From the NCBI GenBank assembly GCA_017431515.1, contig JAFRKV010000044.1:62001-126000 (forward strand): 64,000 bases of DNA, written 5' to 3'. Under the pieces are notes generated by a model. The model had not been told where the DNA came from, made no database searches, and was given only the letters and a program-made list of their open reading frames with translations. Both the position numbers and the translations under genes were made by a program. Numbering within the stretch: position 1 is the first letter of the stretch; the number at the start of each line of letters is the position of its first letter. Shown here piece by piece: positions 1-64,000 of the stretch. This DNA is from Lachnospiraceae bacterium (lineage in GTDB: Bacteria; Bacillota; Clostridia; Lachnospirales; Lachnospiraceae).

Positions 1-69
1 GGCGAGGTCGTGAACCAGTCTGTCGGCTTTATCCCGAAGGAGAAAGTGCTGGCATTGCTTCCGCAATAA
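1..69 (+). CDS. trxA: Thioredoxin, C-terminal tail (5' end outside window)
   Basis: Reading frame 1 gives 22 residues ending in TAA at 67-69. The pattern VGFIPKEKVLALL fits the last strand and helix of thioredoxin, and the gene lies 27 nt upstream of a thioredoxin reductase, the usual partner. The CGPC active site lies outside the window, so the call rests on the tail and the neighbour. Confidence 0.7.
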   Translation, partial: GEVVNQSVGFIPKEKVLALLPQ

Positions 70-96
70 CCCATTCTTTTTCAGGAGGCCATTTTT

Positions 97-1011
97 ATGT
101 ATGACATCATTATTGTCGGCGCCGGTACTGCCGGACTTTCCGCTGCTATCTACGGCGTCCGCGCCGGAAAAAGCGTTCTGGTCCTGGAGGCCAATACCTA
201 CGGCGGTCAGATCATCAACACACCGGAGATTGAAAATTACCCGGGGATTAAAAACACCTCCGGCTTCGAGTTTGCCACAGCGCTCTATGAGCAGGCAACG
301 GGACTCGGCGCGAAGATAGAATTTGAAGAAGTGCGTTCCGTCGAAAATACGGGAGCCATCAAACGTGTCGTCACCGGAAAACAGACTTATGAAGCCAGCT
401 CCGTCATTCTGGCGGCAGGTGCCAAAAACAGGCATCTCGGTCTGCCGCATGAGGAGGAATGGCTGGGAAAAGGCATCTCCTATTGCGCGACCTGCGATGG
501 TGCTTTTTTCAAAGGCAAGGACACGGCTGTCATGGGCGGCGGCAACACCGCTCTGGAGGATGCCCTGTTTCTCTCCAATTACTGTAATAAGGTATATCTC
601 ATACACCGCCGTGACCAGTTCCGCGGCGACAGCAAGTCTGTTGCGTTATTGGAAGAAAAGGAAAATGTGGAGTTTGTTCTGAACGCCACCATCAGCGCGC
701 TGCTCGGCGCGGATCATGTGGAAGGCGTCGAGGTGGCGGATAAGATCACCGGCGAACACCGCTCCATTCCGGTGGACGGACTTTTTATCGCCATCGGCCA
801 AACCCCGCAGAATCAGGTCTTTTCCGGGTTGGTAGACCTGGACGAAAGCGGTTATATCATTGCCGGCGAAGACTGCAAGACCAGTGCGGACGGCGTTTTC
901 GCCGCCGGAGACGGACGGACGAAAATCGTGCGTCAGTTGACGACGGCCGCTGCTGACGGCGCAGTCGCGGCTCTTGCGGCCTGCGCATACTGTGACAGTA
1001 TCGCCGGGTAA
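97..1011 (+). CDS. trxB: Thioredoxin reductase (NADPH, FAD)
   Basis: This 304-residue flavoprotein should pass electrons from NADPH through FAD and a redox disulfide to thioredoxin in the cytoplasm. The N-terminus has the FAD Rossmann motif GAGTAGLSAAIYG. The redox-active CATC lies near residue 133. A second nucleotide-binding motif, GGGNTALEDA, follows at about 148, and the C-terminal FAD motif AAGDGR is at about 268. Length matches the low-molecular-weight family. CAGGAGG about 10 nt upstream of the ATG supports the start. It follows the thioredoxin tail, so the pair is probably one transcription unit ending at the hairpin at 1061-1091. Confidence 0.93.
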   Translation: MYDIIIVGAGTAGLSAAIYGVRAGKSVLVLEANTYGGQIINTPEIENYPGIKNTSGFEFATALYEQATGLGAKIEFEEVRSVENTGAIKRVVTGKQTYEASSVILAAGAKNRHLGLPHEEEWLGKGISYCATCDGAFFKGKDTAVMGGGNTALEDALFLSNYCNKVYLIHRRDQFRGDSKSVALLEEKENVEFVLNATISALLGADHVEGVEVADKITGEHRSIPVDGLFIAIGQTPQNQVFSGLVDLDESGYIIAGEDCKTSADGVFAAGDGRTKIVRQLTTAAADGAVAALAACAYCDSIAG

Positions 1012-1060
1012 CCCCCCTGCATGAATCGAGCAGGAAAGATTGATCTGCCCTGCACACAAG

Positions 1061-1091
1061 AACTGCCGCACGCATTGTGCGGCAGTTTTTT
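1061..1091 (+). terminator. Rho-independent terminator after trxB
   Basis: An 11-bp perfect stem (1061-1071 with 1077-1087, arm AACTGCCGCAC) with a 5-nt loop runs into TTTTTT. It lies between trxB and the convergent acetyltransferase gene, whose stop codon overlaps the T tract. Confidence 0.88.
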
Positions 1092-1563
1092 ATAAGAGAA
1101 AGTCCATTGTTACTTTCTGGGGAATAAGCCCCATCTTTTCATAAAACGCCATGGCGCCGGGATTGCAGCTCCACACGTTCAGCGTCAGGTTGTAAAACCC
1201 GTTCTCTTTTGCGTAGGAACGCACCGCCTGATACAGTTCCTCCCCGATGTGCTCTCCCCGCCTTGTTTCCTCGACACAGATGTCATCAATATACAGCGTC
1301 CGCACATCCGTGAGGACCCGGTCTCCCTTCACCTGCTTGTGGATACAGAACGCATGTCCCAGCACGTTGTTCTCTTCGTCCACGCAGACAAATACCGGCG
1401 TTTCTTCCTGCCTGATAATCTCCTGCAGTTCCTTAGTGCCGTACTTTGTCGCCGGTCCTTTGAAAAGATCCGGACGCCCGTTATGATGCACCAGATCCAC
1501 CTGTAAAAGCAGATGCAGAATTCCTTCGATATCCGATTCCGTTGCCCTTCTGATCCGATTCAT
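1090..1563 (-). CDS. GNAT family N-acetyltransferase
   Basis: This 157-residue protein has the GCN5-related acetyltransferase fold. Acetyl-CoA binding motif A is recognisable as IDDICVEETRRGEHIGEELY (about 91-110), with the R-R-G-x-x-I-G pyrophosphate loop slightly altered. Motif B (NPGAMAFYEKMGL, about 134-146) closes the fold. The acetyl acceptor cannot be deduced. It is a single-gene unit, convergent with trxB. Confidence 0.82.
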   Translation of the reverse strand: MNRIRRATESDIEGILHLLLQVDLVHHNGRPDLFKGPATKYGTKELQEIIRQEETPVFVCVDEENNVLGHAFCIHKQVKGDRVLTDVRTLYIDDICVEETRRGEHIGEELYQAVRSYAKENGFYNLTLNVWSCNPGAMAFYEKMGLIPQKVTMDFLL

Positions 1564-1713
1564 GACACTTATTATACAGGTTTTTCATCTTTTTTGAAAT
1601 ACCTCTTGCTTTTTTCTCCGGCGCATGTTAGGATAAAAACAGAACAGATGTTCGATTTTGTTTATTCTGGTTTTATCTTTTGAAAAGATGACTGAATCGG
1701 CGGGGATTGTTTT

Positions 1714-2025
1714 ATGGATGCACAGATTTATGCCTTTGATTTTGACGGAACATTATGTGAGGATCGCTACCCGGAGATCGGCTCTCCGCGCGCAGCGACG
1801 ATCTCCTATGCGCTGCAGTTGAAGGAGCAGGGGCATCATCTGATCCTTTGGACCTGCCGCGCCGGCGAGTATCTGGATCGCGCCGTGGAGTGGTGCGAGC
1901 ATTACGGGCTGACCTTTGATGCTGTGAATGAGAATCTCCCCGAGACTGTTCAAAAATACGGCAATGACAGCCGCAAGATCACCGCGGATTATTACGTGGA
2001 TGACCGGAGTCTGATGCCGGCATAG
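1714..2025 (+). CDS. Small HAD-like hydrolase
   Basis: This 103-residue protein has the HAD phosphatase core without a cap domain. Motif I is DFDGTLC (residues 8-14), with both catalytic aspartates. Motif II is the Thr of LWTCR (about 48), and a late acidic motif YYVDDRS (about 93-99) fits motif IV. The short length resembles minimal HAD proteins of the BT0820 type. The substrate is unknown. A weak GGGG-type ribosome site precedes the ATG. Confidence 0.75.
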   Translation: MDAQIYAFDFDGTLCEDRYPEIGSPRAATISYALQLKEQGHHLILWTCRAGEYLDRAVEWCEHYGLTFDAVNENLPETVQKYGNDSRKITADYYVDDRSLMPA

Positions 2026-2094
2026 CAGGTAGGACAGGGATTGGATTCCCGAAGATGTAAATTTTAGATTCTCTTAACTTTTCAGACACATTTT

Positions 2095-2250
2095 CTTCAC
2101 AGTTTTCAAATAGACTTATTATTGTAAGGACGGAGACAGGTTGTCTCCCCTTGAATATCAGGGGCTGTTGGGTTTTTACCGGAGAAGGTTTAGGCGCTGT
2201 CAGCTCCGACTAAAAGCAACGGGGACTTTCCATTACGGAATGTCCCCTTT
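2095..2250 (+). ncRNA. Candidate small RNA or leader (weak)
   Basis: There is no convincing ORF in 2026-2267. A promoter-like pair (TTCACA near 2096, TTATTA near 2118) is followed by a hairpin GGAGAC/GTCTCC (2132-2148), about 70 nt of sequence, then a stronger hairpin ending in a short T run (2221-2250). The order promoter, hairpin, terminator fits a small transcript. It matches no RNA family I recognise, and the last hairpin may only serve the convergent Nudix gene. Confidence 0.25.
2221..2247 (-). terminator. Hairpin terminator for the Nudix gene (possibly bidirectional)
   Basis: GGGGAC-T-TTCC, a short loop, GGAA-T-GTCCCC form a stem with symmetric T-T mismatch. It lies about 20 nt after the Nudix stop on the minus strand, and the plus strand also ends in TTT. 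Confidence 0.55.
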
Positions 2251-2267
2251 CTGATGCGCAATCTGCC

Positions 2268-2825
2268 CTACTCGGTTGGCTGTCTTCCCCAGCTTTCCAG
2301 GATCTTCGCCGTCAATCCCCAGATCGTCACGCCCTGATAGTCATAAAAGAAAATCCACTGCTCCTTTTTCCGGAAGGGATAGGCTCTGCCGCCGGGGATC
2401 CTCTCATACGGAAATCCCTCCCGGGGCACCGTAACGAGATCGACTGCGTACCGCTCCGGCTCGGTTTCCCGGATAAAATCAGCGGGGATCCGCAGCACCT
2501 CTGCCACTTCCGCTTCCGAAAACGTGTCATGGTAATCGGACAATGCAGCCGCAAAGGGATAGACCTTTCCGCCATCCGGCCCCATCTGCACCGGCAGCGG
2601 TTGCAGCGAGCCGATCCACCCGCGGCTGACCTGCAGTTCTTCCATGGTCTCCCGCACGGCAGCCTCCTCCGGGCTTTCTATGAGCACCCCGTTTTCTTCC
2701 AGAATACTGCCGCCCGGCAGACAGAGTTCTCCCGGTTGATGCTTCAAATGCAGGGCGCGTCGTTCCAGTACGATTTCCGTACCATTTTCCGTATGCAGAA
2801 GAGGGAGTAAAACTGCTGCTTTCAT
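2268..2825 (-). CDS. Nudix hydrolase, CoA pyrophosphatase-like
   Basis: This 185-residue Nudix protein carries PGG followed by EEAAVRETMEEL, which fits the REUXEE catalytic box that binds Mg2+. The preceding ERRALHLKHQPGELCLPGG resembles the signature of the NudL/PCD1 coenzyme A pyrophosphatase subfamily, so CoA or a related dinucleotide is the likely substrate. The start at 2825 is preferred over one 16 codons upstream (2873) because AAGGAG sits about 6 nt before it and the upstream residues are basic and unlike the family. Confidence 0.8.
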   Translation of the reverse strand: MKAAVLLPLLHTENGTEIVLERRALHLKHQPGELCLPGGSILEENGVLIESPEEAAVRETMEELQVSRGWIGSLQPLPVQMGPDGGKVYPFAAALSDYHDTFSEAEVAEVLRIPADFIRETEPERYAVDLVTVPREGFPYERIPGGRAYPFRKKEQWIFFYDYQGVTIWGLTAKILESWGRQPTE

Positions 2826-3002
2826 AAGGGCTCCTTTTTCATTTTTTGAGGGCTTTTGGGATCGTCTTTTCACCTATGGGATTCTTGCAGAGTCCCCCTG
2901 CTTTATGATACGATGAAGGCGATTTAGGATCTGATAAAAACAGTTCCTTAAACGACGTTTTCGCAGACCAATCACTATCATTTCACATGCAGGAGGTGCA
3001 CA

Positions 3003-3668
3003 ATGAAACTGGAAGAATTACAACAGAAGAACCCCGGTATCCGGATCCTGCCGTTGACGGATCCCTCATTCTCCGAGTACGGGACAGTTATTTCCGGCTA
3101 CTCTTTTACGGACGCTTACCGCGTCATGGAGCAGAAAGCCATCCCCGCATCCGGCAACACCTACACCGCCTGTGACCCGGATCTGCAGGCGCTTCCTCTG
3201 GCGAAAGAGCTTTCCGACGGGTTCTATGGCGGCATGCCGGTGCAGCTCGGTTTTTGCAACGGCAGAGGCACGCAGCTGAATGCGCTCGAGTACCATAAAG
3301 GAACGGAGGTTGACGGTTGCTGCACGGATCTGATCCTGCTGCTCGCCAAGACCTATGAGATCAAGGATAACAGCATTCCTTCCGATTGTGTAAAAGCGTA
3401 TTTTGCCCCGGCCGGGACGGTGGTGGAGCTTTACGGCACGACGCTTCACTATGCGCCCTGCGCAGTATCGGATGACGGTTTCCGCTGTATCATTGGTCTT
3501 CCGGACGGGACGAATGCGGACCTGACTGAAAAGCCGGCTCCCAAAAATGACGAAGACAAGCTCCTCTGGATGGTGAACAAATGGCTCATTGCGCATCCGG
3601 AAAGCACGGAAGCTGGTGATGGCGCCGTGGCCGGTATTAAAGGGGTTAATATTAAAATAAATTACTAG
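3003..3668 (+). CDS. Cupin-like DUF4867-type protein
   Basis: This 221-residue protein starts after a strong site (AGGAGGTGCACA-ATG). The centre (about 70-165) contains GFCNGRGTQLNALEYHKGTE, then FAPAGTVVELYGTTLHYAPC, a pattern of metal-type ligands (H, E, H) on beta strands like a cupin barrel. It resembles DUF4867 proteins, which often accompany sugar catabolism genes in Clostridia, though no sugar genes are adjacent here. An isomerase-like role is possible but unproven. Confidence 0.6.
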   Translation: MKLEELQQKNPGIRILPLTDPSFSEYGTVISGYSFTDAYRVMEQKAIPASGNTYTACDPDLQALPLAKELSDGFYGGMPVQLGFCNGRGTQLNALEYHKGTEVDGCCTDLILLLAKTYEIKDNSIPSDCVKAYFAPAGTVVELYGTTLHYAPCAVSDDGFRCIIGLPDGTNADLTEKPAPKNDEDKLLWMVNKWLIAHPESTEAGDGAVAGIKGVNIKINY

Positions 3669-3684
3669 GAAATAAAAAGAGGGA

Positions 3685-3825
3685 TGTTAAGGGGAAAAGT
3701 GCCATGCGTGGAACACGCATGTGCACTTTTCGTGAAGAGGCGCTCTGGCATGCTAGCATGCCGAGGCGCCTTTCCACGCAAAGGTCACAATGTCACTTCG
3801 TGACATGTGACTTTTCCCCTTAACA
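3685..3825. repeat. Three-hairpin palindromic repeat, copy A
   Basis: This 141-bp element is bounded by perfect 16-bp inverted arms (TGTTAAGGGGAAAAGT at 3685-3700, complement at 3810-3825). Inside are three hairpins: arm CATGCGTG with loop GAA (3695-3730); a central palindrome GGCATGCTAGCATGCC (3747-3762) enclosed by AGGCGC/GCGCCT; and GTCACAATGTCA with loop CTTCG (3784-3810). It has no coding capacity. It shares core sequence with copies at 32653-32701 and 34272-34410. Confidence 0.85.
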
Positions 3826-3847
3826 CCCTCACATCAACATCCTCACA

Positions 3848-4108
3848 TCATTTCTCCGGCAACCTTTGAATCGGAGATACCACTCTGTTCAGATCCTCAT
3901 ATTTTTCAAATTCCAGAATCTCCACCTGTTTGATATCCTTCGGCTCGTAGACGGTGGAGCCGCCCACGTATTTCAGTCGTATGCGCGAAAAATCCGGCTT
4001 GTCGTCATTCATCGGCTCCTCTGCCACGACGCCGATCCCGGTTTTTACATTGCCGTCTTTATCCGTGATCCTGATTCTGTGCTCAAACCAATCCGTGTTA
4101 ATTTCCAT
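3848..4108 (-). CDS. Small conserved hypothetical protein in the pur operon
   Basis: This 86-residue protein starts at MEINTDWFEHRIRITDKDG, 16 nt after the purB stop, so it is translated last on the gpmI-pur message. It looks like a small beta-rich domain with many charged residues. I do not recognise the family. GGGGGA lies about 6 nt before this ATG, which is preferred over an upstream frame extension overlapping purB. Confidence 0.6.
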   Translation of the reverse strand: MEINTDWFEHRIRITDKDGNVKTGIGVVAEEPMNDDKPDFSRIRLKYVGGSTVYEPKDIKQVEILEFEKYEDLNRVVSPIQRLPEK

Positions 4109-4124
4109 CTTTTTCCCCCGAAAA

Positions 4125-5576
4125 TCACACCTTGATCTCTGCCTGCACGCCAAGCTCCGCGCGGTTTGCCTCCAAAACAGGCCTTACATCGTTTGCCAAA
4201 AACTGCTCCACCTGCAGCGGCGCCCTGCCCACATAATTCGCGGGATCCATCGCCTTCTGCAGTTCCTCCAGCGTCTTGCCGAACATGGTATTCTCTGCGA
4301 TCAGTTCCAGGAGGTTATTCTCCTTCCCTTCCTTCTTCACATTGCTCCCGGCTTCCATGCTGAGTTTCCGGATCACCTCATGCAGATCCTGCCGGTTGCC
4401 GCCCTCCTTCACCGCGTCCATCATAATATTTTCGGTCGCCATAAACGGCAGCTCCGCCAGCAGGTGCTTGGTGATCACCTTCTTATAGACCACAAGGCCG
4501 GAGGTCACATTGATGCAAAGATCCAGGATCCCGTCCGTCGCCAGAAATCCTTCTGCCACGGAGAGGCGCTTATTGGCGGAGTCGTCCAGTGTCCGTTCAA
4601 ACCATTGCACCGCGGAAGTGATGGCCGGATTCAGCGCATCCACCATCACGTAACGGGCAAGGGAAGCGATCCGCTCGCTCCGCATGGGATTCCTCTTATA
4701 AGCCATGGCGGACGACCCGATCTGGTTTTTCTCAAAGGGTTCCTCCACCTCTTTCAGGTGCTGTAAGAGCCGGATATCATTGCTCATCTTGGTGGCGCTG
4801 GCGGCAATCCCGGCCAGTACATTCACCACCCGCGTATCCACCTTGCGGGAATAGGTCTGCCCTGATACCGGATAGCACGCGTCAAACCCCATCTTCTTTG
4901 CGATCATCGGATCGATCTTGTCGATGGTCTCCTGATCGCCGTTAAAGAGTTCCTGAAAGGACGCCTGGGTTCCGGTGGTGCCCTTGGAACCCAGCAGTTT
5001 TAAAGAGCCGCGGACGTACTCCAGATCGGAAAGATCCATGAGAAATTCCTGCAGCCAGAGCGTCGCACGTTTCCCCACGGTCGTCGGCTGTGCCGGCTGA
5101 AAATGCGTAAACGCTAAGGTCGGCAGGTCCTTGTATTTCTCCGCGAACTCAGCAAGCGCCGCGATCACGTTCACCAGTTTTTTATGGACAAGGTCCAGTG
5201 CCTCCCGCATCAGGATCAGGTCGGTGTTGTCCCCCACATAGCAGCTGGTGGCGCCGAGATGAATGATCCCCGCCGCCTTCGGGCACTGCTGCCCGTAAGC
5301 ATACACATGGCTCATCACATCGTGCCGCACTTCCTTTTCCCGCGCTTTCGCCACATCGTAATTGATGTCCTCCTGATGAGCCTTCAGCTCATCGATCATC
5401 TCCTGCGTGATGACCGGCTCCCCGTCTTTGGAGAGGCCGAGCTCCATCTCGGTCTCCGCCAGTGCGATCCACAGCTTCCGCCAGGTCTGAAACTTCTTGT
5501 CCTGTGAAAAGATGTGCTGCATTTCTTTGCTTGCGTACCGCTCGGAAAGCGGGCTGATATATCCGTCTGTACCCAT
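4125..5576 (-). CDS. purB: Adenylosuccinate lyase
   Basis: This 483-residue member of the fumarase/aspartase superfamily removes fumarate from SAICAR and from adenylosuccinate, two steps of purine synthesis. The superfamily signature is present as GSSAMAYKRNP (about 286-296), whose flexible loop supplies the catalytic Ser. HLGATSCYVGDNTD (about 106-119) and the THFQPAQPTTVGKR segment (about 158-171) form other active-site regions. Its start codon overlaps the purF stop (TAATG), implying translational coupling. The long form resembles the human-type enzyme. Confidence 0.95.
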   Translation of the reverse strand: MGTDGYISPLSERYASKEMQHIFSQDKKFQTWRKLWIALAETEMELGLSKDGEPVITQEMIDELKAHQEDINYDVAKAREKEVRHDVMSHVYAYGQQCPKAAGIIHLGATSCYVGDNTDLILMREALDLVHKKLVNVIAALAEFAEKYKDLPTLAFTHFQPAQPTTVGKRATLWLQEFLMDLSDLEYVRGSLKLLGSKGTTGTQASFQELFNGDQETIDKIDPMIAKKMGFDACYPVSGQTYSRKVDTRVVNVLAGIAASATKMSNDIRLLQHLKEVEEPFEKNQIGSSAMAYKRNPMRSERIASLARYVMVDALNPAITSAVQWFERTLDDSANKRLSVAEGFLATDGILDLCINVTSGLVVYKKVITKHLLAELPFMATENIMMDAVKEGGNRQDLHEVIRKLSMEAGSNVKKEGKENNLLELIAENTMFGKTLEELQKAMDPANYVGRAPLQVEQFLANDVRPVLEANRAELGVQAEIKV

Positions 5577-7090
5577 TATTCTTTTGCTCCTCTCGAAAAA
5601 TCCGTATCCCGGTCGTCATATTCTCCGCGGATGTCCTCCTGTGGCGGCTCCATAGGGTATTTCCCCGTAAAGCAGCCATTACAGATCGGCACACCGCAAA
5701 CCATTTCAGAAAGCCGCTCCACCCGAAGGTAGCCAAGGCTGTCCGCGCCGATGATCTGCCGGATCTCCTCCACGGAGCGGTTGTAGGCGATCAGCTGTTC
5801 CCGCGCCGGGATATCCGTACCGAAATAACACTGCCACAAAAACGGCGGCGCCCCGACTCTGACGTGCACCTCCGTGGCGCCCGCATCTCTGAGCATCCGC
5901 ACGATCCGATCCGACGTCGTCCCCCGGACGATGGAGTCATCAATCATGATCACCCGCTTGCCCTCCACGGACTCCCGCAGGACATTGAGCTTCACGCGGA
6001 CACTGGATTCGCGGCTGGACTGTTTCGGTTTGATAAAAGTCCTGCCCACATAGGTATTCTTGATAAACGCTGTGCCATAAGGGATTCCGGATTCCATCGC
6101 ATATCCCATGGCCGCTGCGTTTCCGGACTCCGGCACGCCCACCACCAGATCCGCCTCCACAGGGGAATCTATGGCCAGAAACCGTCCCGCCCGGATGCGG
6201 GATTCGTAGACCCCCACACCGTCAAAACGGGTATCGGGTCTCGCAAAATAAATATACTCAAAGACGCATCGCGCCTGCTTCTCACGCGGGATCGCCATGG
6301 TCATGTCAGAGGTGATGCCCTCCTCCGGCGAGATCGTCACCACCTCTCCCGGCAGCACATCCCGCACAAACTCCGCATCAATGGTCTCAAGGGCACAAGT
6401 TTCCGAAGTCAAAATATAAGCATTGTCCCGTTTCCCGATCACCAGCGGTTTGAACCCGTAGGGATCACGCGCACCGATGAGCTTCCGCGGGCTCATCACC
6501 ACAAGCGCATAAGCACCCTGCAGTTTTTCACAGGCCCGCCGCACCGCTTCCTCCGCGGTTTTGGAATTCAGCCGCTCTCTTGCGATGTGATAGGCGATCA
6601 CTTCCGAATCGATGGTCGTCTGAAAGATCGCGCCGGTGTATTCCAGGTCTTTTCGCAGCTCATTCGCATTGATGAGATTCCCGTTATGGGCCAGCGCCAG
6701 CGTTCCCTTGACATAGTTCAAGACAAGAGGCTGCGCGTTTTCTCTGGTGGAGGAACCCGCCGTGGAATAGCGCACATGCCCGACGCCGATGTCTCCCTTC
6801 ACGGTCTCAAAATCGTCCGGGGAAAACACCTCATTGACGAGTCCCATGTCTTTTCTCGTCTTCACGGCGCGCTTCGGCCCTTCCGTATCGGAAACCGCGA
6901 TGCCGGCGCTCTCCTGTCCCCGGTGCTGTAGCGCAAACAGCCCGTAATAGATGGAAGACGCCACATCATTTCCGTCAAAATCATACATGCCGAAAACCCC
7001 GCATTCCTCGTGGGGTTTCTCGTCAAACCAAACGCCGCTCTCTGCTCCGGTAAACTCCTCCGGCATTTCAAAAACGCGATGCTCTCTCAT
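5576..7090 (-). CDS. purF: Amidophosphoribosyltransferase
   Basis: This 504-residue enzyme makes phosphoribosylamine from PRPP and glutamine, the first committed step of purine synthesis. A propeptide of about 30 residues precedes CGVFG, whose Cys becomes the N-terminal nucleophile of the glutaminase domain after cleavage. The PRPP motif [14 protein letters not shown] lies near residue 370. C-terminal cysteines (CGVPICNGC and upstream Cys) fit the Fe-S-containing Bacillus-type enzyme. It overlaps purC by 4 nt and purB by 1 nt. Confidence 0.95.
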
Positions 7091-7962
7091 GAAACAAACG
7101 CCTCTCCGGTCAACAACTGGTATGCTTCACGGTATTTCGCCACCGTCTTTTCCACGATCTCATCAGGAAGCTTGTAATCCGCCTCCGGATGCGCCTTCAG
7201 GTAATCCCGCACAAACTGCTTGTCAAAAGAAGGCTGTCCCTGTCCGGGCTGATAGGAGTCCGCAGGCCAGAAACGGCTGCTGTCCGGGGTCAGCATTTCA
7301 TCCCCCAGCACCACCTCTCCATTTTCATCCAGACCGAACTCAAACTTGGTGTCCGCGATGATGATGCCTTTTTCTCTGGCGTAATCCGCACACTTTTTGT
7401 ACAGTGCGATGGTCAGATCCCGGATCTTTGCCGCATAATCCGCGCCCTTCCCCGGATACTGCTTTTCCAGCAGCGCTACGCTCTCTTCAAAGGTGATGTG
7501 CTCATCATGGAGCCCCAAATCCGCTTTCGTCGTCGGCGTATAGATCGGCTCCGGGAGCTTGTCGGATTCTTTCAGCCCGGCCGGCAGATCGATCCCGCAG
7601 ACCTTGCCGCTTTCCTGATAGCTCGCCCAGCCGGTGCCGGTGATGTAGCCGCGGACGATGCATTCGATGGGCAGCATGGACAGTTTTTTACACTTCATGC
7701 TCCTGCCTTCAAAACGGTCGTTTTGGAAAAACGCCGGCAGATCCTTCGTGTCCGTGGACTCCATGTGGTTTTTCACCACATCCTTCGTAAAGTCAAACCA
7801 GAACTTCGACATCTGGGTCAGGATCTTTCCCTTATCCGGCACGTCGTTTTTCAAAATCACGTCAAAGGCTGAGATCCGGTCTGTAGCCACGATTAAAAGA
7901 CTCTCCGAAAGGTCATAGACCTCGCGGACTTTTCCTTCTTTAAACGGTTTGTATTCCTGCAT
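7087..7962 (-). CDS. purC: Phosphoribosylaminoimidazole-succinocarboxamide synthase
   Basis: This 291-residue SAICAR synthetase joins aspartate to CAIR with [14 protein letters not shown] at the N-terminus and the [16 protein letters not shown] segment (about 99-114) are family signatures, and [10 protein letters not shown] (about 207-216) belongs to the active site. The start at 7962 (MQEYKPF) is chosen over a TTG five codons upstream because GGGAGG lies 5 nt before it. It follows gpmI by 18 nt and overlaps purF by 4 nt. Confidence 0.94.
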
Positions 7963-7980
7963 CCTGTCCTCCCGCAAACA

Positions 7981-9525
7981 CTACGATTTCTTGATCAACA
8001 GTGACTCTCCGGTCATTTCCGCCGGCTTCTCCATGCCCATCATCTCGATCATCGTCGGAATGATATCGCAAAGCCGTCCGCCTTCCTTCAGCGTGTAGGC
8101 CGGGTCATAATGGAACAGGACAAAGGGCACCGGATTCGTGGTATGCGCCGTATGCGGCAGCCCCGTGGTATAATCGATCATCTGATCCGCATTGCCGTGA
8201 TCCGCACAGAGGAACATCTGCCCGTCCACTTCCAGCAGCGCGTCCATTGCCTTGCCGACACACTCGTCCACCGCCTCGATGGCCTTCACTGCTGCCGGGA
8301 TCACGCCGGTATGTCCCACCATATCCGGATTTGCAAAGTTGATGATGATCACGTCATATTTTTGGGAACGAATGGCTTCGCAGAGCTTGTCGCAGACCTC
8401 GTAAGCGCTCATTTCCGGCTGCAGGTCATAAGTCGCCACCTTCGGGGAATTGACGAGAATCCGGTCCTCCCCTTCGTTCGGCTCTTCCACGCCGCCGTTG
8501 AAGAAAAAAGTGACGTGGGCGTATTTCTCGGTCTCTGCGATTCTGGCCTGCTTCATCCCGTGGGCCGCCAGATACTCGCCGAAGGTGTTTTTCAATTCCA
8601 CCTTCTTAAATGCCACTTCCTTATTCGGGATCGTCACGTCATAATCCGTGAAGCAGATGTAGTGAACCTTTTTCCGCGGTCCGCGGTCAAATCCGTCAAG
8701 CTCGTCCAGACAGAAGGTCTTCGTAATCTCCCGGGCCCGGTCGGGACGGAAATTGTAAAAGATGATGGTATCCTGATCCTGGATAAGACCGATGGGCGCG
8801 CCGTCCTTTTCGATGACCGTCGGCAGCATAAACTCATCCGTCACATCGGAATCATAGGACGCCTGCACTGCGGCCACAGGATCCGTCGCCCGGACGCCCT
8901 CGCCCTTGGTCAGCGCAACGTAGGATTTCTCGATGCGGTCCCAACGGTTGTCACGATCCATCGCGTAGTAACGACCGTGGATGGAAGCGATCTCACCGAC
9001 GCCGATCTCCTTCATCTTGGCCACCAGTTCCTCCATAAAGCCTTTGGCGGAAGTCGGCGGCGTATCGCGCCCGTCCAGGAAGCAATGGATATACACCTTT
9101 TCCTGTCCCTCGCGCTTCATCAGCTCCAGAAGCCCGAACAAATGCTCAATGTGGCTGTGAACCCCGCCCGGTCCCAGCAACCCGTAGATATGCACAGCGC
9201 TGCCGTTTTTCTTGGCGTTTGCGATCCCACCCAGCAGCACCTCGTTTTTGAAAAAGTCACCGTCCTCGATCTCTTTGCTGATCCTGGTCAGTTCCTGATA
9301 GACCACGCGCCCTGCGCCCATATTCATATGGCCGACCTCGGAATTGCCCATCTGCCCGTCCGGCAGACCCACCGCAAGTCCGGATGCATAGCCCTTCACG
9401 CAGGGATTCTCCTGCATCAGTTTGTCCAGATTGGGCTTCTTTGCCATGGCGATGGCGTTCCCTTCGGTTTTTTCATTGATCCCGTAACCGTCCAGGATCA
9501 TCAGTACAGTTGGTTTTTTACCCAT
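7981..9525 (-). CDS. gpmI: 2,3-bisphosphoglycerate-independent phosphoglycerate mutase
   Basis: This 514-residue metalloenzyme interconverts 3- and 2-phosphoglycerate. The N-terminal metal site is MILDGYG, and the phosphoserine nucleophile sits in GNSEVGHMNMGAGR (about 61-74). The substrate loop DGRDTPP is near 150, and the C-terminal ADHGNADQM (about 443-451) completes the Mn site. It is the first gene after the promoter at 9582-9610 and leads purC-purF-purB, linking a glycolytic gene to purine synthesis. AAGGAGAGAG precedes the start. Confidence 0.95.
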   Translation of the reverse strand: MGKKPTVLMILDGYGINEKTEGNAIAMAKKPNLDKLMQENPCVKGYASGLAVGLPDGQMGNSEVGHMNMGAGRVVYQELTRISKEIEDGDFFKNEVLLGGIANAKKNGSAVHIYGLLGPGGVHSHIEHLFGLLELMKREGQEKVYIHCFLDGRDTPPTSAKGFMEELVAKMKEIGVGEIASIHGRYYAMDRDNRWDRIEKSYVALTKGEGVRATDPVAAVQASYDSDVTDEFMLPTVIEKDGAPIGLIQDQDTIIFYNFRPDRAREITKTFCLDELDGFDRGPRKKVHYICFTDYDVTIPNKEVAFKKVELKNTFGEYLAAHGMKQARIAETEKYAHVTFFFNGGVEEPNEGEDRILVNSPKVATYDLQPEMSAYEVCDKLCEAIRSQKYDVIIINFANPDMVGHTGVIPAAVKAIEAVDECVGKAMDALLEVDGQMFLCADHGNADQMIDYTTGLPHTAHTTNPVPFVLFHYDPAYTLKEGGRLCDIIPTMIEMMGMEKPAEMTGESLLIKKS

Positions 9526-9581
9526 GTTCTCTCTCCTTTATATACAATACACAGCCTAAAACTGTCACGATGCGCCTTTCT

Positions 9582-9610
9582 ATTATATCTTGCATGAGAG
9601 CCTTTCGCAA
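9582..9610 (-). promoter_or_regulatory. Sigma-A promoter for gpmI-purCFB
   Basis: On the minus strand TTGCGA (9610-9605), a 17-nt spacer and a perfect TATAAT (9587-9582) lie about 55 nt before the gpmI start. The leader is too short for a purine aptamer. Confidence 0.7.
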
Positions 9611-9634
9611 GAAGAACCGCGGCAATGGTCAGTC

Positions 9635-11305
9635 TCAATAGCCACACCACATATCGTCGGTCCCATCATAATAATCGTACATACCATAAGTGTCATCGAA
9701 GCCATAGTACATATCATCTGTCTCATCATAGTAATAGTATGTGTCATCCGTGTCATCGTAATACCCCGTGGTATCCGATTCCTCATCATAGAAATACAGG
9801 ACACCGTCCTCATACAAATACCAGAGACCGTCCTCGTAATCATAGGTCCAGTCATCCTCATCCTCATAGCTGCCGCAGTCTCCTCCCACGCATTCCCAGC
9901 CTTCCCAGGAGTTTTCGAAATTGTCGTAATCATAGTAGTTACCCGCATTCGAGGAAGTGACAAACATCGCAAGCCAGTCGATATAATCCTTGTCGATGCC
10001 CAGCGCCCCGTAGACATCTCTCATCTGGTCATAAAAATCGGCTTCTCCGTAGGGAAGCGAAACCGCAAGCCCCGTCAACTCGTTCTTGTCCGTCGTATGT
10101 CCGGAATACACCACACATTCCTTGAGGCTTTTCACCAGATTCCGGGCCGGGTCGCTGTCCTTATCCACGCTTTCCACGATGGCAAGGATATCCGTGATGT
10201 AGTACTCATCCAGTGTGACGTCATAGTCATCCATCCCCCATTCTGCCCGGCTGCCGTTTCTGCCGCCGGCCTTGGATTTATGAAGCTTGCTGAAATTCGT
10301 TGCCAGCAGCGCATCCTCATTCCGGTAGGCATAGGTGATCCAGTCCGTAAAGAGCTGCTGTACCGCCGATTCCTTAAAGAGTCCCATACAGGAGGAACCG
10401 CCATATTCACTCAATTCATTTTCCTGCACCATGCCGTCGACAATCGCCTTCCCCAGCATCGGCGTGGTCATCCCCGGGTTCTTTTCAAGCTGCCCCATCC
10501 AATCCTTATAATACCACCCCAGCCCCGATTCAAAATCCTCCGACAACACGGTATAGTCGCAGAAAGGTGCCAAGGCAAAGCAGGTCTCCAGATCCGCCAT
10601 GATACAGCAGTCCATGCCGATCATGTCAAAATGGATCCCGGCGTGTTCGGAAAAGGCCTGCGCCATCTCATCGATGGTCAGGCTCGCATCCGGATCCTGC
10701 CATTCGTCCACGCCGAAGCCGTATACAGGGCCGCCGCCGTGATCCCAGAAAAGGAACAGATACCGGTCTGCCGGATAGGAGGTGCTGCAAAAATCGATGA
10801 ATTCGGAAAGCGTCTTTTTTGATGTGCAGTCCAGCTGTCCCAGATTGTCCCGCAGGAGCACCAGATCCTCATTCTCGACCTTCCAGGTCTGGGCGGTGTC
10901 CGCGGAAATCTTGTTGTTCTGCCATTCTTTCGTCCCCATGGTCTGGATGATGACGTTGACATTCTTTCCGACCCCGGAGTCAATCATTTCCAGCAGATCA
11001 TCCGTGGCAGATCCCTCCTCGGTCTCCAGATCGGAGCCATTCATATAGACCATCACCGTTGCGGATTTTGCACCGGTACTCGCACTGGGAAGGTTGATCC
11101 CGTCCTGCGATTCCGGCGTTTCTCTGTTCGTGCCGCCTGTGGATCCGGTCTGCTCTCCTGCTTCCTCGTGATGTTCCTGCTGCGCAGCAGGCGCTTCCTC
11201 TTTAAGGAGCCAATCAACCAGCCCGCAGGAAGTCATGGAAACGGACAGCATCAGTATACCAAGCGCTGCGATGATGTTTCTGAATTTTAGTGTGACGTTC
11301 TTCAT
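9635..11305 (-). CDS. Clostripain-family (C11) cysteine peptidase lipoprotein with Tyr/Asp-rich tail
   Basis: This 556-residue protein begins with a lipoprotein signal (basic start, hydrophobic run, lipobox SMTSC near residue 26), so it is probably anchored on the outer face of the membrane. The peptidase domain has the clostripain His in LFWDHGGG (about 182) and the Cys in IGMDCC (about 233). The last 100 or so residues are dominated by Tyr, Asp and Glu with short near-repeats such as YYDDTDDTYYYYDETDDMYY. The start at 11305 is preferred to in-frame upstream extension because the signal peptide begins there and GGAAGG precedes it. Substrates are unknown; family members usually cut after Arg or Lys. 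Confidence 0.82.
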   Translation of the reverse strand: MKNVTLKFRNIIAALGILMLSVSMTSCGLVDWLLKEEAPAAQQEHHEEAGEQTGSTGGTNRETPESQDGINLPSASTGAKSATVMVYMNGSDLETEEGSATDDLLEMIDSGVGKNVNVIIQTMGTKEWQNNKISADTAQTWKVENEDLVLLRDNLGQLDCTSKKTLSEFIDFCSTSYPADRYLFLFWDHGGGPVYGFGVDEWQDPDASLTIDEMAQAFSEHAGIHFDMIGMDCCIMADLETCFALAPFCDYTVLSEDFESGLGWYYKDWMGQLEKNPGMTTPMLGKAIVDGMVQENELSEYGGSSCMGLFKESAVQQLFTDWITYAYRNEDALLATNFSKLHKSKAGGRNGSRAEWGMDDYDVTLDEYYITDILAIVESVDKDSDPARNLVKSLKECVVYSGHTTDKNELTGLAVSLPYGEADFYDQMRDVYGALGIDKDYIDWLAMFVTSSNAGNYYDYDNFENSWEGWECVGGDCGSYEDEDDWTYDYEDGLWYLYEDGVLYFYDEESDTTGYYDDTDDTYYYYDETDDMYYGFDDTYGMYDYYDGTDDMWCGY

Positions 11306-11367
11306 CCTGCCATTCCTTCCCTGCATGGGCAATGAATCCGCAAGGGACGTTTCTCCCTGCAAAAAAC

Positions 11368-12786
11368 TCAAAACCTGAAATCCCTGCCGGATCCGTCCCG
11401 GATCTGGGCAAGCTCCTCCTGCACCTTTGCAAGCACTTTGGGATTGGTGATATCTGTAAAGTTCCGCTCGATCAGCGTTTCTCCGATCCGTTTCGTATCC
11501 TCCGACGCATAATCCGAAAGATACTCCTGGAGCGTCAGCAGTGCGTTCGGCAGACAGCAGTTCTGGATCTGCTTTGCCTTGCATAACGCCATGAAACGGT
11601 CTCCCGTGCGCCCCTCCCGATAACATGCCGTGCAAAACGACGGCACATACTCTTTTTCCATCAGCCAGCGGATGACTTCATCCAGCCCGCGGGTATCCGC
11701 CACTTCAAACTGCGCCGTGTCCTCCGGCCGCACCTCTTCGGTATATCCGCCCACAGAAGTCCGCGAGCCGCCGGAGACCTGGGAAATCCCAAGCTCCAGC
11801 ACCCTTTCTCTGAAGGCCTGCGATTCCCTGGTGGATACGATCATGCCGGTATAGGGCACCGCGATCCGGATGCAGGCTACGATCTTCGCAAAGGTTTCGT
11901 CATCGATCGCATCAGAAAAAGCCGCCAGATCAATATCATCCGCCGGGCACACCCGCGGCACGGAGATGGTATGGGGCCCCACCCCGTAGACCGCCTCCAG
12001 ATGCTCCGCATGCATCAGCAGCCCCGCGAATTCATACCGGTACTTTTCCAGGCCGAATAAGACCCCCAGCCCCACATCATCGATGCCGCCGGCCATTGCG
12101 CGGTCCATCGCCTCCGTATGGTAGGCGTAGTCGCTTTTCGGCCCCGTCGGATGCAGTTTCGCATAGGAAGCCGCATGATAGGTCTCCTGAAAGAGAATGT
12201 AGGTGCCGATGCCGGCCTCATGGAGTTTCCGGTAGTTTTCCACGGTGGTCGCCGCAATGTTGACATTCACGCGGCGGATCGCGCCGTTTTTATGCCTGAC
12301 ATCATAGATCGTCTGAATGCTCTCCAGGATATATTCGATGGGGTTATTGACTGGATCCTCTCCCGCCTCTATGGCAAGGCGTTTATGTCCCATATCCTGC
12401 AGGGCGATGACTTCCTGCCGGATCTCCTCCTGAGAAAGCTTCCGCCGGGGGATGGATTTGTTCTTGCTGTGATACGGACAATAGGTACATCCGTTAATAC
12501 AGTAATTGGACAAATATAGCGGCGCAAACAGCACGATCCGGTTCCCGTAAAAGTCCTGTTTGATCTTTTTTGCCAGGGCAAGGAGCTCCCGGTTCTCCTC
12601 CTTAAGATCGCACGCAAGAAGGACAGAGGCTTCCCTGTGGGTCAGACCCTTTTCCTCCGCGGCTTTGGCAAGGATCTCCCTGACCAGTGTCCGGTTGCTC
12701 TTATTTTCCTCCGCATATTGAAGCGTTTTTCGGATTTCTTCGTCGTTCAAAAAATCTGCGGCTGCGTTTGCGTTCGCTTGATACAT
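11368..12786 (-). CDS. hydG: [FeFe]-hydrogenase maturase HydG (radical SAM tyrosine lyase)
   Basis: This 472-residue radical SAM enzyme splits tyrosine to p-cresol and dehydroglycine and makes CO and cyanide ligands for the H-cluster. The radical SAM motif CINGCTYC (CX3CX2C) is at about 99-106. The C-terminal auxiliary cluster is seen as CTAC, then a third Cys about 22 residues on (about 385-412), which separates HydG from the thiamine enzyme ThiH. GGAAG precedes the ATG at 12786. Its partners HydE and HydF and the hydrogenase are not in the window, so the genes are dispersed. Confidence 0.92.
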   Translation of the reverse strand: MYQANANAAADFLNDEEIRKTLQYAEENKSNRTLVREILAKAAEEKGLTHREASVLLACDLKEENRELLALAKKIKQDFYGNRIVLFAPLYLSNYCINGCTYCPYHSKNKSIPRRKLSQEEIRQEVIALQDMGHKRLAIEAGEDPVNNPIEYILESIQTIYDVRHKNGAIRRVNVNIAATTVENYRKLHEAGIGTYILFQETYHAASYAKLHPTGPKSDYAYHTEAMDRAMAGGIDDVGLGVLFGLEKYRYEFAGLLMHAEHLEAVYGVGPHTISVPRVCPADDIDLAAFSDAIDDETFAKIVACIRIAVPYTGMIVSTRESQAFRERVLELGISQVSGGSRTSVGGYTEEVRPEDTAQFEVADTRGLDEVIRWLMEKEYVPSFCTACYREGRTGDRFMALCKAKQIQNCCLPNALLTLQEYLSDYASEDTKRIGETLIERNFTDITNPKVLAKVQEELAQIRDGSGRDFRF

Positions 12787-12816
12787 TTTGCTGCTTCCTT
12801 TATCCGGTATCAATCC

Positions 12817-14091
12817 TTACAGTGCCTGGGCCAGGTCCGCGATCAGATCTTCTTTGTCTTCCAGACCGCAGGAGATCCGAATCAACCCTGCCGGGATGCC
12901 GGCTGCCGCCAGCTGCTCATCTGTCATCTGTCGATGGGTGCTGGTGGCCGGATTCAGGCAGCACGTTCTGGCATCCGCCACATGGGTCTCGATCGCTGCC
13001 AGTTTCAGCCTTCCCATAAAGGTTTCCGCTGCTTTCCTGCCGCCTTCCACCTCAAAAGAAACCACGCCGCACGTGCCGTCGGGCATGTATTTCTGCGCCA
13101 GCGCATGATAAGGATCCCCCGGCAGTCCCGGGAAACTCACATGCTTCACCTGCGGCTGCTGTTCCAAAAACGCCGCCACAGCCAGGCCGTTTTCCGCGTG
13201 GCGTTTCATGCGCACATGCAAGGACTCCAGCCCCAGATTCAGATAAAACGCGTTCTGCGGGGACTGGATGCAGCCGAGATCCCGCATCAGCTGGGAGGTG
13301 CACTTCGTGATAAACGCTCCCGCCTGCCCGAACTTCTCCGTATAGACGATCCCGTGGTAGGAGTCATCCGGCGTTGTGAGACCCGGAAACTTCTCCGCGT
13401 GCTTTGTCCAGTCAAATTTCCCGGAATCCACCAGGGCGCCGCCCACTGCCACGCCGTGGCCGTCCATGTACTTTGTGGTGGAATGGGTGACGATATCCGC
13501 GCCCCACTCGATGGGACGGCAGTGCACCGGCGTCGGGAACGTGTTGTCCACGATGAGCGGTACCCCATGTGCATGAGCGGCTGATGCGAATTTCTCGATA
13601 TCCAGCACCGTCAGCGCGGGATTTGCGATGGTTTCCCCGAACACGGCTCTTGTGTTGTCACGGAATGCGCTCTCCAGTTCTTCTTTTGTGCAGTCCGGCG
13701 ATACAAAGGTCGTCTCGATCCCCATCTTTTTCATGGTCACCGCCAGCAGATTGAAGGTGCCTCCGTAGATGGAAGAAGACGCCACAATATGGGAGCCCGT
13801 CTCACAGATATTGAAGAGTGCAAAAAAATTTGCCGCCTGTCCGGAGCTTGTCAGCATTCCGGCCGCGCCGCCCTCCAGCGCCGTGATCTTGGCTGCAACG
13901 TAATCATTCGTCGGGTTTTGCAGACGCGTGTAAAAATAACCGGATGCCTCCAGGTCAAAGAGCTTTCCCATATCCTCGCTGGTATCATACTTAAACGTCG
14001 TCGACTGTATGATGGGAATCTCCCGCGGTTCTCCGTTTCCCGGCTGATAGCCTGCCTGCACGCATTTTGTTCCGATCTTTTGATTTTCCAT
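12817..14091 (-). CDS. metY: O-acetylhomoserine sulfhydrylase (PLP)
   Basis: This 424-residue Cys/Met-metabolism PLP enzyme probably makes homocysteine from O-acetylhomoserine and sulfide. The Schiff-base Lys is in HSTTKYMDGHG (about 202-212), and the phosphate loop is SSGQAANFF. The N-terminal block TKCVQAGYQP...PIIQSTTFKYD is typical of MetY rather than MetB/MetC. Length agrees (about 425). GAGGTGAAAAAG precedes the start at 14091, and a much longer open frame upstream is a shadow of pepD. A methionine gamma-lyase role is less likely but possible. Confidence 0.87.
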   Translation of the reverse strand: MENQKIGTKCVQAGYQPGNGEPREIPIIQSTTFKYDTSEDMGKLFDLEASGYFYTRLQNPTNDYVAAKITALEGGAAGMLTSSGQAANFFALFNICETGSHIVASSSIYGGTFNLLAVTMKKMGIETTFVSPDCTKEELESAFRDNTRAVFGETIANPALTVLDIEKFASAAHAHGVPLIVDNTFPTPVHCRPIEWGADIVTHSTTKYMDGHGVAVGGALVDSGKFDWTKHAEKFPGLTTPDDSYHGIVYTEKFGQAGAFITKCTSQLMRDLGCIQSPQNAFYLNLGLESLHVRMKRHAENGLAVAAFLEQQPQVKHVSFPGLPGDPYHALAQKYMPDGTCGVVSFEVEGGRKAAETFMGRLKLAAIETHVADARTCCLNPATSTHRQMTDEQLAAAGIPAGLIRISCGLEDKEDLIADLAQAL

Positions 14092-14143
14092 CTCTTTTTC
14101 ACCTCTTCTATATATTTTATACTCAATATGTATATTATGCCTT

Positions 14144-15601
14144 CTATGCCTTGTATTGCAAAAGCGCCTTGACATACTCGTAAACTCTGCCGGTCGAAGC
14201 GATCGAGAGGCGTTCCTCCGTGGTGTGGATATCCTGCATATCCGGTCCGATGGAGATCCCATCCAGGTTCTTGATCTTCCCCGCCAGGATCCCGCATTCC
14301 ACCCCGGCATGGATCGCCTCCACCTTCGGTTTTTTCTTGTACATCTGTTCAAAAACTGTAATGGCAGTTTCCCGGAATGGAGAATCCACCTGATATTCCC
14401 AAGCCGGATACTCTGCCGTGATGATGCCGCCTCCACCGAAAGCCTCCATCACGATCAGAAGCTTCTGTTCGAGAAACTTCCGTTCGCTGCCCACAGAACT
14501 GCGGACTGCATACTCAAGGTTCAATTTCCCGTCTTCCAGCACAAGAATTCCTAAATTTAATGATGTTTTAACAAGTTCGCCAACCGCATGATTCATGCTT
14601 TGTATCCCGCACGGAAGGGCATTCAACACTCTTGTAATCCGCTGGGTAGAGGGATTATCGACAGGCTTTTCTTCCTTGCTCAGCATTTCCGTTCTGACAG
14701 TCAATTGAATATCCGGATCCGTGATTGTGTATTCTTTTCTGAAAGTTTCCTCCACTTTCTTTACAAATGACGGGAAGTCTGCATCCGGATTTTTCGCCAC
14801 AAGAATTTTTGCAGTTGTCTGACGCGGGATCGCATTTTGTTTTTTCCCGCCGGCAAGCGACACGATCCTGAAGTCAAACGTGTCCTGCATCATGAGAAAC
14901 AGCCGCGCCATCAGAAGGTTGGCGTTAGCCCGTTCTTTATGAATCTCTCCGCCGGAATGGCCGCCCAGAAGTCCCGTGACTTCAATCCTGTAGCATAGAT
15001 CATCCTCTGCCGGATCTTCCCGTCTCACCGGCAGACCCAGCAGCGCCGTACTGCCGCCGGCACAGGAGCAAAGCAGTACCCCCTCGTCTTCCGTGTCCAG
15101 ATTGAGAAGCCTATGGCCTCTCAGCATGGAGAGATCAATGCCCTTCGCGCCGTCCATACCCACTTCCTCGGAAGCCGTAAAAACCGCTTCCAGCCTCGGA
15201 TGCACAAGGTTCTCATCTGAAAACAGCGCCAGAATCATCGCAAGTGCAATCCCGTCATCTCCACCGAGGGTCGTCCCCTCCGCGGAGATCAGATCTCCGT
15301 CAACCCGGAGCGTAAGCCCCTCCTTTTCGAAGTCGATGTTGCAGGACTCTTCTTTCTCGCAGACCATGTCCATATGTCCCTGCAGGATGATCGGCTCCTC
15401 GTTCTCGTAACCTGCTGTCGCTTCCTGAATCATGATCACGTTAAAAAGGTCATCCCGGTAGTATTCCAATCCGTGTGCTTCTGCGAACGCAACCAGATAA
15501 TCACTGATCTGCTTTTCATGATAAGACGGCCGCGGAATCCGGCTGATCTCCTCAAAAAAAGAAAAAACGGCCTGCGGCTCCAATCCTGCCAATACATTCA
15601 T
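14144..15601 (-). CDS. pepD: Aminoacyl-histidine dipeptidase (M20)
   Basis: This 485-residue Zn peptidase of family M20C cleaves Xaa-His and other dipeptides in the cytoplasm. Metal ligands are visible in LQGHMDMVCEK (about 74-84), TTLGGDDGIA (about 110-119) and FTASEEVGMDG (about 140-150), with the final His in the C-terminal HAGVECG (about 429-435). It is followed 53 nt later by metY, so the two may share a message. Confidence 0.9.
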   Translation of the reverse strand: MNVLAGLEPQAVFSFFEEISRIPRPSYHEKQISDYLVAFAEAHGLEYYRDDLFNVIMIQEATAGYENEEPIILQGHMDMVCEKEESCNIDFEKEGLTLRVDGDLISAEGTTLGGDDGIALAMILALFSDENLVHPRLEAVFTASEEVGMDGAKGIDLSMLRGHRLLNLDTEDEGVLLCSCAGGSTALLGLPVRREDPAEDDLCYRIEVTGLLGGHSGGEIHKERANANLLMARLFLMMQDTFDFRIVSLAGGKKQNAIPRQTTAKILVAKNPDADFPSFVKKVEETFRKEYTITDPDIQLTVRTEMLSKEEKPVDNPSTQRITRVLNALPCGIQSMNHAVGELVKTSLNLGILVLEDGKLNLEYAVRSSVGSERKFLEQKLLIVMEAFGGGGIITAEYPAWEYQVDSPFRETAITVFEQMYKKKPKVEAIHAGVECGILAGKIKNLDGISIGPDMQDIHTTEERLSIASTGRVYEYVKALLQYKA

Positions 15602-15656
15602 GGTATTGCTCTCCCTCCTTCGGCAGATTTACTTTCACTGCCCTTTAAAAAAAGAA

Positions 15657-15722
15657 AAGAAAGAGCGTGCCCGCAGGCTCCAAAAAAGGGGGTTTTTGGA
15701 AACACTGCACACACTCTTTCTT
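15657..15722 (-). terminator. Long-stem terminator for the truA-udk operon
   Basis: AAGAAAGAG-CGTG (15657-15669) pairs with CACACTCTTTCTT (15710-15722), enclosing a second small hairpin (CCAAAAA/TTTTTGG). On the minus strand it continues into TTCTTTTTTT. It follows the small gene at 15748-15957. Confidence 0.7.
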
Positions 15723-15747
15723 CGAAAAACAAATTCTGCTCAGAATC

Positions 15748-15957
15748 CTACATCCATTCTTTTTCCGCTTCCGTCCAGTCGATCACCAGATATCCGTCTT
15801 CCAGAAGCGCCTTGGAAACCGACTCCTTCGTATGGTTCTTGTCATAAGTCACTTTAAACAGGTACGAATTGATATCCGCCGGAATCAGGCAGATGTATTC
15901 ATCCAAAAACTGCGCGCTCTTGATCAGCACGATCGTGTCATCAATAAAGACTCTCAT
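15748..15957 (-). CDS. Small hypothetical protein (69 aa)
   Basis: A 69-residue acidic protein with a perfect AGGAGG about 8 nt before its ATG and 26 nt downstream of udk. It has alternating short beta-like and alpha-like segments and no membrane segment or cysteine. I do not recognise it. The strong ribosome site and the terminator directly after it support a real gene. Confidence 0.62.
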   Translation of the reverse strand: MRVFIDDTIVLIKSAQFLDEYICLIPADINSYLFKVTYDKNHTKESVSKALLEDGYLVIDWTEAEKEWM

Positions 15958-15983
15958 GGCAAACCCTCCTTTGAAACTGTTCT

Positions 15984-16625
15984 TTACTCATTATAACCGA
16001 TATCTTTCCCTTGTGCAATCAAGTGCTTCAAGTACTCCATCAGCATGCCGATCCCGGTTTCGTTCCCTCCGCCTCTTGGTATGATGATGTCGGCATATTT
16101 TTTGGAGGGTTCCACAAATTCTTCATGCATGGGCTTTACCGTGTTGGCGTACTGCTCCATGATAGAATCAATGCTCCTGGCGCGCTCCGACATGTCTCTG
16201 CGGATCCGGCGCATCAGCCGTTCATCCGCATCGGTGTCCACATAGATCTTCGCATCCATCAGATCCCGCAGTTCCTTGTTTTCCAATACCAGAATCCCCT
16301 CTATGATGATCACCGGCTTTGGCGTCACGGTAATGGTCCGGTCGGAGCGGTTATGGATGGTATAGTCATAAACCGGCACCTCGATGATATGTCCCTTGAT
16401 CAGATCCCGGATATCATTTGCCATCCGTTCGGATTCAAAGGAATCCGGATGGTCGTAATTAAGCTGACTCCGTTCCTCGTAGGTCATCTCATTGTGCGCC
16501 TTGTAATAGCTGTCATGGCTGATGACAACGATGTCATTCCCGAAATACTCCGCGATCCGGCTGACAATCGTGGTCTTTCCGGATGCGGTTCCGCCCGCGA
16601 CCCCGACGATGCAGACTTTGTTCAT
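15984..16625 (-). CDS. udk: Uridine kinase
   Basis: This 213-residue P-loop kinase phosphorylates uridine or cytidine in pyrimidine salvage. The Walker A motif GVAGGTASGKTT (about 8-19) is followed by the nucleoside region SHDSYYK and the YDHPDSFE segment (about 57-64), which are diagnostic. PVYDYTIHNR (about 84-93) fits the substrate loop. It lies 12 nt after truA. Confidence 0.92.
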   Translation of the reverse strand: MNKVCIVGVAGGTASGKTTIVSRIAEYFGNDIVVISHDSYYKAHNEMTYEERSQLNYDHPDSFESERMANDIRDLIKGHIIEVPVYDYTIHNRSDRTITVTPKPVIIIEGILVLENKELRDLMDAKIYVDTDADERLMRRIRRDMSERARSIDSIMEQYANTVKPMHEEFVEPSKKYADIIIPRGGGNETGIGMLMEYLKHLIAQGKDIGYNE

Positions 16626-16637
16626 ACTCTCTCCCCC

Positions 16638-17381
16638 TTAATCATAATCCACCTTCATCAGGCAAAGCCCTTGCGCCGGCGCGGTAGGCCCTGCCAGACG
16701 CCGGTCCTTTGCTTCCAGGATTTCCAGAACATGTTCCGGCGGATAAGCACCCCTTCCGACTTCCAGAAGCGTCCCTACCAGAATCCGCACCATATTCTGC
16801 AGAAAACCGTTCCCATGCACAGTAAAGAGCAGGGTGTCCTTGTTCTGCCGGATCTCGATCTTGTCCACGATCCGCACGGTGGGCTTTTTCATCCGTCCGT
16901 TCCCGCAAAAGCTTTTAAAATCATGCTTTCCGACGAGATACTCCGCAGCAATGCGCATGGCTCCCACATCCGGCGAAAAATCCAGCACGGTCATGTATTT
17001 CCGGTCAAATACCGGCTTGGAGTCGCCTGCGTATGCCGTATAGCGGTAAGTCTTTCCGATGGCATTGTATCTGGCATGAAACCGGTCCCCGGCCCTTCTG
17101 ACTTCCCGCACCGCGATGTCATCCGGCAGATACCGGTTCATATAATCCCGGATCTCCTCCGGCGTCAACGTCGTATCAAGGAGGACGTGGGCTGTCATGG
17201 CTCTTGCATGAACCCCGGCATCCGTCCGTCCCGCTCCGATGACATCTACGGTTTCTTTGCCGCACATCCGCGCCAGGACCGCCTCCAGCTTCCCCTGGAT
17301 CGTCTCCCGGTCCGGCTGATGCTCCCAGCCAAAGTACCGTGTCCCGTCATAAGCAATGATGAGCTTATAGTTTGATGTCAT
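16638..17381 (-). CDS. truA: tRNA pseudouridine(38-40) synthase
   Basis: This 247-residue enzyme isomerises uridines 38-40 of the tRNA anticodon arm. The catalytic Asp is in GRTDAGVHA (about 51-59), and the N-terminal strand YDGTRYFGWEHQP is typical. KSFCGNGRMKKPTVR marks the second half. The start at 17381 has GGAAGG upstream and overlaps the preceding gene's stop by 17 nt. Confidence 0.93.
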   Translation of the reverse strand: MTSNYKLIIAYDGTRYFGWEHQPDRETIQGKLEAVLARMCGKETVDVIGAGRTDAGVHARAMTAHVLLDTTLTPEEIRDYMNRYLPDDIAVREVRRAGDRFHARYNAIGKTYRYTAYAGDSKPVFDRKYMTVLDFSPDVGAMRIAAEYLVGKHDFKSFCGNGRMKKPTVRIVDKIEIRQNKDTLLFTVHGNGFLQNMVRILVGTLLEVGRGAYPPEHVLEILEAKDRRLAGPTAPAQGLCLMKVDYD

Positions 17382-18057
17382 TGAAATTTCCTTCCAGTAT
17401 CTTTTTCCGGTCCGACGGATCAACGTAGTTGACGCGCCCGTACCGGTTATAGATGGTAAGCAGATCCGTGGATCGTGCGGGCTTTTTCGCCCCGTCCTCC
17501 GTCACGAACCGGACCAGCTGCTCCATGTCATGGTCTGCAATGATCTGCTGGAGCTGCTCTGCGCGCATCTCACCGGCAATCTCTGCCATATCGCCGGGGG
17601 CTTTGGCCTGCTCCGCCGGTGCATTGTCCTGACCGACTGCCCCGGGCTGTTCCGCCGCTTCACTGCCCCTGTCCTGTGCGGGGCCGTTCCAGACCACGTC
17701 CCAGATTCCCCGCAGAAATGACAGAAACCGCCTGCCGAGACCGGCCAGCCATCCTGTGACGCTCCCTTCCGCGGCCGCATCTTTTGCCGGCGCAGAATAC
17801 GCCTTCCCAGCGTTCTCGGCCTCGACGTCCCTTGCCGCCTCCATCCGGGCAGGATCTTTTGCCGCCTCTGTCTGAACCATCCGGGCAGGATCTTTTGCCG
17901 CCTCCTGCGTCTGCGTCCCGGAGCGCTCATAGACCACGCCCTTCTCTTCCGGATCAAACGGAAACTGGGGCTTCGTCTCGTCCGCTTTTCTTACCGGCGT
18001 CCACTGCTGATATTGCTGATAAGAATGGTCCAGGCGAACCTTATCAATCCCCGGCAT
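17365..18057 (-). CDS. Hypothetical protein with Ala/Glu-rich repeats
   Basis: A 230-residue protein of unknown function between an ABC-F gene (14-nt overlap) and truA (17-nt overlap). Residues about 50-75 hold a short repeat, EAAKDPARM twice. Residues about 102-122 form a hydrophobic aromatic segment (GLGRRFLSFLRGIWDVVW) that could bind a membrane but is not a clear transmembrane helix. The last 55 residues (LVRFVTEDGAKKPARS, then TIYNRYGRVNYVDPSDR) look ordered and are probably the conserved part. Confidence 0.65.
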   Translation of the reverse strand: MPGIDKVRLDHSYQQYQQWTPVRKADETKPQFPFDPEEKGVVYERSGTQTQEAAKDPARMVQTEAAKDPARMEAARDVEAENAGKAYSAPAKDAAAEGSVTGWLAGLGRRFLSFLRGIWDVVWNGPAQDRGSEAAEQPGAVGQDNAPAEQAKAPGDMAEIAGEMRAEQLQQIIADHDMEQLVRFVTEDGAKKPARSTDLLTIYNRYGRVNYVDPSDRKKILEGNFNDIKL

Positions 18058-19963
18058 ACCGTGCTAATTCCTCCGAAATCAGATCCCATTCCTCCATCTT
18101 CTGCAGCAGCGCCGCCTCGGCCTCTGCGATGGCTTCCGAAAGCTCTGTCAGTTTCCCGTAACGCGCTTTATTTTCCGGGCTTTCATACTCTGCCTGAAGG
18201 GCTTCCACCCTGCTTTCCGCCTCCGCGATCTCATTTTCCAGCCGTTTGGCCTTTTTCTCCAGTTTGGAGCGCTCTTTTCCCGGATTGCGGGCAGCTTTTT
18301 TCTCCTTTTCCTTGGATTCCTTCGATTCTTTCGGCAGCGCCTCCGCCTCCTGCAGCGCGGCCTCCCGTTTTTCCTCGTATTCCGCATAACCGAACTGGTA
18401 GTGAACAACCTGTCCGTCCTCAAAGGACAGCAGCCGGTTTGCCAGTTTTTTCACAAAATACCGGTCATGGGAAACAAAGATCAGCGTGCCGCTGTAATGG
18501 GAAAGCATCGCTTCCAGCGTTTCTTTCCCGATAATATCCATATGGTTGGTCGGTTCATCCAGGAGGAGAATGTTCGGACGGCGCCGAAAAATCTTGCAAA
18601 GGGCAAGCCGCACCTTTTCCCCGCCGGAAAGCACGGAAATCTCCTTAAATACATCTTCCCCCGTAAACAGAAACGCGCCGAGGGCGGATCGCGCCTCCGT
18701 CTCGGTCAGGGTCGGAAACTCCTCCCAAAAATCATCGATCACCCGCCGGTCGCTTTGGATCTGCGCAATCTGCTGGTCAAAGTAGCCGATCTGCGCATGG
18801 ACGCCATAGTGATAGTCCCCGGAAAGGGGCGGAAGCAATCCCGTCAATGTTTTCAGAAGCGTGGACTTTCCCTTCCCGTTACCGCCTATTATTCCGAGCT
18901 TTTCGCCTTTTTTTAAATCTAAATTTATTTTCCCAAGGCTTCCCTGATAGCCGAAAGAAAGGCCTTCCGCATGCAAAACATCCTTCCCCGTCTCCTGTTC
19001 CGGCTGAAAATTCGCGTGGAAAGTGCGCTCATCATAACGGTCCGGCGGCTCGATCCGGCTCATGCGTTCCAGCGCCTTCATCTTGGAACGCGCCATGGAA
19101 GCCTTGGTAGGCTTGCTTTTGAACCGCTCGATCAATTCCTGCAGCCGCTTGATCTCCTTTTGCTGTGCCTGATAATCCTTCTTCTGTTTCTCGTAGAGTT
19201 CTTTTTTCTTCCGGACAAAATCGGAATAGTTGCCTGTGTAACGGTAAGTAACGCCGTATTCCACTTCCACGACGGTTTCTGCGATGCGATCCAGAAACAT
19301 CCGGTCATGGGACACCACCACCACCGCTTTTCCGTAATTTTTCAGATACATCTCCAGCCATTCTATGGTGGAGATGTCCAGATGGTTCGTCGGCTCGTCC
19401 AAAAGGAGTATGTCCGGGTGGGAAAGCAGAAGCCGGATAAACGCAATCTTCGTCTGCTGACCGCCGGAAAACTGGCGCAGCGGCTTCTTCTTGTCCTCTT
19501 CCGAAAACCCGAATTTCCGTACCAGCGTCTCGTATTCCTTTTCGTAATAATAGCCGCCGCTTTCCTGAAATGCCTCCTCCGCCCGGGTAAAGGCCGCCAC
19601 CTTCTCCTCCGAATAGTCTGTCTCCAGTTCCTTCGACATCCGGCGGAGTTCTGCGGCTTTCGCCTCGACCGGCGCAAGTTCCTTCCGCAGTTCCTCCTCC
19701 ATCGTGATCGACAGATCCGAAAACGCCGATTGCTTCAGATAGCCGATCACGGGATTCCCCGTTTTAAAATAGCCGCTCTCCTGATCGCTGCTTTCCTTTT
19801 CAAAAGGAATCTCTCCGGCGATCAGACGCAAAAGGGTGGTCTTCCCGCAGCCGTTCCGTCCGACGACGGCGATCTTTTCTTTTTCTCTGATTTCAAAACT
19901 GGCGTCCTCCAGCACCGTATGTCCGGCAAACTGAACAACGCCATGATTGATCTGCAACAACAT
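18044..19963 (-). CDS. ABC-F family ATPase
   Basis: A 639-residue soluble protein with two ABC ATPase domains. Walker A motifs are GRNGCGKTT (about 36-44) and GGNGKGKST (about 361-369); signatures are FSGGQQTK and LSGGEKVR. A charged linker of about 80 residues joins them, and a Lys/Glu-rich coiled coil lies at the C-terminus (about 545-625). ABC-F proteins act at the ribosomal E site in translation control or antibiotic protection; the exact branch cannot be told from motifs. Confidence 0.87.
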   Translation of the reverse strand: MLLQINHGVVQFAGHTVLEDASFEIREKEKIAVVGRNGCGKTTLLRLIAGEIPFEKESSDQESGYFKTGNPVIGYLKQSAFSDLSITMEEELRKELAPVEAKAAELRRMSKELETDYSEEKVAAFTRAEEAFQESGGYYYEKEYETLVRKFGFSEEDKKKPLRQFSGGQQTKIAFIRLLLSHPDILLLDEPTNHLDISTIEWLEMYLKNYGKAVVVVSHDRMFLDRIAETVVEVEYGVTYRYTGNYSDFVRKKKELYEKQKKDYQAQQKEIKRLQELIERFKSKPTKASMARSKMKALERMSRIEPPDRYDERTFHANFQPEQETGKDVLHAEGLSFGYQGSLGKINLDLKKGEKLGIIGGNGKGKSTLLKTLTGLLPPLSGDYHYGVHAQIGYFDQQIAQIQSDRRVIDDFWEEFPTLTETEARSALGAFLFTGEDVFKEISVLSGGEKVRLALCKIFRRRPNILLLDEPTNHMDIIGKETLEAMLSHYSGTLIFVSHDRYFVKKLANRLLSFEDGQVVHYQFGYAEYEEKREAALQEAEALPKESKESKEKEKKAARNPGKERSKLEKKAKRLENEIAEAESRVEALQAEYESPENKARYGKLTELSEAIAEAEAALLQKMEEWDLISEELARYAGD

Positions 19964-20400
19964 TATTCCCGCGCGCCTTTTCCTTTCTTCGGGCGCTTGA
20001 TTTCATTCCACGCCTTATACGCAGCGGCTTTATCTCTGGTGGAGAGGAGTTCGCTCTCCGTGTAACGGATCTCCTCTGTTCCGTCCTCTAACTGTACGGT
20101 TTCCCCTGCGGTCAATTCCGCGATGGTATAGGTACCCTTGTCATAATGAAACAGGAAGCGCTTTCCTTCCTCCTCATACGTCCCGAGATCAAAGACCCGG
20201 ATTGCGTCTTTCCCGGTGTCCGGATGGTATCCGTTATGCTTCTTCGGTTCCCGCTCTTTTCTGTGTCCGCTCCGTTCTCTGGTGCGTTCCCGCTCCTGCT
20301 GTTTCGGAGCATTGGTATTTTGACTATTCTTCCGGCGCCGCCTGCCGTGGGAGCGTCTTCTCTCCCCCGGTTTCTGCTCGCCCTGATTTTTTTCTTCCAT
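19963..20400 (-). CDS. Hypothetical protein with basic disordered N-terminus
   Basis: This 145-residue protein begins with about 65 residues rich in Arg, Lys, Gln and Glu (for example RRSHGRRRRKN), likely disordered and nucleic-acid binding. A small beta-rich domain follows (RVFDLGTYEEEGKRFLFHYD). Its stop codon overlaps the ABC-F start by 1 nt, suggesting coupling with a ribosome-acting ATPase. I do not recognise the family. Confidence 0.6.
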   Translation of the reverse strand: MEEKNQGEQKPGERRRSHGRRRRKNSQNTNAPKQQERERTRERSGHRKEREPKKHNGYHPDTGKDAIRVFDLGTYEEEGKRFLFHYDKGTYTIAELTAGETVQLEDGTEEIRYTESELLSTRDKAAAYKAWNEIKRPKKGKGARE

Positions 20401-20426
20401 AACTGAATGAACTCTCCGATTTTCTC

Positions 20427-21266
20427 TTAGGAGGCGATCTCCTCGCGGAGCTTCTCCTCTGCCGCGTCCTCCTGATGCGGTGCATCCTCTTCTGCTGTCT
20501 TTTCCGGCCGCGCGAACCTGCTCAGGATCTTGTTGTTAAAAAACGCAAACAACCGTTTCTTAAACACAAGGAACAGGATAAAGCACCCGATTCCGATGAA
20601 GCACATGGCGATCACGACGCCGATATGGCCGTCCAGGATCATGGAACCGCACCAGATAAACAGGAGGATTCCGGGAAAACAACCGATGGCGATGGACAGC
20701 AAAAACCGCTTGAAGGGGATCTCTGTTTTGGCTGCGATGTAAGGCACCAGGCCATTTGGAACCACAGGGATCACGCACAGCGCCGCCGTGATATATCCCG
20801 GATATTTCGTGCGCTGCAAAAGGGACGTCGCAACTTCCTCTCCCTCTTTTTTCTTTTTCCGGCCGGAAAGGATCATCTCCGACACGGCGCCCATTTTGCG
20901 GGCAAAGAGGAATACCGCGCTGTTGCTGATCACGTAGGTCAGATAGCAGATCACCATTCCCCAGAACTTTCCATAGACGATTCCCGCCGCCACATAGATC
21001 GGGATGCCCGGAAACACGATGGTGATGGTCTGCAGCACCTGCAGCGCCACAAGGATCACCACACCGATCTTCCCCTGGCTGCGCAGATAAGCGCCGATCT
21101 GATCCGGCTCGCCGTCTTTCAGCAGTTGGATCATGCCCGGTATGAAATTGCGAATCAAGTAGACGAAAGTGAACAAAAGAACCGCAACAACCACGACCAC
21201 CACAACACGCTTGATGATCCGCACGGTATGGTCATTCCCCGTCAACTCCCTGATCTTCTCAGTCAT
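20427..21266 (-). CDS. TVP38/TMEM64 family membrane protein
   Basis: A 279-residue integral membrane protein of the VTT/DedA-like superfamily. A very hydrophobic helix (about 21-43) is followed by the family core (about 95-215) with FPGIPIYVAAGIVYGKFWG and PVVPNGLVPYIA, the G/P-rich re-entrant region. About six membrane segments are visible. The C-terminus is charged and cytoplasmic. VTT proteins are linked to phospholipid flipping; no substrate can be assigned here. Confidence 0.82.
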   Translation of the reverse strand: MTEKIRELTGNDHTVRIIKRVVVVVVVAVLLFTFVYLIRNFIPGMIQLLKDGEPDQIGAYLRSQGKIGVVILVALQVLQTITIVFPGIPIYVAAGIVYGKFWGMVICYLTYVISNSAVFLFARKMGAVSEMILSGRKKKKEGEEVATSLLQRTKYPGYITAALCVIPVVPNGLVPYIAAKTEIPFKRFLLSIAIGCFPGILLFIWCGSMILDGHIGVVIAMCFIGIGCFILFLVFKKRLFAFFNNKILSRFARPEKTAEEDAPHQEDAAEEKLREEIAS

Positions 21267-21394
21267 AGAACCTACCCTTCGATCTGATGGAAGGCAGCGC
21301 TTTCAGAGTAAAAACGCACAATAACGCAGTTTCTATGAAAGTATAAAGTGGAAATCCTGAATTGTCAACCTGGGGCTTTGTGATGCGCCCACTC

Positions 21395-23857
21395 CTACCG
21401 GTTCCGTTCACGCACCAGGCGCCATGCCGTATCCATCACCCGGGCGGCGCATTCCTCCGCCTGCTTGCGATTGAGGATGCACTGCGGATTCTTCCCTTTC
21501 AGCGCCATCACGATCCCGCAGTAATCCGCGGCGCTTCCCGGCATAAAGATGTCATTACCCGCCTGGACGGAAAGGGCGGCATTGGCCACCTTATACCGCG
21601 AGGATTTGTCTGCCATATAACGGATCACCCAGTCGGACATCACAAGCCCTTCATAGCCCCATTCTTTCCGCAGCACCGTCTTCAGCAGATCCTCCCGTTC
21701 CGAGGTGTGCACGCCATTAACGAGGTTATAGGAGGTCATCAGCGCCGCCGGCGCGGCTTCTCTGATCGCGATCTCAAATCCCTTCAGATAAATCTCCCGC
21801 AAAGCGCGTTCACTCACTGCGGAGCTGTTTTGGAACCGGTTGGTCTCCTGATTATTGCAGCAATAATGCTTGATTGTGGCACCACAGCCGGGATGCGCCT
21901 GCACCCCCTTCGTAATCGCCGCGGCTGTCAGCCCGGTCAGCACAGGATCCTCGGAATAATATTCAAAGATCCGTCCGCACAGCGGATGCCTTTGGATGTT
22001 CATCCCCGGCGCCAGCCACAGATGGATCCCGAAACGCTCCATCTCTTCTCCGACGATATCGCCACAGGCTTCTGCCGCCGCGGGCGAAAAACTCTGCGCC
22101 AGCGCCGTCCCGATGGGGATCGCCGTACAGTACTGGTGCAGAACCTCCTGCCCCTCGTTCTCTTTCAGTTTCTTTTTCCGGATGCCCTTCACCACTGCCC
22201 CGGAAACCGGTCCCAGCAGTTCTTCCATGCCTGCCGGCAGGTCGTCCCCGATGGCCCGGGCGCCTTTTTCATCTCTCACATAATCCCTGGCCAGGCGAAG
22301 CCCCGCAGGTCCGTCTGCCATCACCACCGGCGGCAGTCCCTCGATCTCATCCGTCGTCTGCCCGGCAGCTCCCGCCACCAGATTTGCTGCATCTCCCACA
22401 ACGCTTGCGTATCCGTGGTCTGTCGCATAATGCCCCACCAGAACCTTTGCCAGTTCCTCATCCGACAGCTTCCCTGCCAGTTCCGCAGCCTCTGCCGATA
22501 CCTGCGGCGCATGCGCGCTCTCTTTCACCGCCTCCGGATGGAGCGTGATGGATGCCGCTTTTTTCTTCGGTTTTTCTTTTTCCTCCGTTTCCACAGGCTC
22601 CGGCTTCCAATCCGTCAGATTCACCTCGCCGCCGATATGGGAAACGGTTTTCACCAGCAATTCCTTCTTCAAGGTCAGCACGCCGCAGATCTCCGTATCA
22701 CGGCTTTCCGCGCCGATCCGCAGGAGATACTCACCTTTTTCCAATACATAGGCGCTCTGCTCGGTATCAAAGGCCGCCTGATCCTTCAGATCAAAGGAAA
22801 GGGTGACCTCTTCCGTGTCTCCCGGCTTTAGCTCTCCGGTCTTTGCATAGGCCGCCAGCGATTGGAAGGGCTGATCAAGCCTGCCGGAGGGAACGGACAC
22901 ATACAGCTGGACCACTTCCTTCCCCTTGCGCTCCCCTGTATTCTTAACGGCCGCTTTCACGCGGATCACGGTATCCTCCGCTTCCACCGCCGTCTTTCCG
23001 ATCTCAAAAGTCGTATAGGACTTCCCGTAGCCGAAGGGGAACAGCGGCGCCTTCCTGACACTGTCAAAATAGCGGTATCCGACGTAAATGCCCTCTTTGT
23101 AATCGGTATCATTCTGTTCTCCGAATGTTCCCACAGAAGGATATTCCGAAACCGGCGCCCAGGTGGCGGAAAGCTTGCCGGAGGGATAACTCTTTCCCAG
23201 CAGCACATCCGCGAAGGCGATCCCCGTGATCGCTCCCAGCTGTCCCAGCAGGAGAATATTCTCCACCTCCATCACCGGCGTCAGGTCTATGGGTCCCCCC
23301 ACATTCAACACGAGCATAAAACGGCGGTATGCTTTTTGCAGTTCAAGAATGTCTCTGCGTTCGGTCTCGCTCAGCGCAAAATCACCGTTCTCCGCATTCC
23401 TGTCATTTCCCTCCCCGCAGATCCGGGAAAGCACATAGATCGCGGTGTCTCCGCCTCCGTCCAGCGGCAGGTCGTATTCCGGCTCCGGCATCACCGCGCC
23501 CATGCCCACCATCACCGGGAGCTTATGCTGTGCAAGAGCCTTTTTCTTGATGTCCGCGATAAATTCCCGCCGCGCTTCCGCAAGGATCGCATCATAGGTA
23601 TCCAGCCACATGTCGGTGGTGATCGTAAACCCGGCCCGCCTTAGCCCCCGCTCCACGGAAACCACGTAACGGGAGTTGACGTCTCCGGATCCGGTGCCGC
23701 CCTTGATGGTCCTGCGGGCGCCGCTTCCGTAAAGTGCGATCTTTTCCGGCGCTTCCAGCGGAAAATCGCCATTGCTCTTCAGCAGCACCATGCATTCCGG
23801 TGCGATTTTGCGAAGCTGTTTTAGATGTTTTTTCTCATAATCATGTAACGTTTTCAT
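21395..23857 (-). CDS. Glycoside hydrolase family 3 with inverted domain order
   Basis: This 820-residue beta-glycosidase has its GH3 domains swapped. The alpha/beta sandwich (about 15-290, including GKLSATW and FPFGYGKSYTTF) and a fibronectin-III-like domain (about 290-420) come first. After a linker the (beta/alpha)8 barrel occupies about 470-810, with KHYCCNNQETNR and the nucleophile Asp in GLVMSDW (about 743). This order is known in some rumen beta-glucosidases. There is no signal peptide, so it is probably cytoplasmic. The start at 23857 (MKTLHDYEKK) has GAGGT 6 nt before it. Confidence 0.88.
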   Translation of the reverse strand: MKTLHDYEKKHLKQLRKIAPECMVLLKSNGDFPLEAPEKIALYGSGARRTIKGGTGSGDVNSRYVVSVERGLRRAGFTITTDMWLDTYDAILAEARREFIADIKKKALAQHKLPVMVGMGAVMPEPEYDLPLDGGGDTAIYVLSRICGEGNDRNAENGDFALSETERRDILELQKAYRRFMLVLNVGGPIDLTPVMEVENILLLGQLGAITGIAFADVLLGKSYPSGKLSATWAPVSEYPSVGTFGEQNDTDYKEGIYVGYRYFDSVRKAPLFPFGYGKSYTTFEIGKTAVEAEDTVIRVKAAVKNTGERKGKEVVQLYVSVPSGRLDQPFQSLAAYAKTGELKPGDTEEVTLSFDLKDQAAFDTEQSAYVLEKGEYLLRIGAESRDTEICGVLTLKKELLVKTVSHIGGEVNLTDWKPEPVETEEKEKPKKKAASITLHPEAVKESAHAPQVSAEAAELAGKLSDEELAKVLVGHYATDHGYASVVGDAANLVAGAAGQTTDEIEGLPPVVMADGPAGLRLARDYVRDEKGARAIGDDLPAGMEELLGPVSGAVVKGIRKKKLKENEGQEVLHQYCTAIPIGTALAQSFSPAAAEACGDIVGEEMERFGIHLWLAPGMNIQRHPLCGRIFEYYSEDPVLTGLTAAAITKGVQAHPGCGATIKHYCCNNQETNRFQNSSAVSERALREIYLKGFEIAIREAAPAALMTSYNLVNGVHTSEREDLLKTVLRKEWGYEGLVMSDWVIRYMADKSSRYKVANAALSVQAGNDIFMPGSAADYCGIVMALKGKNPQCILNRKQAEECAARVMDTAWRLVRERNR

Positions 23858-23902
23858 GTGGTACCTCATACCATTTCCCAATTTTGATTTACACTACCTT
23901 CG

Positions 23903-23932
23903 AAAAAAAACGGGGCCACCCTGGGTGACCCC
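23903..23932 (-). terminator. Terminator after the chemoreceptor gene
   Basis: On the minus strand GGGGTCACC-CAGG-GTGGCCCC is followed by G and eight T residues. It lies about 20 nt after the chemoreceptor stop and just before the GH3 gene. Confidence 0.85.
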
Positions 23933-23950
23933 ATTCGCTGAATCTTTGTT

Positions 23951-25720
23951 TTATTGTACGTGGAAGAACCGGACGTTTTCTTCGAGAGCCTCCGCAATCC
24001 GCTGCAGGTTCTCCGCCTGTTCGACGACGTCCACCAGACTCGCATTCAACTGTTCCAAGGATGCGCTGGTCTCCTCCGTGGAAGCTGCGCTTTGCTCGGA
24101 CACGCTGGAAAGCGCCTCCACAGATCCCATGATCGCGTTCTTATCACTCGTCATGGTCTCCACCAGAGAAACGATCTGCTGGTTGCCCTGCTCGGTCTCC
24201 TGCACCAGGTTGATCATTTCGTCAAAGGATGCACTCATCTCCTGAAGCGAAACGGACTCATTCGTGGTCGCTTCCTTGATCCTTCCGGTCAGCTCTTTAT
24301 TACGCTCGGAAAGCTCCGTGATCCTGGAAAGGATCTCCGTGATCTGTCCTGCGGACTGGTTGGACTGCTCTGCCAGATCCTTGATGTTATCCGCAACCAC
24401 CGCAAATCCTTTTCCTGCTTCGCCGGCTCTGGCCGCCTCGATGGATGCGTTCAGGGCGAGGAGGTTGGTCTGGCTCGCGATGCTCATGATCGCCTCAGCC
24501 GCATTGCTGATCTCTTCCACCGCTGCTGCGGTCTCGTTGACGGACTCAGCGACTTCGCCGGCCATCTCATCGGTCTTCTGATCCGCAATCTTCAGATCCT
24601 CGATCTGCTGCTGTACCTTTGAGGAGTTGTCAAAAACGGCACGTCCTTTCTCCAGATTGCCGTTCGCCGCTTCCAGAACCAGATCCACGGAATTCCCGAT
24701 ATTGTTCGTCAGATCCGAAGTGCTCTGGACATCCTGTGCGAGGCTCGTAGCGCCCTGCGCCAGATCCTCCACTGCGGAGCTGATATCGGAACTCATCTTC
24801 TGGCCGTTCGTGATCTTGGACTTGCTGGAATTAGCAGCCTCATCCACGTCTCCCGCATGGCCGATCACCTGAAGCAGTGCGTTCTGAAGACGCTGTCTCA
24901 TATTTTCGGAGTTAACCGCGATGGCTTTAAACTCCGAAACAAGGGAGTTGGACGGGATCTCTTTGACAAAGTCGCCGTTTGACATCTCCCGGACACCAGC
25001 CGTGATCTCTTTGGCATTTTTGGACATCCTGCGTGCGATCAGCAACGCAATGAAAACCAGCACCGCTGCGATCACGACAAAGATGATCGCGGAGATCAGG
25101 ATCGTCCGCTTCGTCGCCGTTTCCTGCATGACCACCTCGTCCGCTGCCCATTTCTCCACGAGATCCGTCATTTCGGAAAGATAACCTCTGGCATCCTCAA
25201 ACGTTGCAAGATAGTTTTTCCAATCGCCGATATTATTCTTGGGATCATAAGCGGTCTCCCAAGTATGGAACGCCTCCTCATATTCGCCTGACAGCGTTTC
25301 AAAGGTCGCGCCGCCGGCTTCCAGCACCGTCCCTGTCCACAAAACGGGATCCGCCTGCGCCACCGCCACCGCATCCGTCACACGGTCGATGACCTGCTGA
25401 CGGTTTTCCTCATACTGCGTCAAGTATTCCTGGATCTGTTCCGGCTCCGCGGAATCCGCATAATCATGACGCTCCATCGCACCCTGCATCGCCTGATAGA
25501 AGTCGCGGTCCGCATTGATCAGCTCCGTGCTGATCGAGTAAAGCTTTTCCATGTACAGCGTCTCATCCTCTGCAGACGTCGCTGTAATCCTGGTACTGAA
25601 GAAAACAATGGACACAACCAGCGCCGCCGCGAACGGAACCGTAAGCACTAAAAGCAGCGCCATCAAAGAAATCCCGCCAGATGTTTTCGTCGTACTTTTG
25701 TCATTACCCTGTTTTGCCAT
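23951..25720 (-). CDS. Methyl-accepting chemotaxis protein
   Basis: A 589-residue transmembrane chemoreceptor. The first membrane helix is at about 19-42 and the second at about 206-230, leaving an extracytoplasmic sensor of about 165 mostly helical residues. A HAMP domain (about 230-285) leads to a long coiled coil. The signalling hairpin is the conserved EISNAAEAIMSIASQTNLLALNA region near residue 410. No CheR-binding pentapeptide is visible at the C-terminus. AGGGAGG precedes the start. The ligand is unknown. Confidence 0.92.
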   Translation of the reverse strand: MAKQGNDKSTTKTSGGISLMALLLVLTVPFAAALVVSIVFFSTRITATSAEDETLYMEKLYSISTELINADRDFYQAMQGAMERHDYADSAEPEQIQEYLTQYEENRQQVIDRVTDAVAVAQADPVLWTGTVLEAGGATFETLSGEYEEAFHTWETAYDPKNNIGDWKNYLATFEDARGYLSEMTDLVEKWAADEVVMQETATKRTILISAIIFVVIAAVLVFIALLIARRMSKNAKEITAGVREMSNGDFVKEIPSNSLVSEFKAIAVNSENMRQRLQNALLQVIGHAGDVDEAANSSKSKITNGQKMSSDISSAVEDLAQGATSLAQDVQSTSDLTNNIGNSVDLVLEAANGNLEKGRAVFDNSSKVQQQIEDLKIADQKTDEMAGEVAESVNETAAAVEEISNAAEAIMSIASQTNLLALNASIEAARAGEAGKGFAVVADNIKDLAEQSNQSAGQITEILSRITELSERNKELTGRIKEATTNESVSLQEMSASFDEMINLVQETEQGNQQIVSLVETMTSDKNAIMGSVEALSSVSEQSAASTEETSASLEQLNASLVDVVEQAENLQRIAEALEENVRFFHVQ

Positions 25721-25790
25721 AGCAATCCGTCCTCCCTAAAAAATGTTACCGTTATTTTATCATATACTCCGAAAAAAATACACACGATTC

Positions 25791-26603
25791 TCAAAAGATC
25801 ACCACGTTTTTTTCGTCAGATCCTTCCTGCATAAACATGCGGCATTCCACTTCAAACTTTTTCTTGATGCTCCGGTCTGCCGTGATCACGATGCCGCACT
25901 CCGGGTGCATGGCATAAGCCTTCTTGCGTTGTCCCTTTTTCCCCACCAGAAAGAAACCTTTGGGCAGGCGCCCGCGAATCTCAAAATCCGAATATACACC
26001 GATCGGCTGGGAGCGAAGCACCCGTTTGCTCACCTCTTTCAACATCTCCGGATTTTCGATCTCCAGATGATTCTCTTCCGCAAACCGCTCCCCTGAGAAG
26101 CGCCCGTGCAGATCCGTTGCAGTGGTAATAACGGCCTCCGCGCCTGTCATGGCGGAAATCTCGCGGCACCACTCATTGGCGGCTCCCAAATGTCCCGGAA
26201 GCAGCGAGATCACATGCATCGCCATGTCGTCCATCACCAGCACCGCCGGTGATCGCATCTCGTTTTCCAGAAACGGTGCCAGTTCACGCACCGCAGTCCC
26301 TGCAGAACAGACAAACAGAAGCATCACCGCTTTCCCGTACTCCTCCTGCAGGATTTCCTTGGAATGATGGAATTTCCTGAGGCTGCCGCCCTCCACCACA
26401 TCAAAGATTTTGCTGCGTCTCCCGTAGGTACCCGCGCCTTCGCTGTGAATGGCGCACAGCACATCATATTCCTCTGAAAGCGTATTGTACAAACGCTCCG
26501 TCCACTCTTCTCCGTTTTCGGTGTAAGAGATAATGACGATCCGCTCCTTTTGATCGCGGTCAGCGCCACTCTCGTCGATCCAGCCTGATAAATGTCCGTC
26601 CAT
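25791..26603 (-). CDS. cbiG: CbiG N-terminal-domain protein
   Basis: This 270-residue protein contains the N-terminal domain of CbiG, the enzyme that opens the delta-lactone ring of cobalt-precorrin-5A in anaerobic B12 synthesis. VCSAGTAVRELAPFL, ISLLPGHLGAANEWCREI and ITTATDLHGRFS (about 97-170) are the family blocks. The C-terminal CobE-like half of classical CbiG is absent, replaced by about 75 residues including IGVYSDFEIRGRLPKGFFLVG, which fits the short middle region. No other cbi genes are adjacent; the cobO-type gene lies 4.4 kb away. AAAGGAGAAGAG precedes the start. Confidence 0.78.
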   Translation of the reverse strand: MDGHLSGWIDESGADRDQKERIVIISYTENGEEWTERLYNTLSEEYDVLCAIHSEGAGTYGRRSKIFDVVEGGSLRKFHHSKEILQEEYGKAVMLLFVCSAGTAVRELAPFLENEMRSPAVLVMDDMAMHVISLLPGHLGAANEWCREISAMTGAEAVITTATDLHGRFSGERFAEENHLEIENPEMLKEVSKRVLRSQPIGVYSDFEIRGRLPKGFFLVGKKGQRKKAYAMHPECGIVITADRSIKKKFEVECRMFMQEGSDEKNVVIF

Positions 26604-26698
26604 CGCACTCTTCTCCTTTCATCGAGCAGGAGGGATGTCATCCCACTGCTCCCGCGGCAGCAGCCGGGATATTCCTGGCACGAGCCTGCGCATATAAA

Positions 26699-26733
26699 AC
26701 AAAAGGGAAACGCTTTGCAAAAACGTTTCCCTG
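26699..26733 (-). terminator. Terminator after the LysR gene
   Basis: AGGGAAACG (26704-26712) pairs with CGTTTCCCT (26724-26732) and runs, on the minus strand, into TTTGTTTT. It ends the por-lysR unit. Confidence 0.8.
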
Positions 26734-26747
26734 ATTATAGCACAGAT

Positions 26748-27623
26748 TCAGATATTTTGATACCGCTTTATAATGTGGCGGTAAAGGGTTCTTGCTGCCG
26801 GTGCCATAAATTCCGCCGAAAGCGCTGCGATGCCGATCAGTCGGCTTGCATCGGGCTTCATTTGATAGCGTTTGACTTCATAAGGGATATCCTTCATGAC
26901 CATCTCGGGCATGATGCAGATCCCGAACCCGCTTGCGACCATGGCGATGGTGGAAAGGTCATCCACCACATGGTATCCGGCCTGCACCTCCAAATGATTC
27001 TGCTTCAGATAGTTCTGTATATCCGCATCCGTGGACTCTCTCTGCACCACAAACTGGTGCTTGCTCATTTCTTCAATCGTCATATAATTTTTGTCATCAG
27101 CCTTCTGAAAATCAGCAGGTACGATGCAAAGGAGCGGATCCCGATAGAAGGGTTCGATGGGAAGGTCGCCTGCACTGGAAACCGACAGAAATCCGAAATC
27201 CACGATCCCGTTTTTGATCCAATAAGCCACATCATCATAGGTGCCCTGGAAAACCTCGATCCTGATGGCGGGGTATTCCTTCTGAAAAGACTGGATGATC
27301 TCTGGCACCCAGTTCGTGCAGACACTGGAAAAGCAGCCGAGCTTCACCTTTCCCTGCTTCAAACCGTTAAATTCGGCCACCGCCTGTTTCAGTCCCTCAT
27401 CCGCGTTCAGTACGCCGTTCACATAGGGCAGCAAATGCTCTCCGTAATTCGTCAGGGAAACGCCGCTTTTCCCGCGTGTCAGAAGCGAGAACCCAAGCTC
27501 CGCCTCCATCGATGAAATGGAATGGCTGATGGCGGAAGGCGTCAGTCCGAGAATTTCCGCCGCCTTATGGAAGCTCCCCGCCTCCGCGACTGTTTTAAAC
27601 ACCTGATAGGTAAGTAGTGTCAT
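26748..27623 (-). CDS. LysR-family transcriptional regulator
   Basis: A 291-residue regulator with the LysR winged helix-turn-helix at 3-62 (TVAEAGSFHKAAEILGLTPSAISHSI) and a two-lobed periplasmic-binding-like effector domain from about 90. It begins 15 nt after porB with a clear GGAGAGG site, so it is translated from the por transcript. It may control the por operon or respond to a 2-oxoacid, but the effector is not shown by the sequence. Confidence 0.9.
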   Translation of the reverse strand: MTLLTYQVFKTVAEAGSFHKAAEILGLTPSAISHSISSMEAELGFSLLTRGKSGVSLTNYGEHLLPYVNGVLNADEGLKQAVAEFNGLKQGKVKLGCFSSVCTNWVPEIIQSFQKEYPAIRIEVFQGTYDDVAYWIKNGIVDFGFLSVSSAGDLPIEPFYRDPLLCIVPADFQKADDKNYMTIEEMSKHQFVVQRESTDADIQNYLKQNHLEVQAGYHVVDDLSTIAMVASGFGICIMPEMVMKDIPYEVKRYQMKPDASRLIGIAALSAEFMAPAARTLYRHIIKRYQNI

Positions 27624-27638
27624 AGCCTCTCCTGCGAT

Positions 27639-28583
27639 TTACGCTCTGGCGCACTGATACTGCAGATCTTCCCAACGGCGGTCCACCTCACGCTGGAATT
27701 GAACCAGCAGATCCTCGTTTCCTTTTTTGAAAAGATGCTTGAACCGTCCCTGAGGCCGCAGAAAGTCCTCGATGGGAAGCTTTTTCTTCGGTTCATAGTT
27801 CAGCGTCCACTTCCCTTCGGCATATTCAAACAGTGGCCAATAGCAGGTCTCCACCCCCAGCCGGCAGATCTCCATGAGATCCGGCATATCATAACGCCAG
27901 CCCCTCGGACAAGGCGTCATGACATTCAAAAAGGCCGCCCCTTTCGTGTAGATCGCGCGCTCCGCCTTCCGGTGGATGTCCTGAAAATCCTTGGTAAAGG
28001 TCGTCTGCGCCACATACGGCACGTCATGCGCCGCAATGATGGAGGCCAGATCCTTCCTGTTCTGCATTTTGCCATTGGACTGGGAGCCAACCGGTGTTGT
28101 GGTGGTATCCGCAAACATCGGCGTCGCGGAAGATCGCTGGATCCCGGTGTTCATATATGCGCCGTTGTCATAGCAGACGTAGACCAGATCATGTCCACGT
28201 TCCATGGCGCCGGACAGTGACTGGAAGCCGATGTCGTAAGTGCCGCCGTCTCCGCCGAAGGTGATAAACTTGAACGTCTCCTCTTCCGGAAGCCGTCCCC
28301 GCTTTTTCAGCGCCCGGTAAGCTGTCTCCACGCCGGAAAGGGTCGCTCCCGCATTTTCAAAAGCGTTATGAATATAGCTGTCTTCCCATGCCGTATACGG
28401 ATACATAAAGGAAGAAACCTCCAGACAGCCGGTCGCGTTTCCGATCACAGCCCGGTCTTCCTCATGAAGCCCTCTTAGGACGGCGCGCACTGCGATGGTC
28501 GCGCCGCATCCCGCGCACATCCTGTGTCCGCTGGACAGGCGTTCCGGTTTCTGAAGCATGGTTTTCAAACGATAATCTTCCAC
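27639..28583 (-). CDS. porB: 2-oxoacid:ferredoxin oxidoreductase, beta subunit
   Basis: The 314-residue beta subunit binds thiamine diphosphate and an Fe-S cluster. The N-terminal RMCAGCGATI (about 21-30) supplies two cluster cysteines, and GDGGTYDIG (about 109-117) with the later NGAYMNTGIQ (about 139-148) is the ThDP/Mg motif. It is the last enzyme gene of the four-subunit operon. It starts at GTG with GGAG 8 nt upstream. Pyruvate is the likely substrate; 2-oxoisovalerate cannot be excluded. Confidence 0.9.
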   Translation of the reverse strand: MEDYRLKTMLQKPERLSSGHRMCAGCGATIAVRAVLRGLHEEDRAVIGNATGCLEVSSFMYPYTAWEDSYIHNAFENAGATLSGVETAYRALKKRGRLPEEETFKFITFGGDGGTYDIGFQSLSGAMERGHDLVYVCYDNGAYMNTGIQRSSATPMFADTTTTPVGSQSNGKMQNRKDLASIIAAHDVPYVAQTTFTKDFQDIHRKAERAIYTKGAAFLNVMTPCPRGWRYDMPDLMEICRLGVETCYWPLFEYAEGKWTLNYEPKKKLPIEDFLRPQGRFKHLFKKGNEDLLVQFQREVDRRWEDLQYQCARA

Positions 28584-28597
28584 TGTTAATTCTCCAT

Positions 28598-29794
28598 TTA
28601 ATTTTCTTTTCTAAGCCCGACATACTGGTGCTGTACTGCTTTCTTCTCTCCTGTACAAACGAGATGCATCTCTTCATACAGCTCTTTGACATGGGTGACT
28701 GTAAAATCACGTCCTGCCAATCCGTAAATGTAATTGACCGCTTCGATCTGCACCTTGTGCCGAAACAGGGCGGCTGTCACTTCGCTTCCCAGCGGCCCCC
28801 CGCATCCGTTGTAGCTTTCGCATCGATCCAGGATCGCAACGCCTTTTGCGTTTCGCAGCGCTTCCGCGATCTCTTTCTCCGGAAACGGCCGGAATACCCT
28901 GAGCTTCAGCACGCCGGCTTTTTTCCCTTTTTCTCTGAGTTCATCCACGGCCTGCTTCGCGGTCCCCGCGGCGCTCCCCATCAAAAGAAAGATGATCTCC
29001 GCATCCTTGGTCTTGTACTGTTCGAAAAATCCGTATTTCCTTCCGGAAAGGTTCTGAAAGCGCGCCGCTGTTTCCAGGATCACGTCCCTGGCCCGCTCCA
29101 TGGCATCTTCCTGATTCTTTTTCGCCTCCATCGCATACGCGGAGATCGAATAAGGCCCCACGGAAACCGGTTTGCCGGGATTCAGAAGATATTCCTCCGG
29201 CCGGTAGTCTCCGACAAACTGCCTCACCGCATCATCCGGCAGCAGATCAATGTTTTCCACGGCGTGGCTGGTGATAAAGCCATCCTGACAGATCATGACG
29301 GGCAGATGAACCCGGGGATCCTCCGCGATGGGATAGGCCTGAATATAGTTGTCATAGGCCTCCTGATTATTCTCCGCATAGATCTGGATCCATCCTGTGT
29401 CACGGGCACCCATCCCGTCTGAATGATCGCAGTTGATATTAATCGGTCCCGACAGCGTCCGGTTGACAAGGGTAAGCACGATCGGGAGACGGTTGCTTGC
29501 CGCCAGAAGCAGTTCCTCCCACATCAGCGCCAGTCCCGCGGAGCTCGTAGCCGTCATGGTCCTCGCCCCCGCCGCCTCCGCGCCGATCGCGGCAGACATT
29601 GCGGAATGCTCGCTTTCCACCGGGATAAACTCCGTATCGATCTTTCCGTTGGAAATGAAGTTCGCCACCATCTGCGGGATCTCTGTAGACGGCGTGATCG
29701 GGAAAGCCGGCATCACATCCGGGTTCACCTGCCGGATCGCCTCTGCCACCGCTTCATTTCCCGACATTCGTTCCTTGATTCGTTCCGCGCTCAT
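28598..29794 (-). CDS. porA: 2-oxoacid:ferredoxin oxidoreductase, alpha subunit
   Basis: The 398-residue alpha subunit carries the pyrimidine-binding and transketolase-C-like domains. AFPITPSTEIPQ (about 29-40) and ESEHSAMSAAIGAEAAGART (about 59-78), containing the Glu that activates ThDP, are diagnostic. With beta, gamma and delta it oxidises a 2-oxoacid and CoA to acyl-CoA, reducing ferredoxin. The start at 29794 overlaps the porD stop (ATGA) and has AAGGAGGGG within the end of porD. Confidence 0.92.
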   Translation of the reverse strand: MSAERIKERMSGNEAVAEAIRQVNPDVMPAFPITPSTEIPQMVANFISNGKIDTEFIPVESEHSAMSAAIGAEAAGARTMTATSSAGLALMWEELLLAASNRLPIVLTLVNRTLSGPININCDHSDGMGARDTGWIQIYAENNQEAYDNYIQAYPIAEDPRVHLPVMICQDGFITSHAVENIDLLPDDAVRQFVGDYRPEEYLLNPGKPVSVGPYSISAYAMEAKKNQEDAMERARDVILETAARFQNLSGRKYGFFEQYKTKDAEIIFLLMGSAAGTAKQAVDELREKGKKAGVLKLRVFRPFPEKEIAEALRNAKGVAILDRCESYNGCGGPLGSEVTAALFRHKVQIEAVNYIYGLAGRDFTVTHVKELYEEMHLVCTGEKKAVQHQYVGLRKEN

Positions 29795-30099
29795 GCCGTG
29801 ATCCCCTCCTTCATGGTGATCGCGCCAAAAGGACAAACCCTGGCGCAGATCCCGCATCCTTTGCAGTGCTCATAATCAAACATGCCCCGTTCTTCTCCCA
29901 CCATGGGAATGCTGCCGTCCGGGCAGACCGGGACGCACAGCAGGCACTGCTTGCATTTGTCCCGGTCAAACACCGGGGTGTTCGTCCGCCATTCTCCCGT
30001 GCGAAAGCGTTTTGCCGTTCCGCCTGCAAAGATCATAAGGCCTTCCGTCAGTTCCTCATGGGGTGTTTGTTCATTGATCTTGCTGATATCCGTTTTCAT
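29791..30099 (-). CDS. porD: 2-oxoacid:ferredoxin oxidoreductase, delta subunit (2[4Fe-4S] ferredoxin)
   Basis: This 102-residue subunit has two [4Fe-4S] motifs, CKQCLLCVPVCP (about 52-63) and CKGCGICARVCP (about 82-93), which carry electrons from ThDP to external ferredoxin. It sits between porC and porA, as in the porCDAB order of other bacteria. Confidence 0.93.
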   Translation of the reverse strand: MKTDISKINEQTPHEELTEGLMIFAGGTAKRFRTGEWRTNTPVFDRDKCKQCLLCVPVCPDGSIPMVGEERGMFDYEHCKGCGICARVCPFGAITMKEGITA

Positions 30100-30128
30100 A
30101 GATTGCTTTTCCCTTCCGTAAACAGAAA

Positions 30129-30155
30129 GAAAATCCCTGTTTTGACGGGATTTTC
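30129..30155 (-). terminator. Hairpin between porC and porD
   Basis: A perfect 9-bp stem (GAAAATCCC/GGGATTTTC) with a 9-nt loop lies in the 85-nt gap. The U tract is weak (TTTCTG), so it may be a partial terminator or an RNA-stability element setting subunit ratio. Confidence 0.45.
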
Positions 30156-30184
30156 CTTGTATTCTGTCGGTTTCTTTTCGATCG

Positions 30185-30784
30185 TTACGCGGAGAGTGAC
30201 ATCTCTCTGCTGTATGCTACCGCTTCGTACGCCGCATAAAGCGCCTTCTGATTGCCCTCGATCACTTCCGGCTTCTTCGCAAACTTATGACGGAAGGATT
30301 TCTCCATCTCCCGGAAGAAATCTTCTCTTTCCATCACGCCGGTGACCGCAGCGACTGCACCGAGCATCGGGATATTCGGGAAGTTTTTGCCGAGCATCTC
30401 CTCTGAGATCGCTCTGGCATCAATGGTAATCACTTCTCCCTTATACCCGTGCAGATATTTCATCACTTCTTTTTTGGATTTCGCGGTATTGATGATGATG
30501 GCGCCTTCTCTTTTCAGGCCTGCCGTGACATCCACGGAATAAAGCAGGGTTTCGTCTACTACGACGACATAATCGGGTTCATAAATATTGGAATGCACCC
30601 GGATCTGCTCTTTGCTGATGCGGTTATATGCAGTGATCGGTGCGCCCATGCGCTCCGGGCCGTATTCCGGAAAACCCTGCACCTGCTGACCTGTCTGGAA
30701 AGCCGCATCCGCCAGCAGCAATGCTGCTGTCTTCGCTCCCTGTCCGCCTCTGCCGTGCCATCTGATCTCAATCGTGTTCTTCAT
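30185..30784 (-). CDS. porC: 2-oxoacid:ferredoxin oxidoreductase, gamma subunit
   Basis: The 199-residue gamma subunit binds CoA. The N-terminal RWHGRGGQGAKTAALLLADAA (about 6-26) is the family signature, and FPEYGPERMGAPI follows at about 38-50. It is the first gene of porCDAB. The start at 30784 is chosen because the family begins with this strand, although its ribosome site is weak and an ATG nine codons upstream (30811) is possible. Confidence 0.9.
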   Translation of the reverse strand: MKNTIEIRWHGRGGQGAKTAALLLADAAFQTGQQVQGFPEYGPERMGAPITAYNRISKEQIRVHSNIYEPDYVVVVDETLLYSVDVTAGLKREGAIIINTAKSKKEVMKYLHGYKGEVITIDARAISEEMLGKNFPNIPMLGAVAAVTGVMEREDFFREMEKSFRHKFAKKPEVIEGNQKALYAAYEAVAYSREMSLSA

Positions 30785-30823
30785 TGCTTTTCTTTCATCT
30801 CCGTCTTTCATTTTTTTCAACAC

Positions 30824-30958
30824 GATTCATTATAATCTGCCGGAGAAATTTGTAAAGCAAAAATATCAACTTTTATTCACAGCAAAGATGAAATATTTTC
30901 AACATGGCTCTCGCCATCTGTTTTTCATACTTTCAATACTTTCGGATTCCCAATATTT
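30824..30958. other. AT-rich gap upstream of porC
   Basis: A 135-bp gap with no gene, holding the presumed por promoter. At 30926-30970, running into the end of the cobO-type gene, a short stretch repeats every 9 bp (CATACTTTC, AATACTTTC and similar), echoing the array at 31642-32645. Confidence 0.4.
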
Positions 30959-31468
30959 TCAATATTCTATGCCTTTTTTTGCCGGAATTCCCCGGTCAAA
31001 ATGATGCTTGATCTTTTTGCATTCCGTCACGCAGTCAGCTTTGTCCAAAATCGCCTGCCATGGATCCCGGCCGGTAATGATGAGTTCCGTCTCCTGTCTG
31101 CTTTCCAGAAAGCGGTTCAGCCTTGCCTCATCAATCAGATGGTATTTCACTGGATAGGTGAGTTCATCCAAAATGATCATGGTATGCTGTTCATCCGCCA
31201 CCTCTTCAAGTTTTTCCACCAGTGCGTCATGCTCTTGGCAAATGGCTTTTTTCTCCTCAGGATTCATTTCTTTATAGAAAGGATACTGTTTCTCCGGACG
31301 TAATACCGTGATCCCAGGCACTTCCTTTAATATAGAAATCTCTCCGCAGGGGTTACCCTTCATAAACTGGCAAAAATATACCTTCATCCCTTGTCCTGCG
31401 GCGCGAACCGCCGCCCCCACCGCTGCGCTTGTCTTTCCTTTTCCGTCTCCGCAATAAATCTGTATCAT
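30959..31468 (-). CDS. cobO: Cob(I)alamin/corrinoid adenosyltransferase, CobO/BtuR type
   Basis: This 169-residue P-loop enzyme transfers adenosyl from ATP to a cob(I)yrinate or cobalamin. The N-terminal YCGDGKGKTSAAVG holds the Walker-type loop, FCQFMKG follows at about 33, and LDELTYPVKYHLID (about 99-112) is the conserved region near the corrinoid. Length is slightly short for the family. Its promoter must lie in, or next to, the 9-bp repeat array. Confidence 0.88.
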   Translation of the reverse strand: MIQIYCGDGKGKTSAAVGAAVRAAGQGMKVYFCQFMKGNPCGEISILKEVPGITVLRPEKQYPFYKEMNPEEKKAICQEHDALVEKLEEVADEQHTMIILDELTYPVKYHLIDEARLNRFLESRQETELIITGRDPWQAILDKADCVTECKKIKHHFDRGIPAKKGIEY

Positions 31469-31641
31469 ACCTTTTTCCTATTTTGTCTCCTTTTATTTTT
31501 CATTTTCCGTATCTTATACGCTGATCCCTTGATTTTCCGGCACATTCGTCATTATGCCATTTGCGAAGTTTCTGTTTCATTTAATTATTCTTTTCGACCC
31601 TTTTTGTGTCATATCGTTCCTTTTTCACCTGTTTTTCCTGT

Positions 31642-31848
31642 TATACATAATATGTATTATATGCTCACTATAGCGCTCATGCTTTACATGTTTTTTCTTC
31701 TTATTATGTCATCTATAACCTATATATCTTGTATATTCTCTATATCCCCTATATTCTCTATATCCCCTATATTCTCTATATCTCCTATACCCTCTATGCT
31801 TTCTGTGATTCCCATGTTTTCCATGTCATTTCTGCACTCCATATGGCG
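31642..31848. repeat. 9-bp phased array, block 1
   Basis: Cutting the sequence every 9 bp from 31642 gives 23 consecutive units, 20 of which begin with TAT or CAT. The middle is an 18-bp tandem (TATATTCTCTATATCCCC at 31732 and 31750, one change at 31768), itself two 9-bp units. Phase is kept for over 200 bp while the other six positions vary, so only the spacing and the leading triplet appear conserved. Confidence 0.85.
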
Positions 31849-31932
31849 AAGCGCCGCTGGTTGCACTGTTTTCGGCCGGTCAGGGCTCCCTTTCTTTTTC
31901 CCTGTGTTCCCGGCCTCGCTACCGCAGCTCCC

Positions 31933-31978
31933 CGCCTATCCCAGGCTTCTATGCGTGATCTTCCGCCTGCGATAGGCG
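31933..31978. repeat. Long hairpin in the GC-rich island of the array
   Basis: CGCCTATCCCAGGC (31933-31946) pairs with GCCTGCGATAGGCG (31965-31978) with one mismatch, around an 18-nt loop. The hairpin sits in about 130 bp of GC-rich sequence separating array blocks 1 and 2. It lacks a T tract, so it is not an ordinary terminator. Confidence 0.65.
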
Positions 31979-31986
31979 ATATACAA

Positions 31987-32166
31987 TATGAGATATGCGA
32001 TGCATAATCTATATAAGTTTATTATATATTTTATTCTCTATATGTTTCTTATTCTTTTTATCCGTATTATATCAATTAATTTCCTTATGTTCCTTATATC
32101 GAGTATGCATCATATCCCTTTTGTTTTCAATATGCATCTCATACTTTATGCGTTCTCTATACAAAA
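31987..32166. repeat. 9-bp phased array, block 2
   Basis: Twenty 9-bp units in unbroken phase from 31987. Fourteen start with TAT or CAT and the rest with TAA, TGC or TGT (for example TATGTTCCT at 32086, TATATCGAG at 32095). Spacing matches block 1. Confidence 0.78.
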
Positions 32167-32392
32167 GCAGTCATAAGTCTTTCCTGGGACTCCACGGGAT
32201 CAACGGAGCCATTTTGCTGAAGCCTTTTCATAAAGCGGTATCAGATGCGCTGTTTTATACATTCTATACTACATATACAAATCCTGAATTTTCAAGCACT
32301 TCGTAGATCCTGTTTCCTAAATAGATGTTAGGAATGGATCTCTTTACGCACAAAAACGCTTCCTCTAAAAATGGAGCCAGTCCTTAATAATG

Positions 32393-32645
32393 CATATCAT
32401 TCATATGAAACATATCGCTCATATCAAACATACTATGATGGTAATAGCATATGATACATAAATAATATATGTGCCATATTATGTATTTGCTTCTTATTCA
32501 TTATACACTGCTTAAAATACATTCTCATTATAATCCTTTTATCTGTAGTAGGAAATATAAAATGCACACTATTTTTATACATTCTATGTTTTTTATATAT
32601 CATTTGACTTCTATGCAATTCATGTATTATATATAATGTATGTCT
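32393..32645. repeat. 9-bp phased array, block 3
   Basis: Five near-identical units begin at 32393 (CATATCATT, CATATGAAA, CATATCGCT and so on). After a single-base slip near 32447, about 22 more diverged units continue in phase to 32645, roughly 110 bp before parA. Most carry TAT or CAT within the first four positions. Confidence 0.8.
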
Positions 32646-32652
32646 CATCGAG

Positions 32653-32701
32653 CAATTCTTCGTGCAAAGGTCACAATGCCGCAAGCGGCTTGTGAGAATT
32701 G
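32653..32701. repeat. Palindromic repeat, copy C (single hairpin)
   Basis: Outer arms CAATTCT/AGAATTG enclose GCAAAGG and a nested hairpin TCACAA-T-GCCGC-AA-GCGGC-TTGTGA. It shares the 15-mer GCAAAGGTCACAATG (32664-32678) with copy A and, inverted, with copy B. It lies between the array and the parA ribosome site. Confidence 0.7.
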
Positions 32702-32754
32702 GCGAATGAATCAATGAAAATGAATAAAAACAGAAATGAAGGAGTAACAGCCGC

Positions 32755-33507
32755 ATGAAAACAATCATGATTTCAAACCAGAAGGGCGGCGTCGGCAAGA
32801 CTACGACTACCTTGGAGATCTGCAGCATCCTCGGAAAAAAATACAAAGTGCTGGGCATTGATATGGATGCGCAGCGTAATTTTTCCATGTACGCAGATGC
32901 GGAGCTGAATCAGGTTCCGACGGTAAACGAAGTCCTGAACGCGGAAATCCTCTTAAAAGATGCCGTACAGCATCTTCCGAAATTTGATATTCTGATCTCC
33001 AGCAAAAAGCTCGTCGATGCACCGAAGGTGTTCGGGGAACCGGATGACATCTTTCTCTTAAAGGATGTTCTGGAGGATGCCCAGGATTATGATTTCGTGA
33101 TTCTGGATAATGCACCGGCTCGTAGTCCTTTGCTCTATATGAGTTATATCGCCAGCGACTACATCATCCCGGTTGCGGAATGCGACGACGGTGCCATCGA
33201 AGGATTAAACGAGATCCAGCTGGATATCGCCCGGTTCAAAAAACGCCATCAGACAGATGTCAAAGTGCTCGGCATTCTCCTGACGAAGTATGAGAAAACC
33301 AGTATGCACCAGATGGCCTATGAAACCTTGGAGGAAATCGGCGAAAAACTTGGCGGAGCGCCCTTTAAGACAAAGATTCGAAAGTCCATTGTCGTCAGCG
33401 AGTCAAAAACCGCCAGACAGTCCATCAGTGAATATCAGCCGCAGAATACCGCGGCAAAAGACTATACCAAGTTATGCAAAGAGATCATTGAGAGGATCCA
33501 GGGGTAA
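32755..33507 (+). CDS. parA: ParA-type partition ATPase
   Basis: This 250-residue ATPase has the deviant Walker A NQKGGVGKTTT (8-18) with both lysines, a Walker A' region IDMDAQRNFS (about 35-44), and Walker B FVILDNAP (about 114-121). The lack of an N-terminal helix-turn-helix makes it a short ParA like those of type Ib plasmid systems or Soj. In such systems it binds DNA non-specifically as an ATP dimer and positions cargo bound by a centromere protein. AAGGAG lies 10 nt before the ATG. The next gene begins 5 nt after the stop. Confidence 0.88.
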   Translation: MKTIMISNQKGGVGKTTTTLEICSILGKKYKVLGIDMDAQRNFSMYADAELNQVPTVNEVLNAEILLKDAVQHLPKFDILISSKKLVDAPKVFGEPDDIFLLKDVLEDAQDYDFVILDNAPARSPLLYMSYIASDYIIPVAECDDGAIEGLNEIQLDIARFKKRHQTDVKVLGILLTKYEKTSMHQMAYETLEEIGEKLGGAPFKTKIRKSIVVSESKTARQSISEYQPQNTAAKDYTKLCKEIIERIQG

Positions 33508-33512
33508 AGAAG

Positions 33513-34250
33513 ATGAGTACAAAACGGGACAGATTAAAAAAGATGCGGGATGAGCACAAAACCCTTATGAACGAGGAAACCCCCGCAGAGGAATATATCG
33601 AGGCCGCGGCAAGCTACCATAAAGAAACTGCCGCAGCAGCCAAACGCGAACGCGTTGTCGAGGCTGCGCCGGAGTTGCCGCAGGAGCCTTTGGCATCGGC
33701 TCAACAGGAGCCTGCGCCATCGGCTCAGCAGCGTCCTGCTGCATCTGAAATGCGTTCTGTCGCGCCAGAGACACGCCGGATATCAGAACAGCCTGTGTCC
33801 GCGCCAGCCCCCATGCCCTATTCGCCGGTGGAGGCTTCCCCAAAGCAGGAGGAAGTACGCCCGGCGCGTAATGTGCCGTATACGGTTGCGAATGAGCCGG
33901 GAAAACGGATTTCAGTCTCCCTTCGCACGGAAAACAAAAACTGGATGCATCGTACCGCCCTCAGATGCGGCCTCTCCATCCAGGATTACATGAACATCCT
34001 GATCGAAGAAGCCTGGCAGCGGGAACAGAGCGCCCCGTATCTCTGGAATGAGGATGAACCGATTCCGGAGCGCATCCCCTCCAGCAAGACGATCCTTGTC
34101 GCAATCAAGCTTACCAACGTCAACATTGAAAGAAGCCAGCGCATGCGCGCAGCCCGCTGCATGACCATGACCTATTACATGAACTACCTGATCGAGGAAG
34201 AGATCAAACGGGAACAGCTGCAGGGCATGCGGAGAGCGATCTTTGATTAA
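33513..34250 (+). CDS. Putative centromere-binding protein with two ribbon-helix-helix domains
   Basis: A 245-residue protein of no family I recognise. Residues 1-50 are charged, starting MSTKRDRLKKMRDE; residues 51-115 are rich in Pro, Ala and Gln with a short repeat (SAQQEPAP/SAQQRPAA) and probably flexible. Two similar C-terminal domains follow: RISVSLR...SIQDYMNILIEEA (132-167) and TILVAIKL...TYYMNYLIEEEI (193-231). Each has one strand and two helices, as in MetJ/Arc-like DNA-binding folds. Its place directly after parA suggests it binds the upstream 9-bp array and contacts ParA through its basic N-terminus. Confidence 0.75.
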   Translation: MSTKRDRLKKMRDEHKTLMNEETPAEEYIEAAASYHKETAAAAKRERVVEAAPELPQEPLASAQQEPAPSAQQRPAASEMRSVAPETRRISEQPVSAPAPMPYSPVEASPKQEEVRPARNVPYTVANEPGKRISVSLRTENKNWMHRTALRCGLSIQDYMNILIEEAWQREQSAPYLWNEDEPIPERIPSSKTILVAIKLTNVNIERSQRMRAARCMTMTYYMNYLIEEEIKREQLQGMRRAIFD

Positions 34251-34271
34251 AAAGCCGGGATAGATGTGAAT

Positions 34272-34410
34272 AAGGATTTGAAAAGTCACATGTCACGAAG
34301 TGACATTGTGACCTTTGCGTAAAGAACCGCCCTGACATGCTAGCATGTCGAGGCGGTTCCTTGCGCAAAGTGCACATGCGATTTCATCGCATGGCACTTT
34401 TCAAATCCTT
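34272..34410. repeat. Three-hairpin palindromic repeat, copy B (inverted relative to A)
   Basis: Perfect 15-bp outer arms (AAGGATTTGAAAAGT at 34272-34286, complement at 34396-34410) enclose the same three hairpins as copy A in reverse order. They are GTCACATGTCA-CGAAG-TGACATTGTGAC, the central GACATGCTAGCATGTC palindrome, and GCACATGCGA-TTTCA-TCGCATGGC. The outer six or so bases differ from copy A yet still pair. It starts 21 nt after the tandem RHH gene stop and may also terminate that operon. Confidence 0.85.
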
Positions 34411-34411
34411 T

Positions 34412-34438
34412 TATACATTCTATACTTTTTATACTCTC
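34412..34438. repeat. Three 9-bp units downstream of the partition operon
   Basis: TATACATTC, TATACTTTT and TATACTCTC follow each other exactly, matching TATACATTC/TATACTACA at 32256-32273 in the main array. They overlap the 3' end of the recombinase-like gene. Confidence 0.65.
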
Positions 34439-35409
34439 CGCTTCCCGCCGCCTGTTACCTCTGATAGCGGCTTCACGCGAATATTCGTGTAATCGACGGC
34501 TGCCACGTACAGCTCCGGCACGATTTTGTCAAATCTTCGCATCCATTCCGGCGCGATGCCGATATAGCGCGCCACTTCACCCGTGGATGCCCCGCAGACC
34601 AGCATATAGGCAGCAGACCCGTTACGGATATCGCTTAAGGTGTAATGGGGTGTATCCTCCGCCGGCAGGTATTTCAGGTATAACCGTTCCAGATCCCGGA
34701 TCCGCAGCGGATTCCCGCGCTTGTTGTGAAACAGATACGCGGAGTGGGACACCGTCATATCACCGATATATTCCTGAATCAGGGTCAGAATGTCCTCCGG
34801 AATCTTGATATAACGCTTCACATTGCGATAACAGTACTCAATCCCCACATTTCCGTTGCTGTCCTGGATAAAATCCTCATATTTCAGCGTGCAGATCTCT
34901 CCCGCCGATAATCCGCATCTGATCATGATGCTGAGGATCAGATACAACGTATGGTTCCCTTCCGCTTTATGAAGAATCTCATTTAATTCATCGATGTCCG
35001 GCACATTCCTGGCGGTCAGATAATCATCCATTTCCGGCAGAGAGACTCTCTGAAACGGGTTGCTGGTATAGGACTGCTGCAGTTCGAAAAGATAGGAGTT
35101 GCGCAGCAGAAAATTCGATACGGAATTCATCCTCGCCAGCTTCACTTTGATCGTCTTGATCGACTGCTTTCCGTTGGCCGAAAGCATCAGCAAGTGGTTA
35201 AAATAAGACTGGGCGTCCGCATCGGTGAAGGAAAGAAAATCCTTTTTTAAATAGCCGGAAATATCCCTTAAAATCGCGAAGTAATCGGATTTTGACTTCG
35301 CTGTATTGAGGGATTTCGCGAACATCGGCCAGATTTCATTTTCAAATAAGGGAGATAAATAATTTTCCATCGCCAAACAATTCGACTCCATATTCAATAG
35401 AACAGCCAC
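34429..35409 (-). CDS. Tyrosine-recombinase-like protein lacking most catalytic residues
   Basis: This 326-residue protein has a helical core-binding domain (about 22-105) and a catalytic-fold domain (about 135-300) like XerC/XerD. Box I reads CGLSAGEICTL, where the catalytic Arg is Ser168. The HxxR box reads SDIRN, with Ser259 for His and Arg262 kept. LGH becomes IGI at 283-285, and the expected nucleophile position falls at Phe293/Asp294 with no Tyr. It probably binds DNA without cutting it. It converges on the partition operon. A GTG start at 35409 is used; ATGs 6 and 13 codons later are possible, and no site is strong. Confidence 0.72.
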   Translation of the reverse strand: MAVLLNMESNCLAMENYLSPLFENEIWPMFAKSLNTAKSKSDYFAILRDISGYLKKDFLSFTDADAQSYFNHLLMLSANGKQSIKTIKVKLARMNSVSNFLLRNSYLFELQQSYTSNPFQRVSLPEMDDYLTARNVPDIDELNEILHKAEGNHTLYLILSIMIRCGLSAGEICTLKYEDFIQDSNGNVGIEYCYRNVKRYIKIPEDILTLIQEYIGDMTVSHSAYLFHNKRGNPLRIRDLERLYLKYLPAEDTPHYTLSDIRNGSAAYMLVCGASTGEVARYIGIAPEWMRRFDKIVPELYVAAVDYTNIRVKPLSEVTGGGKRRV

Positions 35410-35614
35410 AATTATAGGACCATTTTTTCAAAAAGACAAGCATTATTTATACTTGACCGAAAAATAAAAAGTGGATATGTAATCCTGATAATACAGATTG
35501 TAAGATATATGACGTCAAAATCAGACCGGATTGCTTTTTCTGAAAAAGAATGCTAAAGTACTAGGGTACTGTGCGTTTTTGACACAGTGCGATGATGAAG
35601 GAAAGGAGACGGTC

Positions 35615-37048
35615 ATGAGCGAAAACGAACTGCAGGAAGAAAAAACCGAAGCCTCTGTGGAACGCAAAACCCCGGAACGTCCGGATTACGCGGAAGCCAT
35701 CGCTTCTCTCATCAAAGAAACCGACTCCTTAAAAGAACTCCGCGAGCTTCTGGTGGATTATCATGAGAATGATATCGCGGATGCGCTCCCGCTCCTCACC
35801 TCCACTGAGCGCAAAAAGCTCTATCGCAGCATCGGAATGGACAAAACCTCCGAGATCTTTGCGTATCTGGATGATGTCAGCACCTATCTGGAAGAGATCG
35901 ACGCGGAGAAAGCCGCAGACATCGTCGAGGGAATGGACGCCGACGATGCGGTGGATGTCCTGGATGAACTGGAAGAGGACAAAAGAAAAGAGCTGGAAGA
36001 CCTCCTGGAGGAGGATAAGCGAAAAGAGATCGATCTGATCAGTTCCTATACGGATGATGAGATCGGAAGCAAGATGACAACGAATTTCATCGTCATGAAC
36101 CGCAGCCTTTCGGTGACGGACGCGATGAAATCCCTTGTCAAACAGGCCGCCGACAATGACAACATCTCCACCATCTACACGGTGAACGATGACGGTACCT
36201 TTTACGGCGCGCTGGATCTGACAGACCTGATCCGCGCCCGCAAAGAGGACGATCTGGAGGCGCTGATCACGACCTCCTACCCTTACGTCTACGCAACCGA
36301 GTCTATTGACGAATGTCTGGAGGAATTGAAGGATTATTCCGAGGACTCCATCCCCGTTCTGGACAATGATAAAAGGATTCTCGGTGTCATCACCTCGCAG
36401 GACATCATCGAAGTCGTCGATGAAGAGCTCGGTGAGGACTACGCAAAGCTGGCAGGTCTTCTTGCAGAAGAAGATTTAAAAGAGCCCCTGTTGGAAAGCA
36501 TGAAAAAAAGGATCCCCTGGCTGGTGATCCTCTTGTTTCTCGGTCTTTTGGTGTCAAGCGTCGTCGGGATGTTTGAAGGCGTCGTGGCGGAGCTGCCGCT
36601 GATCGTCAGCTTCCAGTCCCTGATCCTTGATATGTCCGGAAACGTGGGCACCCAGTCGCTGGCAGTCACAATCCGCGTTCTCAGCGACGAGGAGCTGAAC
36701 CCTGCCCAAAAGATCGGTCTCGTCTTCAAGGAAATGCGCGTCGGACTTGTAAACGGAATCCTGATTGCCTCCATCGCCTTCTGTATCACCGCCGCTTTTA
36801 TCACGCTGGCAAAAGGCGTGCCGCTTCCGACGGCGCTGCTGATGTCCGGCTGTATCGGCGCTGCACTGATCCTGGCGATGCTGATCGCAAGCTTCACGGG
36901 CACCGCGATCCCAATGTTTTTCCATCGTCTGGGGATCGATCCCGCTGTAGCCAGCGGCCCCCTCATCACGACGATCAACGATCTCATCGCCGTTGTCACC
37001 TACTACGGGCTGGCATGGGCGTTCCTGCTGCAGCTGTTTCACTTATAG
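35615..37048 (+). CDS. mgtE: Magnesium transporter MgtE
   Basis: A 477-residue Mg2+ channel. The acidic N-domain (about 20-135) with helical repeats and LEEIDAEKAADIVEGMDADDAVDVL leads to paired CBS domains (about 137-260) that gate by Mg2+ binding. The membrane domain (about 285-475) has five helices and the pore motif SGNVGTQSLAVTIR. The start at 35615 has AAGGAG 7 nt upstream. No Mg2+ riboswitch is evident upstream. Confidence 0.93.
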   Translation: MSENELQEEKTEASVERKTPERPDYAEAIASLIKETDSLKELRELLVDYHENDIADALPLLTSTERKKLYRSIGMDKTSEIFAYLDDVSTYLEEIDAEKAADIVEGMDADDAVDVLDELEEDKRKELEDLLEEDKRKEIDLISSYTDDEIGSKMTTNFIVMNRSLSVTDAMKSLVKQAADNDNISTIYTVNDDGTFYGALDLTDLIRARKEDDLEALITTSYPYVYATESIDECLEELKDYSEDSIPVLDNDKRILGVITSQDIIEVVDEELGEDYAKLAGLLAEEDLKEPLLESMKKRIPWLVILLFLGLLVSSVVGMFEGVVAELPLIVSFQSLILDMSGNVGTQSLAVTIRVLSDEELNPAQKIGLVFKEMRVGLVNGILIASIAFCITAAFITLAKGVPLPTALLMSGCIGAALILAMLIASFTGTAIPMFFHRLGIDPAVASGPLITTINDLIAVVTYYGLAWAFLLQLFHL

Positions 37049-37100
37049 CAGCCGCATTTCACCCGATCCGTACGCATAGCTGCAATAGAGATCCGTTCTC

Positions 37101-38767
37101 TTACTGCGCAGGCATTTCGGGAACCGCCGTCAAAGCATCCGCTCCCGGCACTGCTGCAGCCGCGGCGTCTGCGCCCGGCACCGCTGCGGGTACATCCGTC
37201 ACACCGGGGATCACTGTCACGCCGGGCACAAGCGCCGGCGCCGCCGCATCCGCATTCTGTGTCTCTCCCGACTCCGCCGCCTCCTTGTCATAGGAATAAG
37301 CATTGGAGATCCGGGCATTTTCCGCCGTCAAGACCACCGGCGTCCGGTAATACGCGATGACCGGCGTCCCCTTTTCCACGATCCCGTACAGCTTCTCGGC
37401 TGCGCCCTTCGGCACATTGACACACCCGTGAGAGCCGCTGGTCTTATAGATCTCCCCGCCGAACGAACTCCGCCAGTCCGCATCATGAATGCCGACGTTA
37501 TACGCAAACGGCATGAAATACGTCACATCGGAGGAATAATTCTCGCCCACCAGCGTCGCAGGCGACTCTTTATAAACGATCTTGAAAACGCCATCCGGCG
37601 AGCCGTTGTTCTTGCTGATATTGCCGGACACGATATCGGTATCGGCCTGCAGCTCCCCATCTTTGAAATAGTACAGGTGCTGATTCGTATAATCGATCTC
37701 GATATAGGTGTCACCGATATCGTCATCCCCCTGGTGGAGCGCCGTCTGCTCGTACACAGGCTCCCGTGACACCGGCGTGCCGCCGTTCAGATCCGCGATG
37801 ATCTGTTCCGTCTCGCCGTCCTTGTCCACGACCCATCCGTAATCTCCGCCTCCGATTGTGACCGTGCCGCCCCTCGCCGTCTGAAACTCCCTGGCCTTCC
37901 GAAGGTGTTTAACTCATACGCCAGCTTCTGGGCAAAATCATGCGCCTTTCCCTCGTCAATCGACACATTGGTGCCGTCTATGGCCAGCATCCCTGCGATC
38001 CCGACCGAATCCAGCTTTAAATCCTTTCCTTCCACCTGATAGGTGATCTCCGCGCCCATATAGTGATCCATGGCTTCTCTGGTCTCCGCGATCTCCGGGC
38101 TCTCCGTCGTGACGGAAGGATTCTCATAGCACGCATCCGGGAGCGTCAGCTGCTCTTCCTGACGGGAAACGGCTTCTTTGATGGTCTGCTGTACTTTTTC
38201 CGGGATCACCGTCGTCCCGTCAACCTCCGGCACAAGTTCATAACCCGTTTCGGTGATGGTAAAGACCGCATCCTCCGGAGCGATCATGTTGGCAGGATCC
38301 ATAAAAGAAAAACCGGAAACAAGGGATTGCAACGCGTTTTCATCGAAAGCGACCTCCTCCGACAGCGCATATTCCTTTTCCTTGGATCCGTCGATCAGAA
38401 AACGCGCCCCCACCTGCTTTGCCAGCAGGTCCTCCACCGCGCCGGCATCCAGATAGCGGCAGGAAATGTCCGCGCCGCGCACGAGATACCGCTCGCCTGT
38501 CCGGTCAACCACCGTGAGGAGGTAGCAGGCCGCCCGGTCGGCAAGCGCGTCATTCACCTGCTCTGCCGTCATTTTGCTGCAGTCAATTCCGAGAATCGTG
38601 GTATTCGGAAAGAAATGCGACTCATAGTAGATGGAAATCCCGATCAGGATACAGGCAGCCGTCGCTCCGGCCGCAATCAGCCCCAGCAGCAGGATCTGCT
38701 TTTGTTTTCTTTTTTTTCGTCTTCTTTTTCGTGCCTGACTGACAGACCCCTGTCTTTTCGTCTCCAT
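37101..38767 (-). pseudogene. L,D-transpeptidase with PG-binding domain, broken by a frameshift
   Basis: Two overlapping frames together make one YkuD-type L,D-transpeptidase. The upstream part (38767 to about 37900) has a basic cytoplasmic start, a membrane helix (about 25-45) and the peptidoglycan-binding domain. After FAQKLAYELNTFG the frame runs on into nonsense. In the next frame REFQTARGG...DYGWVVDKDGE continues, followed by the catalytic SGSHGCVN. Restoring one A in GGAAGGCC at about 37896-37900 rejoins them (NTFGKAREF). The C-terminus ends in an Ala/Pro/Gly-rich tail. It is either a genuine recent mutation or a sequencing error. Confidence 0.8.
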
Positions 38768-38839
38768 ACTGTTAAGAATAACATAAAGTTTGTAAAAATG
38801 CAGTAAGAGGGTTATAGTTATTTCGTGGAGGGAAAAAAC

Positions 38840-40318
38840 ATGGATCAATCAAAGATCGGATTCGATTCCGATAAATATTTGAAGCTGCAATCGGAGCACA
38901 TCAAGGAGCGCATTGCCCAATTCGGAAAGCTTTATCTGGAGTTCGGCGGCAAACTTTATGACGACTACCACGCATCCCGCGTTCTGCCGGGATTCGCACC
39001 GGACAACAAGCTGAAAATGTTAGAAGAGCTCCGTGACGAAGCAGAGATCCTGATCGTCATCAGCGCGGAAGCCATCGAGCAAAACAAGATCCGCAACGAT
39101 TACGGCATTACCTATGATGAAGACGTGCTGCGCCTGAAGGATGTGTTTGAGAGCCGGGGCTTTTATGTCAGCAGCATTGTGATCACCAAATTCACCGGCC
39201 AGCCTGCTGCCGCCCGCTTCAAACAGCGTCTGGAAAATCTCGGGATCCCCTCCTATTTCCATTATGTCATCGAAGGCTATCCCTCCGATATTCCGCTGAT
39301 CCTCAGCGACGAGGGTTATGGCAAAAATGATTACATCGAGACCACCCGTGACCTTGTGGTGGTGACCGCGCCGGGGCCCGGCAGCGGTAAAATGGCGACC
39401 TGCCTTTCTCAGCTCTATCATGAAAACAAGCGCGGCGTCAAAGCCGGCTACGCCAAATTCGAAACCTTCCCGGTCTGGAATCTGCCTTTAAAACACCCCG
39501 TCAACATCGCGTATGAGGCCGCCACTGCGGATCTTTCCGATGTCAACATGATCGATCCCTTCCATCTGGATGCTTACGGCAAGACCACCGTGAATTATAA
39601 CCGCGACGTGGATGTATTCCCCGTGCTGCAGGCGATTTTTGAAGGGATTCTCGGCGAATCTCCTTACAAATCCCCCACCGACATGGGCGTCAATATGATC
39701 GGTTTTACGATTTCGGACGATGAAGTGGTCCAGGAGGCCGCGCGCCAGGAGGTCATCCGCCGCTACTTAAATACCGCCTGCGCGGTCAAGCGGGGACTGG
39801 CGCCAAAGGAAGAGCTTTTTAAAGAAGAGCTTCTTCTGAAGCAGATCGAGCTTACGCCGGAGGATCGCGCCGTCGTACCAGCCGCCTTGCAGCGCGAAGA
39901 AAAAACCGGACATCCTGCCGTGGCCATCTCTCTGCCCAACGGCTCCATCGTCACCGGAAAAACGACGGCTCTTCTCGGTGCCTCTGCGGCCGCCATCATG
40001 AACGCGTTGAAGGTCTGCGCAGGGATTCCCCACGATGTGAAACTGGTTTCGGAAAATTCCATTGAGCCGATCCAGCATCTGAAAACACATTACCTCGGCA
40101 GCAAGAATCCGCGGCTGCATACGGATGAGATTCTGGTCGCGCTTTCTGCCAGCGCTTCTTTCAATCCTTCCGCGCGGCTTGCACTGGAACAGCTTCCCAA
40201 GCTTCGCGGCATGGATGCCCATTCCACGGTCATGCTCTCTGCCGTTGACGAGAACGTGTTCCGGAGACTCGGCATTCTCCTGACCTGCAGCGCTGTATAC
40301 GAGGCAAAAAAATCATGA
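38840..40318 (+). CDS. DUF1846 family protein
   Basis: This 492-residue protein belongs to DUF1846, common in Firmicutes. The N-terminal IGFDSDKYLKLQSEHIKERI and YLEFGGKLYDDYHASRVLPGF blocks are typical. VVVTAPGPGSGKMATCLSQLYHE (about 175-197) contains a P-loop-like glycine-rich segment, suggesting nucleotide binding. The biochemical role is not established. The start at 38840 has GGAGGG 7 nt upstream. Its last codon overlaps the next gene (ATGA). Confidence 0.87.
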   Translation: MDQSKIGFDSDKYLKLQSEHIKERIAQFGKLYLEFGGKLYDDYHASRVLPGFAPDNKLKMLEELRDEAEILIVISAEAIEQNKIRNDYGITYDEDVLRLKDVFESRGFYVSSIVITKFTGQPAAARFKQRLENLGIPSYFHYVIEGYPSDIPLILSDEGYGKNDYIETTRDLVVVTAPGPGSGKMATCLSQLYHENKRGVKAGYAKFETFPVWNLPLKHPVNIAYEAATADLSDVNMIDPFHLDAYGKTTVNYNRDVDVFPVLQAIFEGILGESPYKSPTDMGVNMIGFTISDDEVVQEAARQEVIRRYLNTACAVKRGLAPKEELFKEELLLKQIELTPEDRAVVPAALQREEKTGHPAVAISLPNGSIVTGKTTALLGASAAAIMNALKVCAGIPHDVKLVSENSIEPIQHLKTHYLGSKNPRLHTDEILVALSASASFNPSARLALEQLPKLRGMDAHSTVMLSAVDENVFRRLGILLTCSAVYEAKKS

Positions 40319-41532
40319 AAGAATCCACGACGGTACGGCTTCGCAAACTGCAGAAAAAGCTGTTCAACATGGTTTCCGTCGGCGTGGTCGACCAGCCCTT
40401 AAACCAGGCTTATGATATCGTCAGCACCGTGGTGCTCCTCATCAATCTGACTGCGACGATCCTCATGACCTTTGACCGCATCATGACGGTATACCATGAC
40501 TTTCTGAACACGCTGGAAGCCGTTACGGTCGCTTTTTTTGCCGTAGATTATGTCCTGCGGCTGATCACCGCGCGCTATCTCTACCCGACCGTAAAGCCCG
40601 GCCGCGCCGTAATGAAATACGTGCTCTCGTTCTCGGGCATCGTGGATCTCCTTTCCTTTTTCCCTTATTACCTGCCGGTGGTCTTCCCGCACGGCGCCGC
40701 GGTGTTCCGCATCATCCGCGTCGCCCGTATCATGCGGCTGTTCCGGATCAATGCTTACTATGACTCCATGAACGTGATCACGGAGGTCTTAAAACGTAAG
40801 CGCAAGCAGCTCCTGTCCTCGGTTTTTATCATCTCGGTGCTCATGCTGGCCTCCAGCCTCTGCATGTACGGTCTGGAGCATGATGCCCAGCCGGATAAGT
40901 TCTCCAACGCGTTTTCCGGCATCTGGTGGGCCACTTCCACTCTGCTGACCGTTGGCTACGGTGATGTGTATCCCATTACCGTTCCCGGAAAGATCGCAGG
41001 CATTCTGATCTCCTTCCTGGGCGTCGGAATGGTGGCGATCCCCACCGGTATTATTTCTGCCGGCTTCGTGGAGCAGTATTCCAAATTAAAACGCATGGGG
41101 GATCTGGATGCAGAGTCCGACATCCAGTTTATCAAGATCGTTTTGAAAAAAGAGGACAGCTGGGTGGGACAGACCTTAAAGAACCTGGCCCTCCCCCACG
41201 GCACCATCATCGCCGCGGTTCAGCGCGGGAGCAATACCATTCTTCCCCATGGCACTGTGATGCTTCGTACCGGCGACACGGTGATTCTCGGCGCAGAATC
41301 CATCAAGGATGATACCGTCGTGGATCTCAAAGAGATCATCATCGGCCCGGAGCACGAATGGAACGGCGTCGCCATCCAGGATCTCAATATTTCCAGAAGA
41401 TCCTATATCATCATGGTGAAACGGCGCGACAAGTCGCTGATCCCGAGAGGCAGCCTCGTCCTGTCCGAAGGAGACCATGTCATCCAGTACACCAAGCACA
41501 GCGGTCCCCGTCCCTCTGAAGAAGAATTCTGA
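40315..41532 (+). CDS. Voltage-gated-type potassium channel with TrkA-C domains
   Basis: A 405-residue six-helix channel. S1-S3 lie at about 35-53, 65-86 and 100-122. S4 has regularly spaced arginines (RIIRVARIMRLFR, 132-144). The selectivity filter is TVGYGD (212-217), matching K+ channels, and S6 follows (about 225-250). The cytoplasmic tail has two TrkA-C-like beta domains (about 265-320 and 335-390), which usually bind ligands such as c-di-AMP or nucleotides. It overlaps the DUF1846 gene by 4 nt, suggesting coupled translation. Confidence 0.9.
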   Translation: MKESTTVRLRKLQKKLFNMVSVGVVDQPLNQAYDIVSTVVLLINLTATILMTFDRIMTVYHDFLNTLEAVTVAFFAVDYVLRLITARYLYPTVKPGRAVMKYVLSFSGIVDLLSFFPYYLPVVFPHGAAVFRIIRVARIMRLFRINAYYDSMNVITEVLKRKRKQLLSSVFIISVLMLASSLCMYGLEHDAQPDKFSNAFSGIWWATSTLLTVGYGDVYPITVPGKIAGILISFLGVGMVAIPTGIISAGFVEQYSKLKRMGDLDAESDIQFIKIVLKKEDSWVGQTLKNLALPHGTIIAAVQRGSNTILPHGTVMLRTGDTVILGAESIKDDTVVDLKEIIIGPEHEWNGVAIQDLNISRRSYIIMVKRRDKSLIPRGSLVLSEGDHVIQYTKHSGPRPSEEEF

Positions 41533-41556
41533 ATAATAAATTCTGATTTAATTTCT

Positions 41557-41874
41557 TTAAGCAATCCACTGTATTAGCCGTTCTGCCACGAATACCGCCG
41601 CACAGGCAGCCAATGCCACGACCAGCAGACTTTTTTCCCTGTAGGACAAAAACAACGCCACAAAAAAACCCACTGCTGCACCCAGCACATAGGTAGTGGC
41701 AAAGAAGACGGCAGGCACCGTCATGGCCGCCAGACACGCATAGGGCACATAGTAGAGAAACGACCGGAGAAACCGGTTTTTGATCTCTTTTTTCAGAAGC
41801 ACCAGCGGCAGCATGCGCACCAGATAGGTCACGCCCGCCATCGCCAGGATATAGATCAGATCCGACTCCCTCAT
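41557..41874 (-). CDS. azlD: Branched-chain amino acid export subunit AzlD
   Basis: A 105-residue protein with four hydrophobic segments, including GVTYLVRMLPLVLL and FLYYVPYACLAAMTVPAVF, as in AzlD. It partners AzlC to export branched-chain amino acids. Its start overlaps the azlC stop by 4 nt. Confidence 0.85.
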   Translation of the reverse strand: MRESDLIYILAMAGVTYLVRMLPLVLLKKEIKNRFLRSFLYYVPYACLAAMTVPAVFFATTYVLGAAVGFFVALFLSYREKSLLVVALAACAAVFVAERLIQWIA

Positions 41875-42569
41875 GACGCCTCCTCTTCTGTCTCAACCGG
41901 CCGCAGGATGGCCGCCAGCGCCGACACCAAAACCGCCGTGATGATGATCACGAATCCCGTGCTGACGCGGTTCAGAACCGGTACAAAGGTAAATGCGCAG
42001 CTGATCCCCATGGAAAGCAGCACAACAAAAAGCACCGCCCGGTCTTTCTTCGCCGGCGGAATAATAATCGCAAGAAACATGCCGTAGATCGCCACGGAAA
42101 GCGCGCTCGTCAGAAAACCGGGCAATACCGCTCCCGCCGCCGCGCCCAGCGCCGTCCCGCAGACCCATCCGGGGATCGCCACGCACATGGCACCGTATAC
42201 GTAGGACGCTTTGATTTTGCCGGGCTGGGTGCTCGCGATCCCGAAAATCTCATCCGTCACGCCGCAGGCGATCAGAAAACGATGAGGGAATGCCACTGTC
42301 CGGTCCAGTTTCTGTGACAGCGACACACTCATCAGGGAATACCTGAGATTGATCACCAGCTGCGTCAGCATCATCTCCAGCACTGTCCCGCCGGTCAGAA
42401 GGATCTCCAGCCCCGCAAACTGTCCTGCCGAAGTCACGTTCATCGCCGAAATCAAGGTTGCTTCCAATACCGGGAGCCCGCCCTCTGCCGCCATCATGCC
42501 GAATGCAAAGGATACCGCAAGATAGCCCAGCGCGATGGGGATTCCGTCCCGTAGTCCTTTTTGAAACAT
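41871..42569 (-). CDS. azlC: Branched-chain amino acid permease AzlC
   Basis: A 232-residue membrane protein. GLRDGIPIALGYLAVSFAFG at the N-terminus and GVTDEIFGIA are AzlC signatures, and about eight membrane segments are present. With AzlD it forms an export carrier for branched-chain amino acids. The ATG at 42569 has GGAG 6 nt before it; a GTG 12 codons upstream (42605) with GAGG is an alternative. Confidence 0.87.
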   Translation of the reverse strand: MFQKGLRDGIPIALGYLAVSFAFGMMAAEGGLPVLEATLISAMNVTSAGQFAGLEILLTGGTVLEMMLTQLVINLRYSLMSVSLSQKLDRTVAFPHRFLIACGVTDEIFGIASTQPGKIKASYVYGAMCVAIPGWVCGTALGAAAGAVLPGFLTSALSVAIYGMFLAIIIPPAKKDRAVLFVVLLSMGISCAFTFVPVLNRVSTGFVIIITAVLVSALAAILRPVETEEEAS

Positions 42570-42728
42570 TTCTTTCTCCAATCCTGATGCCTTGCTTTCA
42601 TTCACACGTTCCTCATCATACCACGAAATACCTCTAAAAAAAACACACAACCTCTGATTTATGTGTTATACTATTTTTTGACGTTTTATATATTCTTGTA
42701 AGTAATCTTGGAAGAGAGGAGCGCGCCT

Positions 42729-44402
42729 ATGGCAACGGCTGAATATTCGATCGCTGATATGAAACACTTCATGGGCATGATGGAGGGCATGTACGATATT
42801 GTCCGCCTGATTGATCCGATCGAATGCAAGGAGCTGGAGTTTGACGAGAACCATGTCATCCACAGCCGCCCCTGCTATGATGTATGGAACGCCGATCACC
42901 GCTGCAAGGACTGCAGCAGCTATCGCGCCTGCATGAGCGGCAGCCGTCTGGAGAAAACCGAGCTTTTCCGCGGCACGGTCTTCCATATCCAGTCCAATCC
43001 GGTGCATCTGGTGCAGCCGGACGGATCCCGCTATGACTGCGTGCTGGAGCTGATCACCAGCACCAAAGCCACCGCTTCCGACAAAAAGAACCTGGTGGAA
43101 AAGGAGCGGCAGGAATATGCTCCGGCGCTTCGCCTCCGCGATCCCCTGACAGGGCTTTATAACCGCGAGGGCTTTATCAAAGCCGTGCGGGACGTGCTGA
43201 TCAACGGCCCCAAAAAGCCGCGCCTCATGATTGCCTCTGACATCATTCAGTTCCGCCTGATTCAGAGCCTTTTCGGCAAAGAAAAATGCAATGAGATCCT
43301 TCTGGAAATTTCCAGGATCATCCGCCGTTACAGCAGTGAAGATGCTATTTTCGGGCGCATCACGGAAGACCGTTTCGGCCTGTGCATCGCAGAAGATTTA
43401 TTCAGTCCGGAAAAGATCGACAAAGGCGTTGAAGAAGTCCGTGAGCTCTTAAGCGGCACGGAATTCCGCTTTGAAGCGCGGACGGGGATCTACCGGATCA
43501 AAGATGCGGATCTTTCCATCCCGACCATGTTTGACCGCGCAGAGATGGCGCTGGATACCATCCGGGAAAACAGCCGCCTGCACTACGCTTACTTTGACGA
43601 CTCCATGATGGAGAGTATCCTGTACCGCCAGAAGGTGATCGGCGAGTTTGACACCGCGCTGGAAGCCGGCGATTATCACATCTTTTTGCAGCCTCAGGTC
43701 ACCCGGGACGGTAAGATTCACGGTGCGGAGGCACTTGCCCGCCTGATCAAAAAAGGCAAGATCATCCCGCCGGTGCGTTTCATCGGCATTCTCGAAGACG
43801 CCGGGCTGATCGGCCGTCTGGACAGCTATATCTGGGAGCTTGCCGTAAAGCAGTTGAAAAAATGGCAGAATACGGAATACGCCGGCCTTTATCTTTCCGT
43901 CAATATTTCGGCGTTGGATTTTTACTACATCGATGTCTATGAGACGCTGACCCGGCTCATGGACAAATATCAGGTGTCCCGCGAGATGCTGCGCCTTGAG
44001 ATTACGGAGACCGCGTTGATGACGGATCCCGAGAAGCAGCTTCCCCTGATCCAGAAGCTCCGCGACCAGGGCTTCCTCGTCGAGATCGACGATTTCGGCA
44101 AGGGCTACTCTTCCCTCAGCATGTTAAAAGACATCGAGGCGGATGCGCTGAAGATCGACATGGGATTTTTGGCGGATACCGACAACACAAACCGCGGCGA
44201 AAAGATCCTGCGCTCCATCATCGATATGAGTAAAGAGCTGGAGATGGAGACGATCACGGAAGGTGTCGAAACAAAGGACCAGCTGCAGGGTCTGCTGGAC
44301 AAAGGCTGCGAAATGTTCCAGGGATACTACTTCGCCAAACCCATGAGCGTGGAAGACTTTGAAAAGCTTTATAAGACGGGAATCTTTGTAGAGGCGGGGT
44401 GA
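42729..44402 (+). CDS. Cyclic-di-GMP phosphodiesterase (EAL) with degenerate GGDEF and Cys-rich N-terminus
   Basis: A 557-residue cytoplasmic protein. The N-terminal sensor region (about 1-125) has a cluster C-x10-C-x2-C-x5-C (about 50-70), which could bind metal or sense redox. The GGDEF domain (about 135-295) is degenerate: the signature is TEDRF, so cyclase activity is unlikely. The EAL domain (about 305-550) keeps AEALARL, NISALDF, EITET, DDFGKGYSS and the Lys of KIDMGF, all needed to hydrolyse c-di-GMP. The start at 42729 has GAGGAG 8 nt upstream. Confidence 0.9.
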   Translation: MATAEYSIADMKHFMGMMEGMYDIVRLIDPIECKELEFDENHVIHSRPCYDVWNADHRCKDCSSYRACMSGSRLEKTELFRGTVFHIQSNPVHLVQPDGSRYDCVLELITSTKATASDKKNLVEKERQEYAPALRLRDPLTGLYNREGFIKAVRDVLINGPKKPRLMIASDIIQFRLIQSLFGKEKCNEILLEISRIIRRYSSEDAIFGRITEDRFGLCIAEDLFSPEKIDKGVEEVRELLSGTEFRFEARTGIYRIKDADLSIPTMFDRAEMALDTIRENSRLHYAYFDDSMMESILYRQKVIGEFDTALEAGDYHIFLQPQVTRDGKIHGAEALARLIKKGKIIPPVRFIGILEDAGLIGRLDSYIWELAVKQLKKWQNTEYAGLYLSVNISALDFYYIDVYETLTRLMDKYQVSREMLRLEITETALMTDPEKQLPLIQKLRDQGFLVEIDDFGKGYSSLSMLKDIEADALKIDMGFLADTDNTNRGEKILRSIIDMSKELEMETITEGVETKDQLQGLLDKGCEMFQGYYFAKPMSVEDFEKLYKTGIFVEAG

Positions 44403-44421
44403 AAAGTCGCATGGCACTTTT
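44402..44421. repeat. Palindromic repeat remnant, copy D
   Basis: AAAAGTC-GCATGGCACTTTT immediately follows the EAL gene stop. It equals the left arm of the family joined to the right end of copy B (GCATGGCACTTTT), with the middle missing. Confidence 0.5.
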
Positions 44422-44445
44422 GACCTGAGTAACATAAACTTTTTC

Positions 44446-44473
44446 TTGCGTAATGCCGATAAAACGAATATAA
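44446..44473 (+). promoter_or_regulatory. Sigma-A promoter for the small gene at 44499
   Basis: TTGCGT (44446-44451), a 16-nt spacer and a perfect TATAAT (44468-44473) lie 25 nt before the ATG. Confidence 0.65.
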
Positions 44474-44498
44474 TGATATTGTTTTATAGGAGCATTTT

Positions 44499-44831
44499 AT
44501 GTCACTATCAGTCGGAGCCATTGGCTCTCTTGGACAACCGAGTACCGTAAAGCCCTTGAACTACGCACTTTCTAATCGTTCCGGGGTCAGCAGTGTTTAT
44601 CAGAAATCGGTTCAGAACACAGACGAAGTCGGTCTGGTTCACCCGGTTCGATATCCGAACGCAACGCTCGCTCCTGCGGATCCCGCAGAGGCAGCAGCCG
44701 AGAAACAGTCGGCGGATCAGGGATTTCAGGCGATCGCGTCACGGTTTGCAGGTTCTCCGGTCGGTTATCAGGCAGACAGCACCGCTGTCGCATATTCCAT
44801 GGCAGGCAGCATGTTCGACGCCATTGCTTAG
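44499..44831 (+). CDS. Small hypothetical protein between c-di-GMP genes
   Basis: A 110-residue protein, rich in Ser, Ala and Gly, with no cysteine, membrane helix or signal peptide. TAGGAG stands 7 nt before the ATG. It has its own promoter (44446-44473) and terminator (44849-44876), so it is a monocistronic gene, perhaps strongly expressed. Its neighbours are an EAL phosphodiesterase and a GGDEF cyclase. The family is not recognised. Confidence 0.65.
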   Translation: MSLSVGAIGSLGQPSTVKPLNYALSNRSGVSSVYQKSVQNTDEVGLVHPVRYPNATLAPADPAEAAAEKQSADQGFQAIASRFAGSPVGYQADSTAVAYSMAGSMFDAIA

Positions 44832-44848
44832 CAAGAATAGCAAAGGAT

Positions 44849-44876
44849 CCGGAGAATTTCTCCGGGTTCTTTTTTT
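44849..44876 (+). terminator. Terminator of the small gene
   Basis: CCGGAGA-ATT-TCTCCGG followed by GTTCTTTTTTT. Seven paired bases, mostly G-C at the base, and a strong T run. Confidence 0.88.
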
Positions 44877-44902
44877 ATCCGACAGAAAGGTTTTTTGTTC
44901 CA

Positions 44903-46858
44903 ATGCGAAGAAAACGTTTTAAGATTGGCGTTTTTACCGGAAATGCGCATACTTATTTCCCCAGAAAAGTCATCAGCGGCATCTACCAGCGATCCCTGTT
45001 CCACAATGTGGATCTTCTGTTCTTTCTCGGCATGGAGGCCGGCCAGTTCTCCGACAACTCCTTCGGCGAGCGCCGCAACTATGATTATCAGTTCTGTACG
45101 CTTTATGACTATGCCACGTTAGTCACGCTGGATGCCATCATTGTCTCCTACGGTGCCATCACCACCTTCCAGGACATCGATTCCGCAAGCTTTTTTGAGA
45201 AATTCACCGGCATTCCCTGCGTGATTGTTTCCGATGAAGTGGATACCCCCATGAGCGCCTCCGTGGAAGTGGATAATTACGGCGGCATGAAGACGGCCAT
45301 CAACCATCTCATCGAGCATCACGGCTTCAAACGGATCCTCTATGTCAGCGGCCCCACGGAGCGCAACCGTGATTCCAAGCTTCGCATGGCGGCTTACCGC
45401 GATGCCATGGAAGAGCATGCCCTTCCCGTGGAAGAGGCTATGATCGCCTACGGCGACTATACGGAATATGTGGATGATCTCATCGAAACCCTGCTGGATC
45501 ATAACCCGGATGCGGAGGCCATCGCATCCGCCAATGATGAAATGTGCCGTTCCATCTACCGGGTCTGCCGCAAACGTGGCTTGGAGGTCGGGGAAGATAT
45601 CGCCGTGACCGGGTTTGATGACATCGAATCCGCCGCCTCCGACGATCCGCCGCTCACCACCCTGCGCCAAAACGGCTTCGCTATGGGAGAAGCCGCCTAT
45701 GACATGGCGATGGATTTCCTGCGCGGCACCTACCCTGAGAACCGCCTGATCCCGGTGGATTTTATCGCCCGGGAGTCCTGCGGCTGCGCCCACAAACACA
45801 GTTCCAAAGCGCGGCAGAAAGAGGACATGGTTCTCCAATATGACAGGCTGCGCGTCTCCTGGCATCGTTCCCTGACAGGTCCCTCTCTGATTCAGGACCT
45901 GATCAACCTCGCGGAGACGCCGAAAGACTTTTTCTATCATCTCGGCAAGGTTTTGTATGCGCATGGTTCCACCCATTCCTACGTGCTTCTGCTCCCGAAA
46001 GCCAGGATCGTCCGCACCATGGACGGCTGGAAACGGCCCCGCAGCCTGCATGTGGCATTGATTCAGGACGAAGACAAGATCAGCGTCTCCCAGAACGCGT
46101 CTCTTCACCGCATCGGCCAGTATACCGACATTTTGGATTCCGTCTCCGGTCCCAACAATCTCGGCGGACGGTATTTCCATTTCCTGCTCTTTGACGGGCA
46201 GCGCAATTACGGCATCATGGGCGTGGAGATCAAGCCGGATCAGATCTCCGATTTCTATATGATCGCGACGCAGCTTGGCATCTCCCTCCACTTCCTCGAG
46301 CTCACGACGAAGCAGGCCGAGTATCTGGAGAAGCTGGCCGAGCAAAACACGATCCTGAACTTTACGGCCTCAAGCGACGAGCTGACAGGGCTTTTGAACC
46401 GCCGCGGCATCTTTGAGCATACTCTGAAATACCTTAACAGCAAGACCAATGCCAAAATGCTGGCCATGCTCATCGACCTTGACCATCTGAAGGAGATCAA
46501 CGACAGTTTCGGCCATGCCGCCGGGGATTTCGCGCTGCGCACGATTGCGTCCGTGCTGAAAGACATCTTCCGCGATGAAAAAGCCGCCATCGGACGTTAT
46601 GGCGGGGATGAATTCCTCGCGATCATTGATGTCGGCAATGACGATCCCGAGGAGTTGAGGATCCGCATCACAAAACAGATCAAGGAACGCTTCCGCGCCT
46701 TCAACGAGACCTGCGATAAGCCCTATTATGTGGAGGCTTCTGTCGGCGGCGCCGCATGGAGCTGCGATGAAAACATCGATTTTTCCGGCCTGATCAGCCG
46801 CGTGGACTTAAAACTCTACGAATCCAAGCAATTCCGCCGGACATCTGTGCGAAAATAA
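44903..46858 (+). CDS. Diguanylate cyclase with LacI-type periplasmic-binding-like sensor
   Basis: A 651-residue protein without signal peptide or membrane helix. Residues 5-300 form a LacI/GalR effector-binding fold without the DNA-binding headpiece (IGVFTGNAHTYF...ISGIYQ, VDNYGGMKTAINHL, VTGFDDIESA). A GAF-like or coiled linker (about 300-480) leads to GGDEF (about 490-645) with DELTGLLNRRG and an intact YGGDEF, so it should make c-di-GMP. No RxxD inhibitory site precedes GGDEF. A cytoplasmic sugar or small metabolite is the plausible ligand. Confidence 0.9.
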   Translation: MRRKRFKIGVFTGNAHTYFPRKVISGIYQRSLFHNVDLLFFLGMEAGQFSDNSFGERRNYDYQFCTLYDYATLVTLDAIIVSYGAITTFQDIDSASFFEKFTGIPCVIVSDEVDTPMSASVEVDNYGGMKTAINHLIEHHGFKRILYVSGPTERNRDSKLRMAAYRDAMEEHALPVEEAMIAYGDYTEYVDDLIETLLDHNPDAEAIASANDEMCRSIYRVCRKRGLEVGEDIAVTGFDDIESAASDDPPLTTLRQNGFAMGEAAYDMAMDFLRGTYPENRLIPVDFIARESCGCAHKHSSKARQKEDMVLQYDRLRVSWHRSLTGPSLIQDLINLAETPKDFFYHLGKVLYAHGSTHSYVLLLPKARIVRTMDGWKRPRSLHVALIQDEDKISVSQNASLHRIGQYTDILDSVSGPNNLGGRYFHFLLFDGQRNYGIMGVEIKPDQISDFYMIATQLGISLHFLELTTKQAEYLEKLAEQNTILNFTASSDELTGLLNRRGIFEHTLKYLNSKTNAKMLAMLIDLDHLKEINDSFGHAAGDFALRTIASVLKDIFRDEKAAIGRYGGDEFLAIIDVGNDDPEELRIRITKQIKERFRAFNETCDKPYYVEASVGGAAWSCDENIDFSGLISRVDLKLYESKQFRRTSVRK

Positions 46859-46873
46859 AAATGAGGTGATCTT

Positions 46874-47866
46874 CTGAAAGAAGAGACTGCGCGGATAACT
46901 GCAAAACTGGCTCTGGCCGGGATTCTCGGAAATGTGTTCCTGGCTGTATTCAAACTGTTTGCCGGGATCCTCGGTCATTCCACGGCGATGCTGTCGGATA
47001 GCGTCCATACGCTGTCCGACATTTTTGCAACCCTGATCGCGCTGATCGGCGTGACCATCTCCAAGCGCCAGGCTGACAAAGAGCACCCCTACGGGCATGA
47101 ACGGCTGGAATGCCTTGCTTCTCTGCTGCTGGCCTTTCTGCTGTTTGCAACCGGCTGCGGCATCGGCTGGAACTGCATCCGCGCCATTGCCACCGGCAGT
47201 TATCTGGATCATGCGCTGCCCGGCATTCTCCCGGTGATTGCGGCTGTCGTTTCCATCGGCGTCAAAGAGGCCATGTTCTGGTATACGATCTACTACGCGA
47301 AACAGCTGCGCTCCAGCGCCTTCCGGGCAGATGCCTGGCATCACCGGTCTGACGCCCTTTCTTCTGTGGGTGCATTGGTGGGTATCATCGGCGCGCGAAA
47401 CGGCTATCCGATCCTGGATCAGGTCGCCGGCCTGATCATCTGCGTCATGATCCTTGGCGTTGCCATCGGGATCTTCAAGGACGCGGCGGAAAAAATGCTG
47501 GACACCTCCTGTGATGAACCCTTTGAAAGCTCCGTACGGAACTTCGTATTGGAATTCTCCGAAAAGGCCGGCGCGAAGATCGGCATTGATGATCTGAAAA
47601 CCCGGAAATTCGGGGAGAAAAGCTATGTGGAGCTGGAGATCAATCTGGACGGGGATATGCGGCTCAAGGAAGCCCACGGGGTCGCAGAGCAGCTTCATGA
47701 CGGCATCGAACAGGCCTTCCCCGATGTAAAGCATGTGATGATCCATGTGAATCCGGCGGAAAACATCCCCGAAATCAAATCCGCGGAAGACGTCTGCGAA
47801 ATCAAATCCACCGAAGAATCATCTTCCGGAAATCCCTCTGAAAATCAAAAAGAACTCAAAAATTAA
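46874..47866 (+). CDS. Cation diffusion facilitator transporter (apparent CTG start)
   Basis: A 330-residue metal-cation efflux protein. The first membrane helix (ITAKLALAGILGNVFLAVFKLFAG) lies only partly inside the frame if the GTG at 46934 is the start. Starting at CTG 46874 gives the usual CDF N-terminus and places an extended Shine-Dalgarno sequence, GAGGTGATC, at 7-nt spacing. Metal-site residues appear in MLSDSVHTLSD (HxxxD-type, TM2) and DAWHHRSDALSS (HxxxD, TM5), fitting Zn/Fe/Mn transport. The cytoplasmic C-terminal domain ends in a Ser/Glu-rich tail. Confidence 0.82.
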   Translation: MKEETARITAKLALAGILGNVFLAVFKLFAGILGHSTAMLSDSVHTLSDIFATLIALIGVTISKRQADKEHPYGHERLECLASLLLAFLLFATGCGIGWNCIRAIATGSYLDHALPGILPVIAAVVSIGVKEAMFWYTIYYAKQLRSSAFRADAWHHRSDALSSVGALVGIIGARNGYPILDQVAGLIICVMILGVAIGIFKDAAEKMLDTSCDEPFESSVRNFVLEFSEKAGAKIGIDDLKTRKFGEKSYVELEINLDGDMRLKEAHGVAEQLHDGIEQAFPDVKHVMIHVNPAENIPEIKSAEDVCEIKSTEESSSGNPSENQKELKN

Positions 47867-49914
47867 AACTCCCTATAATAATCATTCTTCTCTTCCGCCA
47901 TGACAAGATGGCAGTTTTTTCCGTACAATAATGCCGCCGGCACGCGCCAGGGCTCTCCCGCGTAAAAATTGTCCGCTGCCAGTTCCCCGTCCGCATAGAT
48001 CTGCGCCACATCATACCGATCCGTAATCTCCACAAATCCAGACGCGCTGGTCACATGCAGTTTTTTCCAGCTTCGTTTCCTCGGGCCTCCGATCTGAAGC
48101 TCGCTTTCATAGGGCGGCGCAAACGGCTCCTCCTCCGGCTCCGCCAGAAGCACCGCCGTCGCGCTCTCCCGCTCCACATCATACCGCACAAACGACGCGC
48201 CTTCCCACTTCCGGTAGGAAAAACTGCCCTCCCGGATCGCCGTCACCTGGCCGTTTTCCAGGAACAGGTCGCAAGCCTCTCCGAGATACACTTTCCCCTC
48301 CAGTTTTCGAAGCCTCAGCGCTTCCTCCCAGGAAACCGTCACAATGCGAAGCGCGCCGACGGTAAAATTCTTTTCCGCATCCCCGTCATGCACGCCCTCC
48401 CCATCGATCTCATAACGCGGCGCGATCCCCGGGATCGCCGCAAAAAACAGCGTATTGTCCTGCCCGCACAAAAGCTGTGCCGTGGCAGTACGGATCGTCT
48501 GGCCGGCAAAGCGCAGCCCAAAGGGCAGAATAAACGCGATTTCCCCTGCGACCCTGATGGGCGGGAAAATCGCCTGGTCCGTTTCGATCCGCACCTCCGC
48601 CAGATCCTCCAAAGGCTGAAGCCTTTGATAATGATTGATAAACACAAACCCGCCGTCTGCATCCTGCCGCACCGCGATCCGTAGGGACTTTGTATCCTCC
48701 GGCGCGATAAGGGGGAATTCCGGCTGATACACCATGGGCGCCAGAAGCCCGCCAAAGTCGTTCACAAAGAGGTGCAGAAGGTTTAAGAGCCGGTATTGCT
48801 CCCGCGCCTCCCCGTATTGGGTCAGCGCCGTATGGAAGTCGTAATTTAAGATGGCATAGTCATTGGGGTATCCCGTCTCACGGGACTCCTGAAAGGTGGA
48901 AAGTCTGCCGATCCGGTTCGTCCCGCCATGGTACATATAGTATCCCACCAGGTTGTTGCCGCTCCCCAGCTTCACCAGCGAAAGGGCATAAGCGTCCATC
49001 CCGGAAATGACCGGCCGCCTGTGATGGGAGAAAGGCAGCCCCGCCCCCAGCTCGCAGGTGGCAAAGGGATAGTCCCCGTAAGGAAGCTGCCAGCCGTCGT
49101 CATCCGCCTTTTTGAGGAGATCCATCCCCACCGCAGCGTCATTTCGCATGGGGTCAAAGACATAATGCCTTGACAAAGGAAGCCTGTCGATATGCTGCTC
49201 CCAGGGTGCCTCCGCATAGGCGGCAAACACGGGAACGACCTCCTCCACGGGGATTTTGGCACCGTATTTGCTGTTCCATCCTGTCACGGTGTAAAGCGGC
49301 ACATCAAACCCGACCTCTGCCGCCAGCTGTTTTAATACCAGAAGATGCGCGCTGTTGTCCACCAGCTCGTTTTCGATCTGGATGCCGATCACGGGCCCGC
49401 CGTCCTGATAAAAAAGCCCCTGCGCCTGCGCGTAAAGCTTTTCATACCATTCCCTTGCCAGCGCCAGATATCCTTCGTTATTATCCCGCAGCGGAAAAGG
49501 TTTACGCATCAGCCAATCCGGAAACCCGCCGTTTCTGCACTCTCCGTGCGCCCAGGGGCCGATCCGCAGGATCAGGTACAGGCCCGCCCTTTGACAGTCC
49601 TCGATAAATGCCCTCAGATCCAGATCTCCGGAAAAATCATATTCCCCTTCCATCTCCTCATGATAGATCCAGAAAGCGTAGGTCGCTGCGATGGTGACGC
49701 CGCCGGCTTTCATCTTGCAAAGCTCCCGGTACCAGTTTTCCTTTTTGTCTCTGGAAAAATGATACTCTCCCATGACGCCGATCCAAGGGTTCCCCGCTTT
49801 TTCAAAATACAGGCTGTTGACCGTGATTTCCTGCCCCGCGGGACCTGGATTTCCCATATGAAGATGCCCTCTTTTGATTTCGGGTTCCTGATAACTGCAT
49901 GCTTGATAGGTCAT
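47863..49914 (-). CDS. Beta-galactosidase, GH35 family
   Basis: A 683-residue glycosidase without signal peptide. The (beta/alpha)8 barrel at about 30-370 contains GEYHFSR, YAFWIYHEE and the acid/base Glu in IGIQIENEL (about 178-186). CELGAGLPFSHHRR (about 287-300) holds the probable nucleophile Glu, and GYYMYHGGTN (about 325-334) is typical of GH35. Beta-sandwich domains follow. It overlaps the convergent cation transporter gene by 4 nt at their ends. Confidence 0.87.
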   Translation of the reverse strand: MTYQACSYQEPEIKRGHLHMGNPGPAGQEITVNSLYFEKAGNPWIGVMGEYHFSRDKKENWYRELCKMKAGGVTIAATYAFWIYHEEMEGEYDFSGDLDLRAFIEDCQRAGLYLILRIGPWAHGECRNGGFPDWLMRKPFPLRDNNEGYLALAREWYEKLYAQAQGLFYQDGGPVIGIQIENELVDNSAHLLVLKQLAAEVGFDVPLYTVTGWNSKYGAKIPVEEVVPVFAAYAEAPWEQHIDRLPLSRHYVFDPMRNDAAVGMDLLKKADDDGWQLPYGDYPFATCELGAGLPFSHHRRPVISGMDAYALSLVKLGSGNNLVGYYMYHGGTNRIGRLSTFQESRETGYPNDYAILNYDFHTALTQYGEAREQYRLLNLLHLFVNDFGGLLAPMVYQPEFPLIAPEDTKSLRIAVRQDADGGFVFINHYQRLQPLEDLAEVRIETDQAIFPPIRVAGEIAFILPFGLRFAGQTIRTATAQLLCGQDNTLFFAAIPGIAPRYEIDGEGVHDGDAEKNFTVGALRIVTVSWEEALRLRKLEGKVYLGEACDLFLENGQVTAIREGSFSYRKWEGASFVRYDVERESATAVLLAEPEEEPFAPPYESELQIGGPRKRSWKKLHVTSASGFVEITDRYDVAQIYADGELAADNFYAGEPWRVPAALLYGKNCHLVMAEEKNDYYREF

Positions 49915-49990
49915 GACGCCGCTCCTTTCTGACCGGAAAAACCGGATGCCGCTGTGTTCATTTTATCATGTCTGACCCTGCAATGCATCC

Positions 49991-50019
49991 TTGATTTTCA
50001 CCCTGTTTCCACGTATACT
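49991..50019 (+). promoter_or_regulatory. Sigma-A promoter for the DHH-parB/HAD-trpB2 unit
   Basis: TTGATT (49991-49996), a 17-nt spacer and TATACT (50014-50019), 68 nt before the DHH gene. Confidence 0.6.
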
Positions 50020-50087
50020 GAAGGTGTGTTTTTTTTGCCGCGCAGGCGGTAAAACAGAAGAAAAATCAGAAAAGGAGAACTATTGGG

Positions 50088-51014
50088 ATGGCAATGAGAT
50101 TGGTAACACGTTCGGATTTTGACGGATTGGCATGCGGTGCGCTTCTTCTGGCTGCGGGTGTGATTGACAGTTGGACCTATGCGCATCCGAAGGATCTGCA
50201 GGACGGCAAGATCCCTGTCACGGAAAACGACTGTCTTGCGAATGTGCCTTATGTGCCGGGATGCGGTCTCTGGTTTGACCACCATTCCAGCGAGCATGAG
50301 CGCCTTGCGCTGGAAGGAAAATACAAGGGCGAAAGCCGGATCACGCCTTCCTGCGCCCGCATCATTTACGAATATTACGGCGGGAAAGAAACTTTCCCAA
50401 ATTTTGACGATATGATGACCGCCGTGGACAAGGTGGATTCCGGAAACCTGACGATCGATGAGGTTCTGCATCCCACAGGCTGGATTCTGGTGGGTTTCCT
50501 CATGGATCCCCGTACCGGTCTCGGTCGCTGGCGTCAGTTTACGGTTTCCAATTATCAGCTGATGGAAAAGCTGATGGTGGCCTGCAAGGACAAGACCACG
50601 GAAGAGATTCTGGCGATGCCCGATGTGAAGGAGCGGATCGAGGTCTACGAAGAGCAGACCCAGAAATTCAAAGACATGGTAGCGGCGCATACCCGGATCG
50701 AAGGCAACGTCATTATTTCGGATCTCAGAGACGTGGATCCCATCTACACCGGCAACCGGTTCCTGATTTACAGCCTCTATCCGGAGCAGAACATATCCGC
50801 ATGGATCGTCACCGGAAAAGGCGGCAACGGCTGCTCCGCGGCAGTCGGTTACAGTATCCTCAATAAAACCTGCAAGGTGAACGTCGGCAGCCTGATGCTG
50901 AAATACAACGGAGGCGGGCATGAAAAGGTCGGCACCTGCCAGTTCACCGATGAAAACATGGCCACGGATCTGCCGAAGATGCTGGACGAGCTCTGTGCGC
51001 TGGCAAACCAGTAA
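50088..51014 (+). CDS. DHH/DHHA1 family phosphoesterase
   Basis: A 308-residue metal-dependent phosphoesterase. The metal motifs are RSDFDGLACGAL (about 8-19) and WFDHHSSE (about 62-69), with another Asp in MMTAVDKVDSGN (about 109-120). The C-terminal DHHA1 motif is YNGGGHEKVGTCQF (about 269-282). Relatives hydrolyse short nucleotides, c-di-AMP products or polyphosphate; the substrate is unclear. AAGGAG precedes the start. The next gene follows after 48 nt. Confidence 0.85.
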   Translation: MAMRLVTRSDFDGLACGALLLAAGVIDSWTYAHPKDLQDGKIPVTENDCLANVPYVPGCGLWFDHHSSEHERLALEGKYKGESRITPSCARIIYEYYGGKETFPNFDDMMTAVDKVDSGNLTIDEVLHPTGWILVGFLMDPRTGLGRWRQFTVSNYQLMEKLMVACKDKTTEEILAMPDVKERIEVYEEQTQKFKDMVAAHTRIEGNVIISDLRDVDPIYTGNRFLIYSLYPEQNISAWIVTGKGGNGCSAAVGYSILNKTCKVNVGSLMLKYNGGGHEKVGTCQFTDENMATDLPKMLDELCALANQ

Positions 51015-51062
51015 GGAGCTGTTCTATACGGATCCCCGGGATTAACGAAGGAGGACTGCCAT

Positions 51063-51950
51063 TTGGCCCGCGACAATTCCCAGTTGATGCAGTTTGTAAC
51101 GGCTGACATCGAAAAATACGACGGCATACGCATGCCGGTCAAGGCCAGCATTCTGGAGAAAGCACTGGTTCGAAAAGTATCCATGGACAAACTCCATCCC
51201 AATCCGGAGGATGAGTTTTCCATGCCGGAGATCGGACCCAATTATTCCATCATCTCCAACTATGAGGCAAAGATCAGAGATGCGCAGGATCACGCCAAGG
51301 CGCCCCTGAAGGAGCCCCTGATGGTGGAGAAAATACGCCCTGACGGCTATATGATTCTGAACGGCCATCACCGCTGGGCCGCTGCCAGAAACATGGGGTT
51401 AAAGCGCGTTCCGGTGGCGATCATCAATCCCACCCATGAGATCGATATCAAGCGCATGCTGGAAAGTTCCAGCCATGACAAGCGCGTATCCTTCGATCTG
51501 GATGAGGTGGTCTTCCGCTCCGGCGAAGATCCGGCGGCTGTGGAAAAGGGGCTGGTCTTCCCCTACAACCGTATCTACAAGCAGCGCCTGCGGCTGGGCA
51601 TCCCCGCCCTTTTCCTGGCGCTTACCAAGAGCGGCTATGACATCTGGGTATACACCTCTAACTATTACTCTCTGGACTATATCCAGCGGCTTTTCCGGCA
51701 TTATCATGTCACGGTGAACGGCGTCGTCACCTGTGCGGGAGCCAAAAAACGTCCGGCAGCGGACAAAGGGGCTCATATCGCGAAGCTGGTGGCGAAGCAA
51801 TACCCCACCACCATCACGGTGGACAATGACTCCGTGCTGCTCACCCGCAGCCAGAGTAAAGAATACGAGCAGCTTGATCTGGCGGATCCCTCCAAAGAAT
51901 GGGCCACTCAGGTCATCAACATTATTAAATCACTCAATACCAAACACTAG
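51063..51950 (+). CDS. ParB/sulfiredoxin-like domain fused to a HAD-like domain
   Basis: A 295-residue two-domain protein starting at TTG with AAGGAGG about 9 nt upstream. Residues about 35-125 form a ParB/Srx-type fold, with the nucleotide-binding box NGHHRWAAARNMG (about 99-111). Residues about 140-280 resemble a HAD hydrolase: SFDLDEVVF (DxD), VYTSNYYS (motif II) and TVDNDS near 258 (motif IV). There is no HTH typical of chromosomal ParB. It may be a kinase or phosphatase acting on free serine or nucleotides, by analogy with Srx-fold SerK enzymes; this is inference. Confidence 0.7.
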   Translation: MARDNSQLMQFVTADIEKYDGIRMPVKASILEKALVRKVSMDKLHPNPEDEFSMPEIGPNYSIISNYEAKIRDAQDHAKAPLKEPLMVEKIRPDGYMILNGHHRWAAARNMGLKRVPVAIINPTHEIDIKRMLESSSHDKRVSFDLDEVVFRSGEDPAAVEKGLVFPYNRIYKQRLRLGIPALFLALTKSGYDIWVYTSNYYSLDYIQRLFRHYHVTVNGVVTCAGAKKRPAADKGAHIAKLVAKQYPTTITVDNDSVLLTRSQSKEYEQLDLADPSKEWATQVINIIKSLNTKH

Positions 51951-51964
51951 CAGGAGGAGACAAC

Positions 51965-53341
51965 ATGAGTCAAAACATTCCCTACAAAATCTACCTCAAC
52001 GAAGACGAGATGCCCACCGCGTGGTATAATCTCCGTTCCGACATGAAGGTCAAGCCTGCCCCGCTCTTAAATCCGGGCACCGGCAAGCCCTTGACCGCGG
52101 AGGAGCTTACCCCCATTTTCTGCGAGGAGCTGGTGGCGCAGGAGCTGGATGAGACCACCGCGATGATCGAGATTCCGGAGGAGATCCGCAGCTTCTACAA
52201 GATGTACCGCCCCTCTCCGCTGGTACGGGCATATTGCCTGGAGGAAAAGCTCGGCACCCCGGCCAAAATCTATTACAAATTCGAAGGCAATAATACCAGC
52301 GGCAGCCACAAGTTGAATTCCGCGATTGCGCAGGCTTACTATGCCAAGAAGCAAGGCTTAAAGGGCGTCACCACCGAGACCGGCGCCGGACAATGGGGCA
52401 CCGCGCTTTCCATGGCCTGCTCCTACTTTGATCTGGACTGTAAGGTTTTCATGGTGAAATGCTCCTATGAACAGAAGCCCTTCCGCCGCGAAGTCATGCG
52501 GACCTATGGCGCATCCGTTGTCCCCTCGCCCTCTGAGTCCACGGAGATCGGCAAGAAGATCCTCGCAGACCATCCCGGCACCACCGGCAGCCTTGGCTGC
52601 GCGATCTCGGAGGCCGTGGAAGTGGCAACGAAAAACCCGGGATACCGTTACGTCCTCGGCAGCGTCCTGAATCAGGTTCTGCTGCATCAGTCCGTGATCG
52701 GTCTTGAAACGAAGAAAGCCGTGGAGAAATACGACATTCATCCGGACATCATCATCGGCTGCGCAGGCGGCGGCTCGAATCTGGGCGGTCTCATCGCGCC
52801 GTTTATGGGCGAAAAGCTGCGGGGCGAAGCGGATTACCGGATCATCGCGGTAGAGCCGGCTTCCTGCCCGAGTTTCACCCGCGGCACCTATGCATACGAC
52901 TTCTGCGACACGGGCATGATTTGCCCGCTGGCCAAGATGTATACCCTGGGCAGCAGCTTCATCCCGTCTCCGAACCACGCCGGCGGCCTTCGGTTCCACG
53001 GCATGAGCAGCACCCTTTCCCAGCTCTATCACGACGGTTATATGGAAGCGGTCAGCGTGGAACAGACCTCCGTCTTCCAGGCGGCAGAGCAGTTCGCACG
53101 GGTGGAAGGCATTCTCCCCGCTCCGGAAAGCTCCCACGCGATTCGCGTCGCCATCGACGAGGCGCTGAAATGCAAAGAAACCGGCGAGGAGAAGACCATC
53201 ATCTTTGGTCTGACCGGCACCGGTTACTTTGATCTGGTGGCATATGAGAAGTTCCATGACGGGGTCATGAATGATCAGATCCCGACGGATGAAGAGATCG
53301 CGGCGTCTGTCGCGAAGCTCCCGAAAGTTCCGGAAGCATAA
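51965..53341 (+). CDS. Tryptophan synthase beta-like protein, TrpB2 type
   Basis: A 458-residue PLP enzyme of the TrpB2 branch, longer at the N-terminus than TrpB1. The Schiff-base Lys is in NNTSGSHKLNSA (about 108-119), TETGAGQWG (about 137-145) is the catalytic Glu region, and CAGGGSNLGG binds phosphate. TrpB2 proteins lack the surface for strong TrpA binding and can make tryptophan from indole and serine alone. It is convergent with the trp operon, whose trpB is the classical form. AGGAGG lies 9 nt before the ATG. Confidence 0.9.
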   Translation: MSQNIPYKIYLNEDEMPTAWYNLRSDMKVKPAPLLNPGTGKPLTAEELTPIFCEELVAQELDETTAMIEIPEEIRSFYKMYRPSPLVRAYCLEEKLGTPAKIYYKFEGNNTSGSHKLNSAIAQAYYAKKQGLKGVTTETGAGQWGTALSMACSYFDLDCKVFMVKCSYEQKPFRREVMRTYGASVVPSPSESTEIGKKILADHPGTTGSLGCAISEAVEVATKNPGYRYVLGSVLNQVLLHQSVIGLETKKAVEKYDIHPDIIIGCAGGGSNLGGLIAPFMGEKLRGEADYRIIAVEPASCPSFTRGTYAYDFCDTGMICPLAKMYTLGSSFIPSPNHAGGLRFHGMSSTLSQLYHDGYMEAVSVEQTSVFQAAEQFARVEGILPAPESSHAIRVAIDEALKCKETGEEKTIIFGLTGTGYFDLVAYEKFHDGVMNDQIPTDEEIAASVAKLPKVPEA

Positions 53342-53342
53342 T

Positions 53343-53365
53343 CCTTCCGGTTCGTGCGGAAGGGT
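53343..53365. terminator. Bidirectional terminator between trpB2 and trpA
   Basis: CCTTCCG (53343-53349) pairs with CGGAAGG (53357-53363) around a 7-nt loop, followed by GTTT on the plus strand and ATTAT on the minus strand. It sits in the 24-bp gap of the two convergent units. Confidence 0.6.
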
Positions 53366-54136
53366 TTAACGCAGCGCGTCCTTCATTTCCTTTACAAAAG
53401 CGCCGACATGAGGCGCGGCGTCTTTTCCATAGGTTTCAAGCAGCCTGACAATGGCGGATCCGACGATGGCACCATCGGAAAGGTCCGCCATTTCTTTTGC
53501 CTGCGCAGGGGTGGAAATCCCGAACCCGATGGCGCAGGGAAGGTCCGTGGCTTCACGCACGACCCGGATGATGGAAGCCAGATCCGTGGTGATCTCGCTT
53601 CTGGTTCCGGTGACGCCGAGACTGGATACGATGTAGAGAAATCCTTCCGCTTCCTTTGCGATCATGGCGATCCGGTCCCGTGAGGTCGGCGCGATGAGGG
53701 AGATCAGGTCCACCCCGTATTGGCGGCAGACCGGCAAAAACTCCTCTTTTTCCTCAAACGGCAGATCCGGCAGGATCAGCCCGTCCACAGACAGGTCTTT
53801 GCAGGCGGAAAGAAATCGCTCCGCGCCGTAGGAATACACCACATTGGCATAAGTCATAAATACAAAAGGCAGGGAAAGATCCTTGCGCAGCTCTCTTACC
53901 ATGTCAAAAATCCCGTCGATGGTCACGCCCCCTGACAACGCTCTGACATTGGCGCTCTGGATCACAGGTCCCTCCGCCGTGGGATCGGAAAACGGGATGC
54001 CCAGTTCGATCAGATCGGCGCCGTTTTCCGCCGCTGCACGCACCACTGCTGCAGTCGTGGCCAGATCCGGATCCCCGCAGGTCACAAACGGCAGGAATGC
54101 CTTGCCTCCTTCAAATGCTTTTCTGATGTTACTCAT
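53366..54136 (-). CDS. trpA: Tryptophan synthase alpha subunit
   Basis: A 256-residue TIM barrel that cleaves indole-3-glycerol phosphate. The catalytic Glu lies in [20 protein letters not shown] (about 36-55), which is the family signature, with the catalytic Asp in [10 protein letters not shown] (about 119-128). It is the last gene of trpEGDCFBA and overlaps trpB by 8 nt. Confidence 0.95.
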
Positions 54137-55319
54137 GGATATCCTCCCCTCTGTACCTGGCGATCGCCGCGCAGTCCTTGTCTCCCCTGCCGGAGATCGT
54201 AATGACGATCGTCTGCTCTTTCCTCATTTCCAGCGCAATCTTCCTTGCATAAGCCACCGCGTGGGCCGACTCGATGGCCGGAATAATGCCCTCTGTCCGC
54301 GCCAGATACTCAAATGCCTCCACCGCTTCTTCGTCGGTCACCGGCACATACTCCGCTCTGCCGATGTCATGCAGATACGCATGCTCCGGTCCGATGCCGG
54401 GATAATCCAGCCCCGCGGAGATGGAATACACCGGCGCGATCTGTCCGTCGTCGTCCTGACAAAAATAGGACTTCATTCCGTGGAAAATGCCTTCCCGTCC
54501 CGTGGCGATGGTCGCCGCGGTCTCTGCCGTCTCCACGCCGCGTCCTGCCGCCTCGCATCCAATCAGCCGCACGGACTTGTCCTCAATGAAATGATAAAAG
54601 GATCCGATGGCGTTTGAACCGCCGCCCACGCAGGCGATCACGGCATCCGGCAGCTTTCCTTCCTTTTCCAGTATCTGTTCCCTGATCTCCTTTGAGATCA
54701 CAGCCTGGAAGTCCCGGACGATGGTCGGGAACGGGTGGGGTCCCATGACAGATCCGAGGCAGTAATGGGTATCCTCCATCCGGGAAGACCATTCCCGCAT
54801 GGCTTCCGATACCGCATCCTTCAGGGTCGCCGTCCCGCTTTTCACGGGGATCACCTCCGCGCCCAGAAGCCGCATCCGGTAAACATTGAGGGCCTGTCTG
54901 ACGGTATCCTCTTCGCCCATAAAGACAACGCATTCCATCCCCATGAGCGCCGCAGCCGTCGCCGTGGCCACGCCATGCTGTCCGGCTCCGGTCTCTGCGA
55001 TCAGCCTCGTCTTACCCATCTTTTTCGCAAGGAGTGCCTGACCGAGCACATTATTGATCTTATGCGCGCCGGTGTGATTTAAGTCCTCCCGCTTCAGATA
55101 GATCCTGGCGCCGCCGAGATCCTTTGTCATCTTTTCCGCAAAATAAAGTCGCGACGGCCTGCCCGCATACTCATTGAAAAGGGTGGACAGTTCCTTTTGA
55201 AACTCCGGATCCTCTTTGTATTTCAGATATGCCTGCTCCAGTTCGATCACCGCGTTCATCAAAGTTTCCGGAATGTACTGCCCGCCGTGGGCGCCGAACC
55301 GTCCGTTTGGATTTGTCAT
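54129..55319 (-). CDS. trpB: Tryptophan synthase beta subunit (TrpB1)
   Basis: A 396-residue PLP enzyme joining indole and serine. The Lys of [11 protein letters not shown] (about 80-90) forms the Schiff base, ETGAGQHG (about 109-116) holds the catalytic Glu, and [10 protein letters not shown] (about 230-239) is the phosphate loop. This is the classical TrpA-dependent form. It lies 3 nt after trpF. Confidence 0.96.
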
Positions 55320-55322
55320 TGT

Positions 55323-55925
55323 CTATGCCTCCTTATATACTGCTGCCTGAAACGCTCTCATCTTATCCGGATCCTTGACCCCCTCCGTCTCGATTCCGGA
55401 ACTGACGTCCACGGCAAAGGGATGGCAGGTGCGAATGGCGTCTGCCACGTTTACGGGATCTAATCCGCCGGCAAGGAAAAACGGTCTTTTTACGGTCTTC
55501 AGCGGTTCCCAGTCCATCGTCGTGCCTGTCCCTGCGCCGGAATCCAGAAGGATCAGATCCGCTGCGCTCTCTTCCGCCGCAGTGATGTCGCTTTCGGATT
55601 TGATCTGAAACGCCTGGATCAGCGGCTTCTTCGTGAGGGCCCGCATCGCTGCGATCTCTTCTTTTCCTTCTGTCCCGTGAAGCTGTGCCAGATCGATCAC
55701 GCCCTCATTCAAGAGCTGTGCAATCACCTCCGCGCTTTCGTTCACAAACACTCCGACAGCCTTGATCTCCGGCCGCAGAAGCGCTTTCAGTTCTTTCGCC
55801 TTCTCTGGCGTCACATAGCGCTTGCTCTTTTTCGCAAACACGAATCCGATATACTGCGGCGACAGTTCATTCGCCGCTTCGATGTCCACGGGTCTCGACA
55901 GCCCGCAAAACTTGATTTCCGTCAT
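55323..55925 (-). CDS. trpF: Phosphoribosylanthranilate isomerase
   Basis: A 200-residue TIM barrel starting MTEIKFCGLS, with the catalytic Cys7 in the first strand and the general-acid Asp in LILLDS (about 123-128). VFAKKSKRYVTPE (about 29-41) and FLAGGLDPVNV fit the family. The start at 55925 has GGAGGGG upstream. It lies 4 nt after trpC, so the two enzymes are separate here, not fused as in E. coli. Confidence 0.93.
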   Translation of the reverse strand: MTEIKFCGLSRPVDIEAANELSPQYIGFVFAKKSKRYVTPEKAKELKALLRPEIKAVGVFVNESAEVIAQLLNEGVIDLAQLHGTEGKEEIAAMRALTKKPLIQAFQIKSESDITAAEESAADLILLDSGAGTGTTMDWEPLKTVKRPFFLAGGLDPVNVADAIRTCHPFAVDVSSGIETEGVKDPDKMRAFQAAVYKEA

Positions 55926-55929
55926 TTTT

Positions 55930-56706
55930 TCATCCCCTCCATTCCGCCAGCAGCGCTTTCTTGTCATCGGAACGCATGAGCCGCTCTCCCACCAGCACCG
56001 CGTCCACGCCGATCTCCCGCAGTTTCTCGATATCCTCTTTCCCCTGGATGCCGCTCTCCGAGACAAAGAGCGTGTCCTTGGGCACGCGTTCCCGCAGGCG
56101 CCTGCTGTTTTCGGTATCCACGGAAAAGTCTTTTAAATTCCGGTTATTGACGCCGATGATCTTTGCTCCGGCGGAAAGCGCCATCCCGATTTCATCCTCA
56201 TCATGCGTCTCCACGATCGCGGACATTCCCAGGCCCTCCGCCAGCATCCGGTACTGCGCAAGCTCCTCCGGCCGCAGGATCGCGCAGATCAGCAGAACTG
56301 CCGACGCGCCGAGAGTCTTCGCTTCATAGATCATATACGGATCCACGGTGAAGTCCTTCCTGAGACAGGGTGTTGACAACGTCTCCGCGATTTCCCGGAG
56401 ATAGTCATTGCTCCCGAGAAACCAGCGTGGCTCCGTAAGGACGGAGATCGCGTCCGCGCCCGCCGCTTCATACTCCTTTGCGATGGACAGATACGGAAAA
56501 TCCGGCGCAATGAGCCCCTTCGACGGGGACGCCTTCTTCACTTCGCAGATAAAGGACAATCCCTCTTTCCGCAGCGCCTTTTCAAAAACCTGCTCTCCCT
56601 TCGGCAGAGACCGTGCGCGCTCCTCCATCTCCTGTGGCGGTATGATTTCTTTGGCCTGTGCCGTCCGCACTCTGGCGTAGTCCGCCAGCTCATCCAGAAT
56701 TGTCAT
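55930..56706 (-). CDS. trpC: Indole-3-glycerol phosphate synthase
   Basis: A 258-residue TIM barrel that closes the indole ring. [15 protein letters not shown] (about 52-66) contains the catalytic Glu and Lys, [15 protein letters not shown] (about 109-123) the second Lys, and [12 protein letters not shown] (about 177-188) the substrate phosphate region. It overlaps trpD by 4 nt. Confidence 0.95.
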
Positions 56707-57734
56707 GCGTTCTCCTCCGGCCGGTTGCTGATCTCGATCACTTTTTCCAAAGTCTTTGTCACGGCGCCGCTGTCCAAAAGCTCTCCTGCCAGGACGATGC
56801 CGTCCTTCATACTCTGCGCCTTGCCGCCGATGTAGAGGGATGCGCCCGCATTCATCAGAACCGCATCCCGCTTCGGCCCTTTCTCGCCGTTCAGGATCGC
56901 GCGCGTAATCTTTGCATTTTCCTCCGGCGCGCCGCCGCGAAGATCCTCTTTGCTGCAGCGTGTCAGTCCGAAGTCCTCCGGCGAGATCACATACCGTCTG
57001 ATCCAGCCGTCCTTGATCTCGCAGACCGTGGTGGGAGCGCTCATGGAGATTTCATCCAGTTTGTCCTGCCCGTAGACCACCATGCCGCGGTTGATGCCGA
57101 GACTGATCAGCACCTGCGCCAGCGGCTCCACCAGATATTCGTCATAGACGCCCAGGAGCTGCATGGACGGAGTTCCCGGATTGGTGAGAGGCCCGAGGAT
57201 ATTGAACACGGTGCGGAATCCCAGCTCCTTCCGGATCGCGCCCACATATTTCATGGAGGTGTGATATTTCTGTGCGAAGAAGAAGCACATCCCGGCTTCC
57301 TTCAGCAGTTCCACACACCGCGCCGGACTCTGCTGGATGTTCACGCCCAACGCCTCAAGGCAGTCTGCCGTCCCGCAGAGAGAGGACGCCGCGCGGTTTC
57401 CGTGCTTTGCCACCTTCATGCCGGCTGCTGCCGCAACAAGGGCGGATGTGGTGGAAATGTTAAAGCTCTGTGCATTGTCGCCGCCGGTGCCGACGATCTC
57501 AAACAGCTCCATGTCCGTCTCCACCCTGGTCGCATGCTCCCGCATGGCCGCTGCGCATCCCGCGATTTCCTCCGTGGTCTCGGCTCTGGCGCTCTTGGTG
57601 GACAAAGCGGACAGAAACGCCGCATTCTGCGTCGGCGTGGTTTCGCCGCTCATGATCTCGTTCATGACGGCATAGGCTTCCTCATACGCGAGGTCTTCTT
57701 TGTTGACAATTTTGACAATGGCTTCTTTGATCAT
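56703..57734 (-). CDS. trpD: Anthranilate phosphoribosyltransferase
   Basis: A 343-residue enzyme transferring phosphoribose from PRPP to anthranilate. The PRPP signature is [18 protein letters not shown] (about 79-96), followed by [18 protein letters not shown] (about 107-124). The start at 57734 (MIKEAIVKI) has AAAGGAGG upstream and overlaps the trpG stop by 4 nt. Confidence 0.95.
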
Positions 57735-58315
57735 TTCCTGCCTCCTTTTTGCAGTGCACAAAAGTTGTTTAACATGGTCCTGCCCTCCGGCGTCAAGATC
57801 GATTCCGGATGAAACTGCACCCCGTAAATGGGGTATTTTTGATGTCGAACCGCCATGACTTCTCCGTCGGCGGTCTCAGCCGTAATCACCAGCTCCTCCG
57901 GGATCGATTCCCGCCGGGCCGCAAGAGAATGGTAACGCGCGACCTTGATTCTCTCCGGGCATCCGGCAAAGAGCGGATCCCCCGGGTCAAGGGTCACCTC
58001 CGACTGCTTGCCGTGCATCAGCTGCTTTGCATGGATGATCTCTGCCCCGAAGGCCGCACAGATTGACTGATGCCCGAGGCAGACGCCCAGCAGCGGGAAA
58101 TCGGATCCGAGGGTCTTTGCCGCCTCAATACAGATGCCCGCGTCCTCCGGGCGTCCCGGCCCCGGGGAAAGGATGATGCGCTCCGGCGCCATGGCGCGGA
58201 TCTCGTCCACGGTCATTTCGTCATTGCGGATCACCCGGATCTCCGGGTTGATCTCTCCGATCATCTGATAGAGGTTATAGGAAAAGCTGTCGTAATTATC
58301 AATCAAAAGAATCAT
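57731..58315 (-). CDS. trpG: Anthranilate synthase, glutamine amidotransferase subunit
   Basis: A 194-residue class I amidotransferase with the Cys nucleophile in GVCLGHQSI (about 76-84) and the His-Glu pair in VQFHPES (about 167-173). [16 protein letters not shown] starts the family. It provides ammonia to TrpE. The start at 58315 has AGGAGGTGGAGG upstream and overlaps the trpE stop by 4 nt. Confidence 0.95.
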
Positions 58316-59778
58316 TCCTCCACCTCCTGTCCCATGGTCAGCGCCGTCAGACACGCCCTGGCTTTGTTCAGGCTTTCCTCAAACTCTTTTTCCGGCTCGG
58401 AATCCGCGACGATCCCGGCACCGCTCCTCACAAAGACCTTGCCGTTTTTCTGATACACGATCCGGATGGCGATGCAGAGATCCATATTTCCGGTAAAATC
58501 AATATAGCCCAGCGCCCCGCCGTAGATCCCGCGTTTGTTGTTTTCCAGCTCCGCGATCAGTTCGCAGGCCCGGATTTTCGGCGCGCCGGAAAGCGTCCCC
58601 GCGGGCAGCACCGCTTCCATTGCATCCAGCGCGTCCTTGCCCTCCTTGATCTGTCCGCGCACGACGGAGCCGATATGCATCACATGGGAAAACCGCTCAA
58701 TCAGATGGAGCTTCTCCACTGTGACGCTCCCGAACTCGCTGACCTTGCCGAGATCGTTTCTCCCGAGATCCACCAGCATATTATGCTCCGCCAGCTCCTT
58801 TTCATCGGCCAGTAGCTCCTTCTCCAGACGTTGATCCTCTTCCTTGGTCTTGCCCCGGGGCCTTGTGCCCGCCAGCGGGAAAGTATGAAGCACGCCGTCC
58901 TCCAGCTTCACCAGCGTCTCCGGAGACGCGCCTGCGATCTCCACATCGGTGCCATAGAAATAAAACATGTACGGAGACGGGTTGATGGTGCGCAGCATCC
59001 GGTAAGTGTCAAAGAGGCTCCCCTCAAACTGCGCGGACAGGCGGTTGGACAGCACGATCTGGAAGATCTCGCCTTCCCGGATGGCCTCCTTCGCTTTTTC
59101 CACCATATCGCAAAACCGATCCTTTTCAAAAAGCGGTTTCACTTCGGAAAGGAGGCGGCTTTCCGGCTCCTCATATTTCTTGCCGTGATGCAGGAGATCT
59201 GCCATGGCTTGAAGCTCCACCACAGCTTTTTGGTACTGCCGCTCCACGTTGTCAAGCCGCATATTCACGATCAGGATGATCTTCTGCCGGATATGGTCAA
59301 AGGCGATCACGCGGTCAAAGAGCATCAGATCCATGTCCTGAAAACGCTCGGTATCCTCCACGGGAATCCGGGCCTTCGGCTCGCTGTAGCCGAGATAATC
59401 GTAGGAAAAGTATCCGACCAGTCCGCCGGTAAAGGGCGGGAGATTTGAAAACCGCGGGCTGCGCCAGCCGGAAAGGAGCTTCCGCACTTCCGCGGACGGA
59501 TTTTCGGTCTCCTTCTCCCCCTGCGATCCGGCAAGCTTGCCTGAGAGGCATGTGATCGTCTCCTTCGGCTCATATCCGAGAAACGTGTAACGTCCTCTCG
59601 TCTCGTCCGCCTGCGCAGACTCCAGCAGAAAACAATGCTTGGAGACCGCCTTCAGGATCCGCACCGTCTCGATCGGGGTCGTGAAATCCGAGAGGATTTC
59701 CGCGCTTACCGGCACCACATCATACGCCCCGCCGGCAGCAATCTTTTGCACTTCTGATAATTCCGGGTACACTTGCAT
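58312..59778 (-). CDS. trpE: Anthranilate synthase component I
   Basis: A 488-residue chorismate-using enzyme and first step of the pathway. The catalytic core includes FPLAGTRPRGKT (about 302-313), LLADEKELAEHNMLVDLGRND (about 322-342) and GTLSGAPKIRA (about 390-400). The N-terminal LLES (about 50-53) is the element usually involved in feedback by tryptophan. The start at 59778 has GGAGGG 7 nt before it. Transcription is controlled by the T-box just upstream. Confidence 0.95.
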   Translation of the reverse strand: MQVYPELSEVQKIAAGGAYDVVPVSAEILSDFTTPIETVRILKAVSKHCFLLESAQADETRGRYTFLGYEPKETITCLSGKLAGSQGEKETENPSAEVRKLLSGWRSPRFSNLPPFTGGLVGYFSYDYLGYSEPKARIPVEDTERFQDMDLMLFDRVIAFDHIRQKIILIVNMRLDNVERQYQKAVVELQAMADLLHHGKKYEEPESRLLSEVKPLFEKDRFCDMVEKAKEAIREGEIFQIVLSNRLSAQFEGSLFDTYRMLRTINPSPYMFYFYGTDVEIAGASPETLVKLEDGVLHTFPLAGTRPRGKTKEEDQRLEKELLADEKELAEHNMLVDLGRNDLGKVSEFGSVTVEKLHLIERFSHVMHIGSVVRGQIKEGKDALDAMEAVLPAGTLSGAPKIRACELIAELENNKRGIYGGALGYIDFTGNMDLCIAIRIVYQKNGKVFVRSGAGIVADSEPEKEFEESLNKARACLTALTMGQEVEE

Positions 59779-59793
59779 GTTTTTTCCCTCCAT

Positions 59794-60092
59794 AAAAGAA
59801 AAACGCCCTCGACAAAACATTTCGTTTTTGTCAAGGACGAATCTGCTCATTTCAAAAAGTGATCCGCGGTGCCACCTTGTTTCACGGTATGACCCGTGCC
59901 CTTAGCGGGATACCTGCATATCCCCGGCAATTCACGTCTGCCTGCAACGTCGCGGAATACTCGGAGACCACTCCTTTGACCGCGCCCTCAGAAGTCCATT
60001 CAGCCCTGCGCTTATCGCTGCAATCTCACCATCTGCAGCTCTCTCATCATAAGGAGGCAACGCCTACTCACTCTTCCTCAACGGTTTAGAAA
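59794..60092 (-). promoter_or_regulatory. Trp-specific T-box riboswitch upstream of trpE
   Basis: The leader carries the conserved T-box core AAGGTGGCACCGCGGATC (around 59878-59862). In the Stem I part a UGG triplet (59998-59996), inside CTGAA-UGG-ACTTC, fits the specifier loop and reads the tryptophan codon. The terminator is a long stem (59804-59817 with 59826-59839) followed by TTTTCTTTT; the 5' half of its stem overlaps the antiterminator region. Uncharged tRNA-Trp should allow read-through into trpEGDCFBA. Confidence 0.92.
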
Positions 60093-60122
60093 AAAATACC
60101 ACATATTGGCGTTTCGTGTCAA
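60093..60122 (-). promoter_or_regulatory. Promoter of the trp operon
   Basis: On the minus strand a perfect TTGACA (60122-60117) is followed after about 18 nt by TATTTT (60098-60093), directly upstream of the T-box leader. Confidence 0.65.
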
Positions 60123-60394
60123 TCACTTTTTCATCTTACGCACCCGGATTGTCGTGGACAATTGTTCGACTATTTCCCAGTTGAGATTCTCTCCAGTTGA
60201 TTTCCGGCTTCACTTGAAGACTTATAACAGATATGATTCCATTTGTGCTATACTGTTGTTATTGAGAAAACAGGAGAAGTTATCCCGGCTGACGTTGTTC
60301 AAAAAACGTTTCTTGCATCCCTGGATGGTGTATTTGCGGCAGTCATCTGAGAGAGTATCACCTGCAAAATATCAAAAGCAAAGGAAAGAAAACA
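60123..60394. other. Intergenic region between trp promoter and nifX-like remnant
   Basis: No gene is supported. On the plus strand an extended -10 (TG-C-TATACT, 60246-60254) lies about 140 nt before the remnant at 60395 and could drive it. The sequence between shows no clear terminator or riboswitch. Confidence 0.4.
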
Positions 60395-60656
60395 ATGAGA
60401 GTAGCGGTAACTTATGAGAACGGAAATGTATTCGGACATTTCGGCAGGACAGAGCAGTTTAAGGTCTACGATATCGAGGATGGGAAGATCATCAATTCGC
60501 AGATCCTGGACACAAACGGGGAGGCCTGTGGAGCCCTTGCAGGCATCCTGAACATCGCAGATGTGGATGCTCTGATCTGTGGAGGCAAATTGTGATCATC
60601 ACGATCATGAACATAGCGAAGGACATTCCTGCGGGCATGGAAAGTGTCATGAATGA
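60395..60656 (+). pseudogene. NifX/NafY-like (dinitrogenase Fe-Mo cofactor domain) gene with internal deletion
   Basis: The first 65 codons match the family start (VAVTYENGNVFGHFGRTEQFK, then GALAGILNIADVDALICGG) but stop at TGA soon after. In the next frame the following bases encode ANCDHHDHEHSEGHSCGHGKCHE, the His/Cys tail seen in these proteins, ending at 60654-60656. About 40 residues of the central domain are missing and the frame changes at the joint, so this is a deletion derivative. AAAGGAAAG precedes the start. Confidence 0.72.
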
Positions 60657-60782
60657 TGCTGCGGCCGGCGGCAGGATGCTCGATGGTGTTCTGCTCGCGG
60701 ATGACCGTCCTATCAGCCCGGATATCATAGAGTATTTACACAAAAGAAGCGAAAAATCGTGGGGTCGCCATTAACTGCAAAA
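60657..60782 (+). other. Possible gene fragment
   Basis: The frame continues with LADDRPISPDIIEYLHKRSEKSWGRH to a stop at 60772-60774. It looks protein-coding in composition and may be the tail of a deleted gene, but I do not recognise it. Confidence 0.25.
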
Positions 60783-61643
60783 TCAATATTCATCCAGGAA
60801 GTGATGCCTTACGCCATCCTTTTTATACTCAATGATGGTATCGAGATTGACATTCTCCACGCTTCTGAAAATATTGGACTCGATATACGGGTTCGTCTTC
60901 TTTAGTTCCGCGATCAGTTTTTTTGTTTCAAGCCTTTTACTTGACGTGGTACCATCCTCATTGCAGGTGCTGCATGTTTCGGTGAAATGGCAGGCGCACT
61001 GCAGAAAACGCAGCCCATTGTAATCTCTCCATGCGCAGATATCTGCTTCTCTGACAAGGTAGAGGGGTCTGATAAGTTCCATGCCCTCGAAGTTTGTACT
61101 GTGCAGTTTCGGCATCATCGTCTGAATCTGTGCGCCGTGGATCATTCCCATCAGAATTGTCTCGATCACATCATCATAATGATGTCCGAGTGCGATCTTG
61201 TTGCACCCAAGTTCTTTCGCTTTACTGTATAAATACCCGCGTCTCATTCTGGCGCACAGATAACAAGGGTTTTTCTCTATCACATCAACGGCATCAAATA
61301 TGGTGCTCTCAAAAATGGTGATCGGAATCCCGAGTGCTTTCGCGTTACTTTCGATCAGTGCTCTGTTTTCCCTGTTGTAACCGGGATCCATCACAAGAAA
61401 AGTCAGATCAAACTCTTTCTGTCTGTGGCGCCTGATCTCCTGAAACAGTTTCGCCATAAGCATGGAATCCTTGCCACCGGACATACATACGGCAATGTGA
61501 TCCCCGTCTTCAATCAGCTGATATGTCTTACAGGCCTTTGCGAATGGTGAAAACAGCTGCTTATGGAACTTTTTCTGTATGCTCTCTTCGGCGCGTTTTA
61601 TGGTGGGTAATTCCCGGCGTTCGTCATATGTGATTTCTTTCAT
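60783..61643 (-). CDS. TtcA-like PP-loop ATPase (tRNA thiolation family)
   Basis: A 286-residue enzyme of the N-type ATP pyrophosphatase family. The PP-loop is CMSGGKDSM (about 53-61), and CYLC (about 126-129) with later cysteines in CACHFTETCSTC (about 217-228) could hold an Fe-S cluster. GHHYDDVIETILM (about 153-165) is the second conserved block. TtcA makes 2-thiocytidine in tRNA; Firmicutes homologues of this length may modify other targets. It is convergent with the NifX-like remnant. Confidence 0.83.
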   Translation of the reverse strand: MKEITYDERRELPTIKRAEESIQKKFHKQLFSPFAKACKTYQLIEDGDHIAVCMSGGKDSMLMAKLFQEIRRHRQKEFDLTFLVMDPGYNRENRALIESNAKALGIPITIFESTIFDAVDVIEKNPCYLCARMRRGYLYSKAKELGCNKIALGHHYDDVIETILMGMIHGAQIQTMMPKLHSTNFEGMELIRPLYLVREADICAWRDYNGLRFLQCACHFTETCSTCNEDGTTSSKRLETKKLIAELKKTNPYIESNIFRSVENVNLDTIIEYKKDGVRHHFLDEY

Positions 61644-61716
61644 TTATAAGGATTATACGATTATCGAGATGTGTATGGCAAGAGGTCTTTTTGATGCCGT
61701 GGGTAAGACTTAATGT

Positions 61717-61744
61717 TTGTAAAAACACAAACCTATGCTATAAT
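61717..61744 (+). promoter_or_regulatory. Orphan promoter-like sequence
   Basis: TTGTAA, 16 nt, and a perfect TATAAT lie on the plus strand in the gap between the TtcA-like gene and the M13 remnant. No gene I can support starts downstream, so it may be a relic. Confidence 0.35.
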
Positions 61745-61841
61745 TAATGAAATCAATCGACGAGGCGAAATCACAGAAATCCTAATCCCACTCCGAGCGA
61801 TGTGCTTAAAGTTTTATGCGAATGTATGGGATGAGTCTTCC

Positions 61842-62520
61842 TCACCAGACAGAGATCCGATCTTCCTTCGCAAGGTACATCGTGTCGCCTTCCACGACTC
61901 CATAGGTCTCATAGAACTCATCAAACTGCTGGAGCGTGACATTCGTTCTCAAATAAGACAAGGAGAATATCGATGGAATTTCCCGTCCGGTCATAAAATG
62001 CATTGATATCCAGGATATCATATTGCGTGTCCCAGATCTCACGATCCACGGTTCCGTTGATATGACTGCTGTCCAGATCTCTGATAAATCTCTCTATTTC
62101 GATCATACATTCATAGCATGACAGCCCCTTCAGATCCATTGCGCTGTCATCTGTCCATTTTTCAGGATATACCGCCCGGATCGTCATGGCATCCAGTTTT
62201 TCTATGGCCTTTTCTTTGGTTTCATCCGACAGCCACTCTTCCTCGGAAAGCATCTCACGATACACGTCGATCACTTTTTCACACAGCTTCGTGATCCTCT
62301 TTTTCTTCTCCGAAGCATCATATTTTTCAAGGTAAAGCCTGTCCATGGATGCAGCCAGATATTGTTTTACCAGTGCCAGAGCCGCCCTCTCATCACTATC
62401 ACTGCCCGCCGTGCCATAGATGAGTTGATTCATCTCGTTAAACGCATCGTAAGATTCTCTGTCAAGAAATTCGGAAGCCTTGCCCAGGAAATGAATGATC
62501 ATGAAGCTCTTGATCTGTTC
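61842..62520 (-). pseudogene. M13 (neprilysin-type) metallopeptidase remnant
   Basis: One frame (about 62520-61965) matches the middle of M13 peptidases: IKSFMIIHFLGK, WLSDETKEKAIEKL, and the NAFYDRTGNSI block just before the zinc site. A second frame resumes at LRTNVTLQQFDEFYETYGV and ends correctly with GDTMYLAKEDRISVW. The region between, which should carry HExxH and the third zinc ligand, is deleted and the frame changes at about 61940. The N-terminal third is also absent. The product could not be an active peptidase. Confidence 0.78.
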
Positions 62521-62658
62521 CCCTTCTTTTCGGATTATATACGAACCGAAGCAGATTACTGCAAAGGGTCTTATTGAGGCGAATGGAAGAATATATGAGC
62601 AGAATGGGGAACCAGATCGTTCTCTTGCGGAAAAATACATATGTCTGTAGCCCTGCGA

Positions 62659-62684
62659 AAAGGGACCGGTTTTCCGGTCCCTTT
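62659..62684 (-). terminator. Terminator after the HD-GYP gene
   Basis: AAAGGGACCGG (62659-62669) pairs with CCGGTCCCTTT (62674-62684) with a 4-nt loop. The minus strand continues with TTTT. Confidence 0.72.
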
Positions 62685-62714
62685 GTTGTATCCAAATATT
62701 CTGTTTATGAAGTG

Positions 62715-63725
62715 TCACTCATGCATGGTATACTCTGTATCCTCTGCGATCATCTCAAGCATGATCTGTGCAAATCTCTCGTCAAACTGAGATCCCTTTC
62801 CTTTTTCGAGCTCACTCTTTACGTGATCTTGAGGAATTATATCCCTGTAACTCCTGTGGCTGGTCATTGCGTCATAAGCATCTGCAACAGCGATTATTCT
62901 GGCCTCTTCAGGGATGTCCTCACCTTTTAACCCATCAGGATATCCACGGCCGTCAAATCGTTCATGATGCCATCTCGCTCCGGTCACAAGCTTTGGCATC
63001 TCGCTCACGGTCGCAAGAATCTCAGCGCCCTTCATCGGGTGCTTCTTTATCAGATCAAATTCTTCATCTGTAAGTCTTCCGGGCTTATTGATGACTGTAT
63101 CAGGAACACCGATCTTACCGACATCATGTAACAGACCCATCATATAGATCTCTTCCTGTCTGTCTTCATCGTATCCGTATCTTCGTGCGATCTCCTTAGA
63201 GTATTCAGCTACCCTTTCCGAATGACCATTCGTATATGCGTCTTTGGCATCTATCGTTTTTGCAAGAGTATGGACCACATGCAAAGAAAGACTCTCAAGT
63301 TCCGCTGTCTTTTTTTGAACTTCACGATGGAGATCTTTCTGAAGCATTATCAGATCAAGAAAATTTCTGACTCTTATTTTTAATGCTTCCGATGAAAACG
63401 GCTTTCTTATAAAATCCATTGCACCGAGAGAAAGTCCCTTTGCTTCTGAGTCTGCATCTTCATTGGCAGTAAGGAAGATAACAGGAACAGCATCATGCTG
63501 ATTATCTTTTTCCCATTCTCTCAAAGCCAGGATAGTCTCAAATCCATCCATTTCCGGCATTCTGATATCGAGCAAAAGAATATCTACCGAGTTCATTTTG
63601 ATATAGTCCATCAGTAGCATGCCGTTCTTTAAACAAGTAACCTTAAATCCGGCTTCCGTGAGTATCATATTTGCTTGTTTAAGTATGATCACGTCATCAT
63701 CGACAACAACTACTCTTTCGTTCAT
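62715..63725 (-). CDS. Response regulator with HD-GYP phosphodiesterase domain
   Basis: A 336-residue protein. The receiver (about 1-125) has the acidic pair VVDDD, the phospho-acceptor Asp in LLLDIRMPEMDG (about 49-60) and the Lys of FIRKPF. The HD-GYP domain (about 145-320) keeps HSERV, LLHDVGKIGVPD, HPMKGAEIL, HHERFDGRGYPDGLKGE and DAYDAMTSHRSYR, the residues for metal binding and c-di-GMP hydrolysis. The start at 63725 has AGAGGAT 6 nt before it. It lies just downstream of another receiver protein. Confidence 0.92.
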   Translation of the reverse strand: MNERVVVVDDDVIILKQANMILTEAGFKVTCLKNGMLLMDYIKMNSVDILLLDIRMPEMDGFETILALREWEKDNQHDAVPVIFLTANEDADSEAKGLSLGAMDFIRKPFSSEALKIRVRNFLDLIMLQKDLHREVQKKTAELESLSLHVVHTLAKTIDAKDAYTNGHSERVAEYSKEIARRYGYDEDRQEEIYMMGLLHDVGKIGVPDTVINKPGRLTDEEFDLIKKHPMKGAEILATVSEMPKLVTGARWHHERFDGRGYPDGLKGEDIPEEARIIAVADAYDAMTSHRSYRDIIPQDHVKSELEKGKGSQFDERFAQIMLEMIAEDTEYTMHE

Positions 63726-63739
63726 ATCTATCCTCTGAT

Positions 63740-64000
63740 TCAGTATAAATCCCACTTATTACTAATGAAAAAATTATCGATCGCGGCTACTATATCGTCG
63801 CTGCTCATCGATTTTAAAAGATATCCCTGGGGTTTAAGATTTACAACACGCATGATACTTTCACGATCGGATTTACCTGTTAAAAAGATGATAGGGATTT
63901 CCGAAGAATCAAACTCACTGCGTATCATCTCCATGACCTGAGACCCCGGAGTTATAGGCATATCATAATCAAGCAAAATAAGATCGGGTTTATGATTGGC
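63740..64000 (-). CDS. Receiver-domain protein, C-terminal part (5' end outside window)
   Basis: The last 86 codons of a response-regulator receiver. KPDLILLDYDMP supplies the phospho-acceptor Asp, IIFLTGKSDR the conserved Thr and PQGYLLKSMSSDDIVAAI the Lys. The gene ends 14 nt before the HD-GYP regulator, so the two are probably co-transcribed as part of one signalling system. Anything upstream of the receiver is beyond the window. Confidence 0.85.
   Translation of the reverse strand, partial: ANHKPDLILLDYDMPITPGSQVMEMIRSEFDSSEIPIIFLTGKSDRESIMRVVNLKPQGYLLKSMSSDDIVAAIDNFFISNKWDLY

What the first reader, a model, noticed from the sequence alone, without database searches (positions are those of the whole stretch)
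32755..34250. Plasmid-style ParA plus a tandem ribbon-helix-helix partner on a chromosome
Seen: a short ParA without HTH is followed 5 nt later by a 245-residue protein with a basic N-terminus, a Pro/Ala/Gln-rich linker and two RHH-like domains in one chain. Known: type Ib partition uses ParA with dimeric single-RHH proteins; Firmicutes chromosomes normally use Soj/Spo0J, whose Spo0J has an HTH. The neighbours (por operon, mgtE, pur, trp) are chromosomal. Inference: either a domesticated plasmid partition system or a separate DNA-positioning system. Joining two RHH domains in one chain would remove the need to dimerise.
Basis: partly seen in the sequence, partly recalled or inferred. Interest (0 to 1): 0.85.

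Follow-up and report, generated by a model that had tools for sequence, protein, structure and literature searches.

The report
Chromosomal ParA with double DNA-binding partner
A bacterium of the family Lachnospiraceae keeps on its main chromosome a DNA-partition gene pair of plasmid type, whose DNA-binding protein carries two ribbon-helix-helix-like domains in one chain instead of one, and selection has kept it nearly unchanged, so it probably still positions DNA.

Summary
A 250-aa ParA (32755-33507) and, 5 nt on, a 245-aa protein (33513-34250) with a basic N-terminus, a Pro/Ala/Gln-rich linker and two tandem ribbon-helix-helix (RHH) units. Both units align with known RHH sequences in register, better than every shuffle. 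No structure model could be run. The ParA groups, with support 1.0, with ParAs of Lachnospiraceae plasmids whose partners have one RHH. The nearest pair outside the genus (G149) sits beside a Rep_3 replication initiator. Here it lies on the main chromosome: the contig carries ffh, rnc, der, rimM, plsX, truA, GC skew keeps one sign, and a soj/spo0J pair is elsewhere. A related species has the pair at the same place; ParA is 97.6% and the RHH part 95% identical despite near-saturated synonymous sites, the linker 41%. So: a plasmid-type partition cassette, domesticated and selected, with a covalent RHH pair; a new variant of a known kind. Its centromere and role are inferred. Single-chain RHH pairs are known (TraY, DndE). 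Alongside: a catalytically degenerate tyrosine recombinase, and a 121-bp four-way-junction repeat in about 40 copies, probably unrelated.

The parts
32755..33507 (+). parA: 250-aa ParA/MinD-type ATPase (KGGVGKTT Walker A), no HTH, in a clade with plasmid ParAs
33513..34250 (+). partner gene, 245 aa: basic tail, linker, two RHH units; proposed centromere-binding protein
33513..33572 (+). codons 1-20, basic tail (MSTKRDRLKKMRDEHKT...), conserved in part in G001 and G149; proposed ParA-stimulating tail (inferred from ParG)
   Evidence: function inferred from PMC7308502 (passages)
33573..33887 (+). codons 21-125, Pro/Ala/Gln/Glu-rich linker, 41% identical in G001
33900..34031 (+). RHH unit 1 (residues 130-173, GKRISVSLRTENKNWMHRTALRCGLSIQDYMNILIEEAWQREQS)
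34080..34223 (+). RHH unit 2 (residues 190-237, SSKTILVAIKLTNVNIERSQRMRAARCMTMTYYMNYLIEEEIKREQLQ)
31469..32754 (.). AT-rich non-coding leader upstream of parA (35% GC), candidate centromere region; AT-rich leaders also in G001 (30%) and G149 (23.5%)
   Evidence: function inferred
32573..32645 (.). 73-bp block 92% identical to G001, the only stretch of the leader between 31521 and 32734 that blastn aligned; candidate promoter/operator
   Evidence: function inferred
32253..32267 (+). TTTTATACATTCTAT, copy 1 of 3; exact copies occur only at this locus in the held genome
32573..32587 (+). TTTTATACATTCTAT, copy 2
34409..34423 (+). TTTTATACATTCTAT, copy 3, downstream of the partner gene
34429..35409 (-). 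neighbour, probably not part of the cassette: tyrosine-recombinase-like protein with degenerate catalytic residues
34281..34401 (.). neighbour, probably not part of the cassette: one copy of a dispersed 121-bp four-way-junction repeat

Best explanation
A partition cassette of the kind carried by Lachnospiraceae plasmids (ParA plus an RHH centromere-binding protein) came to lie on the main chromosome in or before the common ancestor of two species of this genus and was kept. Shown: gene pair, tandem RHH architecture at sequence level, plasmid-type ParA ancestry, chromosomal position, strong purifying selection. Inferred: the tandem RHH protein binds repeats in the AT-rich leader of parA (and perhaps the copy at 34409) as centromere and operator; each chain supplies both halves of an RHH pair; its basic N-terminal tail, on a long flexible linker, stimulates ATP hydrolysis by ParA bound to the nucleoid; ParA then tethers or moves this chromosomal region, beside the Soj/Spo0J system that serves the origin.
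For: ParA clade support 1.0 with G001, G149, G066, pCY186 and pCY360; pCY partners with one RHH and the same tail-linker-RHH order; Rep_3 initiator beside the pair in G149 and on the contig of the G066 ParA; RHH profile tests; ParG the only PDB hit of the whole profile; selection (ParA dN 0.02 with pS 0.765; RHH part dN 0.040; linker 41% identity); chromosomal markers and one-signed GC skew; same site in G001; AT-rich leader in three genomes, a locus-specific 15-mer in three copies, and TATGTTT as the 7-mer most in excess in the three leaders together (4, 9, 5 found, 0.6, 1.0, 0.75 expected; picked after the fact).
Against: No structure model. Unit 2 fits the four plasmid RHH partners weakly (probability 20-21%); units searched singly find no RHH chain in the PDB. 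ParA is 250 aa, longer than ParF (206), and its best PDB hits are larger segregation/Soj-type chains. The 15-mer has no copy with 0 or 1 mismatch at the G001 locus, and in the window's own leader the commonest 6-, 7- and 8-mers do not exceed the 95th percentile of shuffles, so the centromere is not established. The outer face of the unit 2 strand looks less polar than that of unit 1 (own reading), so unit 2 may not read DNA. Only two species show the chromosomal state. Whether G149's contig is plasmid or chromosome is unknown.
Confidence: 0.6

Rival explanations
1. Anti-plasmid role: the chromosomal copy is kept because its RHH protein and ParA interfere with the partition of incoming related plasmids (incompatibility).
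For: Related ParA/RHH cassettes occur on Lachnospiraceae plasmids, and ParA and the RHH part are the frozen parts.
Against: The best plasmid ParAs are only about 35% identical; no plasmid with a similar partner was found by tblastn at E up to 1.
Confidence: 0.12
2. Recruitment role like VirC1/VirC2: ParA and a single-chain RHH protein bring a DNA site to a transfer machine or pole rather than segregate DNA.
For: VirC1 and VirC2 are Par-like (PMC8406263, passage) and VirC2 has an RHH fold (title in its reference list); weak VirC1 Pfam score, under cut-off.
Against: No transfer genes recognised among the window's ORFs of 150 aa or more (by eye); the rest of the genome was not searched for them.
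Confidence: 0.06
3. A relic or autoregulated selfish pair with no use to the cell.
For: Rare: strong matches to the partner profile in 3 of 397 family genomes (a fourth match is a weak fragment with a stop) and, of 391 class genomes, only the own one strongly (two more at E 0.007, partial).
Against: ParA is more conserved than the por genes beside it.
Confidence: 0.1
4. The contig is a chromid, and the cassette is its ordinary partition system.
For: Chromids are known in Butyrivibrio of this family (PMC5716241, PMC6249431: search listing).
Against: ffh, rnc, der, rimM, plsX, truA on the contig, smc by eye, one GC-skew sign over 134.8 kb, no Rep_3 in G000 or G001 (other initiator families not searched).
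Confidence: 0.04
5. Three-gene system: ParA, tandem RHH and the degenerate recombinase work together on DNA.
For: Same convergent order in G001 and a similar order with distant homologues in G066.
Against: In G002 the recombinase stands beside mgtE with another gene, not the pair, at its 3' side; in G003 its two parts lie on two contigs and another gene follows its 3' end. G149 has no such gene recognised beside its pair.
Confidence: 0.08

Closest known systems
Butyrivibrio proteoclasticus plasmids pCY186 and pCY360, ParA plus small RHH-like protein
   Same: ParA clade; partner downstream with N-terminal tail, linker and C-terminal RHH-like unit
   Different: 146 and 167 aa, one RHH; on plasmids; pCY186 has a ParB gene next to it; neither partner has a Pfam match named RHH
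ParF/ParG of plasmid TP228
   Same: RHH centromere-binding protein with flexible N-terminal tail; centromere boxes with AT-rich spacers (PMC7308502, passages); ParG the only PDB hit of the whole profile
   Different: ParG is a dimer of single-RHH chains; ParF is 206 aa; plasmid-borne
delta/omega of pSM19035 (Firmicutes)
   Same: small ParA plus small dimeric ParB-like protein (PMC4498918, start of abstract); that omega is RHH is recalled
   Different: omega is a homodimer; plasmid-borne
SegA/SegB of Sulfolobales
   Same: chromosome-borne ParA plus RHH protein binding sites upstream of its own genes (PMC9178275, PMC12284271, passages)
   Different: archaeal; SegB without sequence likeness to bacterial proteins
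F-plasmid TraY and DndE
   Same: two RHH in one chain (PMC12117103, passage; PMC10853773, passages)
   Different: conjugation and DNA modification; no ParA partner named in the passages seen
VirC1/VirC2
   Same: Par-like ATPase with an RHH partner (PMC8406263, passage and reference title); that VirC2 is a single-chain RHH pair is recalled, not read
   Different: T-DNA transfer
Chromosome-encoded ParMR of Desulfitobacterium
   Same: plasmid-type partition genes with RHH adaptor on a Firmicutes chromosome (PMC12270681, passages)
   Different: actin-type motor, not ParA

Membership tests
ParA/RHH plasmid partition (type Ib-like) | ParA with deviant Walker A and no N-terminal HTH | tested here: met
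ParA/RHH plasmid partition (type Ib-like) | partner gene downstream encodes an RHH protein | tested here: met
   by sequence profiles only; no structure
ParA/RHH plasmid partition (type Ib-like) | one RHH per chain, acting as homodimer | tested here: not met
   two units per chain; oligomer state unknown
ParA/RHH plasmid partition (type Ib-like) | short ParA of ParF size (206 aa, 4dzz) | tested here: not met
   250 aa; ParF aligns only over 105-245
ParA/RHH plasmid partition (type Ib-like) | repeat centromere beside the genes | tested here: inconclusive
   AT-rich leader, 15-mer in three copies in G000 only, k-mer test weak
ParA/RHH plasmid partition (type Ib-like) | N-terminal tail stimulates ParA ATPase | not testable with these tools
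   conserved basic tail only
ParA/RHH plasmid partition (type Ib-like) | carried by a plasmid | tested here: not met
   main chromosome
Soj/Spo0J (chromosomal ParABS) | ParB-type partner with HTH | tested here: not met
   no ParB match in the partner; a Soj-like ParA with a ParB-family protein is on contig C53
VirC1/VirC2 | linked to a DNA-transfer system | tested here: inconclusive
   none seen by eye among window ORFs; rest of genome not searched
SegAB | SegB-family partner | not tested
   no comparison with SegB was made; known as archaeal, whereas the genus here is Lachnospiraceae by the record title of G001's contig
Active tyrosine recombinase (gene 34429-35409) | catalytic R, H, R, H, Y | tested here: not met
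   S, S, R, I, F at these columns; the catalytic Lys column was not aligned reliably

The most novel reading that the evidence does not exclude
A second chromosome-organising system: the single-chain RHH protein (perhaps with the degenerate recombinase) binds not only its leader but the roughly 30-40 dispersed 121-bp four-way-junction elements of these two species, so that ParA gathers or spaces many chromosomal sites.
Probability: 0.05. Interest if true: 0.85.

Novelty: new variant of a known kind. Interest (0 to 1): 0.45.

Why it matters
It gives a selected case of a plasmid-type partition cassette living on a Firmicutes main chromosome beside Soj/Spo0J, and a natural test of whether a centromere-binding RHH protein can work as a covalent pair. 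The comparison of two species, with frozen ParA and RHH parts and a free linker, tells which parts matter.

Tried and rejected
Integrated plasmid or chromid: rejected on chromosomal markers, GC skew and lack of Rep_3. Replication origin at the pair (suggested to me by a change in gene direction): rejected, no change of skew sign. Element as the cassette's parS: not supported. It lies mostly beside ORF 3' ends; related elements occur in G083, which is not among the matches (their lists of genomes without a match are cut, so that G083 was's sample is not shown); and G149 (L036) and G066 (L103) give no model match round their pairs. In favour of a link: within the genus element and pair occur together in 2 of 4 genomes and both are unseen in the other 2, but the two carriers may simply be the closest kin, and G002 and G003 are fragmented. 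Recombinase as third part: see rivals. Searches for the partner that found nothing: plasmids, phages, viral contigs; genome contigs gave only RUG12461 (one protein as query, which reaches close relatives only). ParA as a protein was not searched in G002 and G003; a DNA search with the whole 6.2-kb locus found no parA there. Paper searches run; none of the listed titles or starts of abstracts describes ParA with a tandem-RHH partner on a bacterial chromosome, and that is all I can say about print; the VirC2 paper is not held.

Full report
What is there. The window holds a 250-aa ParA at 32755-33507 and, after 5 nt, a 245-aa protein at 33513-34250, both on the + strand. ParA matches AAA_31 and CbiA and keeps KGGVGKTT. 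The partner has no family match above cut-off in Pfam, NCBIfam or PHROGs.

Is the partner a tandem RHH protein? The two C-terminal units were taken from three species (window, G001 = RUG12461, G149) and compared as profiles: probability 95.4%, 0 of 150 column shuffles as good. Against four plasmid partners unit 1 gave 72-81% and unit 2 20-21%, each with 0 of 150 shuffles as good. Against six RHH sequences (those four, the G162 partner, ParG) they gave 95% and 87%, 0 of 100 each, in register. Two of the four plasmid partners have Pfam matches named RHH, weak and under the cut-offs; ParG is called RHH in print (PMC7308502, passages). The whole profile finds only ParG in the PDB sequences, at E 0.5; the isolated units find no RHH chain, only chance hits. 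So the tandem RHH is well supported by sequence and unproved by structure, because the prediction queue never opened.

Ancestry. In a tree of 37 ParAs collected here (the 30 loci, which are E <= 1e-30 matches in 30 of 200 family genomes; G001; two other ParAs of the own genome; four chosen plasmids), the window ParA groups with support 1.0 with G001, G149, G066 and the plasmids pCY186 and pCY360, apart from the Soj ParAs and from those beside a ComFB-like gene. Inside that clade the order of G066 and the pCY plasmids is not resolved (0.357). The pCY partners are 146 and 167 aa with one RHH-like unit. G149, of another genus, has the same two-unit architecture, 70% identical ParA, and a Rep_3 initiator gene 1.8 kb away. 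G066 has a more distant ParA, a partner that looks RHH-like by eye (no Pfam RHH match) and a recombinase-like gene on a contig with Rep_3 and genes that look like conjugation genes by eye. The pair is rare: strong matches to the partner profile in 3 of 397 family genomes (G406 has E 8.7e-4 over a fragment with a stop); of 391 genomes of the class only the own one matches strongly.

Place. The contig of 134,816 bases carries ffh, rnc, der, rimM, plsX and truA and, by eye, smc; GC skew is negative in every 5-kb step. So this is the main chromosome, on one arm. A Soj-like ParA with a ParB-family protein lies on contig C53, and a third ParA with a ParB-like gene stands next to a lysyl-tRNA-synthetase-like gene on C11 (by eye). 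The genome is 81.8% complete in 62 contigs, so the distance to oriC is unknown.

Selection. In G001 the pair is at the same site between cobO and the recombinase-mgtE pair. ParA is 97.6% identical with synonymous differences saturated (pS 0.765), the highest protein identity of the 12 genes that gave an orthologue there; the RHH part is 95.0% identical over 120 codons (dN 0.040), the linker 41.2% over 102 codons. The pair was thus probably there in the common ancestor and has been kept. In G002 the recombinase and mgtE are together and another gene stands where the pair would be; in G003 the recombinase is split over two contigs and another gene follows its 3' end; gain in one line or loss in the other cannot be told.

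Candidate centromere. The leader (31469-32754) is 35% GC, against 50-57% in most of the window; the G001 and G149 leaders are 30% and 23.5%. Between G000 and G001 blastn aligned only 73 bp of it next to parA (92%). TTTTATACATTCTAT occurs exactly three times in the held genome, all at this locus (32253, 32573, 34409); two more places have one mismatch; in G001 no copy with up to one mismatch lies at the locus. The commonest k-mers exceeded the shuffles in G149 and in part in G001, not in the window's genome; TATGTTT is the 7-mer most in excess in all three together. This is a pointer, not a demonstration.

How it probably works. By analogy with ParG, whose tails stimulate ParF and whose RHH binds centromere and operator (PMC7308502, passages), the basic tail of the partner would stimulate ParA, the linker gives reach, and the covalent RHH pair binds DNA. 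A whole RHH dimer fold in one chain is known for TraY (PMC12117103, passage), and two tandem RHH for DndE (PMC10853773, passages). ParA plus RHH on a chromosome is known for SegAB, and plasmid-type ParMR on Firmicutes chromosomes (PMC12270681, passages). So each piece has a precedent; the combination on a bacterial main chromosome is what seems new here.

Neighbours. The recombinase-like gene (34429-35409) has S, S, R, I, F where active enzymes have R, H, R, H, Y; of 17 relatives aligned, 0 keep either His, 2 keep the first Arg, 16 the second and 14 the Tyr (several are only about 25% identical); it is still under selection (dN/dS 0.05). The 121-bp element at 34281-34401 folds as a four-way junction (z -12.7 for 34245-34430). 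On 33 copies 27 of 56 pairs show changes on both sides and 97.8% of cells pair, 0 of 500 shuffles as good (the structure was derived from the same alignment, and the shuffles do not keep relatedness). After merging strands and split hits I count 40 places in this genome (which scored 40 of 71 candidates) and 29 in G001. Of 33 distinct copies 27 could be placed between two ORFs, and 25 of these have the 3' end of a neighbouring ORF on at least one side, 12 on both (my merging of the 29 rows; by orientation alone about three in four and one in four would be expected, and some distances are several hundred bases). No Rfam family. I take it for a separate, perhaps terminator-like repeat.

Noticed in passing
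window 34281-34401 and 3695-3815 (-); about 40 places in the genome; L039-L068: Dispersed 121-bp element folding as an outer stem with three hairpins; outer hairpins nearly invariant, central hairpin and flanking stem vary with compensatory changes; mostly next to ORF 3' ends; also in G001, where the copy between partner and recombinase gene is turned round; unseen in G002 and G003. No Rfam match.
   Followed up: partly
L108 and L110 (G083, another genus): Elements of the same four-way-junction layout but different hairpin sequences.
   Followed up: partly
window 34429-35409 (-), and L035, L078-L081, L083-L089, L091-L093, L098, L103: Tyrosine-recombinase-like proteins in Lachnospiraceae with lost catalytic residues, yet conserved; in the window genus even Tyr is Phe.
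   Followed up: partly
window 32646-32734: Stretch of the parA leader without a counterpart in G001 that holds a fragment matching the 121-bp element.
   Followed up: no
L012-L014, L016, L019-L026, L028-L030, L033: 16 ParA genes followed by a protein with a C-terminal domain that I recall as ComFB-like (label not tested); 13 of 16 start with a stretch like NKTxHVLNLL, the others (L016, L023, L024) with one like EIDKEMMYRKIMP; in L020 a FliD-like gene follows, by eye. Of the papers searched, two hold the words ComFB, ParA and flagell, neither in title or abstract.
   Followed up: no
L007-L011, L015: A clade of ParAs with no partner gene of 90 aa or more recognised next to them; shorter partners were not looked for.
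   Followed up: no
L003 (contig C11 of the window's genome): Third ParA with a ParB-like gene beside a lysyl-tRNA-synthetase-like gene, perhaps a mobile element.
   Followed up: no
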